Assembly (NCBI GenBank): GCA_030429865.1
Contig: JAUIFX010000015.1
Location: 1-41,106, forward strand
Direction of reading: 5' to 3'
Origin: Gammaproteobacteria bacterium
GTDB lineage: Bacteria; Pseudomonadota; Gammaproteobacteria; Ga0077536
Length of the DNA: 41,106 nt
The position numbers and the translations under genes were made by a program. The notes under the pieces are model-generated. The model searched no databases. It was given only the letters and a program-made list of their open reading frames with translations, and was not told the DNA's origin. Positions within the stretch are counted from its first letter, which is position 1. Each line of letters starts with the position of its first letter. Shown one piece after another: positions 1-41,106 of the stretch.

Positions 1-203
1 ACGTAGCCGACCTCGTCTTCCTCGAGCACGGTGCGCAGCGCGAGCGCGGTCTCCCGATCTCCGCCGTGACCGAGCAACAGACACGCGTTGCGACGCCGCA
101 GCGAACTCTCGTCCGACAGCAACGGACGCAGATCGGCGGTGGCCGACACGTTGAGGCCGTGGCGGGCGACCTCCCAGATGTAGCGCAGCTGCTGCAGCTT
201 CAT
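1..203 (-). CDS. Partial chimeric protein: CysB-like N-terminus joined to a HEAT-like repeat
   Basis: Start codon at 203 on the minus strand; the frame stays open to the window edge (67 codons seen). The first ~22 residues (MKLQQLRYIWEVARHGLNV...) match the N-terminus of the LysR-type regulator CysB almost exactly. CysB should continue with the rest of its winged helix (SLYTSQPG...). Instead the frame runs into DLRPLLSDES...RRRNACLLLGHGGDRETAL, which has the leucine and alanine spacing of a HEAT/PBS-lyase repeat. No stop codon interrupts the join. Either the contig was mis-joined near position 135, or a cysB promoter and start region were captured by a HEAT-repeat gene. The upstream region (about 235-262) is markedly AT-rich, as for a cysB promoter. 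The CysB match is clear; the identity of the whole protein is not. Confidence 0.5.
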   Translation of the reverse strand, partial: MKLQQLRYIWEVARHGLNVSATADLRPLLSDESSLRRRNACLLLGHGGDRETALALRTVLEEDEVGY

Positions 204-304
204 GTCGACCACCCGTCCCGGGAATAACCAGAAGGAATTGTATAACAAAAACGCATATCAGCCGCCCCGTGATGCTGCGTACGGGAAGCGGGTGGCCGGA
301 AACG

Positions 305-331
305 CCGACCCCGGCGGGCGGCCGGGGTCGG
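305..331 (-). terminator. Rho-independent terminator candidate downstream of the DUF465 gene
   Basis: Perfect 11-bp inverted repeat CCGACCCCGGC / GCCGGGGTCGG with a 5-base loop, followed on the minus strand by CGTTTCC. It lies 39 bases past the stop of the minus-strand DUF465 gene and before the CysB-like gene. The stem is strong but the T run is short. Confidence 0.5.
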
Positions 332-369
332 ACGGGATGAGACGGGCGCGCGGCGGCGCCGTTCGCGGT

Positions 370-591
370 TCAGTGACGGGCGTTGAAGTCCCGGATCATG
401 TTCTGCATGCGGTCGGCCAGGAGCAGTTTTTCTTTTTTCAGCGCCTCGAGTTCGAGTTCTTCCATCGGCGCGTCACCGGCGGTGACCTCGTCGACGCGGG
501 CGTTGAGATCGGCGTGCTTGTCGTACAGCCGACGAAACGCGTCGTCGGACTTGAGCAGGGTTTCGACTACGGAATGATCGTTTTCGAACAT
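370..591 (-). CDS. DUF465 (YdcH-like) small coiled-coil protein
   Basis: 73 residues, almost entirely helical and charged (ARVDEVTAGDAPMEELELEALKKEKLLLADRM...), ending in a short basic tail. Size, the central EL...LKKEKL segment and the C-terminal I-x-x-x pattern are those of the DUF465/YdcH family, small cytoplasmic proteins of unknown biochemical function common in proteobacteria. A good Shine-Dalgarno (GGGAGG) lies 9-14 bases before the ATG. The gene is divergent from the dihydropteroate-synthase-like gene, and a strong hairpin follows its stop. Confidence 0.85.
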   Translation of the reverse strand: MFENDHSVVETLLKSDDAFRRLYDKHADLNARVDEVTAGDAPMEELELEALKKEKLLLADRMQNMIRDFNARH

Positions 592-622
592 AGGGGTCCT
601 CCCACCGGGTTGCCGTCGGGTT

Positions 623-643
623 GAACGTCATCAGAACGTCATC
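623..643. repeat. Two tandem 10-bp direct repeats with 11-bp period
   Basis: GAACGTCATC occurs twice, at 623-632 and 634-643, one helical turn apart, in the divergent region between the DUF465 gene and the dihydropteroate-synthase-like gene. It is about 30-50 bases upstream of the DUF465 start. This could be a regulator site; no regulator is identified. Confidence 0.4.
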
Positions 644-849
644 TTTAAAGCTAGTCCACCAGCCGAATGCCGGCAAGCCTGCCCGAAGGCGGATCACCCG
701 GCTGGTTGATCCCGATCGGGAGCGGCGCGGAAAACCCTTGCACCGCCGCCGGGTGCATGCTTCCCGGGGGACGGCGTACGACCGCGCCAGCAGGTTTCCC
801 TTACACTGCCGCTTCCATCGCCGCACTGCCCCGGATACTGCCCCGCACC

Positions 850-2268
850 ATGGCCGAACGACTGCTATTCGTAACCGGAAAGCTCGCCGAAAAGAGTCTC
901 GCGCGCGTTCTCGATTCGCTCGAAGCGCCCGGTTTCAGCTACGAGATCCGCGTACCCGGCGTCGCGGTCGCGGCGCTGCTGACCGCGGACATGCTCAAGC
1001 GCCGCCTCGGTGACGTCGGCGCATTCGACCGCATCATCCTGCCCGGGCGCTGCCGTGGCGACCTCGACGATCTCACCGCCCATTTCGGCAAACCGTTTGC
1101 CCGCGGCCCCGAGGAACTCAAGGACCTGCCGGCCTATTTCGGGCGTGGTGCGCGCGAGCGCGACATCAGCCGCACCGACGTGCGCCTGTTCGCCGAGATC
1201 GTCGACGCGCCCCAGCTCGACGTCGCCGACGTCGTCGCGCGCGCGGCACGCTTCCGCGCCGACGGTGCCGATGTCATCGACGTCGGCTGCCTGCCCGACA
1301 CGCCGTTTCCGCATCTCGAGGCATGCGTCGAAACCCTGCGCGCCGAAGGCTTTGCCGTCAGCATCGACTCGCTCGACCCGCGCGAGCTCGAACGCGGTAT
1401 CGCCGCCGGCGCCGATTACTGTTTCAGCCTCACCGACCAGACCCTGCACCTCGCTGCCCACGGCGAGTGCATGCCCGTGCTCATCGCGGAGAACCCGCGC
1501 GACCTCGATGCCCTGTGCCGCACCATCGATCGCTACGCGGAGCACGGCCGGCCGTTCTACGCCGACCCGGTGGTCGACGTCATCTACCACGGTTTCACGC
1601 GCTCGCTGGTGCGCTACGCGACCCTGCGCGAGCGCTACCCCGAGATCGAAATCATGATGGGTATCGGCAACCTCTCGGAGCTGACCCACGCCGATACGCT
1701 GGGCATGAACACCCTGCTGCTCGGCATCGTCTCCGAACTCGGCATCACCGGCGTGCTGACGACCGAGGTCAGTGCCCACTGCCGCAGCGTCATACGCGAG
1801 GTCGACCACGCGCGACGCGTGATGTATGCGGCGCGCGAGGACAACATGCCGCCGCGGCACATCGACGAATCCCTGCTCGCGCTGCACGAGCGCCGCCCCT
1901 TCGTCTACAGCAGCAGCGAAGTGGCCGATCTCGCGCGCGCGGTCAAGGATGACAACTTCCGCATCCAGGTCAACGCGGACGGTATCCACGTCTACAACCG
2001 TCATGGCCTGCGCCATGGCACCGACGCCTACGAACTCTACCCGCAGCTCGGCGTGGACGACGATGCGCCGCACGCGTTCTACCTCGGGCTCGAACTCGCC
2101 CGCGCCGAGATCGCCTGGCAATTGGGCAAGCGCTACGACCAGGACGAACCGCTCGGCTGGGGCGTGGTGCGGCCGCGGCCGCGCGACGACAAGCGTCACT
2201 TCGCCGCCGAGCGCAGCACGTTGAAGGCGCGCCGCGCGCAGCGCCGCAAGCGCCGCGAGAGCGACTGA
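850..2268 (+). CDS. Dihydropteroate synthase-like protein with N-terminal DUF6513-type domain
   Basis: 472 residues from ATG at 850. An in-frame extension to 667 exists but reads as non-coding. The N-terminal ~115 residues (MAERLLFVTGKLAEKSL..., IILPGRCRGDL, RGPEELKDLPAYFG) match the domain that precedes the pterin-binding fold in the archaeal/methylotroph dihydropteroate-synthase-related family. The central part is a TIM-barrel of the pterin-binding type (GADVIDVGCLPD, SIDSLDPRELERGIAAGADY, YADPVVDV). In methylotrophs relatives sit with tetrahydromethanopterin-linked C1 genes, but none are nearby here, so the substrate is uncertain. It is longer than folate DHPS (FolP, about 280 residues) and unlikely to be the housekeeping enzyme. 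The C-terminus is very basic (RRAQRRKRRESD). Confidence 0.8.
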   Translation: MAERLLFVTGKLAEKSLARVLDSLEAPGFSYEIRVPGVAVAALLTADMLKRRLGDVGAFDRIILPGRCRGDLDDLTAHFGKPFARGPEELKDLPAYFGRGARERDISRTDVRLFAEIVDAPQLDVADVVARAARFRADGADVIDVGCLPDTPFPHLEACVETLRAEGFAVSIDSLDPRELERGIAAGADYCFSLTDQTLHLAAHGECMPVLIAENPRDLDALCRTIDRYAEHGRPFYADPVVDVIYHGFTRSLVRYATLRERYPEIEIMMGIGNLSELTHADTLGMNTLLLGIVSELGITGVLTTEVSAHCRSVIREVDHARRVMYAAREDNMPPRHIDESLLALHERRPFVYSSSEVADLARAVKDDNFRIQVNADGIHVYNRHGLRHGTDAYELYPQLGVDDDAPHAFYLGLELARAEIAWQLGKRYDQDEPLGWGVVRPRPRDDKRHFAAERSTLKARRAQRRKRRESD

Positions 2269-2296
2269 TCGCGCCGGCCGGCGGCGCCCGTGGGAC

Positions 2297-3622
2297 TCAG
2301 CGCCGCGCGTCGTGCCGCGAGTTCCCGCGGGCGCCGTCGTCCAGGTGCGCCGGGCTGCCGCGCGCCGCGGCGGGCGGCAGCGCGCTCAGCCCCATGCCGA
2401 GCAGCAACCACGCGAGCGTCGACCAGTACGATCCGTAGAACGCGAGGTGAGCGTTGAGCGGGAACCAGGCGACCAGCGCACACAGCAGCCATACCGGCGC
2501 CAGCGGCGCCTCGCGCGCGCGCCAGGCGAGCGTCGTCAACACGGCATAGAAACCGAGCAGCCCGGCCAGGCCGATGACGCCGGACTCGGCACCGACCTCG
2601 AGCACGAGCAGGTGCGGATGGGTCTGCCCTTCGCCGTCGTTGCGTGCCATCCAGAAGTCGTCCGGCGCCGCGTACGCGGGGTAGGCGTGGCGGTATCCGC
2701 GCGGGCCGACGCCGTTGAGCCAGTTGTCGAGAAACATCGCGCTGCCGGTACGCCACAGCGTGACGCGGTAGGAGGTGGCGCGGTCGATGGCGGCGACGTC
2801 GCTGCTGACCATCTCGGCACTGCGCGCCAGCTGCTGGCGCAGCGCGGGATTGAAGGCGATGGCGCCAGCGACCACGACGACGACGAGCAGCGCATGCCAC
2901 CAGCGTGGTCCGCGCCGCGGACCGCCGCGCGTGTTGGCGAGCAGCACGAGGTAGCCGCCGACCCCGACGACGAGCATCAGCCAGGCGCTGCGCTTGAGCG
3001 ACATCAGGATCACGAGCACGAGCGGCACGTGCAGCAACCACAGGCGCGGAAAGGCGTGGCACCAGTGCCGCACGACCTCGAGCACGAGCGGCGCGAAGAC
3101 GGCCAGGAACAGGCCGAGCCGCTGCTTGGGATGGAACACGCCTTTCAGCACCTGGCCGTCGTAGGGGTAGCCGAACAGGTCGACGTGCCAGATCAGCTGG
3201 ACGAACGCGTCGAGCCCGACGAAGAGGACCAGGGCGACGACGCCCTGTGCGACGAGGCGCTGTACCGCCGGGCGCGCGCACACGCAGACCAGGTACCAGG
3301 CGGCCGGCAGGAAGTGGAGATAGAGCAGCACCGTCTTGGTTGCGTGCCGCGGCTCGACGGCATCGACGAGGGCGACGAGCATCGGCACCCAGACGCAGCC
3401 GAACAGGACCAGCAGCGGGCGCATGGCGGCGGCGTTCGGCGGCGGTGCGCGGCGCACCATGAACACCAGACCACCCAGGCCCATCAACGCGACCGGGTAG
3501 TGCACCAGGTTCTGGCTCGCGAACAACGCAAAGGCGAGCAGCACCAGCGTGGCGTGGACATAGTCGCCGAAACCGGCGCGGGCCCCGGGCAGGAGCCCGG
3601 GCCGCGTTTCCGATGCGGACAA
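2297..3622 (-). CDS. O-antigen ligase/polymerase-type membrane protein (Wzy_C/WaaL family)
   Basis: 441 residues from TTG at 3622, preceded by GAGGCGG at good spacing and starting 11 bases after the hydrolase stop, which argues for co-transcription. About ten hydrophobic segments run through the protein. A large periplasmic loop contains YRVTLWRTGSAMFLDNWLNGVGPRGYRHAYP and then HPHLLVLEVGAESGVIGL, the arrangement of the conserved loop of O-antigen ligases and polymerases, where an Arg and a His handle undecaprenyl-linked glycans. Such enzymes sit in the inner membrane and join O-antigen or other polysaccharide to a lipid or protein acceptor. No glycosyltransferases lie nearby, so the substrate cannot be named. 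The TTG start is chosen because no ATG or GTG precedes the first membrane segment. Confidence 0.75.
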   Translation of the reverse strand: MSASETRPGLLPGARAGFGDYVHATLVLLAFALFASQNLVHYPVALMGLGGLVFMVRRAPPPNAAAMRPLLVLFGCVWVPMLVALVDAVEPRHATKTVLLYLHFLPAAWYLVCVCARPAVQRLVAQGVVALVLFVGLDAFVQLIWHVDLFGYPYDGQVLKGVFHPKQRLGLFLAVFAPLVLEVVRHWCHAFPRLWLLHVPLVLVILMSLKRSAWLMLVVGVGGYLVLLANTRGGPRRGPRWWHALLVVVVVAGAIAFNPALRQQLARSAEMVSSDVAAIDRATSYRVTLWRTGSAMFLDNWLNGVGPRGYRHAYPAYAAPDDFWMARNDGEGQTHPHLLVLEVGAESGVIGLAGLLGFYAVLTTLAWRAREAPLAPVWLLCALVAWFPLNAHLAFYGSYWSTLAWLLLGMGLSALPPAAARGSPAHLDDGARGNSRHDARR

Positions 3623-3633
3623 GCGTTGCCGCC

Positions 3634-4422
3634 TCAGGACAGCGCCTGCACGAGCAGGCGGTGGGTCTGCTCGGGTCTCTCGCTCATCATGATGTGGCCG
3701 CAGTCGCCGATGACGTCGACGGTGCAGCTCGGGATCACGCTGGCCAGCTCGCGCGCACTGGCGGTCGGCGTCATGCGATCCTCGCTGCCGCAGATGAGGC
3801 GCGTGCGCGCGCTCACCCGGGCCGCCGCCGCGAAACCCTCGACGTAGGCATTGCAGGCATGGAGATCGGCGTGCAGCAGACCCGGGCGGGCACGCTCGAT
3901 CAGGCGCAGTGCGGCGTTGACCATGGTGATGCCGGCGACCGGGTTGCCGCCGGTGTGGGCGCGCGTGCCATGGCCCCACAGGACCATCATGTCGCGTGCG
4001 AGGGGGCTGTCCGCCGCGGCCTGTTCGAGCAATGGCGGCGCGACCGCCATCGGCAACGCACAGCCGAGCAGCGCGAGCCGCTCGACGCGATCGCCGGCAC
4101 GGCCGGCGAGTTCGAGCGCGGCGAGTGCGCCCATGCTGTGCCCGGCGACCGCCGCGCGCGTGATGCCGAGCGCATCGAGGCAGCGCTCGAGCCACGCGGC
4201 CATGTCCTCGATGGTGGCAAGCGGCGCGCCGTCGGACAGGCCGTGCGCGGGCAGGTCGACGGCAACGACGTCGCGCCCCGCGTGCATGAAGTAGCGCGTG
4301 TGGTAGACCCAGATGCTGTGGTCCATGGCAGCGCCATGGACAAGCACCACGACCGGGGCGTCGCTACCGCCCGTGATGCGACCGGCGGCAAAGGTACGCG
4401 CGCCATCGACCTCGAAATACAT
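3634..4422 (-). CDS. Alpha/beta-fold hydrolase
   Basis: 262 residues with a complete catalytic triad: nucleophile Ser96 in GHSMG, Asp215 in CGSEDRMTP and His243 in GDCGHIMM. The oxyanion strand is LVHGAAMDHS (about 27-36). Length and core match the single-domain esterase/epoxide-hydrolase/MhpC-like group. There is no signal peptide, so it is cytoplasmic. It lies 48 bases downstream of the sulfhydrylase gene and 11 bases upstream of the O-antigen-ligase-like gene, in a probable three-gene minus-strand unit. The acyltransferase MetX is also an alpha/beta hydrolase, but this protein is much shorter than MetX and lacks its motifs, so a homoserine acetyltransferase role is not supported. Substrate unknown. 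Confidence 0.85.
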   Translation of the reverse strand: MYFEVDGARTFAAGRITGGSDAPVVVLVHGAAMDHSIWVYHTRYFMHAGRDVVAVDLPAHGLSDGAPLATIEDMAAWLERCLDALGITRAAVAGHSMGALAALELAGRAGDRVERLALLGCALPMAVAPPLLEQAAADSPLARDMMVLWGHGTRAHTGGNPVAGITMVNAALRLIERARPGLLHADLHACNAYVEGFAAAARVSARTRLICGSEDRMTPTASARELASVIPSCTVDVIGDCGHIMMSERPEQTHRLLVQALS

Positions 4423-4470
4423 GTACGACTCCTGGCTCTTCGCGACGGTTTCAGACAGCGGGCGGCTGGT

Positions 4471-5766
4471 TCATTTCTGCGAGCGGTAGAGCGCGCGCGA
4501 CAAGTCGTCGACCAGGTCGTCGGCTTCCTCGAGCCCGATCGACAGGCGCACCAGGCCCGGCGAGATGCCCGCCGCGGCCAGCGCGTCATCGTCCATGCGT
4601 GCATGGGTCGTGCTGGCCGGATGGATCACCAGCGACTTGGCATCGCCGACGTTGGCGAGATGCGAGAACAGCTTGAGGCTCTCGATGAGCTTGCGACCGG
4701 CCGCGCGCCCGCCCTTGATCTCGAAACTGAACACCGCGCCCGCACCGCGCGGCAGCAGCCGTGCGGCCAGCGCGTGGTCGGGGTGTTCGGGCAAGCCCGG
4801 GTGGGTGACGTCGCTGCAGGCCTCGTGGGCGGCGAGGAACTCGGCCAGCTTGCGTGCATTGGCGACGTGACGGTCCATGCGCAGCGAGAGCGTCTCCAGG
4901 CCCTGCAGCAGACCGAACGCGCTGGTCGCCGGCAGGGCCGCGCCGAAATCCCGCAGCCCCTCGCGGCGCGCGCGGATGATGAAGGCCTGCGGACCGAACT
5001 CTTCGGCGAAATTGAGGCCGTGGAACCCGGCGTACGGCTGGGTCAGCGTCGTGAAACGCTGCGGCCAGCGCAGCCAGTCGAAACGGCCGCCGTCGACGAC
5101 CGCGCCGCCCATGGTGGTGCCGTGGCCGCCGATGAACTTGGTCAACGAATGCACCACGATGTCGGCGCCGTGCTCGAGGGGCCGCAACAGGTGCGGCGTG
5201 GTCAGCGTGGAATCGATGACGAGCGGCAGGCCGGCCTCGTGGGCGCGCGCGGCCACCGCCTCGATGTCGAGCACCTCGCAACGCGGGTTGGCGACCGTCT
5301 CGGCGAAAACCAGGCGCGTCTCGGGGCGCACGGCGGCCGCGAAGGCGTCCGGGTCGCGCGGATCGACGAAAGTCGTCTCGATGCCGAAGCGCGGCAGCGT
5401 GTAGTTCAACAGGTTGTGCGTGCCGCCGTAGAGCGCGCGCGAGGCGACGATGTGATCGCCGGCACCGGCGAGCGTGGTGATGGCGAGGTGGATGGCCGCC
5501 ATGCCGCTGGCGGTCGCGACCGCGCCGACGCCGCCTTCGAGCATCGCCAGGCGCTCCTCGAGCACCGCGACGGTGGGATTGCCGATGCGCGAGTAGACGT
5601 AGCCCGAGCGCGCGATGTCGAAGCGCGACGACGCTTCGTCGGTATCGTTGAACACGAACGAAACGGACTGGTAGATAGGCTGCGCGCGCGCACCGGTGAC
5701 CGGGTCCGGCTGCTGGCCGCCGTGCAGCGCCAGCGTGTCGAAGCCGAGGTGCTTGGGTCCTGACAT
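4471..5766 (-). CDS. metY: O-acetylhomoserine/O-succinylhomoserine sulfhydrylase-type PLP enzyme
   Basis: 431 residues from ATG at 5766 (MSGPKHLGFDTLALHGG). PLP-dependent Cys/Met metabolism enzyme: the N-terminal TLALHGGQQPDP, the YSRIGNPTVAVLEERLAMLEGG segment (59-79), TASGMAAI, SRALYGGTHNL, IDSTLTTP and the PLP lysine K210 in VHSLTKFIGGHG are all present. The length (about 430) and the region around GGRFDW fit MetY (O-acetylhomoserine aminocarboxypropyltransferase) better than MetB or MetC (about 380-400). It makes homocysteine from an activated homoserine and sulfide in the cytoplasm. A strong minus-strand terminator with nine T residues lies 51 bases before the start codon, downstream of a long leader, so control by attenuation is likely. 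Confidence 0.88.
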   Translation of the reverse strand: MSGPKHLGFDTLALHGGQQPDPVTGARAQPIYQSVSFVFNDTDEASSRFDIARSGYVYSRIGNPTVAVLEERLAMLEGGVGAVATASGMAAIHLAITTLAGAGDHIVASRALYGGTHNLLNYTLPRFGIETTFVDPRDPDAFAAAVRPETRLVFAETVANPRCEVLDIEAVAARAHEAGLPLVIDSTLTTPHLLRPLEHGADIVVHSLTKFIGGHGTTMGGAVVDGGRFDWLRWPQRFTTLTQPYAGFHGLNFAEEFGPQAFIIRARREGLRDFGAALPATSAFGLLQGLETLSLRMDRHVANARKLAEFLAAHEACSDVTHPGLPEHPDHALAARLLPRGAGAVFSFEIKGGRAAGRKLIESLKLFSHLANVGDAKSLVIHPASTTHARMDDDALAAAGISPGLVRLSIGLEEADDLVDDLSRALYRSQK

Positions 5767-5816
5767 GGGTGACGTTCCCGCGTGGCTGAAGCGCGGCATG
5801 GTAGCCGACGCCCTGC

Positions 5817-5845
5817 AAAAAAAAACCCCGCCCTGGCGGGCGGGG
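5817..5845 (-). terminator. Strong rho-independent terminator/attenuator ahead of metY
   Basis: On the minus strand: perfect 8-bp stem CCCCGCCC / GGGCGGGG with a 4-base loop, followed immediately by nine T. It lies 293 bases after the end of the AraC-type gene and only 51 bases upstream of the metY ATG. The remaining 50 bases show no convincing promoter, so metY transcripts probably start upstream and must read through, as in attenuation. It could also simply end the araC-type transcript. Confidence 0.85.
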
Positions 5846-6137
5846 TCAACAATGCTGAGACCGGGCACGATACCGGCCTAGCGGCACTACCCGGTGGGCG
5901 GAGACGCCTCGGATCGTCAGCTTCGCGGAGGAAGCCGGGCGACGCCGCGGCAAATCACACACCACCGTGTAAGCGGGAACGGCACCCGCACGACTCACTC
6001 TGCAAGATCGCTGCCAAGACCGTCAGGGACAAAGAATCAACGAGTTGCATCATGACGGCACGAAGCCGGCGTGACGGATGTAAAGATTCCCGCTCGCGCA
6101 GCCGGCATCCGAGTGGGACAAGCGCCTCCCGCGCAGC
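5846..6137 (-). promoter_or_regulatory. Gene-free metY leader region, possible structured RNA
   Basis: No coding frame is convincing in this ~290-base stretch between the GlxA/AraC gene and metY. Read on the minus strand it can form several hairpins, for example GCGGG/CCCGC near 5970-5990 and GCTTC/GAAGC near 5920-5935, before the terminator at 5817-5845. I looked for the S-box, SAM-II, SAH, cobalamin and THF riboswitch cores and do not see one. The layout (long leader, terminator, start codon of a methionine gene) is that of a cis-regulatory RNA, but the ligand or mechanism is unknown. Confidence 0.4.
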
Positions 6138-7235
6138 TCACATGTCGCTGTGCGAGCGGGAGTTTTCGCTTCCGCGGACGGTGTCAACATCCTTGACAGC
6201 GCGGGCCCTGGCCGGCGCGGCGCGGAACAGCTTCGCGCGCACGGTGGCGCGGTACTCGGTCGGCGAGAGCAGCATCTCGCGCTGGAACAGGCGCGTGAAG
6301 TAGCCGGCATCGGCGTAACCGACGCGCCAGGCGATGTCGCTCACGCTGAGATTGGTCTGCTCGAGCAGTTCCTTGGCGAGCCGCAGGCGGCGCCCCTGCC
6401 ACCAGGCCCGCGGGCTCATCCCGGTGGCCGCGCGAAAGCGCCGCTCGAGCGTGCGCACGCCGACATTCAGCCGCGCCGCGAGTTCGGCGACGGTCGAAGG
6501 CTGCGCGAGGTGATCGTCGATCCAGGTCTGCGCCTCGACCACGATTTCGTCCGGCGAAGCGCTGGCATCGCCGTCGAGGTAGCGATACTCGGCATAAGTG
6601 CGGCGGATCTCGTGGGAGAAGTTGCGCTCGACGTGCTGCGCGCTCGCGCGATCGAAAAACCGTTCGATGAGGTGCACGGTGACATCGGCCAGCGAATTGA
6701 TGCTGGCCGCGCAGTACAACGGGCCAGCCTGGGTGATGAAGTAGTCGCGCTTCAGTTCGACCTGCGGGTAGCGGCTGGCGAAACGCTCGAAATTCGCCCA
6801 GTGGGTGGTCGCCGCGCGGCCATCGAGCAGGCCGCTCGCGGCAAGCAGGCTGACCCCGGTGCTGACCGCGGCGAGCAGGGCCCCCGCGTGTTGTTGCGCG
6901 CGCAGCCAGGGCGCGAGCGCCGGCACCCGCGCGATGACCTGCTCGGGGTGACGCCACAGCGCCGGCAGGTAGACCAGGTCCAGGGGCGGGCAGTCGTGCA
7001 GCGCGACATCGGGCACGAGCGGCAGGCGGCCACGGCCGGCCTCGCCCCCGGCATCGACGAGCCACAGCTTCGGCGCCGCCCCCCGGCGCCGCTGCGCGCG
7101 GCGGTGATCGCTCGCCGCGAGCCACATCTCGTACGGCAGCGCGGTACCGGTGGTGAGCATGCCCGGCGTCATCACGAAGCCGATCCCGAGTTGCGCCGGC
7201 GCCGCCGCGTCAATCATCAGGGATGTCCCGCACAT
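6138..7235 (-). CDS. GlxA-type AraC family transcriptional regulator
   Basis: 365 residues; an alternative start is the ATG at 7217 (MIDAAAPAQ...). The N-terminal ~200 residues have the DJ-1/PfpI glutamine-amidotransferase fold (LGIGFVMTPG, LDLVYLPALW, AAVSTGVSLLAASGLLDGRAATTHW). The nucleophile position reads STGVSLLA without Cys, so the domain is probably a ligand sensor, as is usual in this family. The C-terminal ~110 residues form the two-helix-turn-helix AraC DNA-binding domain (STVAELAARLNVGVRTLERRF..., SVSDIAWRVGYADAGYFTRLF). It is transcribed divergently from the ketosynthase gene, and the shared 97-bp region contains a 21-bp-spaced direct repeat, so it probably controls that gene and itself. 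Confidence 0.88.
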   Translation of the reverse strand: MCGTSLMIDAAAPAQLGIGFVMTPGMLTTGTALPYEMWLAASDHRRAQRRRGAAPKLWLVDAGGEAGRGRLPLVPDVALHDCPPLDLVYLPALWRHPEQVIARVPALAPWLRAQQHAGALLAAVSTGVSLLAASGLLDGRAATTHWANFERFASRYPQVELKRDYFITQAGPLYCAASINSLADVTVHLIERFFDRASAQHVERNFSHEIRRTYAEYRYLDGDASASPDEIVVEAQTWIDDHLAQPSTVAELAARLNVGVRTLERRFRAATGMSPRAWWQGRRLRLAKELLEQTNLSVSDIAWRVGYADAGYFTRLFQREMLLSPTEYRATVRAKLFRAAPARARAVKDVDTVRGSENSRSHSDM

Positions 7236-7237
7236 AC

Positions 7238-7269
7238 TGTCGCATACGCCTGATTATATGACGCATATG
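7238..7269. promoter_or_regulatory. AraC-type operator: two direct half-sites 21 bp apart
   Basis: TGTCGCATACG at 7238-7248 and TGACGCATATG at 7259-7269 agree at 9 of 11 positions and start exactly 21 bp apart, the two-helical-turn spacing typical of AraC-family half-sites. They lie in the divergent region next to the AraC-type gene, just upstream of the ketosynthase promoter. Confidence 0.55.
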
Positions 7270-7275
7270 TCCGCT

Positions 7276-7304
7276 CCTGTCCTGCCCGGGCGGCTTCCTA
7301 CAAT
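7276..7304 (+). promoter_or_regulatory. Probable sigma70 promoter of the ketosynthase gene
   Basis: A good minus-10, TACAAT at 7299-7304, with only a poor minus-35 (CCTGTC/CTGTCC around 7276-7282). The operator pair ends a few bases upstream of the minus-35. This is the usual arrangement of an activator-dependent promoter. It lies 28 bases before the ATG at 7333. Confidence 0.4.
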
Positions 7305-7332
7305 AAGCGCCCATACACTCGAGAGGGCGAGC

Positions 7333-9234
7333 ATGACGCGCTTACCGGTCATCGTCGGGTTCGGCGGCGTCGGCGCCGCAGGGCGTTCATCCTTCCACCA
7401 CGCCTACCGCCGGACCATCTGGGAAAGCCTCGATGACGGCGCGCGGCGGCAGACCGTCGGCGCACTCGCGGCGATGATGAACCTGGCGACACTGCGCGAC
7501 GGGACCCTGGTCGACGCCGCCGGGCAGCCGCTCGACGCCGCTGCTTACGCCGTGCTCGAATCGCGCGTGCTCGACGGCACGCTGATCCGGCGTCTCGAAA
7601 GCGACCGTTTCGACCCGGACCACGTACCCGGCAACCTTGCCCTCGCCTTGCAGGGAGACGCCGGCAACAGCAACACGCTGACCTTCGCCAGGCGCGACCT
7701 TCCGGCCACGCTGCCCGCGGGGTGGCACGTGCGCCATGACGACGGGCAGCGCGTCACCGTCGCCATCGACGGCGGCGGCACGGTCATGGTGGAGACGACA
7801 CGCAAGCTCGCCGTGCAATCCGCCGGCCAGCTGCCGAGCGGCTTCGACCCGGCCGCACTGTACCCCTCGCGCTTCCATCCGCGCGGCCTGCAGCTCGCGA
7901 TCGTCGCCGCATCGGACGCGGTGCGCGCCAGCGGCATCCCCTGGAGCACCATCACCGAGCGCGTCCACGCCGACGAGATCGCGGTCTACGCGGCGAGCGC
8001 CATGGCCCAGCTCGATGGCTGCGGCACCGGCGGCATGCTGCAGGCGCGCCTGCGCGGCGGCCGCGTCAGCTCCAAGCAGCTGCCGCTCGGCCTCAATACC
8101 ATGCCGGCCGATTTCGTCAACGCGTACGTCCTCGGCAGCGTCGGCGCCACCGGCGCCAATGCGGGCGCCTGCGCGACCTTCCTCTACAACCTGCGCCTGG
8201 CAGTCGAGGACATCCAGTCCGGGCGGCGCCGCGTCGCCGTCGTCGGCAACGCCGAGGCGCCGCTGGTTCCCGAGGTGATCGAAGGTTACGCGGCCATGAG
8301 CGCGCTCGCCACCGATGAGAACCTGTGCAAGCTCGACGGCGTCGAGACGCCGGACCACCGCCGTGCGAGCCGCCCGTTCGGCGACAACTGCGGCTTCACG
8401 CTCGGCGAGTCCGGTCAGTATTTCATGCTGATGGACGACGCCCTCGCGCTCGAACTCGGCGCCGACATCCACGGCGCCGTCACCGACGTGTTCGTCAACG
8501 CCGACGGCTTCAAGAAATCGATCTCGGCGCCCGGTCCCGGCAACTACATCACGCTCGCCAAGGCGGTCGCCGCGGCGCGCGCACTGCTCGGCGACGACGT
8601 CGTGCGCCGCCACAGTTTCGTCCAGGCCCATGGCTCGAGCACGCCGCAGAATCGCACCACGGAGACGCGCATCTTCGATCTCGTCGCGCGTGCGTTCGAC
8701 ATTCGCGACTGGCCGGTCACGGCGGTCAAGGCGTTCGTCGGACACTCGCTGGCGCCGGCCAGCGCCGACCAGCTGGTCAGCTCGCTCGGCGTGCTGCGCT
8801 ACGGCATCCTGCCCGGCATCAAGACCGTCGATCGGCTCGCCGACGATCTTCATGCCGAGCGGCTCGCGATCGCGCTCGACGACGTCGAACTCGGTGAACG
8901 CGCCGCGGTCGCGTTCCTCAACTCCAAGGGGTTCGGCGGCAACAACGCGACCGGCACGGTCCTCGCGCCGCAGCTTGCCGAGGCGATGATCGGGCGACGT
9001 CACGGACCGGACGCGATGGACGCGTGGCGCGAACGCCGCGAGGCGGTGCGCGCCGTGGCCGCCGCTTACGACGCCGAATGCATGGCCGGCCCGATGCAGC
9101 CCATCTACCGCTTCGGCGATGCGCTCATCGACGAATCGCAGATCGCGCTCGATGACCGGCACATCAGCATCCCGGGCTTCGCGCTCGGCGTCGACCTGCC
9201 GACCGAGAACCGTTACGCGGACATGGTCGAGTGA
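7333..9234 (+). CDS. Beta-ketoacyl synthase (KAS I/II-type, Cys-His-His)
   Basis: 633 residues from ATG at 7333, preceded by a GAGAGGGCGAG ribosome-binding region. Thiolase-fold condensing enzyme with Cys280 (GANAGACATF), His433 (QAHGSSTPQNRT) and His471 with Lys466 (VKAFVGHSLAPASADQL), the KAS I/II triad. The glycine-rich FLNSKGFGGNNAT motif follows. It is about 200 residues longer than FabF; the extra sequence is mostly N-terminal (1-220) plus a tail, so this is a stand-alone specialised ketosynthase. Its stop overlaps the start of the hotdog thioesterase gene (GTGA), so the two are translationally coupled and probably act on the same acyl chain. No acyl carrier protein is nearby. Product unknown. 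Confidence 0.88.
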   Translation: MTRLPVIVGFGGVGAAGRSSFHHAYRRTIWESLDDGARRQTVGALAAMMNLATLRDGTLVDAAGQPLDAAAYAVLESRVLDGTLIRRLESDRFDPDHVPGNLALALQGDAGNSNTLTFARRDLPATLPAGWHVRHDDGQRVTVAIDGGGTVMVETTRKLAVQSAGQLPSGFDPAALYPSRFHPRGLQLAIVAASDAVRASGIPWSTITERVHADEIAVYAASAMAQLDGCGTGGMLQARLRGGRVSSKQLPLGLNTMPADFVNAYVLGSVGATGANAGACATFLYNLRLAVEDIQSGRRRVAVVGNAEAPLVPEVIEGYAAMSALATDENLCKLDGVETPDHRRASRPFGDNCGFTLGESGQYFMLMDDALALELGADIHGAVTDVFVNADGFKKSISAPGPGNYITLAKAVAAARALLGDDVVRRHSFVQAHGSSTPQNRTTETRIFDLVARAFDIRDWPVTAVKAFVGHSLAPASADQLVSSLGVLRYGILPGIKTVDRLADDLHAERLAIALDDVELGERAAVAFLNSKGFGGNNATGTVLAPQLAEAMIGRRHGPDAMDAWRERREAVRAVAAAYDAECMAGPMQPIYRFGDALIDESQIALDDRHISIPGFALGVDLPTENRYADMVE

Positions 9235-9674
9235 ATACGGCCGCGCCCCGCGGTGACGCCGATCACTGCTTCGTCTGCGGCCAGGCCAATCCGATCGGAC
9301 TGCGCATCCGCTTCGTGCTCGACGGCGATCGCTGCCGCGGTCAGTACACGTCGAGCAGCGACCACGCCGGCTTCGACGGCGTCACGCATGGCGGCATCGT
9401 CTTCGCGGTGCTCGACGACGCGATGGCCAACTGGTTCTTCCTGCAGGGCGCGCGCGGCTACACCGCCAAGTCCGAGATCCGCTACCGCAACCCGATGCCG
9501 ATCGGCGCGAGCGCGGTAGCGGAATGCGAGCTGGTGCGACGCAAGGGCCGCCTCGTCATGCTCCGCGCGCGCCTCGTCGATGCAGCCGGCGCCGACAACG
9601 CGGGGCCGACCGTGTTCGCCGAATCGGACGCGAGCTTCATGCTGGAGGACTTCGGCCGCCTCGAGGGGCCGTGA
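9231..9674 (+). CDS. PaaI/4HBT-type hotdog thioesterase
   Basis: 147 residues with a GTG start overlapping the ketosynthase stop by 4 bases. The N-terminus DHCFVCGQANPIGLRIRF is the Cys-containing signature of a family of small hotdog thioesterases. THGGIVFAVLDDAMANW is the PaaI-like motif with the acidic catalytic region. Predicted to hydrolyse an acyl-CoA or acyl-ACP, probably releasing the product of the coupled ketosynthase. No signal peptide. Confidence 0.85.
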   Translation: MNTAAPRGDADHCFVCGQANPIGLRIRFVLDGDRCRGQYTSSSDHAGFDGVTHGGIVFAVLDDAMANWFFLQGARGYTAKSEIRYRNPMPIGASAVAECELVRRKGRLVMLRARLVDAAGADNAGPTVFAESDASFMLEDFGRLEGP

Positions 9675-9740
9675 CTGGCGGCGCTGCCGGTGCACCCGAC
9701 GCGTCGTCCGTGAACCGCCACGGAACAGAGGAACGAGCCG

Positions 9741-9965
9741 ATGCAGGAAAAGCACTGTAGCCGCTGCGGCGCCACGTTCGGCTGTGGCCGCGACGAGGCC
9801 AGCTGCTGGTGCGTCGCGTTACCGCTGTTGCCGCGCGACAGGCTCGACCCTGCCGCCGATTGCCTGTGCCCGCGCTGCCTCGCCGCCGCCGTGGACGACG
9901 CAACGGCCGCGCCGACCGAAACGGACATCGATGCCCGCGCAGCCGATCCTGATCCTCACGCATGA
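9741..9965 (+). CDS. Cysteine-rich CWC family protein
   Basis: 74 residues with CSRCGATFGCGRDEASCWC, then LPRDRLDPAADCLCPRCL: the CxxC...CxC and CLCPxCL pattern of the Cys_rich_CWC family, probably a small zinc-binding protein of unknown function. A GAGGAACGAG ribosome-binding region precedes the ATG. The last 35 bases overlap the start of the amidotransferase-like gene in another frame. Confidence 0.8.
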   Translation: MQEKHCSRCGATFGCGRDEASCWCVALPLLPRDRLDPAADCLCPRCLAAAVDDATAAPTETDIDARAADPDPHA

Positions 9966-10671
9966 CGCGCACCAGCGGCCGGCACTGCTCGGCGATCTGA
10001 TCGCGCGCGCCGGACTGAGCAGCATCGCCCTGCACGTCGGCGGCATCGCGGATTTACCGGGCCTGCGACTGCTCGAGAGCTGCAGAGGCCTGGTCGTCCT
10101 CGATCGGCCACCGGCGGGCGATCCCGGGTGCACCGGTGCGTTGAGCACCCTGGTCGCGGCGTGGCATGCGCAGGGCCGTCCCCTGCTCGGCCTCGGCGGT
10201 GGCGCGCGCCTCGTGACCGACGCGCTCGGCGGCGAGGTCGTCCCGGCACCGAGTCCCGTGCGCGGCTGGTTTCGCATCGGACTCCACCCGCATGCGGCCT
10301 GCGCGCCCTGGCTGGAAACGCTGGGTACGGACTTGCCGGCCGTGCTGCAATGGCACATCGATGAATTCCGGCCACCCGCGGGCGCAACCGGGCTGCTGCG
10401 CGGCGCGCCGGCGGCCTGCCAGGGCTGGACGGACGGTGCCACCATGGCATTGAACCCGTTGCTCCATGCGGACGCCGCGCTCTACGCCGACTGGCTCGCC
10501 TCCTGGCAGGCCGGACCGGGCGCGCCCAGCGCAAGTTGGCAGACACCCGCCGAACTCGCCGCCGCGAGCGCCGCCCGCCTCGCCGCGCAGCGCGTGCTCA
10601 GTACGCGCCTGCTCGGGGCCTGGCTGACTCGCGAGCCGGGCGCAACCCCCGGCCGGCCCATACCCGGCTGA
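9931..10671 (+). CDS. Class I glutamine amidotransferase-like protein lacking the catalytic Cys
   Basis: 246 residues from ATG at 9931, overlapping the CWC gene by 35 bases. The class-I GATase fold is recognisable: LILTHDAHQRP at the N-terminus, PLLGLGGGARLVTDALGG at the nucleophile elbow, and WHIDEFRPPAGATGLLRG (His142, Asp144) where active enzymes carry the catalytic His loop. The elbow, normally G-x-C-x-G-x-Q, reads GLGGGAR (87-93), so the Cys is Gly and the Gln is Arg. The protein is therefore unlikely to hydrolyse glutamine. It resembles the stand-alone GATase group (YfeJ/GuaA-like domains). Role unknown. Confidence 0.75.
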   Translation: MPAQPILILTHDAHQRPALLGDLIARAGLSSIALHVGGIADLPGLRLLESCRGLVVLDRPPAGDPGCTGALSTLVAAWHAQGRPLLGLGGGARLVTDALGGEVVPAPSPVRGWFRIGLHPHAACAPWLETLGTDLPAVLQWHIDEFRPPAGATGLLRGAPAACQGWTDGATMALNPLLHADAALYADWLASWQAGPGAPSASWQTPAELAAASAARLAAQRVLSTRLLGAWLTREPGATPGRPIPG

Positions 10672-10680
10672 GCGCCCGCC

Positions 10681-10883
10681 CGGCAGGCCGCCCCGCTACC
10701 GCCCCGAGGGCCTTCCGGCTCGCGCCATCTCTGCCTGTCCAGGATTGGCGCAAGATTGACGCCCCCTGCCTGTCCGGGATTGATGCATCTCTGCCTGTCC
10801 AGGATTGAAGTCCACCCGGCAGGCTGCCCCGCTACCGCCCCAAGGGCCTTCCTCCTCGCGCCATCCCTGCCTGTCCAGGATTG
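10681..10883. repeat. 67-bp direct duplication (10681-10747 and 10817-10883)
   Basis: The two copies lie 136 bp apart and agree at 62 of 67 positions. Each begins CGGCAGG, runs through CCCGCTACCGCCCC and ends with the array motif CTGCCTGTCCAGGATTG. The space between copies is filled with further motif copies, so the array grew at least partly by segmental duplication. Confidence 0.85.
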
Positions 10884-11003
10884 ACGTCCCAGGATTGAAG
10901 TCCACCTGCCTGTCCAGGATTGATGTCCCAGGATTGATGCAGGATTGACGTCCCCTGCCTGTCCAGGATTGATGTCCGTCCAGGATTGATGTCCCAGGAT
11001 TGA
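10731..11003. repeat. Array of about 12 copies of a short motif, core AGGATTGA
   Basis: The full unit CTGCCTGTCCAGGATTGA occurs at 10791-10808, 10867-10884, 10906-10923 and 10955-10972, with variants at 10731-10748 (ending GG) and 10766-10783 (CGGGATTGA). Shorter copies (AGGATTGA, often flanked by GTCC) occur at 10752 (AAGATTGA), 10891, 10930, 10941, 10982 and 10996. Spacing is irregular (about 11-76 bp), so this is neither a simple tandem repeat nor a CRISPR. Degenerate copies continue to about 11070. The array fills the gap between the amidotransferase-like gene and the envelope operon. The minus strand is open across it and would encode repeats of NPGTSILDRQ, but nothing else supports a protein there. 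Confidence 0.9.
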
Positions 11004-11247
11004 TGTCCTGGTCGGCCCGTTGACGGCTGTCCCGAAATTGTGGTCCCGACATGGCGGGGATTGGCGGCTTCGGGATGCTCGCGGCAGCGCGCGCCTTGGA
11101 CGTCAGGGGATCTGCCCTCATGTAAACTGGAATGTCGTGCGGTGCCCGCCCTGCAGCGTGCACCCGGCATTGCCCCAACCCTGCGCGCGTCATGGCCCGA
11201 CAGAGCCCCGATAGCGCCCCGAACGTGTGAGTGCCCGGACCAGCCCC
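11004..11247 (+). promoter_or_regulatory. Gene-free region upstream of the envelope operon
   Basis: No gene is supported here. A weak extended minus-10-like TGTAAACT lies around 11120-11127 with no convincing minus-35. As the only stretch between the repeat array and the first operon gene it should hold the operon promoter. Confidence 0.25.
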
Positions 11248-11994
11248 ATGCCGCTTCTGACATCGACTTCGCGCCGCGCCCCGCGTGTCTTACTGGCCGG
11301 GATCGCCGCATTCGCACTGACCGCCTGCGCGAACAAGCCGCGCCCGCCACCGCCGCAACCGCGCAGCGCGGCGCCTGCCGTGACGGAACCCATCGAACAA
11401 GCGCCGCGCGAAGCGCTCGAAGCGCGGCCCTACGCGCCGCCGAGCGAGAACGCGGCAGAGGTGAGCATCGAGGAAATCCCGCTCGATGCGGCGGGCAAAC
11501 CGCTGGACACGCCGCAGCCGGCCGAGGCCGCGGCCGAGAGCGGTGAGCCTGGCGCCGCCGCGCGTGACGCGGGCGGCGGTGGCGGCAGCACGCCCGGAGG
11601 TGCCGCGACGCGTACCGGCGCACCGCTAGCGACCGGCGCGAGACCCGCGGCAACGCCTGCCGGCACAACCCTCAGCGGCCCCGAGATGCGCATCGGCAGC
11701 GGCGTCCCCCAGGGCGAAGCCGACGGCCGAGGAAGTCGTCGCGAACCGCTCGAAGTCCGCGGCGCGGGCGGGGCCGGCGCACAGGGTTCGGGCCTCGGGC
11801 AGACGCCGGATTCGAGCGGCGAGACCAGCGGCACACCGCGGCCGGCAGGCGCCGGTGCCAGCGCGGACGCCCCGGAGAGCCGCGATGACGACGTCGTCGC
11901 GCGGCAATTGCGCGAGGCGGCCGAACGCGAAACCGACCCGGCGCTGCGTGAGAAGCTGTGGCGCGAGTACCGACGTTACGTCGGGGACTCGTAA
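11248..11994 (+). CDS. Pro/Ala/Gly-rich lipoprotein, first gene of the VWA/TolQ-like operon
   Basis: 248 residues from ATG at 11248; GTG at 11227 would add seven residues. A lipoprotein signal peptide ends in the lipobox LTAC, lipidated at Cys27, followed by Ala-Asn, so outer-membrane retention is likely. Residues about 30-205 are low-complexity and rich in Pro, Gly and Ala, probably an extended periplasmic tether. The C-terminal ~40 residues (RDDDVVARQLREAAERETDP... EYRRYV) form one amphipathic, highly charged helix and look like the functional part. It is followed after 39 bases by the TPR protein. No enzymatic motif. I infer an outer-membrane anchor for the complex encoded downstream. Confidence 0.75.
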   Translation: MPLLTSTSRRAPRVLLAGIAAFALTACANKPRPPPPQPRSAAPAVTEPIEQAPREALEARPYAPPSENAAEVSIEEIPLDAAGKPLDTPQPAEAAAESGEPGAAARDAGGGGGSTPGGAATRTGAPLATGARPAATPAGTTLSGPEMRIGSGVPQGEADGRGSRREPLEVRGAGGAGAQGSGLGQTPDSSGETSGTPRPAGAGASADAPESRDDDVVARQLREAAERETDPALREKLWREYRRYVGDS

Positions 11995-12033
11995 CAGGTC
12001 CGCCAGCGCCGCGCGGCCACGTCACCCGTCATC

Positions 12034-13542
12034 ATGGACGCCCCTTTCGACTGCCTGCCGGCTGCCCCGGGACCGGTCACGCCGGCCCCCTACTCCGCAC
12101 CGCCGCCGCAACGCGAGACCCGCCCGGCCAGGCCCCGCTGGCGACGCTGGGCCTGGGCGGCCATCATCGCCGCGCTCGCGCTGACGCTGTCCCGGCTGCC
12201 CTGGCACGCGCCGCCGCAACAGGTCGTGCCGCCGCGCGACGCGGCCACCCCGGATGCGCCGGCGAACCCGGCACGCGCACCGCGCAACCCGGCGACCATG
12301 GGCACGGCACGCGGCAAAGCGCAGGCCGCACTCGCCGCCACGCTGGAGCGCGTCGACGCGCTCGTGCGCCGCGATGCCGAGCGCTGGGCGCGTGCCGACA
12401 TGCACGCTCTCGAAGCGCACGTCGCGGCCGGCGAAAAAGCCTACCGTGAAGCACGCTACGACGATGCACGCGCGCGCTACGCGCAAGCCGATGATCTTGT
12501 CGCCGCGCTCGAGGCCCGCGTGCCGGCCCTCACCACGGCGCTGGTCGAGCGCGGCGAACTGGCCCTGGCGCAGGGCGACTCGGCCGCGGCGGCGGCGAGC
12601 TTCGAACGCGCACTGACAATCGATCCCGGGCACGCCGCCGCCCGCGACGGCCGTGCGCGCGCCGCCACCCTCGACCAGGTCCTCGCACTGCTCGGCCAGG
12701 CCGCCGGCAACGAACGACGCGGCGACGTCGACAAGGCGCTCGCCGCCTACCGCGAAGCGCTCGCCATCGATGCCGCGGCAACGGGCGCGGCCAGCGCGAT
12801 CCAGCGTATCGAGCGCGCACAGCGCGGCGACGCTTTCCGCGACAGCCTCGGCCGCGCCCTCGGCGCGCTCGCCGGGGGGGATTTCGCGGCCGCGCGCAAG
12901 GCCTTGGCGCGGGCCGCCGGACTCGACGCGACGAACCCCGAGCTGATCGCCGCACAGGCCCATCTCGAACGGGCCGAGAAGGCCGCGCGCATCGAGCGCG
13001 CACTGGCGCGTGGCGAGGCGGCGACCCGCAACGAGCGCTGGGCGGACGCCGTCACGCACTACGAGCAAGTACTCGGCGACGACGCAAGCCTCACGGCCGT
13101 CCGCACCGCCCTCGACACCGCCCGCGCACGTGCCCGCCTCGATGCCGAACTCGGCAGGGTGCTCGCCGCGCCGCAGAAACTCGTCGACGACGACGCCCAC
13201 GCCGCCGCGAGCCGCCTGCTCGCGCGCGCGCGGCGCATCGCGGCGCCGGGCGAGCGGCTCAGCGCCCAGCTCGCGCGCCTCGAACATGCGCTTGCGCTGG
13301 CGCGCACGCCGGTGGCCGTGCGCCTGCGCTCCGATGGCCTGACCGCGGTGCGCATCGAGGGCGTCGGCGAGCTCGGCAGTTTCGCCGCGCACACGCTGCG
13401 CCTGCGCCCGGGCCGTTACGTCGCCCGCGGCACGCGCGACGGCCACGCCGCGGTGCGCGTAGAATTCGAACTTGCACCCGGCAGCGCCGCGACCGAGGTC
13501 AGCGTGATCTGTCGCGACGCCGCCCGACCAGTGACCGAGTGA
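12034..13542 (+). CDS. Membrane-anchored TPR-type protein with C-terminal PEGA-like module
   Basis: 502 residues. A proline-rich cytoplasmic head of about 35 residues is followed by one transmembrane segment (about 37-55) after the basic RPARPRWRRW, so the rest should be periplasmic. Residues about 90-430 are Ala/Leu/Arg helical repeats of tetratricopeptide type (for example AYREARYDDARARYAQADDL, ERGELALAQGDSAAAAASFERALTIDPGHAAA, DVDKALAAYREALAID). The last ~70 residues (TPVAVRLRSD...LRPGRYVARGTRDGHAAVRVEFEL) resemble a PEGA beta module. The next gene starts 4 bases after its stop. Probably a periplasmic scaffold. Confidence 0.75.
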   Translation: MDAPFDCLPAAPGPVTPAPYSAPPPQRETRPARPRWRRWAWAAIIAALALTLSRLPWHAPPQQVVPPRDAATPDAPANPARAPRNPATMGTARGKAQAALAATLERVDALVRRDAERWARADMHALEAHVAAGEKAYREARYDDARARYAQADDLVAALEARVPALTTALVERGELALAQGDSAAAAASFERALTIDPGHAAARDGRARAATLDQVLALLGQAAGNERRGDVDKALAAYREALAIDAAATGAASAIQRIERAQRGDAFRDSLGRALGALAGGDFAAARKALARAAGLDATNPELIAAQAHLERAEKAARIERALARGEAATRNERWADAVTHYEQVLGDDASLTAVRTALDTARARARLDAELGRVLAAPQKLVDDDAHAAASRLLARARRIAAPGERLSAQLARLEHALALARTPVAVRLRSDGLTAVRIEGVGELGSFAAHTLRLRPGRYVARGTRDGHAAVRVEFELAPGSAATEVSVICRDAARPVTE

Positions 13543-13546
13543 GCCC

Positions 13547-15691
13547 TTGACCCGACCGCACGACCCGCCTGAGCAGGCGCCGCTGCACGCCGCGCGTGCC
13601 ATCGAGCCGCACCGTTACCGGCCGCCGGGCGGCTTCGAGTTGCCCCCGCCGCGCCTGCCGTGGGGCCGCCTCGCGCTCGCCGTGCTGCTCGCCGCCGCGC
13701 TGTGGCTGCTGTGGTTCGTGCTCACGGCGCGCTCGGTCGGCATCGAAACCGAGCCCGGTGACGCCGCGGTGAGCGTGCTCGAATGGCCGGTGATCAGCAT
13801 CGGCAAGCACTGGCTGCTGCGCCCCGGCGCGCGCCGCGTGCGCGCCAGCGCGCCGGGTCACGTCACGTTCGACGGCGTCATCGAGGTCGGGCCGGAACAG
13901 CTGCAGACCCACACGCTCGCGCTGCAGCGGCTGCCCGGGCTGCTGCGCGTGGACGTCGCGCCGGTAGCGAGCGCGGAGATCCTCATCGACGGCGTCAGTG
14001 CGGGCACGGTCCCCGGGCTGATCGGCGAGGTGCCCGCGGGCGTGCACGACATCGAGGTCCGGGCGCCGCGCTACCAGAGCTTCCACGTCACGCTCGACGT
14101 CGAGGGCAAGGGCATCGAGCAGTCGCTCGCGGCCACGCTCGAGCCCGGCTGGGCGGACCTCGAGATAGCGTCGGTGCCGGTCGGTGCCAGCGTGCGCATC
14201 GATGGCGAAACGCGTGCCTCGGCGCCGGCGACGCTCGAAGTCCTCGCCGGCCGGCACGTGCTCGAACTCGTTCATCCCGGCTACAAGACCTGGCGCCAGG
14301 CGCTCGCCATCGTGCCGGGCCAGCCGGTCCGCCTCGGCGAGATCGTGCTCGCACCGGCCGACGGCGAACTCGCGCTCGACTCGGTCCCGCCCGGTGCCAA
14401 CGTCACCGTCGATGGCGAGTACCGCGGCCGAACCCCGCTGACGCTCGCGCTCGTGCCGGGCAGCGCGCATCGCCTGCATCTCGTTCGCGAGGGCTACCGG
14501 CCGTTCGAGGACAGCATCGAACTCGCATCGGGTGCGAGCGACACGCGCACCGTGACGCTCGAACCCGAGCTCGCGACGCTGATCCTCGAGACCACGCCGG
14601 CCAATGCCGAACTGCTCGTCGATGGCGCACCACGCGGCTCGGCGACGCAGACGCTGCAACTGCCGACCGCCGCCCACGAACTGACCGTGCGCGCGCCGGG
14701 CCATGCCACCTGGCAGGCCTCGGTCACGCCGCGCAAGGGCGTCGCCAAGCGCATCCGCATCCGGCTCAAGACCGCCGCGGAGGCGGCTGCCGAGCAGGCC
14801 GCGGGCCGCGGCGAGAGCGCTCCCCGGCAGGGCGCGGCGCGTGCCGCCTCGCGTTCGGGGGCGCCGCCGCGCGGCGAGATCACGACCCATGCCGGCCAGC
14901 GCCTCAAGCTCTTCGAAGGCGGCCGCGCGACGCTCGGCAGTGCACCCGGCAGCGCCGGGCACCAGGCCGACGAACCGCTGCGCGAGGTCGTCCTCCAGCG
15001 TCCCTTCTACCTTGGCGTCAGCGAAGTCACCAATGCCGAGTTCCGCCTGTTCCTCGCGACCCATCGCACGCTGAGCGAAGACGGCGCCGAACTCGACGCC
15101 GACACGCAACCGGCCGCCGGGATCACCTGGACGCTCGCCGCGAGCTATTGCAACTGGTTGTCGCGCCGCGACGGGCTGCCGCCGTTCTACCAGATCAAGT
15201 ACGGCGAGGTTCTCGGTGTCGATCCCGGCGCGACCGGCTACCGCCTGCCGACCGAGGCCGAGTGGGAATGGGCCGCACGCGTGCCACCGGAAGGCGAACC
15301 GCTCGACTTCGCGTGGGGGGCGCGCTACCCGCCGCGCGGCGCTGCCGGCAACCTCGCCGACGTCAGTGCCGGTGGACTCGTCGCAGCGACCATCGACGGC
15401 TACCGCGACGGCTACGCGGCGGCGGCGCCGGTGGCGAGCTTCGCGCCCAACGCGCGCGGTCTCCACGACCTCGGCGGCAACGTTGCCGAGTGGGTACACG
15501 ATGTCTATGCGGCGACCCCGGTCGCGGCGCCGAGCGTCGACCCGATGGGCCCGCCGGCAGGCGAGGCACACGTCGTCAAGGGTGCGAGCTGGGCGCAGGC
15601 CTCGCTCGAAGCCCTGCGCCTGAGCGCGCGCGAAGGCGTCACCGGCACGCGCCCCGACATCGGCTTCAGGCTGGCCCGCTATGCGCAGTAG
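13547..15691 (+). CDS. Membrane-anchored PEGA-repeat protein with non-catalytic FGE/SUMF1-like domain
   Basis: 714 residues from TTG at 13547; an in-frame stop lies just upstream. One transmembrane segment (about 41-60) follows a short cytoplasmic head. About five PEGA-type beta modules fill residues 65-415 (for example ADLEIASVPVGASVRIDGE, GELALDSVPPGANVTVDGEY, ATLILETTPANAELLVDG). An Ala/Arg linker leads to a formylglycine-generating-enzyme-like domain (about 445-713) with GVSEVTNAEFRLFL, YRLPTEAEWEWAAR, DLGGNVAEWVHD and VKGASW...GFRLAR. At the position of the active FGE cysteines the sequence is ALRLSAREGV, with no Cys, so a binding role is more likely than catalysis. The 3' end overlaps the next gene by 11 bases. 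Confidence 0.85.
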   Translation: MTRPHDPPEQAPLHAARAIEPHRYRPPGGFELPPPRLPWGRLALAVLLAAALWLLWFVLTARSVGIETEPGDAAVSVLEWPVISIGKHWLLRPGARRVRASAPGHVTFDGVIEVGPEQLQTHTLALQRLPGLLRVDVAPVASAEILIDGVSAGTVPGLIGEVPAGVHDIEVRAPRYQSFHVTLDVEGKGIEQSLAATLEPGWADLEIASVPVGASVRIDGETRASAPATLEVLAGRHVLELVHPGYKTWRQALAIVPGQPVRLGEIVLAPADGELALDSVPPGANVTVDGEYRGRTPLTLALVPGSAHRLHLVREGYRPFEDSIELASGASDTRTVTLEPELATLILETTPANAELLVDGAPRGSATQTLQLPTAAHELTVRAPGHATWQASVTPRKGVAKRIRIRLKTAAEAAAEQAAGRGESAPRQGAARAASRSGAPPRGEITTHAGQRLKLFEGGRATLGSAPGSAGHQADEPLREVVLQRPFYLGVSEVTNAEFRLFLATHRTLSEDGAELDADTQPAAGITWTLAASYCNWLSRRDGLPPFYQIKYGEVLGVDPGATGYRLPTEAEWEWAARVPPEGEPLDFAWGARYPPRGAAGNLADVSAGGLVAATIDGYRDGYAAAAPVASFAPNARGLHDLGGNVAEWVHDVYAATPVAAPSVDPMGPPAGEAHVVKGASWAQASLEALRLSAREGVTGTRPDIGFRLARYAQ

Positions 15692-15914
15692 CCCGATCGC
15701 CGCCTGGGTGCTGTGCGCGCTGCTCGCCGGGCTGCCGTCGGCCGGTACGGCCGCTGCCGAGCGCACCCGCGCTGGCGAGGCGCGCGGCGAGGCGCGCGGC
15801 GACCAGGCGACAGCACGTCCCGAGCACCGCCAGCGGCGCCTGCCGGACGACGTCTTCAAACCCAGCGAGGAAGTCGGCGAGGACCACCCGGTGCCGTTCC
15901 CCGTCGACATCTGA
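15681..15914 (+). CDS. Small exported protein in the VWA/TolQ-like operon
   Basis: 77 residues. A clear signal peptide (MRSSPIAAWVLCALLAGLPSA, cleavage probably near GTAAA) is followed by a short, very hydrophilic mature part of about 50 residues rich in Arg, Glu and Ala that ends in an acidic tail (PSEEVGEDHPVPFPVDI). It overlaps the preceding gene by 11 bases and is followed after 31 bases by the proton-channel gene. The family is not recognised. The conserved-looking tail RRLPDDVFKPSEEVGED suggests a binding peptide rather than a folded enzyme. Confidence 0.65.
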   Translation: MRSSPIAAWVLCALLAGLPSAGTAAAERTRAGEARGEARGDQATARPEHRQRRLPDDVFKPSEEVGEDHPVPFPVDI

Positions 15915-15945
15915 CCCCGAATCCCACGGCCTGCCGAGCATTCCC

Positions 15946-16743
15946 ATGAAGCACAACCCGACCACCGAGTTCTTCTTTCAGCTCGTCGCCCTGCTCGTCG
16001 CCGTCATCGTCGTGCACGTGCTCTACGTCACGCTGGTGTGGCCCGGCGCGCAGTCGGTGCTCGACGCGCGCGCAGCTGCCCAGGCGCTCGGCGACGCGTT
16101 CGAGATGGACCGTTCCTTCCTCGTCGTGATCAAGGACTACGAGCAGGAAGCCTGTTTCGTCCTGATGCTGTGGGCATCGGCCATCATCGCCTGGAAAGCA
16201 CGCTTCGTGCTGAGCGAACGGCGCCACCTCGCGCAGGACCTGCTCGCGACCGAAGAGGGCACCCGGATCCTGCCGGAGGACACGCGCGCCTACGCGCGGC
16301 GGCTGCAGGCCCTGCCCGCGGCCGAACGCGAGTACCTGCTGCCACGCGCGCTGCTCGCCGCGCTGCAGCGGTTCGGCGCCACCGCCTCCATTCCCGACGT
16401 CGCCCACGCCGTGCGCGAGACCTGCGAGGTCGAGGCCGAACACCTCGATGCGGAGCTGTCGATGATCCGCTACATCGTGTGGGCGATTCCCTCGATTGGC
16501 TTCATCGGCACGGTACGCGGCATCGGCCAGGCGCTCGGCCAGGCCCACCGGGCCGTCGAGGGTGACATCGTCGGCGTCACCGCGAGCCTCGGCGTCGCCT
16601 TCAACTCGACGTTCATCGCGCTCGTGATCAGCCTGTTCATCATGTTCCTGATGCACCAGCTGCAACTGCTGCAGGACCGGCTCGTGTTCGACGCGCAGTC
16701 CTATTGTGATCTCAAGCTGTTGCGCCACCTCGCGGTGCGCTGA
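15946..16743 (+). CDS. MotA/TolQ/ExbB-type proton channel protein
   Basis: 265 residues from ATG at 15946. Hydrophobic segments lie at about 9-32, 69-86, 174-192 and 212-236, with a cytoplasmic loop of about 88 residues between the second and third. The third segment contains IPSIGFIGTVRGI and the fourth GVTASLGVAFNSTFIALVISLF, the paired motifs of the MotA/TolQ/ExbB family that form the proton path. It has no peptidoglycan-binding or long-tail extension. In such complexes a pentamer of this protein surrounds a dimer of single-pass partners; here the obvious partners are the two downstream proteins with TolR/MotB topology. The start is fixed by the first hydrophobic segment. Confidence 0.88.
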   Translation: MKHNPTTEFFFQLVALLVAVIVVHVLYVTLVWPGAQSVLDARAAAQALGDAFEMDRSFLVVIKDYEQEACFVLMLWASAIIAWKARFVLSERRHLAQDLLATEEGTRILPEDTRAYARRLQALPAAEREYLLPRALLAALQRFGATASIPDVAHAVRETCEVEAEHLDAELSMIRYIVWAIPSIGFIGTVRGIGQALGQAHRAVEGDIVGVTASLGVAFNSTFIALVISLFIMFLMHQLQLLQDRLVFDAQSYCDLKLLRHLAVR

Positions 16744-16757
16744 GCGGGGCGGTAACG

Positions 16758-18035
16758 ATGGCTCTGTGGGTCCTGCAACTGAACGACACCGGCATCCGCG
16801 TCACGCGTGACGGCGAACTCGTCGACGACAGTCCGGGCGTCGCCGTGGTCGGCCGCCACGACGTGCTCACCGGCAGCGCGGCCGCGGCTGCGCGCTTCCT
16901 CGAGCCGCGCGCCGCGCACGACCGCTTCTGGCAGCGTCCCGGAGAGCAGCCCCTGCCCGGCGCGACGCGCCAGTGCCGTCACCATGCCGACCTCGTCTAT
17001 CACCACCTTTCGGCCATCCTGGCGCGCTGCGGCAAGCCGCGCGAGGCGGTGCTCGCGGTACCCGCGCACTACGGCGAGGCGGAACTCGCGCAGCTGCTCG
17101 GGATCTGCGAAGCACTCGGACTCCACGTGCCGGCGCTGGTCGACAGCAACGTCGCCGCCCTCGCCGCCTGTGCGCCGCCCGGCTGCTACACCGTGGCCGA
17201 ACTCCATCGCCACCACGCGACGCTGGTCGATGTCGATGTCGACGAGACCTGCAGCCGCGGTAGCGTCACGCTGGTCGAAGCGGCCGCGCTGGCGCGGCTC
17301 GAACATGCCTGCCTCGACCTCATCGCCGACGCGTTTCTCGACCAGGCGCGCTTCGATCCGCTGCACGAAGCTGCCAGCGAGCAGCGCCTCGCCGATACCC
17401 TGCCAGCGTGGCTCGCAGAGGCTGCCGGCGACCCGGCGGAAGTCGAGATCGCGCTCACGCACGGCGGCCGCGATCATACCGCGCACGTCGCGCGGCGCGA
17501 GTTCGAGCGCATCACGGCGATGGTACTCGGCGCACTCGTCGAACGCGTGCCATCGACGCGCGCGCTCGTCGTTTCGCCGGCCCTCGCGGCGCTGCCCGGC
17601 GCCCTGCGCGTGCTCGGCGCCGACGCGGTGCTGCCGGCCGACGCCGCCGCGGCCGGCATCGCCGCGCACCGCCTCGCCCTCGGCAGTGGTGAGCCGACCT
17701 GCTTCGTCACCGTGCTGCCGGCGAGCAGCGCGCCGACGCTCGCGTGCCGCGGCACTGCCGCGCCAACGGCGGATGCACCGACGCACCTGCTGTGTGGCCC
17801 ACGTGCGGTGCCGCTCGGCAACGCGCCCCACACGCTGAACGCCGATGGCAGTCTAGGCGGCGGCGACGCCGCCAGCGCCGCCACGGTACGCCGCGTCGAC
17901 GGCCGCGTGCTTGCCTGGCCCGGTCGTGCCGGGCTCGAGGTGAACGGTCGCGCGGTACGCGACGAGGTCACGCTCGCAGCCGGTGATTTTCTGCGCAGCG
18001 CCGGCGCCGAGTTCCGCGCCATTCGCGTCGACTGA
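16758..18035 (+). CDS. Actin/Hsp70-fold protein with C-terminal FHA-like domain
   Basis: 425 residues, no signal peptide or membrane segment, so cytoplasmic. The segment EAVLAVPAHYGEAELAQLLG...ALGLHVPALVDSNVAALAA (about 95-135) is the strand/helix pattern of the Hsp70/MreB actin-like fold, where DnaK has a VPAxF and VNEPTAAA equivalent. A later stretch (RALVVSPALAALPGALRVL) resembles the second-lobe GG region. The classic DLGTT phosphate loop is not evident, so ATP binding is uncertain. The last ~65 residues (GSLGGGD..., GLEVNGRAV, VTLAAGDFLRSAGAEFRAI) have the beta pattern of an FHA domain. It sits between the channel gene (14-base gap) and the first VWA gene (6-base gap). Possibly a cytoplasmic regulator of the channel. 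Confidence 0.6.
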   Translation: MALWVLQLNDTGIRVTRDGELVDDSPGVAVVGRHDVLTGSAAAAARFLEPRAAHDRFWQRPGEQPLPGATRQCRHHADLVYHHLSAILARCGKPREAVLAVPAHYGEAELAQLLGICEALGLHVPALVDSNVAALAACAPPGCYTVAELHRHHATLVDVDVDETCSRGSVTLVEAAALARLEHACLDLIADAFLDQARFDPLHEAASEQRLADTLPAWLAEAAGDPAEVEIALTHGGRDHTAHVARREFERITAMVLGALVERVPSTRALVVSPALAALPGALRVLGADAVLPADAAAAGIAAHRLALGSGEPTCFVTVLPASSAPTLACRGTAAPTADAPTHLLCGPRAVPLGNAPHTLNADGSLGGGDAASAATVRRVDGRVLAWPGRAGLEVNGRAVRDEVTLAAGDFLRSAGAEFRAIRVD

Positions 18036-18041
18036 ACGACC

Positions 18042-19118
18042 GTGCGCCGCCAGCGCCGCCCGTTGTCCGCGTTCAGCCTGTCGTTCCTCGACATCATGTC
18101 GTGCGGGTTCGGCGCGGTGGTGCTGTTGTTCCTCATCATCAAGCACCAGACCGACGTCGCCGTCGCCGTACCGCCCTACGATCTCGGCGTCGAACTCGAG
18201 ATGCTCGGCGCCGAGCTCGAAGCCGCACGCGACGCCCTCGCCGCGCAGCATGCGCAGAACACGACGGACGAATCCGCGCTGGCCGCGGCGGCAGCCGCGC
18301 GCGACGCGGCGCAGGCCGCGCTCGGCGCTGCGCGCAGTGCCCGCGACGGCCGCCCCTCGCGCGCCGCCGAGATCGCCCGGCTGCGCGCGAGCATTCGCCA
18401 GGCCGAGATCGACAAGCGCGGCCTCGAAGCCCAGATCCACGAGAAGTCGCGCGCGGTACGCCGCTTCGCGGGTGAAGGCAACCGCGAATACCTGACCGGT
18501 ATCCAGCTCGGCGGCAAACGCGTCCTGATCCTGCTCGACAGCTCCGCGAGCATGCTCGACGAACGCATCGTCAATGTCGTTCGCAAGCGCAACATGGACG
18601 AAGCGACGCGGCGCGCGTCGCCCAAGTGGCAACAGGCGCTGGCCACCGTCGACTGGATCAGCGCGCGCTTCCCACCCGGCAGCCGCTACCAGATCTACAC
18701 GTTCGCCGAGCGCGCGCGGCCGGCGCTTGCCGACACCGCCGGGCGCTGGCTGGACGTCGCCGACAGCGCGCGCCTGAACGCCGCCGTGGCCGCGACACGC
18801 GAAGTCGTTCCGAACGGCGGCTCCAGCCTGGAACGCGCGCTGCTCGTGGTCAGCGAACTCGACCCGCCGCCCGACAATGTCTACCTCGTCACCGACGGCC
18901 TGCCGACGCTCGGCACGAAGCCGCCGGCGCACAACACCATCGGCGGCGAGGCGCGGCTGCGCTTGTTCGAGCGCGCCGTCACGCGCATTCCCGAGGGCAT
19001 CCCGGTGAACGTGATCCTGCTGCCGATGGAAGGCGACCCGATGGCGCCGGCCGCTTACTGGCAGATCGCGCTCTACACGCGCGGCGCGTTTCTCAGCCCG
19101 GCGAGCGACTGGCCATGA
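18042..19118 (+). CDS. TolR/MotB-topology membrane protein with periplasmic VWA domain (first copy)
   Basis: 358 residues, GTG start. A short basic N-terminus is followed by one transmembrane segment (about 12-34, including SFLDIMSCGFGAVVLLF), resembling the single pass of TolR/ExbD/MotB-type partners of TolQ-like channels. Next comes an Ala/Glu/Arg coiled coil (about 50-150). The von Willebrand A domain (about 160-355) has MIDAS motif DSSAS at 166-170, a GGSS turn in place of the usual Thr, and the later Asp285 in VTDGLP. Topology places the VWA domain in the periplasm. The stop overlaps the start of the next gene by 4 bases (ATGA). Confidence 0.82.
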   Translation: MRRQRRPLSAFSLSFLDIMSCGFGAVVLLFLIIKHQTDVAVAVPPYDLGVELEMLGAELEAARDALAAQHAQNTTDESALAAAAAARDAAQAALGAARSARDGRPSRAAEIARLRASIRQAEIDKRGLEAQIHEKSRAVRRFAGEGNREYLTGIQLGGKRVLILLDSSASMLDERIVNVVRKRNMDEATRRASPKWQQALATVDWISARFPPGSRYQIYTFAERARPALADTAGRWLDVADSARLNAAVAATREVVPNGGSSLERALLVVSELDPPPDNVYLVTDGLPTLGTKPPAHNTIGGEARLRLFERAVTRIPEGIPVNVILLPMEGDPMAPAAYWQIALYTRGAFLSPASDWP

Positions 19119-20113
19119 GCGTGCGCCGGCGCGGCTTCGAGCCGATCAGCATCGCGTTCCTCGACGTCATTACCTGCGGCTTCGGCGCAATCATCCTGCT
19201 GTTGATGATCGCGCGCTTCGGCGAGCCGCCCGCGCCGGAGCCGGTCGACGATCCGCGCGGCGCGCGCATCGCGACCCTGTCGCGCGAGCTGTTCGCGGTG
19301 CGGCGCGAGACGCGTGCACTCGCCGCGGGCGCCGCAACGCGCGCCGAGCGCCTTGCCGCACTCGCGGACGAGACCGCGCGCCTGCGCGCGGAAGCCGCGC
19401 GGCTGAGCGCACGCGCCAGCGCTGCGGCCGCCACGGCCGCACGCGAGGCGGAGACGCTGGGCGCGCTGGAAACCGCGCAGCAGGCGCTCAGCGCCGAGAT
19501 GCGCCGGCTGTACCGGCAGCGCGATCGCATCCGCACCGATCTCGTCGGCGGCATCCCGATCGACAGCGAGTACATCATCTTCATCATCGACACCTCGGCG
19601 AGCATGTACCACCATGCCTGGGAGCGGGTGATCGATCAGATCGTGCAGACCTTGCAAGTCTATCCGCGGGTCAAGGGCATCCAGATCATGAACGACATGG
19701 GCGCCTACATGTTCGCCGAGTACCGCGGCCGCTGGATCGCGGATTCGCCTGCATGGCGTAATGCCATCGTCGAACGTCTGCGGACCTGGAACGCGTTCTC
19801 GAACTCGAGCCCCGTGGAAGGCATCGAGGCGGCCATCAAGACGTTCTACAGCCCCGACCGCAAGATCAGCCTCTACGTTTACGGCGACGAGTTCACCGGC
19901 GCCTCGATCCGCAAGGTGGTCGAACGGGTGCGCGCGATCAACCGTCCCGGCGCCGATGGCAAGCCGCTCGTGCGCATCCACGCGATCGGCTTCCCGGTGC
20001 AGTTCGCCAACGCGCCCGCGCTGCAGGAAACCGGCATCCGCTTCGCCACCCTGATGCGCGCGCTGACGCGGGAAAACGGCGGAACCTTCGTCGGCCTCGA
20101 CGCCTTTCGATGA
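19115..20113 (+). CDS. TolR/MotB-topology membrane protein with periplasmic VWA domain (second copy)
   Basis: 332 residues. Same plan as the preceding protein: basic start, one transmembrane segment (about 11-31, SIAFLDVITCGFGAIILLLM), coiled coil (about 45-140), then a VWA domain with DTSAS at 159-163 and YGDEF at the position of the later MIDAS Asp. The N-terminal ~30 residues of the two proteins match closely (SxxFLDxxxCGFGAxxLL) while the VWA domains differ, so they are old paralogs, perhaps a heterodimer in one channel. Translationally coupled to the first copy through an ATGA overlap. Last gene of the operon. Confidence 0.82.
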   Translation: MSVRRRGFEPISIAFLDVITCGFGAIILLLMIARFGEPPAPEPVDDPRGARIATLSRELFAVRRETRALAAGAATRAERLAALADETARLRAEAARLSARASAAAATAAREAETLGALETAQQALSAEMRRLYRQRDRIRTDLVGGIPIDSEYIIFIIDTSASMYHHAWERVIDQIVQTLQVYPRVKGIQIMNDMGAYMFAEYRGRWIADSPAWRNAIVERLRTWNAFSNSSPVEGIEAAIKTFYSPDRKISLYVYGDEFTGASIRKVVERVRAINRPGADGKPLVRIHAIGFPVQFANAPALQETGIRFATLMRALTRENGGTFVGLDAFR

Positions 20114-20135
20114 AAATTCTGCGCCCGGTGCGGGT

Positions 20136-20165
20136 TTGACGGCTGCCGCGATGCGCGACTATCTT
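20136..20165 (+). promoter_or_regulatory. Sigma70-type promoter for the response regulator gene
   Basis: TTGACG at 20136-20141 and TATCTT at 20160-20165 are separated by 18 bp, about 80 bases upstream of the regulator start and 22 bases after the operon's last stop. This suggests the regulator is transcribed separately from the VWA operon. Confidence 0.5.
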
Positions 20166-20246
20166 GTTGGAAGACGGCCGCGACAACCGTCGCCCAACCG
20201 ACGCCAAGATCGGTTTTCTCGTGCATTGCAAAGGGAGTGCATACGC

Positions 20247-20945
20247 ATGCAGAACCACGATCCGCTATCGCCGCCCTACCACGTCTTCATTCTCGACGAC
20301 CATCGCTTCATCGGTGAGTTGCTCGGGCACCGCCTCGAAAGCGACTCGCACATGCGCGTGCTCGGTGTCGGCAGCCGCCCCGAGTCGCTCGACGCGGTGC
20401 TGACGCGGCACCGCGTCGACATCGCGCTCATCGACATGGATCTCGGTGAGCATGACGGCCTGCATGTCGCCGACGAGATGCTCGCGCGCTACCCGTCGCT
20501 GCGCATCATCGGCCTGTCCGGCTACGTCGAGTCCCATTATCCACTCGCCATGCTCGAGTGCGGTGGGCGCGGCTTCATGTCCAAGCGCAGTTCGACGAGT
20601 GAGCTGGTCAACGGCGTCAAACGCGTGGCGCGCGGCGATCTCGCCATCAGCCCGGACGTCGCCATGCACCTTGCGACCTGTGTTTCCGACGAGACCTGGC
20701 GCCGGCGCCTGCAGGGACTGACGCAGCGGGAGCGCGAGGTCCTGTGCCTGCTCGCACGCGGCTACTCGGTCGACGAGGTCGGCTCGCGCCTGGAACTCGC
20801 GGCGAAGACGGTGCAGTCCCACCGCACGAGCATGAAGCGCAAGCTCGGCGCCCGCAACGACGTCGAACTGTGCCTGATGGCGCTGCGCGCCGGCGTCGTC
20901 AGCGTGCGCGAAGCACGCGCCGACTACTGCCAGGCGACCTGCTGA
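20247..20945 (+). CDS. NarL/FixJ-type response regulator (REC + LuxR HTH)
   Basis: 232 residues from ATG at 20247, with GGGAG ten bases upstream. The receiver domain has the acidic pair in VFILDDHRFIGELL, the phospho-acceptor Asp in ALIDMDLGEHDG, a Ser in GLSGYVES and the conserved Lys in GFMSKRSS. The C-terminal LuxR-type HTH is GLTQREREVLCLLARGYSVDEVGSRLELAAKTVQSHR. All activation residues are present, so it should be phosphorylated, but no histidine kinase is encoded nearby. It follows the VWA operon by 133 bases with its own promoter and may or may not control it. Confidence 0.9.
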   Translation: MQNHDPLSPPYHVFILDDHRFIGELLGHRLESDSHMRVLGVGSRPESLDAVLTRHRVDIALIDMDLGEHDGLHVADEMLARYPSLRIIGLSGYVESHYPLAMLECGGRGFMSKRSSTSELVNGVKRVARGDLAISPDVAMHLATCVSDETWRRRLQGLTQREREVLCLLARGYSVDEVGSRLELAAKTVQSHRTSMKRKLGARNDVELCLMALRAGVVSVREARADYCQATC

Positions 20946-20957
20946 ACGCGCGGCGGC

Positions 20958-21833
20958 TCACGGCTTGCGCGCGTGCGCGATACCGAAGCCGCGCATGGCC
21001 GTGAGACCGTCGTCGCGATCCGCGAGGTAGGTCGCCTCCAGCGCCTCGTCGAGGTGGATGTCGACGACGTCGAAACCGGCGTCCGCCAGGAGACCGCATA
21101 CCTCGTCCGGCGTGTGGTAGCTGACGTAGCGCTCACCGAGCCGGGCGGTGAAACGTTGCGCGAAGGACTGCACGCGGCCGCTGCCGCGGACCAGCGTGTG
21201 CCTGGGCAGGAGAAAATCGAACAGCAGCTCGCTGCCCGGCGCGGCAAGCCGGGCGATGTGCCCCAGGGTCTCGCGGATCGCCGCGGCGCTGAGATAGTAG
21301 ATGACGCCCTGCCAGGCGAACAACGCCGGCTCACCGGGCGCGAAGCGCGAGCGGGCGAGTCCGGCGTCCAGGCTTTCCTGCTCGAAGTCGATGGCAACGG
21401 TCTCGAAATCGCGCGCCACCCGGTCCCCGCCCAGGCCCTTGACGCGTTCGAGCTTGACCGCCTGCGTCGCCGGATGATCGACCTCGATGATGTGCACGCC
21501 CTCGAGCCACGGCGGACGCCGCAGTGCGGTCGAATCGAAGCCTGCGCCGAGCAGCACGAACTGGCGGTTTCCCGCGGCCACGAACTGCTCCAGGCAGCGC
21601 TCGGTGAGATGGTCGCGAACCAGGATCCAGCCGTGCACCGGGCGCAGGCCGCGCAACAGGACGCGCACGAGCAGCCAGTGCAGCAGGCGGCTTTCGCACA
21701 CCTGCCGCCACACCGGGCTGGTCAGCGCCTGCGCATAGGGGTCGGCGAACAGCACCGGGCGATCGTGGCGCAGGTGGCAGGCGCGAATCGCCGCCGTAGC
21801 TTCGGCCGTGCGGCTGTGGGAGTGGGTCAACAT
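20958..21833 (-). CDS. Class I SAM-dependent methyltransferase (LCM/PPM-like)
   Basis: 291 residues from ATG at 21833. The N-terminal TAEATAAIRACH and FADPYAQAL, then the SAM-binding FVLLGAGFDSTALRR, an acidic strand-2 end IIEVDHPATQAVK, and FAWQGVIYYLS define the family of about 300-residue methyltransferases related to leucine carboxyl methyltransferase, often acting on polyketides or other small molecules. No Shine-Dalgarno is visible before the chosen start. Convergent with the response regulator gene, 12 bases apart. Substrate unknown. Confidence 0.8.
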   Translation of the reverse strand: MLTHSHSRTAEATAAIRACHLRHDRPVLFADPYAQALTSPVWRQVCESRLLHWLLVRVLLRGLRPVHGWILVRDHLTERCLEQFVAAGNRQFVLLGAGFDSTALRRPPWLEGVHIIEVDHPATQAVKLERVKGLGGDRVARDFETVAIDFEQESLDAGLARSRFAPGEPALFAWQGVIYYLSAAAIRETLGHIARLAAPGSELLFDFLLPRHTLVRGSGRVQSFAQRFTARLGERYVSYHTPDEVCGLLADAGFDVVDIHLDEALEATYLADRDDGLTAMRGFGIAHARKP

Positions 21834-21962
21834 CGATGGCGAACTCGGACGTGCCAACACAGAGCGGCAATGTGAACGCGGCGCCGGAAGCAGGCAATGG
21901 CCCCGGCGCGCGCGGCACCGCGCCTGCCCCACATCGGGTAGTGCAGGCCGGCGCCGTCCGCC

Positions 21963-22940
21963 TCAGCCCGCGAACGCCGGCATCACGTCCTTGACGAAGA
22001 TCTCCTGCGTCTCGGGCGTAGCCATGAAGAAGATGTAATAGGTCATGCCGGTCTCGTCGATACGCCGGCGGAGTTCACGGCGCACCTCGTCCGCCGTACC
22101 CAGCAACGTCACCGGGGCACCCTGCGCGGTGGCGTAGTCGGGGAAACCGAGCTGTGCGGCGAGCTGGCGCAGGTGTTCGTCGTCAGCCCGGCGCGAGAGG
22201 CCGAGCAGCAACAGGCCGCCGAGCTCCACCGCACCCGGGTCACGCCCGGCTTCGCGCATCATGTCGTGCAGCTTCGCGATCCGCCCCTTGAGCGTCGCCA
22301 TGTCGAACTTGCGCGTCGCGACCGGATCGTTGACGAAATCCTTGCCGTTGCCGGTCGGCGGGATGATGTTGAGGATATCCGCCTCGCGCGCGGCGATGCG
22401 TAACAAGCCGGTTCCGGAACCGCCGAGCATGATCGGCATGTGGCTCTGTAACGGGCGCGGGTTGTTGTAGGCGTCGCGCACCTCGAAATGGCGTCCCTTG
22501 AAGGCCGGCGCCGCCTCGGTGCACATGGCCTTGAGGATCTGGATGGTCTCGTCGAGCTGCTCGAGCCGCTCGGCGAGCGGGGGAAAGCGGTAACCGTGCG
22601 CAAGGTACTCCTTGTCCTGCCAGCCGGCGCCGAGCCCGCAGATGAAGCGGCCACCGCAGGCGATATCCAGCGTCGAGACGATCTTCGCCAGCAGCGGCGG
22701 CGTGCGGAACGACGCGGCGGCGACGCAGGGCGCGAGCTTGACCCGTTCGGTTTCCGCGGCAATCGCAGTCAGCGCAGTGAAGCACTCGAGCTGCGGCGAT
22801 TCGGGTTGGCCGAGCGGCGAGTAGAAGTGATCGTTCAACGACACCGAGTAGAGGCCATCGCGCTCGGCGGCGACCGCCGCGGCCCTGGCTTCGTCGAGAT
22901 CACCGGTAGGCAGGAAGATTCCGAATTTCGCTTGCGACAT
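21963..22940 (-). CDS. Luciferase-like (LLM class) flavin/F420-dependent oxidoreductase
   Basis: 325 residues. Bacterial-luciferase-type TIM barrel: KFGIFLPTGDLDEARAAAVAAERDG at the start, SLNDHFYS, the RTPPLLAKIVSTLDIACGGRFICGLGAGW motif typical of the family (about 78-107), and PIMLGGSGTGLLRIAAREADILNI near the middle. Length fits the family. Whether the cofactor is FMN or F420 cannot be told from sequence alone. It lies 129 bases downstream of where the methyltransferase transcript would start, so the two minus-strand genes could be independent. Confidence 0.85.
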   Translation of the reverse strand: MSQAKFGIFLPTGDLDEARAAAVAAERDGLYSVSLNDHFYSPLGQPESPQLECFTALTAIAAETERVKLAPCVAAASFRTPPLLAKIVSTLDIACGGRFICGLGAGWQDKEYLAHGYRFPPLAERLEQLDETIQILKAMCTEAAPAFKGRHFEVRDAYNNPRPLQSHMPIMLGGSGTGLLRIAAREADILNIIPPTGNGKDFVNDPVATRKFDMATLKGRIAKLHDMMREAGRDPGAVELGGLLLLGLSRRADDEHLRQLAAQLGFPDYATAQGAPVTLLGTADEVRRELRRRIDETGMTYYIFFMATPETQEIFVKDVMPAFAG

Positions 22941-23116
22941 GTCACGCTCCCCTCGTCGTATGCACCTCGATCACGGCAGGCGCTGCTGGCCCCACGGCCT
23001 GCCTTGCCCGACGCCCCCTCGCGTGTTCCGCTCGTCGGCCGCGTGGCGCGTTTACCCTTGCGGCATTCTCGGGTGAAATGAGCGGTGTGCCTGCATTCTA
23101 TGTTGGAGATCGGACG

Positions 23117-23896
23117 ATGAACACAACACCTGCCCGGTGGTGCCGCGGCCTGTTTGCCTGCTGCGTCGCGCTCGTGGCATGCGTCGCGCATGCCGAACCG
23201 ACCGAGGTCACCGTGCGCGTGCTGAGCCGGGATGCGAAGTTCGTCGGCTCGAGCATGGGCGGCGTACAGGTCACGCTGACCGACGTCCTCAGCGGCACGC
23301 AGCTCGCCAGCGGCGTGACCCGTGGCAGCACCGGCGACACCAGGCGCATCATGCACGCCGATGGCGGGCGCCGCGCGGTGCTTGCCAACGAGGGCGCGGC
23401 CGGGTGGACGGTCACGCTGGACCTCGCGCAGCCGACGCTGATCGAGGTGGCCGCGTTCGGACCACTCGGCCAGATGCAGGCGGCGCAGCGCGTCACCGCG
23501 CGCCAGTGGGTAGTGCCGGGCCGTCACCTCTCGGCCGGCAACGGCTGGTTGCTGGAACTGCCCGGTTTTGCCGTCGACGTGCTCGCGCCCCCTGCGCACG
23601 TCAAGCTCGAAGGCGCCATCACCGAGGTCGAGGTGCGCGCGAACGTGACCCTGATGTGCGGCTGCCCCGTCGAGCCGGGCGGACTGTGGGATGCCAACGC
23701 CTACGAGGTCGCCGCGCTGGTCAGCCACGAAGGTGAGCCGCTCGGCCGCTATCCGCTGCAGTATGCGGGCAGCACCAGCCAGTTCGCTGTCAGCGTGCCG
23801 ACCACCGAGCCCGGTCTCTACGAAGTCGTGGTCTACGCGCATGACCCGGCGAACGGCAACACCGGACTGGATCGGACGACCTTCTTCGTACCCTGA
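23117..23896 (+). CDS. Secreted protein of unknown function
   Basis: 259 residues from ATG at 23117 with TTGGAGA ribosome-binding site; an in-frame start at 23078 would put a non-signal leader first and is less likely. Signal peptide with a long hydrophobic core (GLFACCVALVACVAHA, cleavage near AHA-EP). The mature protein is mostly predicted beta strand with no cofactor motif; a CGC (VTLMCGCPVEPGG) and several Gly/Val-rich strands suggest one or two immunoglobulin-like or jelly-roll domains (a C-terminal GLYEVVVYAHDPANGNTG is Ig-like). I do not recognise the family. It is divergent from the luciferase-like gene. Confidence 0.7.
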   Translation: MNTTPARWCRGLFACCVALVACVAHAEPTEVTVRVLSRDAKFVGSSMGGVQVTLTDVLSGTQLASGVTRGSTGDTRRIMHADGGRRAVLANEGAAGWTVTLDLAQPTLIEVAAFGPLGQMQAAQRVTARQWVVPGRHLSAGNGWLLELPGFAVDVLAPPAHVKLEGAITEVEVRANVTLMCGCPVEPGGLWDANAYEVAALVSHEGEPLGRYPLQYAGSTSQFAVSVPTTEPGLYEVVVYAHDPANGNTGLDRTTFFVP

Positions 23897-23995
23897 CGCG
23901 CGCGGGATTCCTGATCCCGGTCATCCTCCCGCGGCAGGCACCTGGCCCATACTCACGCGGTCCATGGTGCGACAATCAAACAGGAGGGCAATGCC

Positions 23996-24418
23996 ATGAA
24001 TCTCGTGCCGAGAAGACGCTTGTTCGATCTCGACGACCTGTTCGACCTGTGGGGGCCTTTGCGCGCGGCCGAACCCGCTGCGGATGCGTTCACGCCCCGC
24101 GTCGACGTCAAGGACCTCAACGATCATTACGAGATCACGGCCGAGCTGCCGGGCGTGAACAAGGATGATCTCGAGGTCAACCTGCACGACGGCGTGCTGA
24201 CCATCAGCGCGGAGACGAAGAAGGAAGACGTCGAGGAGAAAGACGGCAAGGTGATCCGCCAGGAGCGCCGCTACGGCAGGTACGTGCGCAGTTTCGACCT
24301 CGGCGGCGATATCAGGGAAGACGAGATCGAGGCCGCCTTCAAGGACGGCATCCTGACCCTGACCGCGCCCAAGCGGGCGGCGAAACCGCCGCAGGCAAAG
24401 CGCATCAAGGTCGCCTGA
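23996..24418 (+). CDS. Hsp20/alpha-crystallin small heat shock protein
   Basis: 140 residues, GGAGGG ribosome-binding site. The alpha-crystallin domain (about 35-125) contains PRVDVKDLNDHYEITAELPGVNKDDLEV, the family motif A-x-x-x-x-G-I-L-T-L (AAFKDGILTLTAPK) and a C-terminal IKV, the I-x-I/V anchor for oligomer assembly. ATP-independent holdase for unfolding proteins. It heads a cluster of CBS, UspA and HemN-like genes that resembles low-oxygen stress loci. A weak FNR-like sequence (CTGATCCCGGTCAT at 23911-23924, 7 of 10 positions) lies upstream but is not convincing alone. Confidence 0.92.
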   Translation: MNLVPRRRLFDLDDLFDLWGPLRAAEPAADAFTPRVDVKDLNDHYEITAELPGVNKDDLEVNLHDGVLTISAETKKEDVEEKDGKVIRQERRYGRYVRSFDLGGDIREDEIEAAFKDGILTLTAPKRAAKPPQAKRIKVA

Positions 24419-24434
24419 CACCGGCCTCTCGCGA

Positions 24435-24460
24435 CGGCGTGATCGTCAGCGGTCACGCCG
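24435..24460. repeat. Inverted repeat between convergent Hsp20 and CBS genes
   Basis: CGGCGTGA at 24435-24442 and TCACGCCG at 24453-24460 can form an 8-bp stem with a 10-base loop. It sits between convergent stops and may serve as a bidirectional terminator, but there is no T run on either side. Confidence 0.3.
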
Positions 24461-24500
24461 CCGCCCGCCGCCTCGCGCGGCCACGCCGCCTCGCCAGCCG

Positions 24501-24983
24501 TCAGTCGAGACCGGCCAGCCAGCGCAACAGGTCCAGCGAGGTCACCAGTCCGCGCAGGCGGTCACGCGCGACCACCGGCAGGCGGTGGACGTGCCGCTCG
24601 ACCATGAGCCGCGCAGCGACGGTGATGTCGGTATCCGGCGCAACGCTGATGACCGCCGGGCTCATGAGGTCGGCCACGGTGAGGTGATCGACACGCTCGC
24701 CGACGCTTGCGCCGATGGCCGCTCGCGCGGCGCTCGCCGCACCCGCATGGGCGAAGCCGGAAAGGTCGGTGTAATAGTCGGGCACGAGTTCGGCCTCGCT
24801 GTGCGCGGCACCGATCCGGCGCAGCACGTCGCGCGCACTGACCACCCCGACCAGCCGCCCGCCGTCGACGACCGGGACACCGCTGACATCGGCATTCGCC
24901 AGCGTGCGCTCGAGTTCGGGGACACTGCACCGCGGGGACACGGTGACGACATCGCCGCTCATCAACTCGTTGACGGTGGTCAT
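24501..24983 (-). CDS. CBS-domain pair protein (first)
   Basis: 160 residues from ATG at 24983, with AGGAGAG upstream. Two CBS motifs: NELMSGDVVTVSPRCSVPELERTLANADVSGVPVVDGGRLVGVVSARDVL and LMSPAVISVAPDTDITVAARLMVERHVHRLPVVARDRLRGLVTSLDLL, separated by a linker of about 40 residues with an aromatic DYYTDLSGF segment. Stand-alone CBS pairs usually bind adenosyl ligands and sense energy state. It is in the same strand and cluster as the second CBS gene, 205 bases downstream of it. Confidence 0.88.
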   Translation of the reverse strand: MTTVNELMSGDVVTVSPRCSVPELERTLANADVSGVPVVDGGRLVGVVSARDVLRRIGAAHSEAELVPDYYTDLSGFAHAGAASAARAAIGASVGERVDHLTVADLMSPAVISVAPDTDITVAARLMVERHVHRLPVVARDRLRGLVTSLDLLRWLAGLD

Positions 24984-25070
24984 GGACAATCTCTCCTGTA
25001 ATGGCCTTGCAAGGGGGCTGTACCGGCAAGTGGGTGCAGCGTAACGATTCGGCGGCCGGCCGGCGAGACC

Positions 25071-25100
25071 CTGCGTCACCACGCCCGCGGCGTGACGCAG
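25071..25100. repeat. Perfect 9-bp inverted repeat between the two CBS genes
   Basis: CTGCGTCAC at 25071-25079 and GTGACGCAG at 25092-25100, with CACGCC/GGCGTG able to extend or replace the inner part of the stem. It lies downstream of the second CBS gene on the minus strand. No T run follows, so terminator, operator and REP-like element are all possible. Confidence 0.45.
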
Positions 25101-25188
25101 CCGGCCGGGCCATGGGCCGGGCGAGCCCGGCGGACTCGCGCGGCCCGCCGCGCACGCGCCGTGCCCCCGGCGATGCCGGGCCGCAGGT

Positions 25189-25647
25189 TCAGACCTTGAC
25201 GCGCCGCCGCTCGCGTTCGCGGCGCTGTTCACGCGAAACGAGGTAGGCGAGCCCCGAAACCTGGTCCGAGAGGATCGCGAGCAGGTCGTCGGCCGTGACG
25301 ATACCGCTCAGTGTGCCTGCATCATCGACCACGGGCAGGCGGCGTATGCCGCGCGCGCGCATGACCTCGAGCGCATCGGCCATGCGCTCCTCGCCCTTGA
25401 TGGAGTAGAGCTCGGCGCCCATGATGTCACCGAGCGTGACCTCCTCGGGCGCGAGATCGAGTGCCATCACGGCGACGACGATATCGCGATCGGTTACCAG
25501 GCCCACCGGCACCTGCCCGGCGCTGCCCGCATCGACAACGACGACGCAGCCGACGTGCTGATCGCGCATCGCCCGTGCGGCGGTGAGTGCGCTGTCGCCA
25601 CGTGCCAGCGTGCAGACCTGTCGATGGCAGATTTCCTGGACTTTCAT
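25189..25647 (-). CDS. CBS-domain pair protein (second)
   Basis: 152 residues from ATG at 25647, chosen because GAGG lies 8 bases upstream; GTG or ATG at 25656/25653 would add two or three residues. Two CBS motifs: ICHRQVCTLARGDSALTAARAMRDQHVGCVVVVD...GLVTDRDIV and IMGAELYSIKGEERMADALEVMRARGIRRLPVVDDAGTLSGIVTADDLL. A basic tail follows (REQRRERERRRVKV). It is divergent from uspA and shares with it the 159-bp region containing a near-consensus FNR/ANR box. Confidence 0.88.
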   Translation of the reverse strand: MKVQEICHRQVCTLARGDSALTAARAMRDQHVGCVVVVDAGSAGQVPVGLVTDRDIVVAVMALDLAPEEVTLGDIMGAELYSIKGEERMADALEVMRARGIRRLPVVDDAGTLSGIVTADDLLAILSDQVSGLAYLVSREQRRERERRRVKV

Positions 25648-25709
25648 GGGCATCACCTCGCGCGAACGGCCGGGAGGTGCATACTTGCACGGGAGCGCGG
25701 CGCCGCGTG

Positions 25710-25750
25710 CTGATGCCGATCAATTCACGGTGAGCGTGGCACGCCACAAT
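25710..25750 (+). promoter_or_regulatory. FNR/ANR-type box and promoter of uspA
   Basis: CTGATGCCGATCAA at 25710-25723 matches TTGAT-N4-ATCAA at 9 of 10 positions. A minus-10-like CACAAT lies at 25745-25750, 28.5 bases from the box centre, which puts the box near -41, the class II FNR position. It is shared with the divergent CBS gene. Confidence 0.6.
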
Positions 25751-25806
25751 TCCCCTGTCGCGCGACCCACGGGCGGCGCCGGCACCCAGCACGGAGAAAG
25801 AAACCC

Positions 25807-26634
25807 ATGGCCTACAAGGATCTGCTCGTTCATCTCGACGATGCCGCCAGCAGCAGCACGCGCACACGGCTCGCTTGCGCGCTCGCGCGCAGCCACGATG
25901 CGCACCTCGTCGGCGTCTATGTCGAGCCGCCACTGCCGTCGATGCTGTTCCCCGGCGACCTGCCGGCGGCCGAGCTGATCGAGAGCGAGCTCGAGGAAGC
26001 GGCGCGCCGGCGCGAGGCGGCGCGCGCGATGTTCGAGGATGCCGCACAGGCTGCCGGCATCCGCCACGAATGGCGCCACCTCGAAGACGGACGGGTGCAC
26101 GCGCTCGCCGTATGCGCGCGCTACAGCGATCTCGTCATCGCCGGGCGGCGCGAGGACGGCGACCCGGACAGCGTGGTCGAGGTCGCGCAGGACATCGCGC
26201 TGGGCGGCGGCCGCCCGGTACTGGTCGTACCGCGCGCCTTCGACGGCGAGATCGGCCGCTCGGTGATGATCGCCTGGAACGGCAGCCGCGAGGCCGTGCG
26301 CGCAGTGCACGATGCCATGCCGTTGCTCACGCGCGCCGAACAGGTCCGTGTCCTGAGCGTCAACCCCGACACCGGAGAGGACGGCCACGGCGCGCTGCCG
26401 GGCGCGGACATCTGTGCACACCTCTCGCGCCATGACGTCAACGCGGAAGGCCTCGAGGCGCAGACGCACGGCGAGCGCGTGCCCGAGCTGCTGGTCGAGC
26501 GCGCACGCGAGTTCGGCGCCGATCTCATCGTCATGGGCGTATATGGGCATTCGCGCCTGCGCGAGCTGGTGCTCGGCGGGGTCAGCCGGCACCTCTTACG
26601 CCACACGCCGGTGCCGCTGCTGATTTCCCACTGA
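25807..26634 (+). CDS. Tandem-domain universal stress protein (UspA family)
   Basis: 275 residues with two UspA folds: the first (1-140) begins YKDLLVHLDD and has VIAGRR near its end; the second (about 150-275) begins RSVMIAWNGSREA and ends with GVYGHSRLRELVLGGVSRHLLRHTPVPLLI, the G-x2-G-x9-G-type ATP-binding motif. Only the second domain has the full motif, as is common in tandem Usps. A likely class II FNR/ANR promoter lies upstream, fitting the known induction of such proteins at low oxygen. Cytoplasmic. Confidence 0.9.
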   Translation: MAYKDLLVHLDDAASSSTRTRLACALARSHDAHLVGVYVEPPLPSMLFPGDLPAAELIESELEEAARRREAARAMFEDAAQAAGIRHEWRHLEDGRVHALAVCARYSDLVIAGRREDGDPDSVVEVAQDIALGGGRPVLVVPRAFDGEIGRSVMIAWNGSREAVRAVHDAMPLLTRAEQVRVLSVNPDTGEDGHGALPGADICAHLSRHDVNAEGLEAQTHGERVPELLVERAREFGADLIVMGVYGHSRLRELVLGGVSRHLLRHTPVPLLISH

Positions 26635-26719
26635 TGCGCCCTGCCTGCGTCGCGCCGTTGCATGTCAGCGGTCCCTGCCCGCCGCTGCCGGCTCGCGGCC
26701 AGCGGTGCCGCGGCGCGAT

Positions 26720-26760
26720 TTGACGCAGATCAGCGCGAAAGCGCAACGTCGGCGCAGAAT
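26720..26760 (+). promoter_or_regulatory. FNR/ANR-type box and promoter of the HemN-like gene
   Basis: TTGACGCAGATCAG at 26720-26733 matches the FNR consensus at 8 of 10 positions. CAGAAT at 26755-26760 is the likely minus-10, again 28.5 bases from the box centre, the same geometry as at uspA. Confidence 0.5.
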
Positions 26761-26793
26761 GACTCCGCCCGCGCACAGGAGCGGGCGTGCCGC

Positions 26794-26898
26794 GTGAGCC
26801 AGATGATGCTGCTTCCGATCGTCCATCCCGTCCGCCGTTGCCGCATCCTCGTATTGCCGGCGCCGAACCACGCCCGGCTCGCGGAGCTTGCGCGTTGA
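26794..26898 (+). CDS. Possible 34-residue leader peptide coupled to the HemN-like gene
   Basis: GTG start at 26794 (or ATG at 26803) after AGGAG at 26777; the TGA at 26896-26898 overlaps the ATG of the HemN-like gene (TGATG). The short product (MMLLPIVHPVRRCRILVLP...) is not recognised. Translational coupling is possible, but such a short frame can arise by chance in G+C-rich DNA. Confidence 0.2.
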   Translation: MSQMMLLPIVHPVRRCRILVLPAPNHARLAELAR

Positions 26899-28136
26899 TG
26901 CTCTTCGAGCAACTCGCCGGCACACCGACCGGCACGGTGCAGGAGCAGGGCGTGACCGATCGCTTCGCGCAGGCGATGGAGTTCAGCAACGCAGCCCTGA
27001 TCCCACCGGAGATCGTCCTCGAAGCCCGCCTCGAATCGCTCGCGGCGCCCGGCAGCGGCGACATGCTGGGCCGTGATTGCGCCTTCCGCCTCGACGGCGC
27101 CCATGACGATCGGCACATCGGTGGCTGCGCCTTCTACTTCGGGGGCATGAGCGACGCGGCGGTGCCGACGCGCCTCGGCGCCGCCGAGACCGTGCTCGAT
27201 CGCGCCTCCGCCCTGGGCGCACGCGAAGCGCCACGGCTCGCGGCCCTGGGCTGCGACGACGACCCGTGGCGCCATTGCAGCACGCTGGCGCGTGCCGATT
27301 TTGCCGAGCTGCTGCTGATCGTCGACGGCAGCGGTGATGCCGCCGCGCAGCGCCGCAACTTCCTCCAGGGGCGAGATGAATGCGCGCGTCTCGTGCAGCG
27401 CCCGCCCGGCTGGATCCTGGGATTGAGCGATCGCCTGCAACTCGCCGCCACGCCCGCTGGCCGCGCACAGGTGGCGGCGCTGCTCGACGGCCTGCTCGCC
27501 GCCGTCGACGGTGTTTACCTGCTGCCGTTGCTGCTCGCCGGCGAAGCTGGAACCGTCGAACGCGCCAGCAGTTCCGAACTGCTGTTCGACGGGCTCGCCG
27601 GGCAGCTTGCCGAAGCCGGGCTGCGGCGTGCCGCGCCCGGTCTTTACCTCGCTTCCGACCGCCTGCACCGAACCGCCGGCGCGCCGCTACTGATGCGCCT
27701 GTTGGCCAGCCAGCGCAACGGCGATTACATCGGTGTCGGGCCGCTCGCGGTCAGTCGCATCGATCGCATGCGCTTTCGCAACTGGGCGGACACGAGCACC
27801 TACCGGGACCGGATTGACGCCCGTGGCCACGGCATTGCACAGAGCTGGACGCCGACCGCACACGAGGCCCTGTGCACGGAGTTGCTCGCCGCGCTCGCCC
27901 TCGGCGAAACGGTCGACCTGCGCTCGCTGGCGGCCCGCCACCAGCTCACGCGGCCGGCTTACCTCGAGCAGTTGCAGCGCTGCAGCGCGACACTCGTCGA
28001 GCTCGGTGCGGTTCGCCGGCTGGGTGCGCTGACTCTCTACGTACCACCCTCCAGCGACGTTCATTTCGCCCGCCTGGTCGCCGCGCTGAACGCGCTACGC
28101 ACGCGAATGGATGCCGTCACGCTGCGTCTGGTCTGA
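26898..28136 (+). CDS. HemN-like protein lacking the radical-SAM cysteine motif
   Basis: 412 residues from ATG at 26898. The C-terminal half follows the order of oxygen-independent coproporphyrinogen III oxidase (HemN): LAEAGLRRAAPGLYLASD, GDYIGVGPLAVSRI (HemN has V-G-I-G-M-G-A-I-S), RFRNWADTSTYRDRIDARGHGI, then a helical AHEALCTELLAALALGETVDL. The N-terminal half lacks a CxxxCxxC motif; its cysteines are scattered (GRDCAF, IGGCAF). It therefore cannot bind the usual 4Fe-4S cluster and is unlikely to be an oxidase. Real HemN genes are FNR/ANR targets, and this one has an FNR-type box. Function unknown; the family assignment rests on motif order only. Confidence 0.55.
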   Translation: MLFEQLAGTPTGTVQEQGVTDRFAQAMEFSNAALIPPEIVLEARLESLAAPGSGDMLGRDCAFRLDGAHDDRHIGGCAFYFGGMSDAAVPTRLGAAETVLDRASALGAREAPRLAALGCDDDPWRHCSTLARADFAELLLIVDGSGDAAAQRRNFLQGRDECARLVQRPPGWILGLSDRLQLAATPAGRAQVAALLDGLLAAVDGVYLLPLLLAGEAGTVERASSSELLFDGLAGQLAEAGLRRAAPGLYLASDRLHRTAGAPLLMRLLASQRNGDYIGVGPLAVSRIDRMRFRNWADTSTYRDRIDARGHGIAQSWTPTAHEALCTELLAALALGETVDLRSLAARHQLTRPAYLEQLQRCSATLVELGAVRRLGALTLYVPPSSDVHFARLVAALNALRTRMDAVTLRLV

Positions 28137-28341
28137 GACGCACGGCGCCGCGCTGGCAATCCGGCCTGCACCGGCCACGGCATCCTCAGACTGCGAAACC
28201 CTCCACGAAACTGGCGCCCTCACCGTGCCGTAGACCACCGCGGGCGCGTGCCGCTCCTGTTTATACTGCGACGACACGGCGCTTCCCGCACGCCGCGTGG
28301 CGCCGCCCCGTTCAAGCAACAACATACCAAGGAGGGTTTGC

Positions 28342-29268
28342 ATGGCGCCGCGCATTCTTTGTCTCGTTCTCGCTACCGCCAGCTTGGGCGCTGCGGACAC
28401 TGGCGCAGCAACCGTCGGTGACGCGAGTTTCCTCGCCTGGACCCGCTTCATCGCCGCCGGCCTCGTGCGCGAGGATCGCCAGACCGGCTCGCGCACGACG
28501 TTCTTCGACACGCCGCAGGTCACCCGTGACGCGTTCGCCAACAGCGAGCTGCTGCTCCCCGACGACTGGTCGGTCGTCGTCGATGCCCGGACACGTCCCG
28601 GCATCGCACCGGTCGCGACCAGCCGCGTGCACGTCGGCCGTGAGAATGCCGTATCTCCCCGCCTGAATGGCACCGCGCAGAGCGAGATCCGCTATGACGT
28701 CTCGCTGCGACGGAATAGTGCTTATGTCCAGGGTAGTTATACCGTGCCGGTACACTTCCTGGGCACCATCAGCGGTTCGATCCAGATCCATGACCCGCCG
28801 ATCAACGACCCGAATGCCAATGGCGTATTCCGCGCGGGCATGGGCGCGACCACCTCGTCGCTGCTCGCCATCCAAGGTACCCAGCAGACGCCCGGGATCT
28901 ACGAGGTCGTACGCACCGCGCTGAACGATCCCTCGATGACGCTCGACAGCTCAATCGTCAGCAACCGGCGCGACATCAGCTGGACGGCCGATTTCACCTG
29001 CACGGCGACGAGCGGCTGCGAAACGGTGCGCGTGTTTCTCCAGACCTACGCCACGTCATCGCTCCAATCCGCAGTGCTGAACCGCTCGGTGACGGCCTTC
29101 GCGCTGGCCGATCCGATCATCACCATCGACGCGGCGTTCGCCGACGAGTTTTCCGTCGTGGTCAGTCCCAACGTGGTGCCGTTGCCGGCCAGCGCATGGC
29201 TGCTGCTCGGCGCCGGCGGCACGCTCGCGGCGTACACGCGGCGGCGCCGAGCCGGGCGCGCCGGCTGA
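28342..29268 (+). CDS. Secreted VPLPA-CTERM sorting-signal protein
   Basis: 308 residues from ATG at 28342 after AAGGAGG. Signal peptide at the N-terminus (LCLVLATASLGAADTGA). The mature part is Ser/Thr- and Asn-rich beta structure with one Cys pair (FTCTATSGCE). The C-terminus is VPLPASAWLLLGAGGTLAAY followed by TRRRR: the VPLPA motif, one membrane helix and a basic cluster of exosortase-type sorting signals. Such proteins are exported, cleaved and attached to the surface or exopolysaccharide. No exosortase gene is in the window. A strong terminator follows its stop. Confidence 0.85.
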   Translation: MAPRILCLVLATASLGAADTGAATVGDASFLAWTRFIAAGLVREDRQTGSRTTFFDTPQVTRDAFANSELLLPDDWSVVVDARTRPGIAPVATSRVHVGRENAVSPRLNGTAQSEIRYDVSLRRNSAYVQGSYTVPVHFLGTISGSIQIHDPPINDPNANGVFRAGMGATTSSLLAIQGTQQTPGIYEVVRTALNDPSMTLDSSIVSNRRDISWTADFTCTATSGCETVRVFLQTYATSSLQSAVLNRSVTAFALADPIITIDAAFADEFSVVVSPNVVPLPASAWLLLGAGGTLAAYTRRRRAGRAG

Positions 29269-29282
29269 CCCCCTGGGCGTAC

Positions 29283-29316
29283 CCCGCGCGGCGAGCGTGC
29301 CGCGCGGGTTCGCTTT
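29283..29316 (+). terminator. Rho-independent terminator after the VPLPA-CTERM gene
   Basis: Perfect 10-bp stem CCCGCGCGGC / GCCGCGCGGG with a 6-base loop, followed by TTCGCTTT on the plus strand. It lies between the convergent stops of the VPLPA gene and leuA. Confidence 0.75.
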
Positions 29317-29321
29317 GCGGC

Positions 29322-31001
29322 TCAGGCCGCCAGCCCGGCCTCGACCGAGAGCGGCTGGTTGACCGCGCTGAGGATGGCGCGCAGCGAGGCCTCGACGATG
29401 TCGCTGCTCTTACCGACACCGCAGTAGCGGCGGCCGTCGATGTTGAGCTGGATGTAGGTCACGGCATCGGCACCGGCGCCGTCGGCCTGGCTCAACGTAT
29501 GCTCCGAATACTCGACGAGCACGATCTGCTTGCCGGTATGCTGTTCGAGGGCGTTGACGAACGCACCGACCACGCCCGAGGCCGTGCCGCGCAAGGTCAC
29601 GCTGCGGCCGTTTTCGAGCAGCGTCGCAGCGAGACTGTCCTCGTTGTGCTCGCGCGAGAGCTGGTAGGCTGTCAGCTCGAACGGCTGCTGTTCGCCGAAG
29701 TACTGCGCGCGGAACAGCTCGACGATCTTGGCCGGCGAGACCTCGCTCGCCGAGTCCTCGGCGTACTTCTGCACCACGGCACTGAAATCGATCTGCAGCC
29801 AGCGCGGGATCTGCAGCCCCTCCGCCTGCTCGAGAACGTAGGCCACGCCGCCCTTGCCGGACTGGCTGTTGATTCGGATGACCTCCTGGTAGGTGCGCCC
29901 GAGGTCGGCCGGGTCGATGGGCAGGTAGGCGACATCCCAGGCGTCGTCGGGCTGACGCTTGCCGAGGCACTTCTTGATCGCGTCCTGGTGGCTGCCGGAA
30001 AACGCCGTGAACACCAGCTCGCCGGCGTAGGGGTGACGCGGGTGCAGCGGGATCTGCGTGCATGCCGTGACGCAACGGATGATTTCGTCCATGTTGGAAA
30101 AATCGAGCTTCGGATCGACGCCCTGGCTGTAGAGGTTCATCGCCATGGTGACGATGTCCATGTTGCCGGTGCGCTCGCCGTTACCGAGCAGGGTGCCCTC
30201 GACACGATCCGCGCCGGCCATGACGGCGAGCTCGGCCGCGGCCACCGCGCAGCCGCGGTCGTTGTGGGTGTGCAGCGAGAGGATGACCGCCTCGCGGTTG
30301 GCGAAATGACGCGCCATCCATTCGATCTGGTCGGCGTAGATGTTCGGCGTGGCCATTTCGACCGTCGACGGCAGGTTGATGATGCACGGCTTCTCGGCGC
30401 TCGCCTCCCATACCTCGAGCACGGCGTCGCAGACCTCGACGGCGTAGTCGAGTTCGGTGCCGGTGAAACTCTCGGGCGAGTACTCGAGCACCCACTCGGT
30501 CTCCGGATGACGGTCGACCGCTTCCTTGACCATGCGCGCACCGTTCACGGCAATGGTCTTGACGCCCTCGCGGTCGAGCGAGAAGACGTCGCGGCGCTGC
30601 ACGGTGGAGGTCGAGTTGTAGAGATGCAGGATCGCGCGCTTGACGCCCTTGAGCGCTTCGAAGGACCGCTCGATGAGCTCGGGGCGCGCCTGGGTCAGCA
30701 CCTGGACCGTGACGTCGTCCGGAATCATGCCCTCATCGATGAGGCGGCGGCAGAAATCGAAGTCCGGCTGCGAGGCCGCCGGGAAGCCGATTTCGATTTC
30801 CTTGAAGCCCACCTTGACCAGCAGTTTGAACAGCTCGAGTTTCTGCGCCACGTTCATCGGCTCGATGAGCGCCTGGTTGCCGTCGCGAAGATCGACGCTG
30901 CACCAGCGCGGCGCCTGCTCGATGACCCGGTCGGGCCAGGTGCGGTCACGCATGTCGATGGGCGTGAAGGGGCGGTACTTGCGGTGGTCGAAACTGTTCA
31001 T
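29322..31001 (-). CDS. leuA: 2-isopropylmalate synthase (long LeuA type)
   Basis: 559 residues. First committed step of leucine synthesis: condenses acetyl-CoA with 2-oxoisovalerate. The HMGL-like barrel shows WCSVDLRDGNQALIEPM at the metal site and HTHNDRGCAVAAAELAVMAGADRVEGTLLGNGERTGN, with both metal-binding His in HTH. The C-terminal ~130 residues form the LeuA regulatory domain (LRGTASGVVGAFVNALEQ..., YIQLNIDGRRYCGVG). The N-terminal FDHRKYRPFTPIDMRDRTWPD and length (about 560) mark the actinobacterial/proteobacterial LeuA2 type. It is divergent from an Lrp-family regulator, and its leader contains a GGATGC-type hairpin. Confidence 0.95.
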   Translation of the reverse strand: MNSFDHRKYRPFTPIDMRDRTWPDRVIEQAPRWCSVDLRDGNQALIEPMNVAQKLELFKLLVKVGFKEIEIGFPAASQPDFDFCRRLIDEGMIPDDVTVQVLTQARPELIERSFEALKGVKRAILHLYNSTSTVQRRDVFSLDREGVKTIAVNGARMVKEAVDRHPETEWVLEYSPESFTGTELDYAVEVCDAVLEVWEASAEKPCIINLPSTVEMATPNIYADQIEWMARHFANREAVILSLHTHNDRGCAVAAAELAVMAGADRVEGTLLGNGERTGNMDIVTMAMNLYSQGVDPKLDFSNMDEIIRCVTACTQIPLHPRHPYAGELVFTAFSGSHQDAIKKCLGKRQPDDAWDVAYLPIDPADLGRTYQEVIRINSQSGKGGVAYVLEQAEGLQIPRWLQIDFSAVVQKYAEDSASEVSPAKIVELFRAQYFGEQQPFELTAYQLSREHNEDSLAATLLENGRSVTLRGTASGVVGAFVNALEQHTGKQIVLVEYSEHTLSQADGAGADAVTYIQLNIDGRRYCGVGKSSDIVEASLRAILSAVNQPLSVEAGLAA

Positions 31002-31034
31002 GGTGGAAACATCCGGTTGTGCTCAGGTACGGAA

Positions 31035-31062
31035 CGGATGCCGGCCGCGGGCGGCGCATCCG
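31035..31062 (-). promoter_or_regulatory. Hairpin in the leuA leader
   Basis: CGGATGC at 31035-31041 and GCATCCG at 31056-31062 form a 7-bp stem in the 5' region of leuA, 34 bases before the start codon. A minus-10-like TATCAT lies at 31078-31073 on the minus strand, without a good minus-35. No leucine-rich leader peptide and no T run are seen, so attenuation is not established. Confidence 0.25.
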
Positions 31063-31125
31063 ACGTGGGGAAATGATACGCGTCCGGGCTGAGGGAATGA
31101 TTGCAAATTCGCCACCGATATCAAG

Positions 31126-31162
31126 TTTTTCTGCAGCAATTCCCTAATTCATGTTCTATTAT
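31126..31162 (+). promoter_or_regulatory. AT-rich divergent leuA-lrp promoter region
   Basis: The tract from about 31107 to 31165 is clearly richer in A and T than its surroundings and includes TATTAT at 31157-31162, a good minus-10 for the lrp-type gene 32 bases downstream. Lrp proteins bind AT-rich degenerate sites, so autoregulation and control of leuA are plausible. Confidence 0.35.
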
Positions 31163-31193
31163 TGGCGATTATCACCAACACCCTGCGCCTTAC

Positions 31194-31703
31194 ATGAACA
31201 GCTCCACCGCCCGGCCGGCGCCGCTCAAGCTCGACCGCACCGATCGGCGTATCCTCGCGCTGATGCAGGCGAACGGCCGCATCAGCAACCTCGAACTCGC
31301 CGAGGCGGTCGGACTCTCGCCCACGCCCTGCTCGCGGCGGGTCAAGCGCCTCGAGGAATCGGGCCTGATCGAGCGCCACGTGACCCTGCTCAACCAGCAG
31401 CGGCTCGGGCTCAACATCACCGCGGTGATCGGCATCACCATGGACCGGCACACGCCCGAGCGTTTCGAGAACTTCGAGCGCGAGGTCAGCGCCTATCCCG
31501 AAGTCGTCGAATGCTCGATCGTGACCGGGCAGAGTGCCGACTACCTGCTCAAGGCCGTCCTGCCCGACATGACCTACTACGAGGAATTCCTGCTCGGCCG
31601 CCTGACCCGCATCGAGGGGGTGACCGGCGTGCACTCGAGCTTCGTGCTGCGCAAGGTCATCGCGCGCACCGAGTTACCGCTCGATCACATCGGCGGCGCC
31701 TGA
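31194..31703 (+). CDS. Lrp/AsnC family transcriptional regulator
   Basis: 169 residues from ATG at 31194. The N-terminal HTH (KLDRTDRRILALMQANGRISNLELAEAVGLSPTPCSRRVKRLEESG, about 12-57) is the Lrp signature, followed by the RAM/AsnC ligand-binding and oligomerisation domain (VVECSIVTGQSADYLLKAVLPDMTYYEEFL, about 90-150). It is divergent from leuA and is probably its regulator, responding to leucine or another amino acid. The typical length (about 165) and GLSPTPCSRR match true Lrp more than AsnC. Confidence 0.9.
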   Translation: MNSSTARPAPLKLDRTDRRILALMQANGRISNLELAEAVGLSPTPCSRRVKRLEESGLIERHVTLLNQQRLGLNITAVIGITMDRHTPERFENFEREVSAYPEVVECSIVTGQSADYLLKAVLPDMTYYEEFLLGRLTRIEGVTGVHSSFVLRKVIARTELPLDHIGGA

Positions 31704-31712
31704 GCGCCGCCG
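31691..31712. terminator. Possible bidirectional terminator between lrp and the SlyD-like gene
   Basis: A 9-bp stem CGGCGGCGC / GCGCCGCCG with a 4-base loop containing the lrp stop codon. Only 20 bases separate the convergent stops. No T run follows, so this is weak evidence. Confidence 0.3.
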
Positions 31713-31723
31713 TGGGAGCGTCT

Positions 31724-32155
31724 TCAGGCGGCGATTTCCACCAGCTCGACCTCGAACACGAGGTCCTGGCCGGCCAGCGGATGATTGACGTCGAGCTTGA
31801 CCGTGTTCTCGCCGAGCTCGATCACGCGCAGGCGCATGACCTGGCCGTTCTGCCCGGTCGCCTGCAGTTCGACGCCGACCTCGAGTTCGATGGTGTCGGG
31901 AATCTGCTCGCGCTGTACTTCGTGCACCGCCTCGGCGTGGTGCGGACCGTAGGCCTCCCCGGAAGCCACGGTGACGGTCTTGGTGTCGCCGACGGCCATG
32001 CCTTCGACCTCGCGCTCCAGACCGGGAATGATGTGACCCTCGCCAATGGTGAACTCGAGCGGCTCGCGGCCGGCGGAGCTGTCGAACTGGGTGCCGTCGG
32101 TCAGGGTTCCGGTGTAGTGGATGCGAACGGTGTCGCCGGTCTTGGCTTGCGTCAT
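31724..32155 (-). CDS. SlyD-like FKBP-type peptidyl-prolyl isomerase
   Basis: 143 residues. The FKBP core is split by an insert-in-flap domain as in SlyD: GDTVRIHYTGTLTDGTQFDSS at the start, the PGLEREVEGMAVGDTKTVTVASGEAYGPHHAEAVHEVQRE segment leading into the insert, then NHPLAGQDLVFEVELVEI at the end. Proline isomerase and chaperone activity in the cytoplasm is expected. It lacks the His/Cys-rich metal-binding tail of E. coli SlyD and is closer to FkpB/SlpA-type short forms. Confidence 0.9.
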   Translation of the reverse strand: MTQAKTGDTVRIHYTGTLTDGTQFDSSAGREPLEFTIGEGHIIPGLEREVEGMAVGDTKTVTVASGEAYGPHHAEAVHEVQREQIPDTIELEVGVELQATGQNGQVMRLRVIELGENTVKLDVNHPLAGQDLVFEVELVEIAA

Positions 32156-32454
32156 GAATGGCCCTCTCGGATTGAAGAAATGGCTGATGACCGGCCGCCG
32201 GCGTGCGCTGGACGCCGGCCGCGCGGTTGCGATACGAGCCCCGTCAGGCTAGCACAAGCCGCCGGCACGTGCCGGGAGCCGGCCCGCCGCACGGGCCATG
32301 CCGCGTCGTGGGCGAGAGGGACATCGCGCGAGGGCGTCGCGTACGCCTGCCGCGGCGCGGGGCCCGGGAGCGCCCATCGCGGACTACCCGTGATGACACT
32401 TCGGCGCCCTGCCGCCGAGCACCCGCTCGCCATCGCCTCGGAGGTTCGACGACG
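32156..32454. other. Intergenic stretch of 299 bases
   Basis: No gene is supported. It contains a hairpin (GCCGGCGT at 32197-32204 and ACGCCGGC at 32212-32219) near the SlyD-like start and otherwise nothing I recognise. Confidence 0.3.
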
Positions 32455-33042
32455 GTGAAGGACATCGCGTCCCTGGTCTCCGCCAACGCACTCGCACTCG
32501 GCATCGCGCTCGCGGCCGGCTGGAGCGCGCCGGCGCTGATGCTCGTGTACTGGGCGCAGAGCGTGATCATCGGCCTGGCGTACGTCATGCGCATGCTCTC
32601 GCTGCAACGCTTCTCGACCGACGGGCTGAAAATGAACGGGCGCCCGGTGCCCGCCACGCCTGCCGCCCGCCTGCGCGTGGTCGTCTTTTTCGCATTCCAC
32701 TACGGCGTCTTCCACGCCGTCTACCTCGCTTTCCTGCTTGGCGAGGGTGGCGCGGTGTTCGATCGCTGGCTCGCCGTCGCGGTGGTCGCCTTCGTCCTCA
32801 ACCACGCCTATTCCTACCGCTACAACCGCGCCCTCGACCGCCGCGGCGAGCCCAACCTGGGCACGCTGATGTTCACCCCCTACCTGCGCATCGTGCCGAT
32901 GCACCTGACGCTCATTCTCGGCGGCTTGCTCGGCACCGGCACCACCACGCTGCTGCTGTTCGGTATGCTCAAGACCGTTGCCGACGTCGCCATGCACGTC
33001 GCCGAGCACCGGCAACTGCGCCGTGCGCCGGCGCCCCCTTGA
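32455..33042 (+). CDS. DUF6498-like integral membrane protein
   Basis: 195 residues from GTG at 32455 with GGAGG nine bases upstream. About five to six hydrophobic segments, starting with LVSANALALGIALAAGWSAPALMLVYWAQSVIIGL; the aromatic/hydrophilic YWAQSVIIG and the HAYSYRYNRALDRRGEPNLG loop are conserved-looking features of the DUF6498 family of small bacterial membrane proteins. Function unknown. Confidence 0.6.
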   Translation: MKDIASLVSANALALGIALAAGWSAPALMLVYWAQSVIIGLAYVMRMLSLQRFSTDGLKMNGRPVPATPAARLRVVVFFAFHYGVFHAVYLAFLLGEGGAVFDRWLAVAVVAFVLNHAYSYRYNRALDRRGEPNLGTLMFTPYLRIVPMHLTLILGGLLGTGTTTLLLFGMLKTVADVAMHVAEHRQLRRAPAPP

Positions 33043-33133
33043 GCCGAGGCGCGGGCGCCCGCGCGGTCTGGCGAGAGGCGCGAACGCCGCCGGCAGGCGG
33101 CGCCGTTCAGGCTGAAGTTACGGAATATCCACC

Positions 33134-33730
33134 ATGCTCACCCGTTGCACCTGCTGGGTCTTCGATCTCGACGGCACCCTGACCGTGCACCAGCACGACT
33201 TCGATGCCATTCGCGCGGCACTCGGCATTCCGCCGGGGCGCCTGATCCTCGAATACATCGACACCCTGCCCCGCGCCCGTGCCGCCCAGATGCACGAACG
33301 TCTCGCGGCCTTGGAGAGCGAGCTGTGCGCGAGCGCGCAGGCCGCACCGGGCGCCGACGCGCTGCTCGCCCTGCTGCGGGAACACGGCCGCCATTGCGGC
33401 ATCCTGACACGCAGCACGCGCGGCAATGCGCTCGCCACCCTGGCCGCGGCGGGCCTGGACGGCTACTTCGCGCCGGGGAACGTGCTCGGCCGCGACGACG
33501 CGCTGCCCAAACCGGCCGCGGACGGCATCGAGCACCTGCTCGAGCGGTGGGGCGGCGCACCCGGGCAGGGCGTGATGGTCGGCGATTTCCGGCTCGATCT
33601 CGAAACCGGGCGTCATGCCGGGGTCACCACGGTGCACGTCAACGCCGATGCGTCGCAGCAATGGCCGGAACTCACCGATTATCGCTTCGCCACGCTCGGC
33701 GAGCTGCACGCCGCGCTGTCAGCTTCCTAG
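33134..33730 (+). CDS. HAD-superfamily hydrolase (phosphatase-type)
   Basis: 198 residues. Motif I DLDGTLT at 10-16 (nucleophile and acid/base Asp), motif II Thr in ILTRST, motif III Lys in LPKPAADG and motif IV GDFRLDLETGRHAG, all present. Helical cap between motifs I and II. Resembles phosphoglycolate phosphatase/beta-phosphoglucomutase-type HADs; substrate unknown. Cytoplasmic. The start is placed after a weak AATATCCACC upstream region. Confidence 0.88.
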   Translation: MLTRCTCWVFDLDGTLTVHQHDFDAIRAALGIPPGRLILEYIDTLPRARAAQMHERLAALESELCASAQAAPGADALLALLREHGRHCGILTRSTRGNALATLAAAGLDGYFAPGNVLGRDDALPKPAADGIEHLLERWGGAPGQGVMVGDFRLDLETGRHAGVTTVHVNADASQQWPELTDYRFATLGELHAALSAS

Positions 33731-33860
33731 CGCACCTTCCCCGGGCATACCGCGAGGGGCACGCCGCGAGGGGCCACGAACGGCGCGCTCCCGGCGCCGC
33801 CCGCCCGCTGCCTGCGCCGCCGGTGACCGCACGGCACCGGGTCGGAACGGCCGGCTCTGG

Positions 33861-33866
33861 TAAAAT
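33861..33866 (+). promoter_or_regulatory. Minus-10 element upstream of the flavin monooxygenase gene
   Basis: TAAAAT at 33861-33866, 70 bases before the ATG, in the middle of very G+C-rich DNA. No good minus-35 is seen at 16-18 bp. Two copies of CCGCGAGGGGC (33750-33760 and 33764-33774) lie further upstream. Confidence 0.3.
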
Positions 33867-33935
33867 CGGGGCAATCCCGACCCGGCAGCGCACCTGCGCC
33901 GGGCGCACGAGACAGACAACGGAGCATCCCGAGGC

Positions 33936-35408
33936 ATGGGTAAGCAAGAGCAGTTTCCGCGCAATCCGCGCATCGTCGTCATCGGCGCTGGCATGGCCGG
34001 CATCCTGACCGTCATCAAGCTCGAGGAAGCCGGCTACGACGACATCATCGTGTACGAAAAGGCCGCGACGCTGGGCGGCACCTGGCGCGAGAACACCTAC
34101 CCGGGTATCGCCTGCGACGTCCCCGCCCACCTGTACACCTACTCCTTCGAACCCAATCCCGACTGGAGTCACGTATTCGCACCCGGCGACGAAATCCAGG
34201 CCTACTTCGAGCGCGTCGCGAAGAAGTACAACGTCCTGCCGCGGGTTCGATTCAATGCCGAGATCACGGACTGCGTGTTCAATGACGGCCGCTGGCAGCT
34301 CACCCTCGCCGATGGCAGCCGCGACGTCGCCGATTTCGTGATTGCCGCGACCGGGGTCCTGCACCACCCCAACTACCCGGACATCGAAGGCCTGGACAGC
34401 TTCGAGCGCGCCTGCTTCCACACCGCGCGCTGGGATCACTCGGTATCCCTGGACGACCAGCGTGTCGGCGTCATCGGTACCGGCTCGACCGCCATCCAGG
34501 TCACCTCGGCGCTGGTCGAGCGCGTCGCGAAGTACTCGCTGTTCCAGCGCACCGCGCAGTGGATCATGCCGATCGAGAACCCGGCCTACAGCGAACAGGA
34601 GCGCGAGCGGTTCCGGCGCGAACCCGAGCTGATCGCGCACATGCGCAAGGAATTCAACCACATGGCCATCGATACGCTGGCCAACGCGGTGATCGACGCC
34701 GACTCGCCGGCCATGCGGAAAATCGAGCAGACCTGCCGCGAAAACCTCGAGAACAGCGTCAAGGACGCCGAGCTGCGCGAAAAGCTCAGGCCGCACTATC
34801 GCGCGGCGTGCAAGCGCATCATCTTCTCGGAGGATTTCTACCGCGCCATCCAGCACCCCAACGCCGAGCTCGTCACGGCCGGCATCGAGCGCATCGAGCC
34901 CACGGGCGTGCGTACGCGCGACGGCCGCCTCCACGAACTCGACGTGCTGGTCCTCGCGACCGGCTTCAAGGCCGACCGCTTCATCCGCCCGGCGCGCGTG
35001 ATCGGTCGCGGCGGCGCCGATCTCGACGCGGTGTGGGCCGACCGCCCGATCGCCTACCTCTCGCTATCGATTCCGGAGTTCCCGAACTTCTTCATGCTGA
35101 ACGGCCCCAACGGCCCGGTCGGCAACTTCTCCCTGATCCAGATCGCGGAGTTCCAGGTCGGCTACATCCTGCAGCTGCTGGAGAAGATCCGCAGCGGTCA
35201 GTGCCGCGAGATCAGCGCCAGCGCCAGCGCCACGGCCGAATTCGACCGCGAGCGGGTCGCGGCGGCGAAAAAGAGCATCTGGGCGACGGGTTGCAAGAGC
35301 TGGTACCTGGACAAGTTCGGCGTGCCGGCGAGCTGGCCGTGGACCTACGCGCGATTCGCCGAGGAAATGGAGGCGCCCAGGCTCGAAGCCTACGAGCTGG
35401 TCAGCTAG
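33936..35408 (+). CDS. Flavin-containing monooxygenase, Baeyer-Villiger type
   Basis: 490 residues. FAD-binding Rossmann motif GAGMAG at 17-22 (IVVIGAGMAGILTVIKLEEAG), LGGTWRENTYPGIACDVPAHLYTYSF typical of type I BVMOs, a second Rossmann motif VIGTGSTAIQ (about 176-185) for NADPH, and the fingerprint region F156-x5-H162-x3-W166-D167, where the usual Gly of F-x-G is Arg158. Residues near the C-terminus (NGPNGPVGNFSLI) also match the family. Oxidises ketones or soft nucleophiles with O2 and NADPH. No catabolic operon is adjacent. Confidence 0.88.
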   Translation: MGKQEQFPRNPRIVVIGAGMAGILTVIKLEEAGYDDIIVYEKAATLGGTWRENTYPGIACDVPAHLYTYSFEPNPDWSHVFAPGDEIQAYFERVAKKYNVLPRVRFNAEITDCVFNDGRWQLTLADGSRDVADFVIAATGVLHHPNYPDIEGLDSFERACFHTARWDHSVSLDDQRVGVIGTGSTAIQVTSALVERVAKYSLFQRTAQWIMPIENPAYSEQERERFRREPELIAHMRKEFNHMAIDTLANAVIDADSPAMRKIEQTCRENLENSVKDAELREKLRPHYRAACKRIIFSEDFYRAIQHPNAELVTAGIERIEPTGVRTRDGRLHELDVLVLATGFKADRFIRPARVIGRGGADLDAVWADRPIAYLSLSIPEFPNFFMLNGPNGPVGNFSLIQIAEFQVGYILQLLEKIRSGQCREISASASATAEFDRERVAAAKKSIWATGCKSWYLDKFGVPASWPWTYARFAEEMEAPRLEAYELVS

Positions 35409-35506
35409 GGAGATGCCGGACCCGGGGCGGCGCCGGCGCCGCTCAAGCTGCTCGGTGCGACCCACCGACCCGGCTTCGCCGGCGCGAAGGCGCGCGTGGG
35501 CGGCCC

Positions 35507-35920
35507 TCAGGGCCGCAGCGTGGCCATGACGAAGCCGACCAGGCCGAGCGGAAACAGCATCAGGATGGTCCGCAGGGCATCGCCCAGGCGCCGGCATTCC
35601 GCGTCGTGGAGCATCTGGAAGCGCCCGCCGGCAATGAACTCGAGCAGGTTGGTCACACGGCGCAGCTGCTCGGGACGGTAGCGCGCTCGATCTTCGCGCT
35701 CGTCGCTGCGTACCGCCACCGGCATGCGGCCACCATCACGCGCCTCGGCGGGAATGTTCCAGAACAGGACGCGCAGCACCGGGTGACCCAGGCGCGCGTA
35801 GATTTCCGGTTCGCGCGCCGACAGGCAGACCAGCAACCGCCCCATCACCACGAGCCAGCAGGCGGCAAGCACCAGCAGGAGGGTGAACGGCAGCACGAGT
35901 TCGGTCATCGGCAGATTCAT
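35507..35920 (-). CDS. UspB-like two-helix membrane protein
   Basis: 137 residues from ATG at 35920. One hydrophobic segment near the N-terminus (LVLPFTLLLVLAACWLVV), a hydrophilic middle, and a second near the C-terminus (LRTILMLFPLGLVGFVMATL). The order EPEIYARLG, then FIAGGRFQMLHDAECRRLGDALR before the last helix, parallels E. coli universal stress protein B (PLLYQYVD... and RYRDHHDDEFIRRCERVR), but similarity is low and the protein is longer than UspB (111 residues). Function unknown. Confidence 0.45.
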   Translation of the reverse strand: MNLPMTELVLPFTLLLVLAACWLVVMGRLLVCLSAREPEIYARLGHPVLRVLFWNIPAEARDGGRMPVAVRSDEREDRARYRPEQLRRVTNLLEFIAGGRFQMLHDAECRRLGDALRTILMLFPLGLVGFVMATLRP

Positions 35921-36201
35921 GGACTCTCTCGGACGTTGTATCGGCGTACGGGCGGCAGGGCTTTAAGCAATCCGCGGATACGCGGCCGCGCACCCTCCAT
36001 GCGTGGGCTTGCGCGCCCCGGGGGTGCTCGCTCGTGGCGCTCTGAAGCCGTGTCGACTTTGAGTCCTAGATTGGCATCGAGTTCAGCCGGGCGCAATGGC
36101 ACGTGCGGCACCGTGCCCCGGACTCCGGGGCGCGGCCGCGGGCAGCACCGGGCCGGGGCGGGGCCCCGGGAACAGGCGGCGCCGGTGGGTGTGGGACGCG
36201 A

Positions 36202-37041
36202 TCACTCCTGCGCCAGGGTGCTGATGATGTAGCCGCCCGAACGTTCGTCGAGCTCGAGTTCCAACGCACCGCGCGCCTGCGCCTCCTCGAGCAGCTTGTT
36301 GAACGAACGCACGCCGTAATAGCTCTCGTTGAACTCCGGCCGGCGGCGCTTGAGCGCCTGCTTGACCATCGACCCCCACAGGTTGTCGTCCTCGCCGCGC
36401 TCCTCGAGCAGCGCTTCGGCCGTTTCGACGACGAGATCGATGGCGCCCTGCAGGCGATCTTCCATCTTGTCCTCGTCCGGCTTGTCGTCACCCTTGCCCT
36501 TGGCCTGGTCCTTGGACGCGGTCTTCTTCGTTGGCCGGCGGCGGCTGCGCTTCTTGGTCTCGTCCTGGCGTACGAGGTCGTCGTAGAAGATGAACTCGTC
36601 GCAGTTCGCGATCAGGAGGTCGGACGTCGAATTCTTCACCCCCACGCCGATGACGGTCTTGGCGTTCTCGCGCAGTTTCGACACCAGCGGCGAGAAATCC
36701 GAGTCGCCGCTGATGATGACGAAGGTATCGACATGCGACTTCGTGTAACAGAGATCGAGCGCATCGACGACCATGCGGATGTCGGCGGAGTTCTTGCCCG
36801 ATTGCCGGGCATGGGGAATCTCGATGAGCTCGAAGGCCGCTTCGTGCATCGGCGCCTTGAATTCCTTGTAGCGTTCCCAGTCGCAATAAGCCTTCTTGAC
36901 GACGATGCTGCCCTTGACGAGCAGCCGTTCGAGCACGCGCTTGATATCGAAGCGCGCGTAGTTGGCGTCGCGCACGCCGAGCGCGACGTTCTCGAAGTCG
37001 CAGAACAGCGCCAGGTTCCTGTGAATGTAGTCTTGAGCCAT
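36202..37041 (-). CDS. NYN (PIN-like) domain protein with C-terminal OST-HTH/LOTUS domain
   Basis: 279 residues. N-terminal NYN nuclease fold: LFCDFENVALG with the first catalytic Asp, KSADIRMVVDALDL-like NSADIRMVVDALDL, TFVIISGDSDFSPLVSKLRE with the acidic SGDSDF, and VIGVGVKNSTSDLLIANCDEFIFYD. A Lys/Arg/Asp-rich linker (about 160-195) leads to an OST-HTH/LOTUS domain (about 200-275, WGSMVKQALKRRRPEFNESYYGVRSFNKLLEEA). Family members are predicted RNA-binding ribonucleases related to LabA. GGAGG lies 6 bases before the ATG. Confidence 0.88.
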   Translation of the reverse strand: MAQDYIHRNLALFCDFENVALGVRDANYARFDIKRVLERLLVKGSIVVKKAYCDWERYKEFKAPMHEAAFELIEIPHARQSGKNSADIRMVVDALDLCYTKSHVDTFVIISGDSDFSPLVSKLRENAKTVIGVGVKNSTSDLLIANCDEFIFYDDLVRQDETKKRSRRRPTKKTASKDQAKGKGDDKPDEDKMEDRLQGAIDLVVETAEALLEERGEDDNLWGSMVKQALKRRRPEFNESYYGVRSFNKLLEEAQARGALELELDERSGGYIISTLAQE

Positions 37042-37252
37042 GGGCTCCTCCGGGGCTCAGCGCCCGCTGGGGCAGAACGAGACGTCACCGGCGCCCGCCG
37101 CCGTGGCGCCGTCGGCGTCGGTGCGGAACGTCGCGTGAAATCGATTGACCGGTGCCGACAGGCTGACCGTCGCACGGCAAGCCGAGCGTACAGCGCATCG
37201 TCGACGCGGCTGTCACGCGCCAGCGTATAGACGGCATCGCGTACTGACAAGC

Positions 37253-37277
37253 AGGCCGGCGGCGGCCGGCCTATACT
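37253..37277 (+). promoter_or_regulatory. Promoter with operator-like palindrome for the EthD gene
   Basis: Perfect inverted repeat AGGCCGGC (37253-37260) / GCCGGCCT (37265-37272) abuts and overlaps the minus-10 TATACT at 37272-37277. A CTGACA at 37244-37249 is a poor minus-35 because the spacing is 22 bp. A protein bound to the palindrome would block this promoter. Confidence 0.35.
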
Positions 37278-37307
37278 GGAGCGCTGCCGACCGCGGAAGA
37301 GACATTC

Positions 37308-37649
37308 ATGATCAAGCTGACCATCTGCGCCGTACGCAAGCCCGGCATGTCCCACGAAGAATTCGATCACTACTGGCGCGAAGAGCACGGCCCGCTGATC
37401 CGCAGCGTGACCGAGTTCAACCGCCACGTGCGACGCTACGTGCAGTGTCACCGCATCAGCGCCGGCGACGCCTTCGGCACCAGCGGCGGCTGGGACGGCA
37501 TTGCGGAACTCTGGTTCGACGACGTCGCTGACATGCAACGTGCGTTCAGCGAACCGCGTTACCTCGAGATCATCCGCCCCGACGAGCTCAAGTTCGTCGA
37601 CATCGAACGCTGCCTGTCCTACGTCAGCGAGGAGCTCGAGGTTATCTGA
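37308..37649 (+). CDS. EthD-domain protein
   Basis: 113 residues. Dimeric alpha/beta-barrel with the EthD signature: IKLTICAVRKPGMSHEEFDHYWREEHGPLIRS (about 2-33), HRISAGDAFG and GIAELWFDDVADMQRAFSEPRYLEIIRPDELKFVD. Related proteins are involved in degradation of ethyl tert-butyl ether or cyclise polyketide-like intermediates; the specific role here is unknown. The final 31 bases overlap the convergent transporter gene. Confidence 0.88.
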   Translation: MIKLTICAVRKPGMSHEEFDHYWREEHGPLIRSVTEFNRHVRRYVQCHRISAGDAFGTSGGWDGIAELWFDDVADMQRAFSEPRYLEIIRPDELKFVDIERCLSYVSEELEVI

Positions 37650-38254
37650 CCGCGTGCACGGCCGCCCCCACCGGGGAGCAGCCGGGGCAGTTCGCGCCAG
37701 GCGCCGCCGACCAGCAGCGCGGCGACGCCAAGCGCGAGCGCGGCGTCGACCCAGACGTATCCCGTCAATAGCATCGCAACGCCGGCACCGGCCGTGGACA
37801 GGCACAAAGCGACATCACCGACGTTGTGCAGGTAGGCGAGCCGCACCGAACGGTCGTGTCGCGCGGCCTCGCGCAGAGCCAGCGCGACCGCCGCGTTGCC
37901 GAGCGCCGCGGCGAGCCCGGCAGCGAGCGTCAGCTCGGCGACGACGGGCGGCGAGGCGGCGAACCGCTCGAGTGCGAAGCCGGCGATAGTCAGCGCGACG
38001 AGCAGAATACCCACCGTGTTCAGGAGATTGGCGAACACACGCAGCCTACCGGCGCGCTCGCCCTCGGCGCAGGCCAGCCACAGGCATAGGAGCGCGAGTT
38101 CGTCGCCGCCGTTGTGCACGGCGTCCACCACTACGGCGAGGCTGTTGGCTTGCCAGCCGAGCAGGATCTCGCCGAGGCAGACCAGGGTATTCGCCAGGAG
38201 CGCGAGGGCGAGCGCGGTGCGTGTACGCGGAGGTCGAGCGGTCGCGGCGAGCAT
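37619..38254 (-). CDS. Small cation diffusion facilitator-type transporter
   Basis: 211 residues from ATG at 38254 (GTG at 38266 would add four). About six hydrophobic segments. DAVHNGGDELAL and YLHNVGDVALC are the paired HxxxD motifs of the CDF (CzcD/ZitB) zinc site in helices two and five. The cytoplasmic C-terminal domain (about 80 residues) of most CDF proteins is absent; the chain ends soon after the last helix with a short Gly/Arg tail. The 3' end overlaps the convergent EthD gene by 31 bases. Metal specificity unknown. Confidence 0.78.
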   Translation of the reverse strand: MLAATARPPRTRTALALALLANTLVCLGEILLGWQANSLAVVVDAVHNGGDELALLCLWLACAEGERAGRLRVFANLLNTVGILLVALTIAGFALERFAASPPVVAELTLAAGLAAALGNAAVALALREAARHDRSVRLAYLHNVGDVALCLSTAGAGVAMLLTGYVWVDAALALGVAALLVGGAWRELPRLLPGGGGRARGQITSSSSLT

Positions 38255-38446
38255 TGAGGATATCACTAGCTGACGTCGCCGGATTGCATCACGCGCGGAT
38301 TACGCCCGTATGAAGAAGGCGTTGAGCAACTCGCCGCGCTGCCCGGCAGCGACGCTGCGTGTCTTTGCGCGATACACACTTGTCGTGCATCAGCTGCGCT
38401 TCTCGAACGATGCACACCGTGCCCAGGGGCCGGTCCGCTCGCGTGT

Positions 38447-39004
38447 TCAGCGCTTGCTCGAGCGGCACGCCACGGCAACCACGCCGAGGGCCAGCAGCGC
38501 ACCGGCAGGCCACGGCAGCAGCGGCACCTGCCTAACCGCCGTCGGTGATGCGGGTGGAGACGAGCGCTCGTAGACGAAGCCACCGCAGCAGCTGATATCC
38601 CACTGGGTGAAGCGAACGTCGATGTAGATGTCCTCCGCGATCAGGTGCACCACCCCGTCGATACCGACGTAGCCCGGCGGCTGCCGGCCCACGGCGTCGG
38701 CCCACGGCAGGAAGCTGAGCGTCTCGACGCCGTCGGCAATGGTACCGCCGAAGGCCCATTCCGTCCCTGCGGGCGAAGAGAAGCCGGCAAAGTCGTAGCC
38801 AGCTTCGACGTGCGCGTTGTACAAGCCGCCGGCATTGCCTCGCGTGATCCAGACGGTGTCTGTCAAGCGATCCTGGTTCGCAGCGAGGCCCGGATCCACC
38901 GAGCCCGCCTTGGTAAAGGTGACGGTCGGTCCCGTCCAGAACGTGGCGGCCCCGGCCGGCAACGGCAGCAACAGACACAGCAGCAGGCAGGCAATCAGAG
39001 GCAT
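38447..39004 (-). CDS. Secreted protein with C-terminal VPLLP-type sorting tail
   Basis: 185 residues. Signal peptide MPLIACLLLCLLLPLPAGA. The mature part is beta-rich with Trp/Tyr/Gly and a CC pair (DISCCGGFVYERSS). The C-terminus VPLLPWPAGALLALGVVAVA followed by CRSSKR is a short motif, one membrane helix and a basic end, resembling exosortase-type sorting signals. Its start lies 3 bases from the stop of the upstream cytochrome c peroxidase gene, so the two are one transcription unit. I do not recognise the central domain. Confidence 0.7.
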   Translation of the reverse strand: MPLIACLLLCLLLPLPAGAATFWTGPTVTFTKAGSVDPGLAANQDRLTDTVWITRGNAGGLYNAHVEAGYDFAGFSSPAGTEWAFGGTIADGVETLSFLPWADAVGRQPPGYVGIDGVVHLIAEDIYIDVRFTQWDISCCGGFVYERSSPPASPTAVRQVPLLPWPAGALLALGVVAVACRSSKR

Positions 39005-39007
39005 GGT

Positions 39008-40108
39008 TCAACGCTCCATTCGTTGATTGATGAGGATCAGCGCACCGGCGAGAAACAACATGGCGAAGACAGGCAGTACGGGTACCTGCACGGCCGGGGT
39101 GGCAGCATCTTCGACGACCACCGGCTGCACCTCCGGCAGCTCGCCGGTCAACGCTTCGAGAAACGCGACCAGGTCGGAGACCGCGTCGTCGTCCAGGGTC
39201 AGGCCGAGCTGCACCTGGGCGATGACGCGCACCGCTTCGGGCAAGGTGGCGACAGCGCCGTTATGAAAGTACGGCGCCGTCAGGGCGACGTTGCGTAAGC
39301 TCGGCACCTTGTACTTGTGGCGATCGGACGGCATACCCGTAACCTCGAAGCGGCCGGTGTCGGCGAGCAGATCGTATTGCGCGACGTAGGCACTGTTCGT
39401 GAAGCGCGGGAAGCGTTGCAGGAAAGGCGCACCGTCCGGCTGCGGTGGGCCCGCAAAATGCGCACCGGCGTGGCAGGTGGTGCAGCCGATGCTCGCGAAG
39501 CGGTTCATGCCCGCGATCTGTTGCGCGGTGAGCGCGGCGAGGTCGCCGTTGACGTAACGGTCAAACGGGCTGTTCGGCGTCAATAGCGTGCGTTCGAACG
39601 CGGCGATCGCCTGCGCCACACGCTCGATGGTGATGGCCGAACCAGCGCCGAAGGCCGCATCGAATAGCGCGCGATAGCCGGCGAGCAATTCGAGCGTCGC
39701 GACGACCTCGCTGTGCGAGAGATTGCCCATCTCGACCGGGTTGACCATCGGCCCCAGCGCCTGGTCTTCGAGGCTCGCTGCGCGGCCGTCCCAGAACTGC
39801 GCAGAGAAGAAAGCGGCATTCAGGACGGTCGGCGCGTTGCGCGTACCGGTCGCTCCACCGATCCCGAGCGATACGGGCCGATCGTCATCACCGCCGAGGG
39901 CGGGGACATGGCACGAGGCGCAGGCAACGGTGCCGTCGGCGGAAAGGCGCGTGTCGAAAAAGAGTGCGTTACCGAGCGTGACCCTGGCCGGCGTGGTGGG
40001 ATTGTCCGGCGGTGCCGGCGCGACGGCCGGCAAGCTGTCCCAGGCGCTCGCGACCTGACCAAGCGCGATGGTGAGAAGGGCAATCGCGCAGCACGCAAAC
40101 GACCTCAT
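39008..40108 (-). CDS. Di-haem cytochrome c peroxidase/MauG family protein with C-terminal membrane tail
   Basis: 366 residues from ATG at 40108 with GGAGAGG upstream. Signal peptide (SFACCAIALLTIALGQVASA), then two c-type haem sites CASCH (63-67) and CTTCH (209-213), with LGNALFFDTRLSADGTVACASCH, RNAPTVLNAAFFSAQFWDGRA, and VPSLRNVALTAPYFHNGAVATL typical of bacterial cytochrome c peroxidases. Periplasmic, probably reducing H2O2 or oxidising a substrate. The tail VPVLPVFAMLFLAGALILIN followed by QRMER is an extra membrane/sorting segment. Upstream lies a 9-of-10 FNR/ANR box, fitting known control of such peroxidases. Confidence 0.88.
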   Translation of the reverse strand: MRSFACCAIALLTIALGQVASAWDSLPAVAPAPPDNPTTPARVTLGNALFFDTRLSADGTVACASCHVPALGGDDDRPVSLGIGGATGTRNAPTVLNAAFFSAQFWDGRAASLEDQALGPMVNPVEMGNLSHSEVVATLELLAGYRALFDAAFGAGSAITIERVAQAIAAFERTLLTPNSPFDRYVNGDLAALTAQQIAGMNRFASIGCTTCHAGAHFAGPPQPDGAPFLQRFPRFTNSAYVAQYDLLADTGRFEVTGMPSDRHKYKVPSLRNVALTAPYFHNGAVATLPEAVRVIAQVQLGLTLDDDAVSDLVAFLEALTGELPEVQPVVVEDAATPAVQVPVLPVFAMLFLAGALILINQRMER

Positions 40109-40193
40109 CGAGCCTCTCCCTGATCGTGACCGTCGCGATTGTCCTCGCGGATTATTGCGGCCCCGTGCCAGTTCCGTGTCATCCCGGTCCGGC

Positions 40194-40207
40194 CTGATCG
40201 GGATCAA
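40194..40207 (-). promoter_or_regulatory. FNR/ANR-type box upstream of cytochrome c peroxidase
   Basis: CTGATCGGGATCAA on the plus strand (TTGATCCCGATCAG on the minus strand) matches TTGAT-N4-ATCAA at 9 of 10 positions, 92 bases from the peroxidase start. An AATAAT at 40156-40151 on the minus strand could be the minus-10, but the spacing is not a standard class I or II value. Confidence 0.5.
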
Positions 40208-40264
40208 GTCCGCGAACCATGAGCGGGCATCGCGGCGAGACGACCTCATGGCGGTTTTCCATAA

Positions 40265-40293
40265 GACAAGCCCCGCACGGGGCGGGGCTTGTC
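40265..40293 (-). terminator. Rho-independent terminator after the PhoX-like gene
   Basis: Perfect 12-bp stem GACAAGCCCCGC / GCGGGGCTTGTC with a 5-base loop. On the minus strand it is followed by TTAT, a weak T run. It lies 48 bases past the stop of the PhoX-like gene. Confidence 0.6.
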
Positions 40294-40340
40294 CGAGTCC
40301 ATCCGGCACGGGCGGCGAGCCCGTCCGTGCCCGCAGACGC

Positions 40341-41106
40341 TTACGGGTTGACCGGCGCGAGCTGGTCGTTCTTCTCGAGCTGACGCACGAAGTTGAAGTC
40401 GTTCGCCGTCGAGCAGGCGCGCACCCAGCGGCGGCTCTGCTTGTCGAAGGACATCCACTGGCTGCGCGGGCCGTCACAAGTCGGCGGCACGACGGTGGCC
40501 AGGTCGAACTCCCATACGGCGTCGCCGAAGCCGTTCGGCACGTTGGACAGGTTGGTGCTGTCCGGATGCTGCACGGCGACGACGAACTTGTTCGGTTCGG
40601 CCGGGTTGAAGACCATGCCGGTCGCCTCGGAGCCGTCGACCTGGATGCTCAGGAAGTGGTCGAGCGACTCGGCCACGCCGTCGTTGTCCATGTCACGCGC
40701 GAACCAGATGTCGCCGCCCACGCTGCTGCCATTCGGCGCATCTTCGATGACGTAGACGTTGCCGAGCGCGTCGATGGCGAGGTTGTCGGGCGAGTTCAGC
40801 GTTGCTGTGGTCGGCAGGAAGCCGACGTTCTTCGGCGTGTTGGCCTCGCTGACGAATTCACGCACCATCGCGCTCTGGCCGCCGGTCAGCTCGATCGAGA
40901 TGACGGCGTTCTCGGAAGTCGTGGTGACGTAGAGGATCTCGTTGCCGTTCGGCAACATGCCGACCGCCATGTCCTCGGGCCGGCCGTAAGGCGTGCCACC
41001 GGCTTCGTCGGCCGCGCCGCGACCGCCGCGGGTCTCGGGCACGGTGTTGGGGTCGGAGGTCGGTGCCGCGTTGACCGCGACGTCGAGGTTGGCGCGGGAG
41101 GTGACT
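40341..41106 (-). CDS. Partial PhoX-like (DUF839) secreted protein, C-terminal part
   Basis: The frame is open from the right edge to a stop at 40341, giving about 254 residues of the C-terminal part. GTPYGRPEDMAVGMLPNGNEILYVTTTSENAVISIEL, SPDNLAIDALGNVYVIEDAPNGS and DIWFARDMDNDGVAESLDHFLSI are strand repeats of a beta-propeller of the DUF839/PhoX type, with DxDxDG-like calcium-loop residues. PhoX is a calcium- and iron-dependent alkaline phosphatase exported by Tat; the N-terminal metal-binding part is outside the window, so phosphatase activity cannot be judged. Confidence 0.7.
   Translation of the reverse strand, partial: VTSRANLDVAVNAAPTSDPNTVPETRGGRGAADEAGGTPYGRPEDMAVGMLPNGNEILYVTTTSENAVISIELTGGQSAMVREFVSEANTPKNVGFLPTTATLNSPDNLAIDALGNVYVIEDAPNGSSVGGDIWFARDMDNDGVAESLDHFLSIQVDGSEATGMVFNPAEPNKFVVAVQHPDSTNLSNVPNGFGDAVWEFDLATVVPPTCDGPRSQWMSFDKQSRRWVRACSTANDFNFVRQLEKNDQLAPVNP

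Follow-up and report, generated by a model that had tools for sequence, protein, structure and literature searches.

The window, which is the whole stretch of 41,106 nucleotides that was analysed, carries eight densely spaced plus-strand genes (g1 to g8) at positions 11248-20113. Coordinates taken from the open reading frames and their translations gave successive spacings, from g1 to g8, of 39, 4, overlap, 30, 14, 6 and overlap, which confirmed the description in the earlier note of overlaps or gaps of at most 39 bases. Of 63 long homologous loci, mainly from Gammaproteobacteria, 61 have the genes for the TPR protein, the PEGA/FGE protein, the channel, the Hsp70-fold protein and both VWA proteins in identical order. 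This shared six-gene order is far above chance. The single operon of that note is borne out, and the set is an ancient conserved operon.

The system was present in 23 of 24 family genomes. Its seeming absence from a sister genome (G001) is due to an assembly break, with g8 there reaching the contig end. Two genomes (G009 and G014) have their only g5 apart from the remaining operon and retain both pieces. The g7 and g8 genes lie near g5, with one intervening gene, in the window and the long loci, and directly adjoin it in a divergent clade where g6 is missing while the motor core stays. Occurrence of the channel and VWA genes without the other genes, which the earlier note had named as evidence against its proposal, was therefore seen for the Hsp70/FHA gene only. 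Wherever a divergent-clade locus extended far enough, it contained the TPR and PEGA/FGE genes, and g4, the small gene, occurred in each complete interval between the channel and PEGA/FGE genes that was examined. The plasmid collection gave no match to g8.

The g5 gene (15946..16743, plus strand) encodes a TolQ/ExbB/MotA-type channel (Pfam MotA_ExbB, E 3.6e-13), whose best PDB profile matches are to TolQ and are weak (E 0.13). The TolQ-type threonines T189 and T222 are invariant in 80/80 sequences and sit in the TolQ-like motifs GFIGTVRGI and FNSTFIAL. The plus-strand genes g7 (18042..19118) and g8 (19115..20113) each encode a transpore helix with Asp17 and a VWA domain, separated by a coiled coil in g7 and by a 92-residue helix in g8. 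The TolR-like transmembrane D17 was conserved in 68/68 g7 and 70/71 g8 sequences, the exception (L041) having Ser for Asp, and the MIDAS motif DxSxS was found in 71/71 sequences of either protein. The channel threonines, D17 and MIDAS hold in divergent clades too. The Pfam VWA_2 model stayed under its curated cutoff for both proteins of the window; it matched 27/27 g7 homologues (best 3e-9) and 6/27 g8 homologues. The VWA identity of g8 was settled by its AlphaFold2 model, because the confident top PDB matches in Foldseek were mostly VWA and integrin I domains; the modelled layout is a transmembrane segment at 14-33, a helix at 47-138 and the VWA domain last, so that the predicted VWA fold is at the tip of the 92-residue helix. 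The two proteins share 31% identity across their N-terminal half (E 2.6e-10), by which they are paralogues.

The helix of g7 and g8 contains no histidine, hence no SHLS motif of the TolA/TonB type. Its profile match to the ExbD/TolR proteins of the same genome was not significant, a comparison of a short helix with two usable sequences, and its putative homology to ExbD/TolR is based on motif, position and topology. PF02472 (ExbD/TolR) was matched at six places in the genome, none of them on the contig of the window (C242), and the genome holds other MotA/ExbB and ExbD/TolR pairs elsewhere. Taken together, Pfam, the invariant residues and the AlphaFold2 model sustain the earlier reading of a TolQ-type channel with two TolR-like single-pass VWA partners, and the conservation of T189, T222 and D17 indicates that it is probably proton-driven, as had been proposed. 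The motor part of the operon is strongly supported.

No domain was found by Pfam in g6 (16758..18035, plus strand). Its AlphaFold2 model (pLDDT 93.7) matched the Hsp70 nucleotide-binding domain of DnaK with Z 27.8 and 3.2 A rmsd over 309 residues, and the model confidently assigns an Hsp70 ATPase-type fold, in accordance with the Hsp70/actin-fold call made beforehand. The glycine-rich phosphate loops for ATP were not recognisable by eye in the alignment (A1). The FHA-like C-terminal domain that had also been proposed gains support from one homologue with a Pfam FHA match (1.3e-12); there was also a weak match to the FHA region of EssC.

The g3 protein (13547..15691, plus strand) is single-pass, with a transmembrane segment at 42-60, four PEGA domains (Pfam PEGA 2.3e-48) and a C-terminal FGE fold (FGE-sulfatase 1.2e-38), and it aligns to FGE structures and to PorK. 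Among 73 sequences Cys535 is the sole conserved cysteine, and alignment to human FGE revealed that the catalytic pair is absent. A catalytic FGE was rejected because both of these cysteines, expected near the C-terminus, are absent. Directly behind it lies g4 (15682..15915, plus strand), encoding a 77-aa exported protein ending SEEVGEDHPVPFPVDI. A small ORF was found 3' of g3 in 71/71 loci, with the C-terminus [F/Y]-P-x-D-I, usually FPVDI, in 70/71; the protein with this C-terminus was also recognised in rearranged and divergent loci. A role of the g4 Asp as MIDAS ligand was considered and is weakened, since the tails in the L110-L113 clade end INM, RNM or ERM and the VWA metal motifs of L110-L112 are intact despite the altered tail. 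The tail is preferred as a putative ligand of g3, since g4 keeps its place after g3 also in loci from which g5 is displaced.

The remaining parts are envelope proteins. The proline/glycine-rich lipoprotein g1 (11248..11994, plus strand; lipobox LTAC in the translation) has homologues at the equal position in most loci, with the conserved C-terminus DDDIVARQLREAA...LWxEYRKY, and is predicted to lie in the outer membrane by the +2 rule because there is no Asp at +2. The g2 gene (12034..13542, plus strand) encodes a TPR protein (Pfam TPR_1 2e-10) with a PEGA-like C-terminal stretch. It is probably membrane-anchored and periplasmic, and the hydrophobic N-terminal segment read from its sequence is under the hydropathy cutoff used. 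In most loci of relatives a ninth lipoprotein, cB, lies between g1 and g2. None was found in the window genome by protein or profile search, the same profile matching in relatives, and the cB profile gave no match among PDB sequences.

Proton motors of the 5:2 type drive flagella, Ton, Tol, gliding and type IX secretion. The reading that is favoured here, and that appears fairly probable, is a 5:2 motor of the MotA/TolQ/ExbB family that runs on protons and in which a heterodimeric VWA axle acts on a scaffold of FGE, PEGA and TPR domains and on lipoproteins of the outer membrane. Five g5 subunits would form the ring, and its central dimer would consist of one copy each of g7 and g8. Both would hold a proton-binding D17 in the pore, and proton flow would turn or pull the heterodimer. 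The long helices of g7 and g8, about 14 nm if straight, could bring the VWA domains across the periplasm toward the outer membrane, where they would meet the scaffold of g3, g2, g4 and the outer-membrane lipoproteins, namely g1 and others in relatives. The inner-membrane-anchored g3 would be a docking hub with no enzyme role, and g4 would dock by its C-terminal FPVDI tail. On the cytoplasmic side g6 may be a regulator or assembly factor, dispensable in some lineages. The likeliest output would be that lipoprotein complexes of the outer membrane are mechanically remodelled or assembled, which resembles the work of Tol-Pal and the T9SS motor. If true, a further widely conserved 5:2 motor with two unlike VWA axle subunits would make it possible to study how a heterodimeric rotor works and what else bacteria use force for at the outer membrane.

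A tentative alternative, regarded as possible and no better, is a complete machine across the envelope, so far without a name, that either converged on the T9SS motor or is its distant relative. In this machine the VWA axle would drive the FGE/PEGA hub, g4 would act as a moving ligand whose free FPVDI C-terminus docks in the groove of the FGE domain or at a VWA metal site, and g6 would gate the motor from the cytoplasm. An unlikely reading is a surface-attachment or gliding machine, in which the rotor drives a series of envelope proteins with an adhesin at its surface end, like the Gld/T9SS or Agl/Glt gliding machines. An FGE-fold hub beside a 5:2 motor recalls GldK/PorK, and VWA and PEGA domains are frequently adhesive. 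Gliding is also proposed for related vWA transducers in PMC12204202. However, none of the eight genes was recognised as coding for Sov, PorN/GldN, SprB or a Glt-like protein, the GldK model reached 87.6 bits (cutoff 350), and the carriers, mostly marine Gammaproteobacteria, are not known as gliders.

It is likewise rather improbable that the operon acts in the manner of Tol-Pal, keeping the outer membrane intact and serving constriction at division, or is a lineage-specific helper of Tol-Pal. The channel is nearest TolQ, the locus has a periplasmic TPR protein and outer-membrane lipoproteins, and nearly all family genomes keep the operon, like a housekeeping function. Yet TolR, TolA, TolB and Pal are not among the eight genes, the TolQ model scored 22.2 bits against a cutoff of 221, and other MotA/ExbB and ExbD/TolR pairs occur in the genome; the earlier exclusion of Tol-Pal was thus upheld. 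A Zorya-type anti-phage or inter-bacterial conflict system, with a MotA-like motor sensing the envelope, is very improbable: a MotA-family motor is present and VWA and FGE domains are found in conflict systems (PMC7159879), but PADLOC gave two weak unrelated matches and no Zorya model, as had been anticipated, there is no nuclease or helicase, g8 has no match on plasmids, and carriage by nearly every family genome is unlike that of mobile defence systems. Equally, a signalling device without a motor, with g5, g7 and g8 as envelope sensors that signal through g6, can hardly be maintained. Folds of the FHA and Hsp70 kinds are common in signalling and scaffold proteins, but a whole clade without g6 retains the motor core and the proton-path residues are invariant.

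As to known systems, AglQ and AglS are not known to have VWA domains. The AglRQS motor of Myxococcus gliding has one MotA-like and two different MotB-like proteins (PMC9389320), a likeness to the one channel protein with two unlike partners here; its Glt partners were not seen in the window operon. The likeness to Tol-Pal comprises the TolQ-like channel, the TolR-like helix, the periplasmic TPR protein and the outer-membrane lipoproteins, whereas VWA domains stand in place of the TolR peptidoglycan-binding domain and the FGE/PEGA and Hsp70/FHA proteins are extra. PorK, the docking hub on which a 5:2 motor acts in T9SS, likewise has the FGE fold without the two cysteines (PMC12421860). With PorKLMN/GldKLMN the operon shares a 5:2-type motor, a long periplasmic shaft and an FGE-fold hub without catalytic cysteines (PMC12421860), but its hub is inner-membrane-anchored with PEGA domains and the shaft tips are VWA rather than Ig-like. 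Among T9SS parts, no PorL, PorM or PorN model matched, Sov was not found and the GldK cutoff was missed.

PADLOC and NCBIfam gave no named system for the locus, and the literature yielded no account of the whole operon, no experimental study of any member and one direct precedent for the motor core. The operon can therefore not be called undescribed, as it had been, since a TolQ homologue with a heterologous TPH-vWA pair was reported in silico for an Idiomarina-type family in 2025 (PMC12204202, Mol Biol Evol). The text of that paper on this family presents AlphaFold3 models and argues from the aspartate and the threonines as is done here, with no phenotype and no name, and mentions no PEGA/FGE, small FPVDI, Hsp70/FHA or lipoprotein genes; the Idiomarina family was compared by its description. 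Beside that motor core, no description was found of the full parts list of the operon. This list, above all the hub with its FGE fold and the peptide with its FPVDI tail, offers direct handles, such as deletion of the g4 tail and D17 mutants, on a family left without function or phenotype in the 2025 paper. The TPH-vWA family, as described there, combines a TolQ homologue, an unlike VWA pair, a pore-helix aspartate and a threonine ring with absence of TolR/ExbD in Proteobacteria, and the window operon shows the same features: a VWA pair near a TolQ-like gene, D17, the threonines, no tolR/exbD and no SHLS.

The earlier note had reported an eight-gene envelope operon, and this observation was confirmed, the genes and their packing from the open reading frames and their translations. 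The genes (g1-g8) lie on the plus strand from 11248 to 20113; they overlap at two junctions, and no intergenic gap exceeds 39 bases. They encode, in order, a lipoprotein (g1), a TPR protein (g2, Pfam TPR), a PEGA/FGE protein (g3, four Pfam PEGA stretches and an FGE-fold domain), an exported protein of 77 residues (g4), a TolQ-type channel (g5, Pfam MotA_ExbB), a protein with no Pfam match (g6) and two single-pass proteins, each with a C-terminal VWA domain (g7, g8). Just 5' of the operon lies a degenerate tandem array (10720-11008) with a unit of about 14-17 bases, CCAGGATTGATGTC, often after CTGCCTGT; its 15-base form CCAGGATTGATGTCC has four copies there and none elsewhere in the genome. The next gene after the operon (20136-20945), on the plus strand as well, encodes a response regulator with a LuxR-type output domain, recognised by eye in the translation.

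The conservation of the operon was analysed from one scan of species genomes, which yielded 582 relatives of g5; 80 loci were kept, nearly all labelled Gammaproteobacteria. The set g2-g3-g5-g6-g7-g8 was complete and in unchanged order in 61 of 63 loci of sufficient length, and the other two held the remaining genes in order, only g2 failing extraction. The g8 gene was found in 23 of 24 genomes of the window's own taxonomic family and in 18 of 274 sampled across the class at large, while in one family outside the class many sampled members carried it, mostly as a g7 and g8 tandem. Most Gammaproteobacterial loci showed extra genes, namely cA (upstream; a TPR protein whose end resembles TonB_C), cB (between g1 and g2; a lipoprotein of about 400 residues), cC and cD (two lipoproteins after g8) and, in many cases, an M48 peptidase. 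None of these is present at the window locus, and a profile search that finds cB in relatives did not find it in the window genome. The cA product, as at L080:1283-2593, is an exported TPR protein and not a TonB, its end scoring 24.2 bits against a PF03544 cutoff of 24.6. The two conserved lipoproteins after g8 (L080:14228-15675 and relatives, about 65 loci) are of outer-membrane type without Pfam match, often with the M48 metallopeptidase after them.

A divergent clade (L110-L117 and L122) had cB, g2, g3, g4, g5, g7 and g8 wherever the contig was long enough and lacked g6; two genomes (G010, G013) carried both this g6-less version and the usual one. In a third variant (L103, L108, L109) g5 was relocated behind g8. 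These variants define g2, g3, g4, g5, g7 and g8 as the stable core and g6 as an added module. In G009 and G014, of the window's family, the sole g5 lies on a different contig from the other operon genes and both halves are retained, which is good evidence for a functional link between them.

In g5, T189 (in GFIGTVRGI) and T222 (in AFNSTFIAL) were invariant in 80/80 sequences; by motif these correspond to the proton-path threonines of TolQ/ExbB. The paralogues g7 and g8 have the transmembrane segments SLSFLDIMSCGFGAVVLLFLI and SIAFLDVITCGFGAIILLLMI, respectively, with an aspartate (D17) kept in 68/68 and 70/71 sequences at the position of that in the PYIDVMLVLLIIFMV helix of a TolR/ExbD protein encoded in this genome. 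The helix is short and its profile gave no significant match to TolR/ExbD, so the proposed equivalence is based on motif, position and topology and on published AlphaFold3 models (PMC12204202). At L041:13192-14178 the g8 homologue has serine in place of the pore aspartate (FLSVITCGFGA) and g7 keeps it, a possible natural one-aspartate motor. In L114, L115 and L122 the conserved N-terminal stretch of g7 that bears the pore aspartate (e.g. KRHRKTEGFNVAFLDIM) lies in frame with no ATG, GTG or TTG before it, and a non-standard start codon is likely.

The VWA domains of the window g7 and g8 fell below the Pfam cutoff; VWA_2 matched 27/27 g7 and 6/27 g8 homologues, and DxSxS was kept in 71/71 of both. 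In the AlphaFold2 model of g8, a transmembrane helix placed with low confidence at 14-33 is followed by one unbroken helix (47-138) and a globular domain. Among the top Foldseek matches of the model are VWA proteins, inter-alpha-inhibitor being one, and integrin I domains. The 92-residue helix, calculated from the model as about 14 nm if straight, would then be long enough to cross the peptidoglycan layer. The g6 model was confident (pLDDT 93.7) and matched Hsp70 nucleotide-binding domains with a Z score of 27.8 and an rmsd of 3.2 A across 309 residues. Its C-terminal 80 residues aligned weakly to FHA regions, e.g. of EssC, and one homologue matched Pfam FHA outright. As no ATP loops could be recognised by eye, g6 may be a pseudo-ATPase.

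The most striking new observation was the conserved C-terminus of g4, a protein otherwise fast-changing, which reads E-I-S-E-D-x-x-V-x-[FY]-P-V-D-I-stop. Four positions were identical in 71/71 loci (Asp at -10, Pro at -4, Asp at -2, Ile at -1), and [FY]P[VIAT]DI ended the protein in 70/71. The looser ending P-x-[DNE]-[ILVMF] occurred in 0/494 other operon proteins, the 71 g4 proteins themselves having been collected with this pattern, which every interval examined contained. In the divergent clade g4 is shorter and has a single hydrophobic segment; its ending is unchanged (e.g. SLNSPATFPVDI) except in a subclade ending INM, RNM or ERM. This constraint is most simply explained if the free tail is a docking peptide. 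Since g4 keeps its place after g3 even in loci with a relocated g5, g3 is its first candidate partner.

The earlier note had proposed a proton-driven machine that moves or senses something in the envelope, and this interpretation is supported in part. The best reading is a g5 pentamer with a g7/g8 heterodimer as axle, in which proton flow via the aspartates would turn or pull the VWA tips; these would act on a g3/g2/g4 scaffold and outer-membrane lipoproteins, with g6 as a putative cytoplasmic regulator. Most likely the machine would remodel or assemble outer-membrane lipoprotein complexes; gliding or attachment and Tol-like integrity are the rival outputs.

Among known systems, type IX secretion offers a parallel. 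The g3 FGE domain aligns over its full length with formylglycine-generating enzymes and in part with PorK, and the catalytic cysteine pair is missing throughout the g3 family, Cys535 being the sole conserved cysteine. PorK also lacks this pair and acts, according to PMC12421860, as a docking hub beside a 5:2 motor. The GldK/PorK model scored far from its cutoff on the operon proteins, none of which matched PorN, PorL or PorM; the resemblance is thus an analogy in mechanism and not membership. Closer is the TMH-tethered vWA family (PMC12204202, Mol Biol Evol 2025), mainly of Proteobacteria and Verrucomicrobia, which co-occurs tightly with tolQ homologues without tolR/exbD and has heterologous pairs, a conserved aspartate and a threonine ring. 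The window core has every feature tested from that text, the likeness being by description and not by Idiomarina sequence. The section on this family assigns it no function and makes no mention of operon genes beyond the motor core; for its related first vWA family the paper notes an absence of reported phenotypes. The label 'undescribed' therefore fails for the motor core and apparently holds for the full machine, of which no description was found in the open-access literature, one elsewhere being possible. The operon is an addition to this recently proposed TolQ/vWA kind, to which it brings a stable core, the FPVDI tail, an inactive FGE hub and an Hsp70/FHA module.
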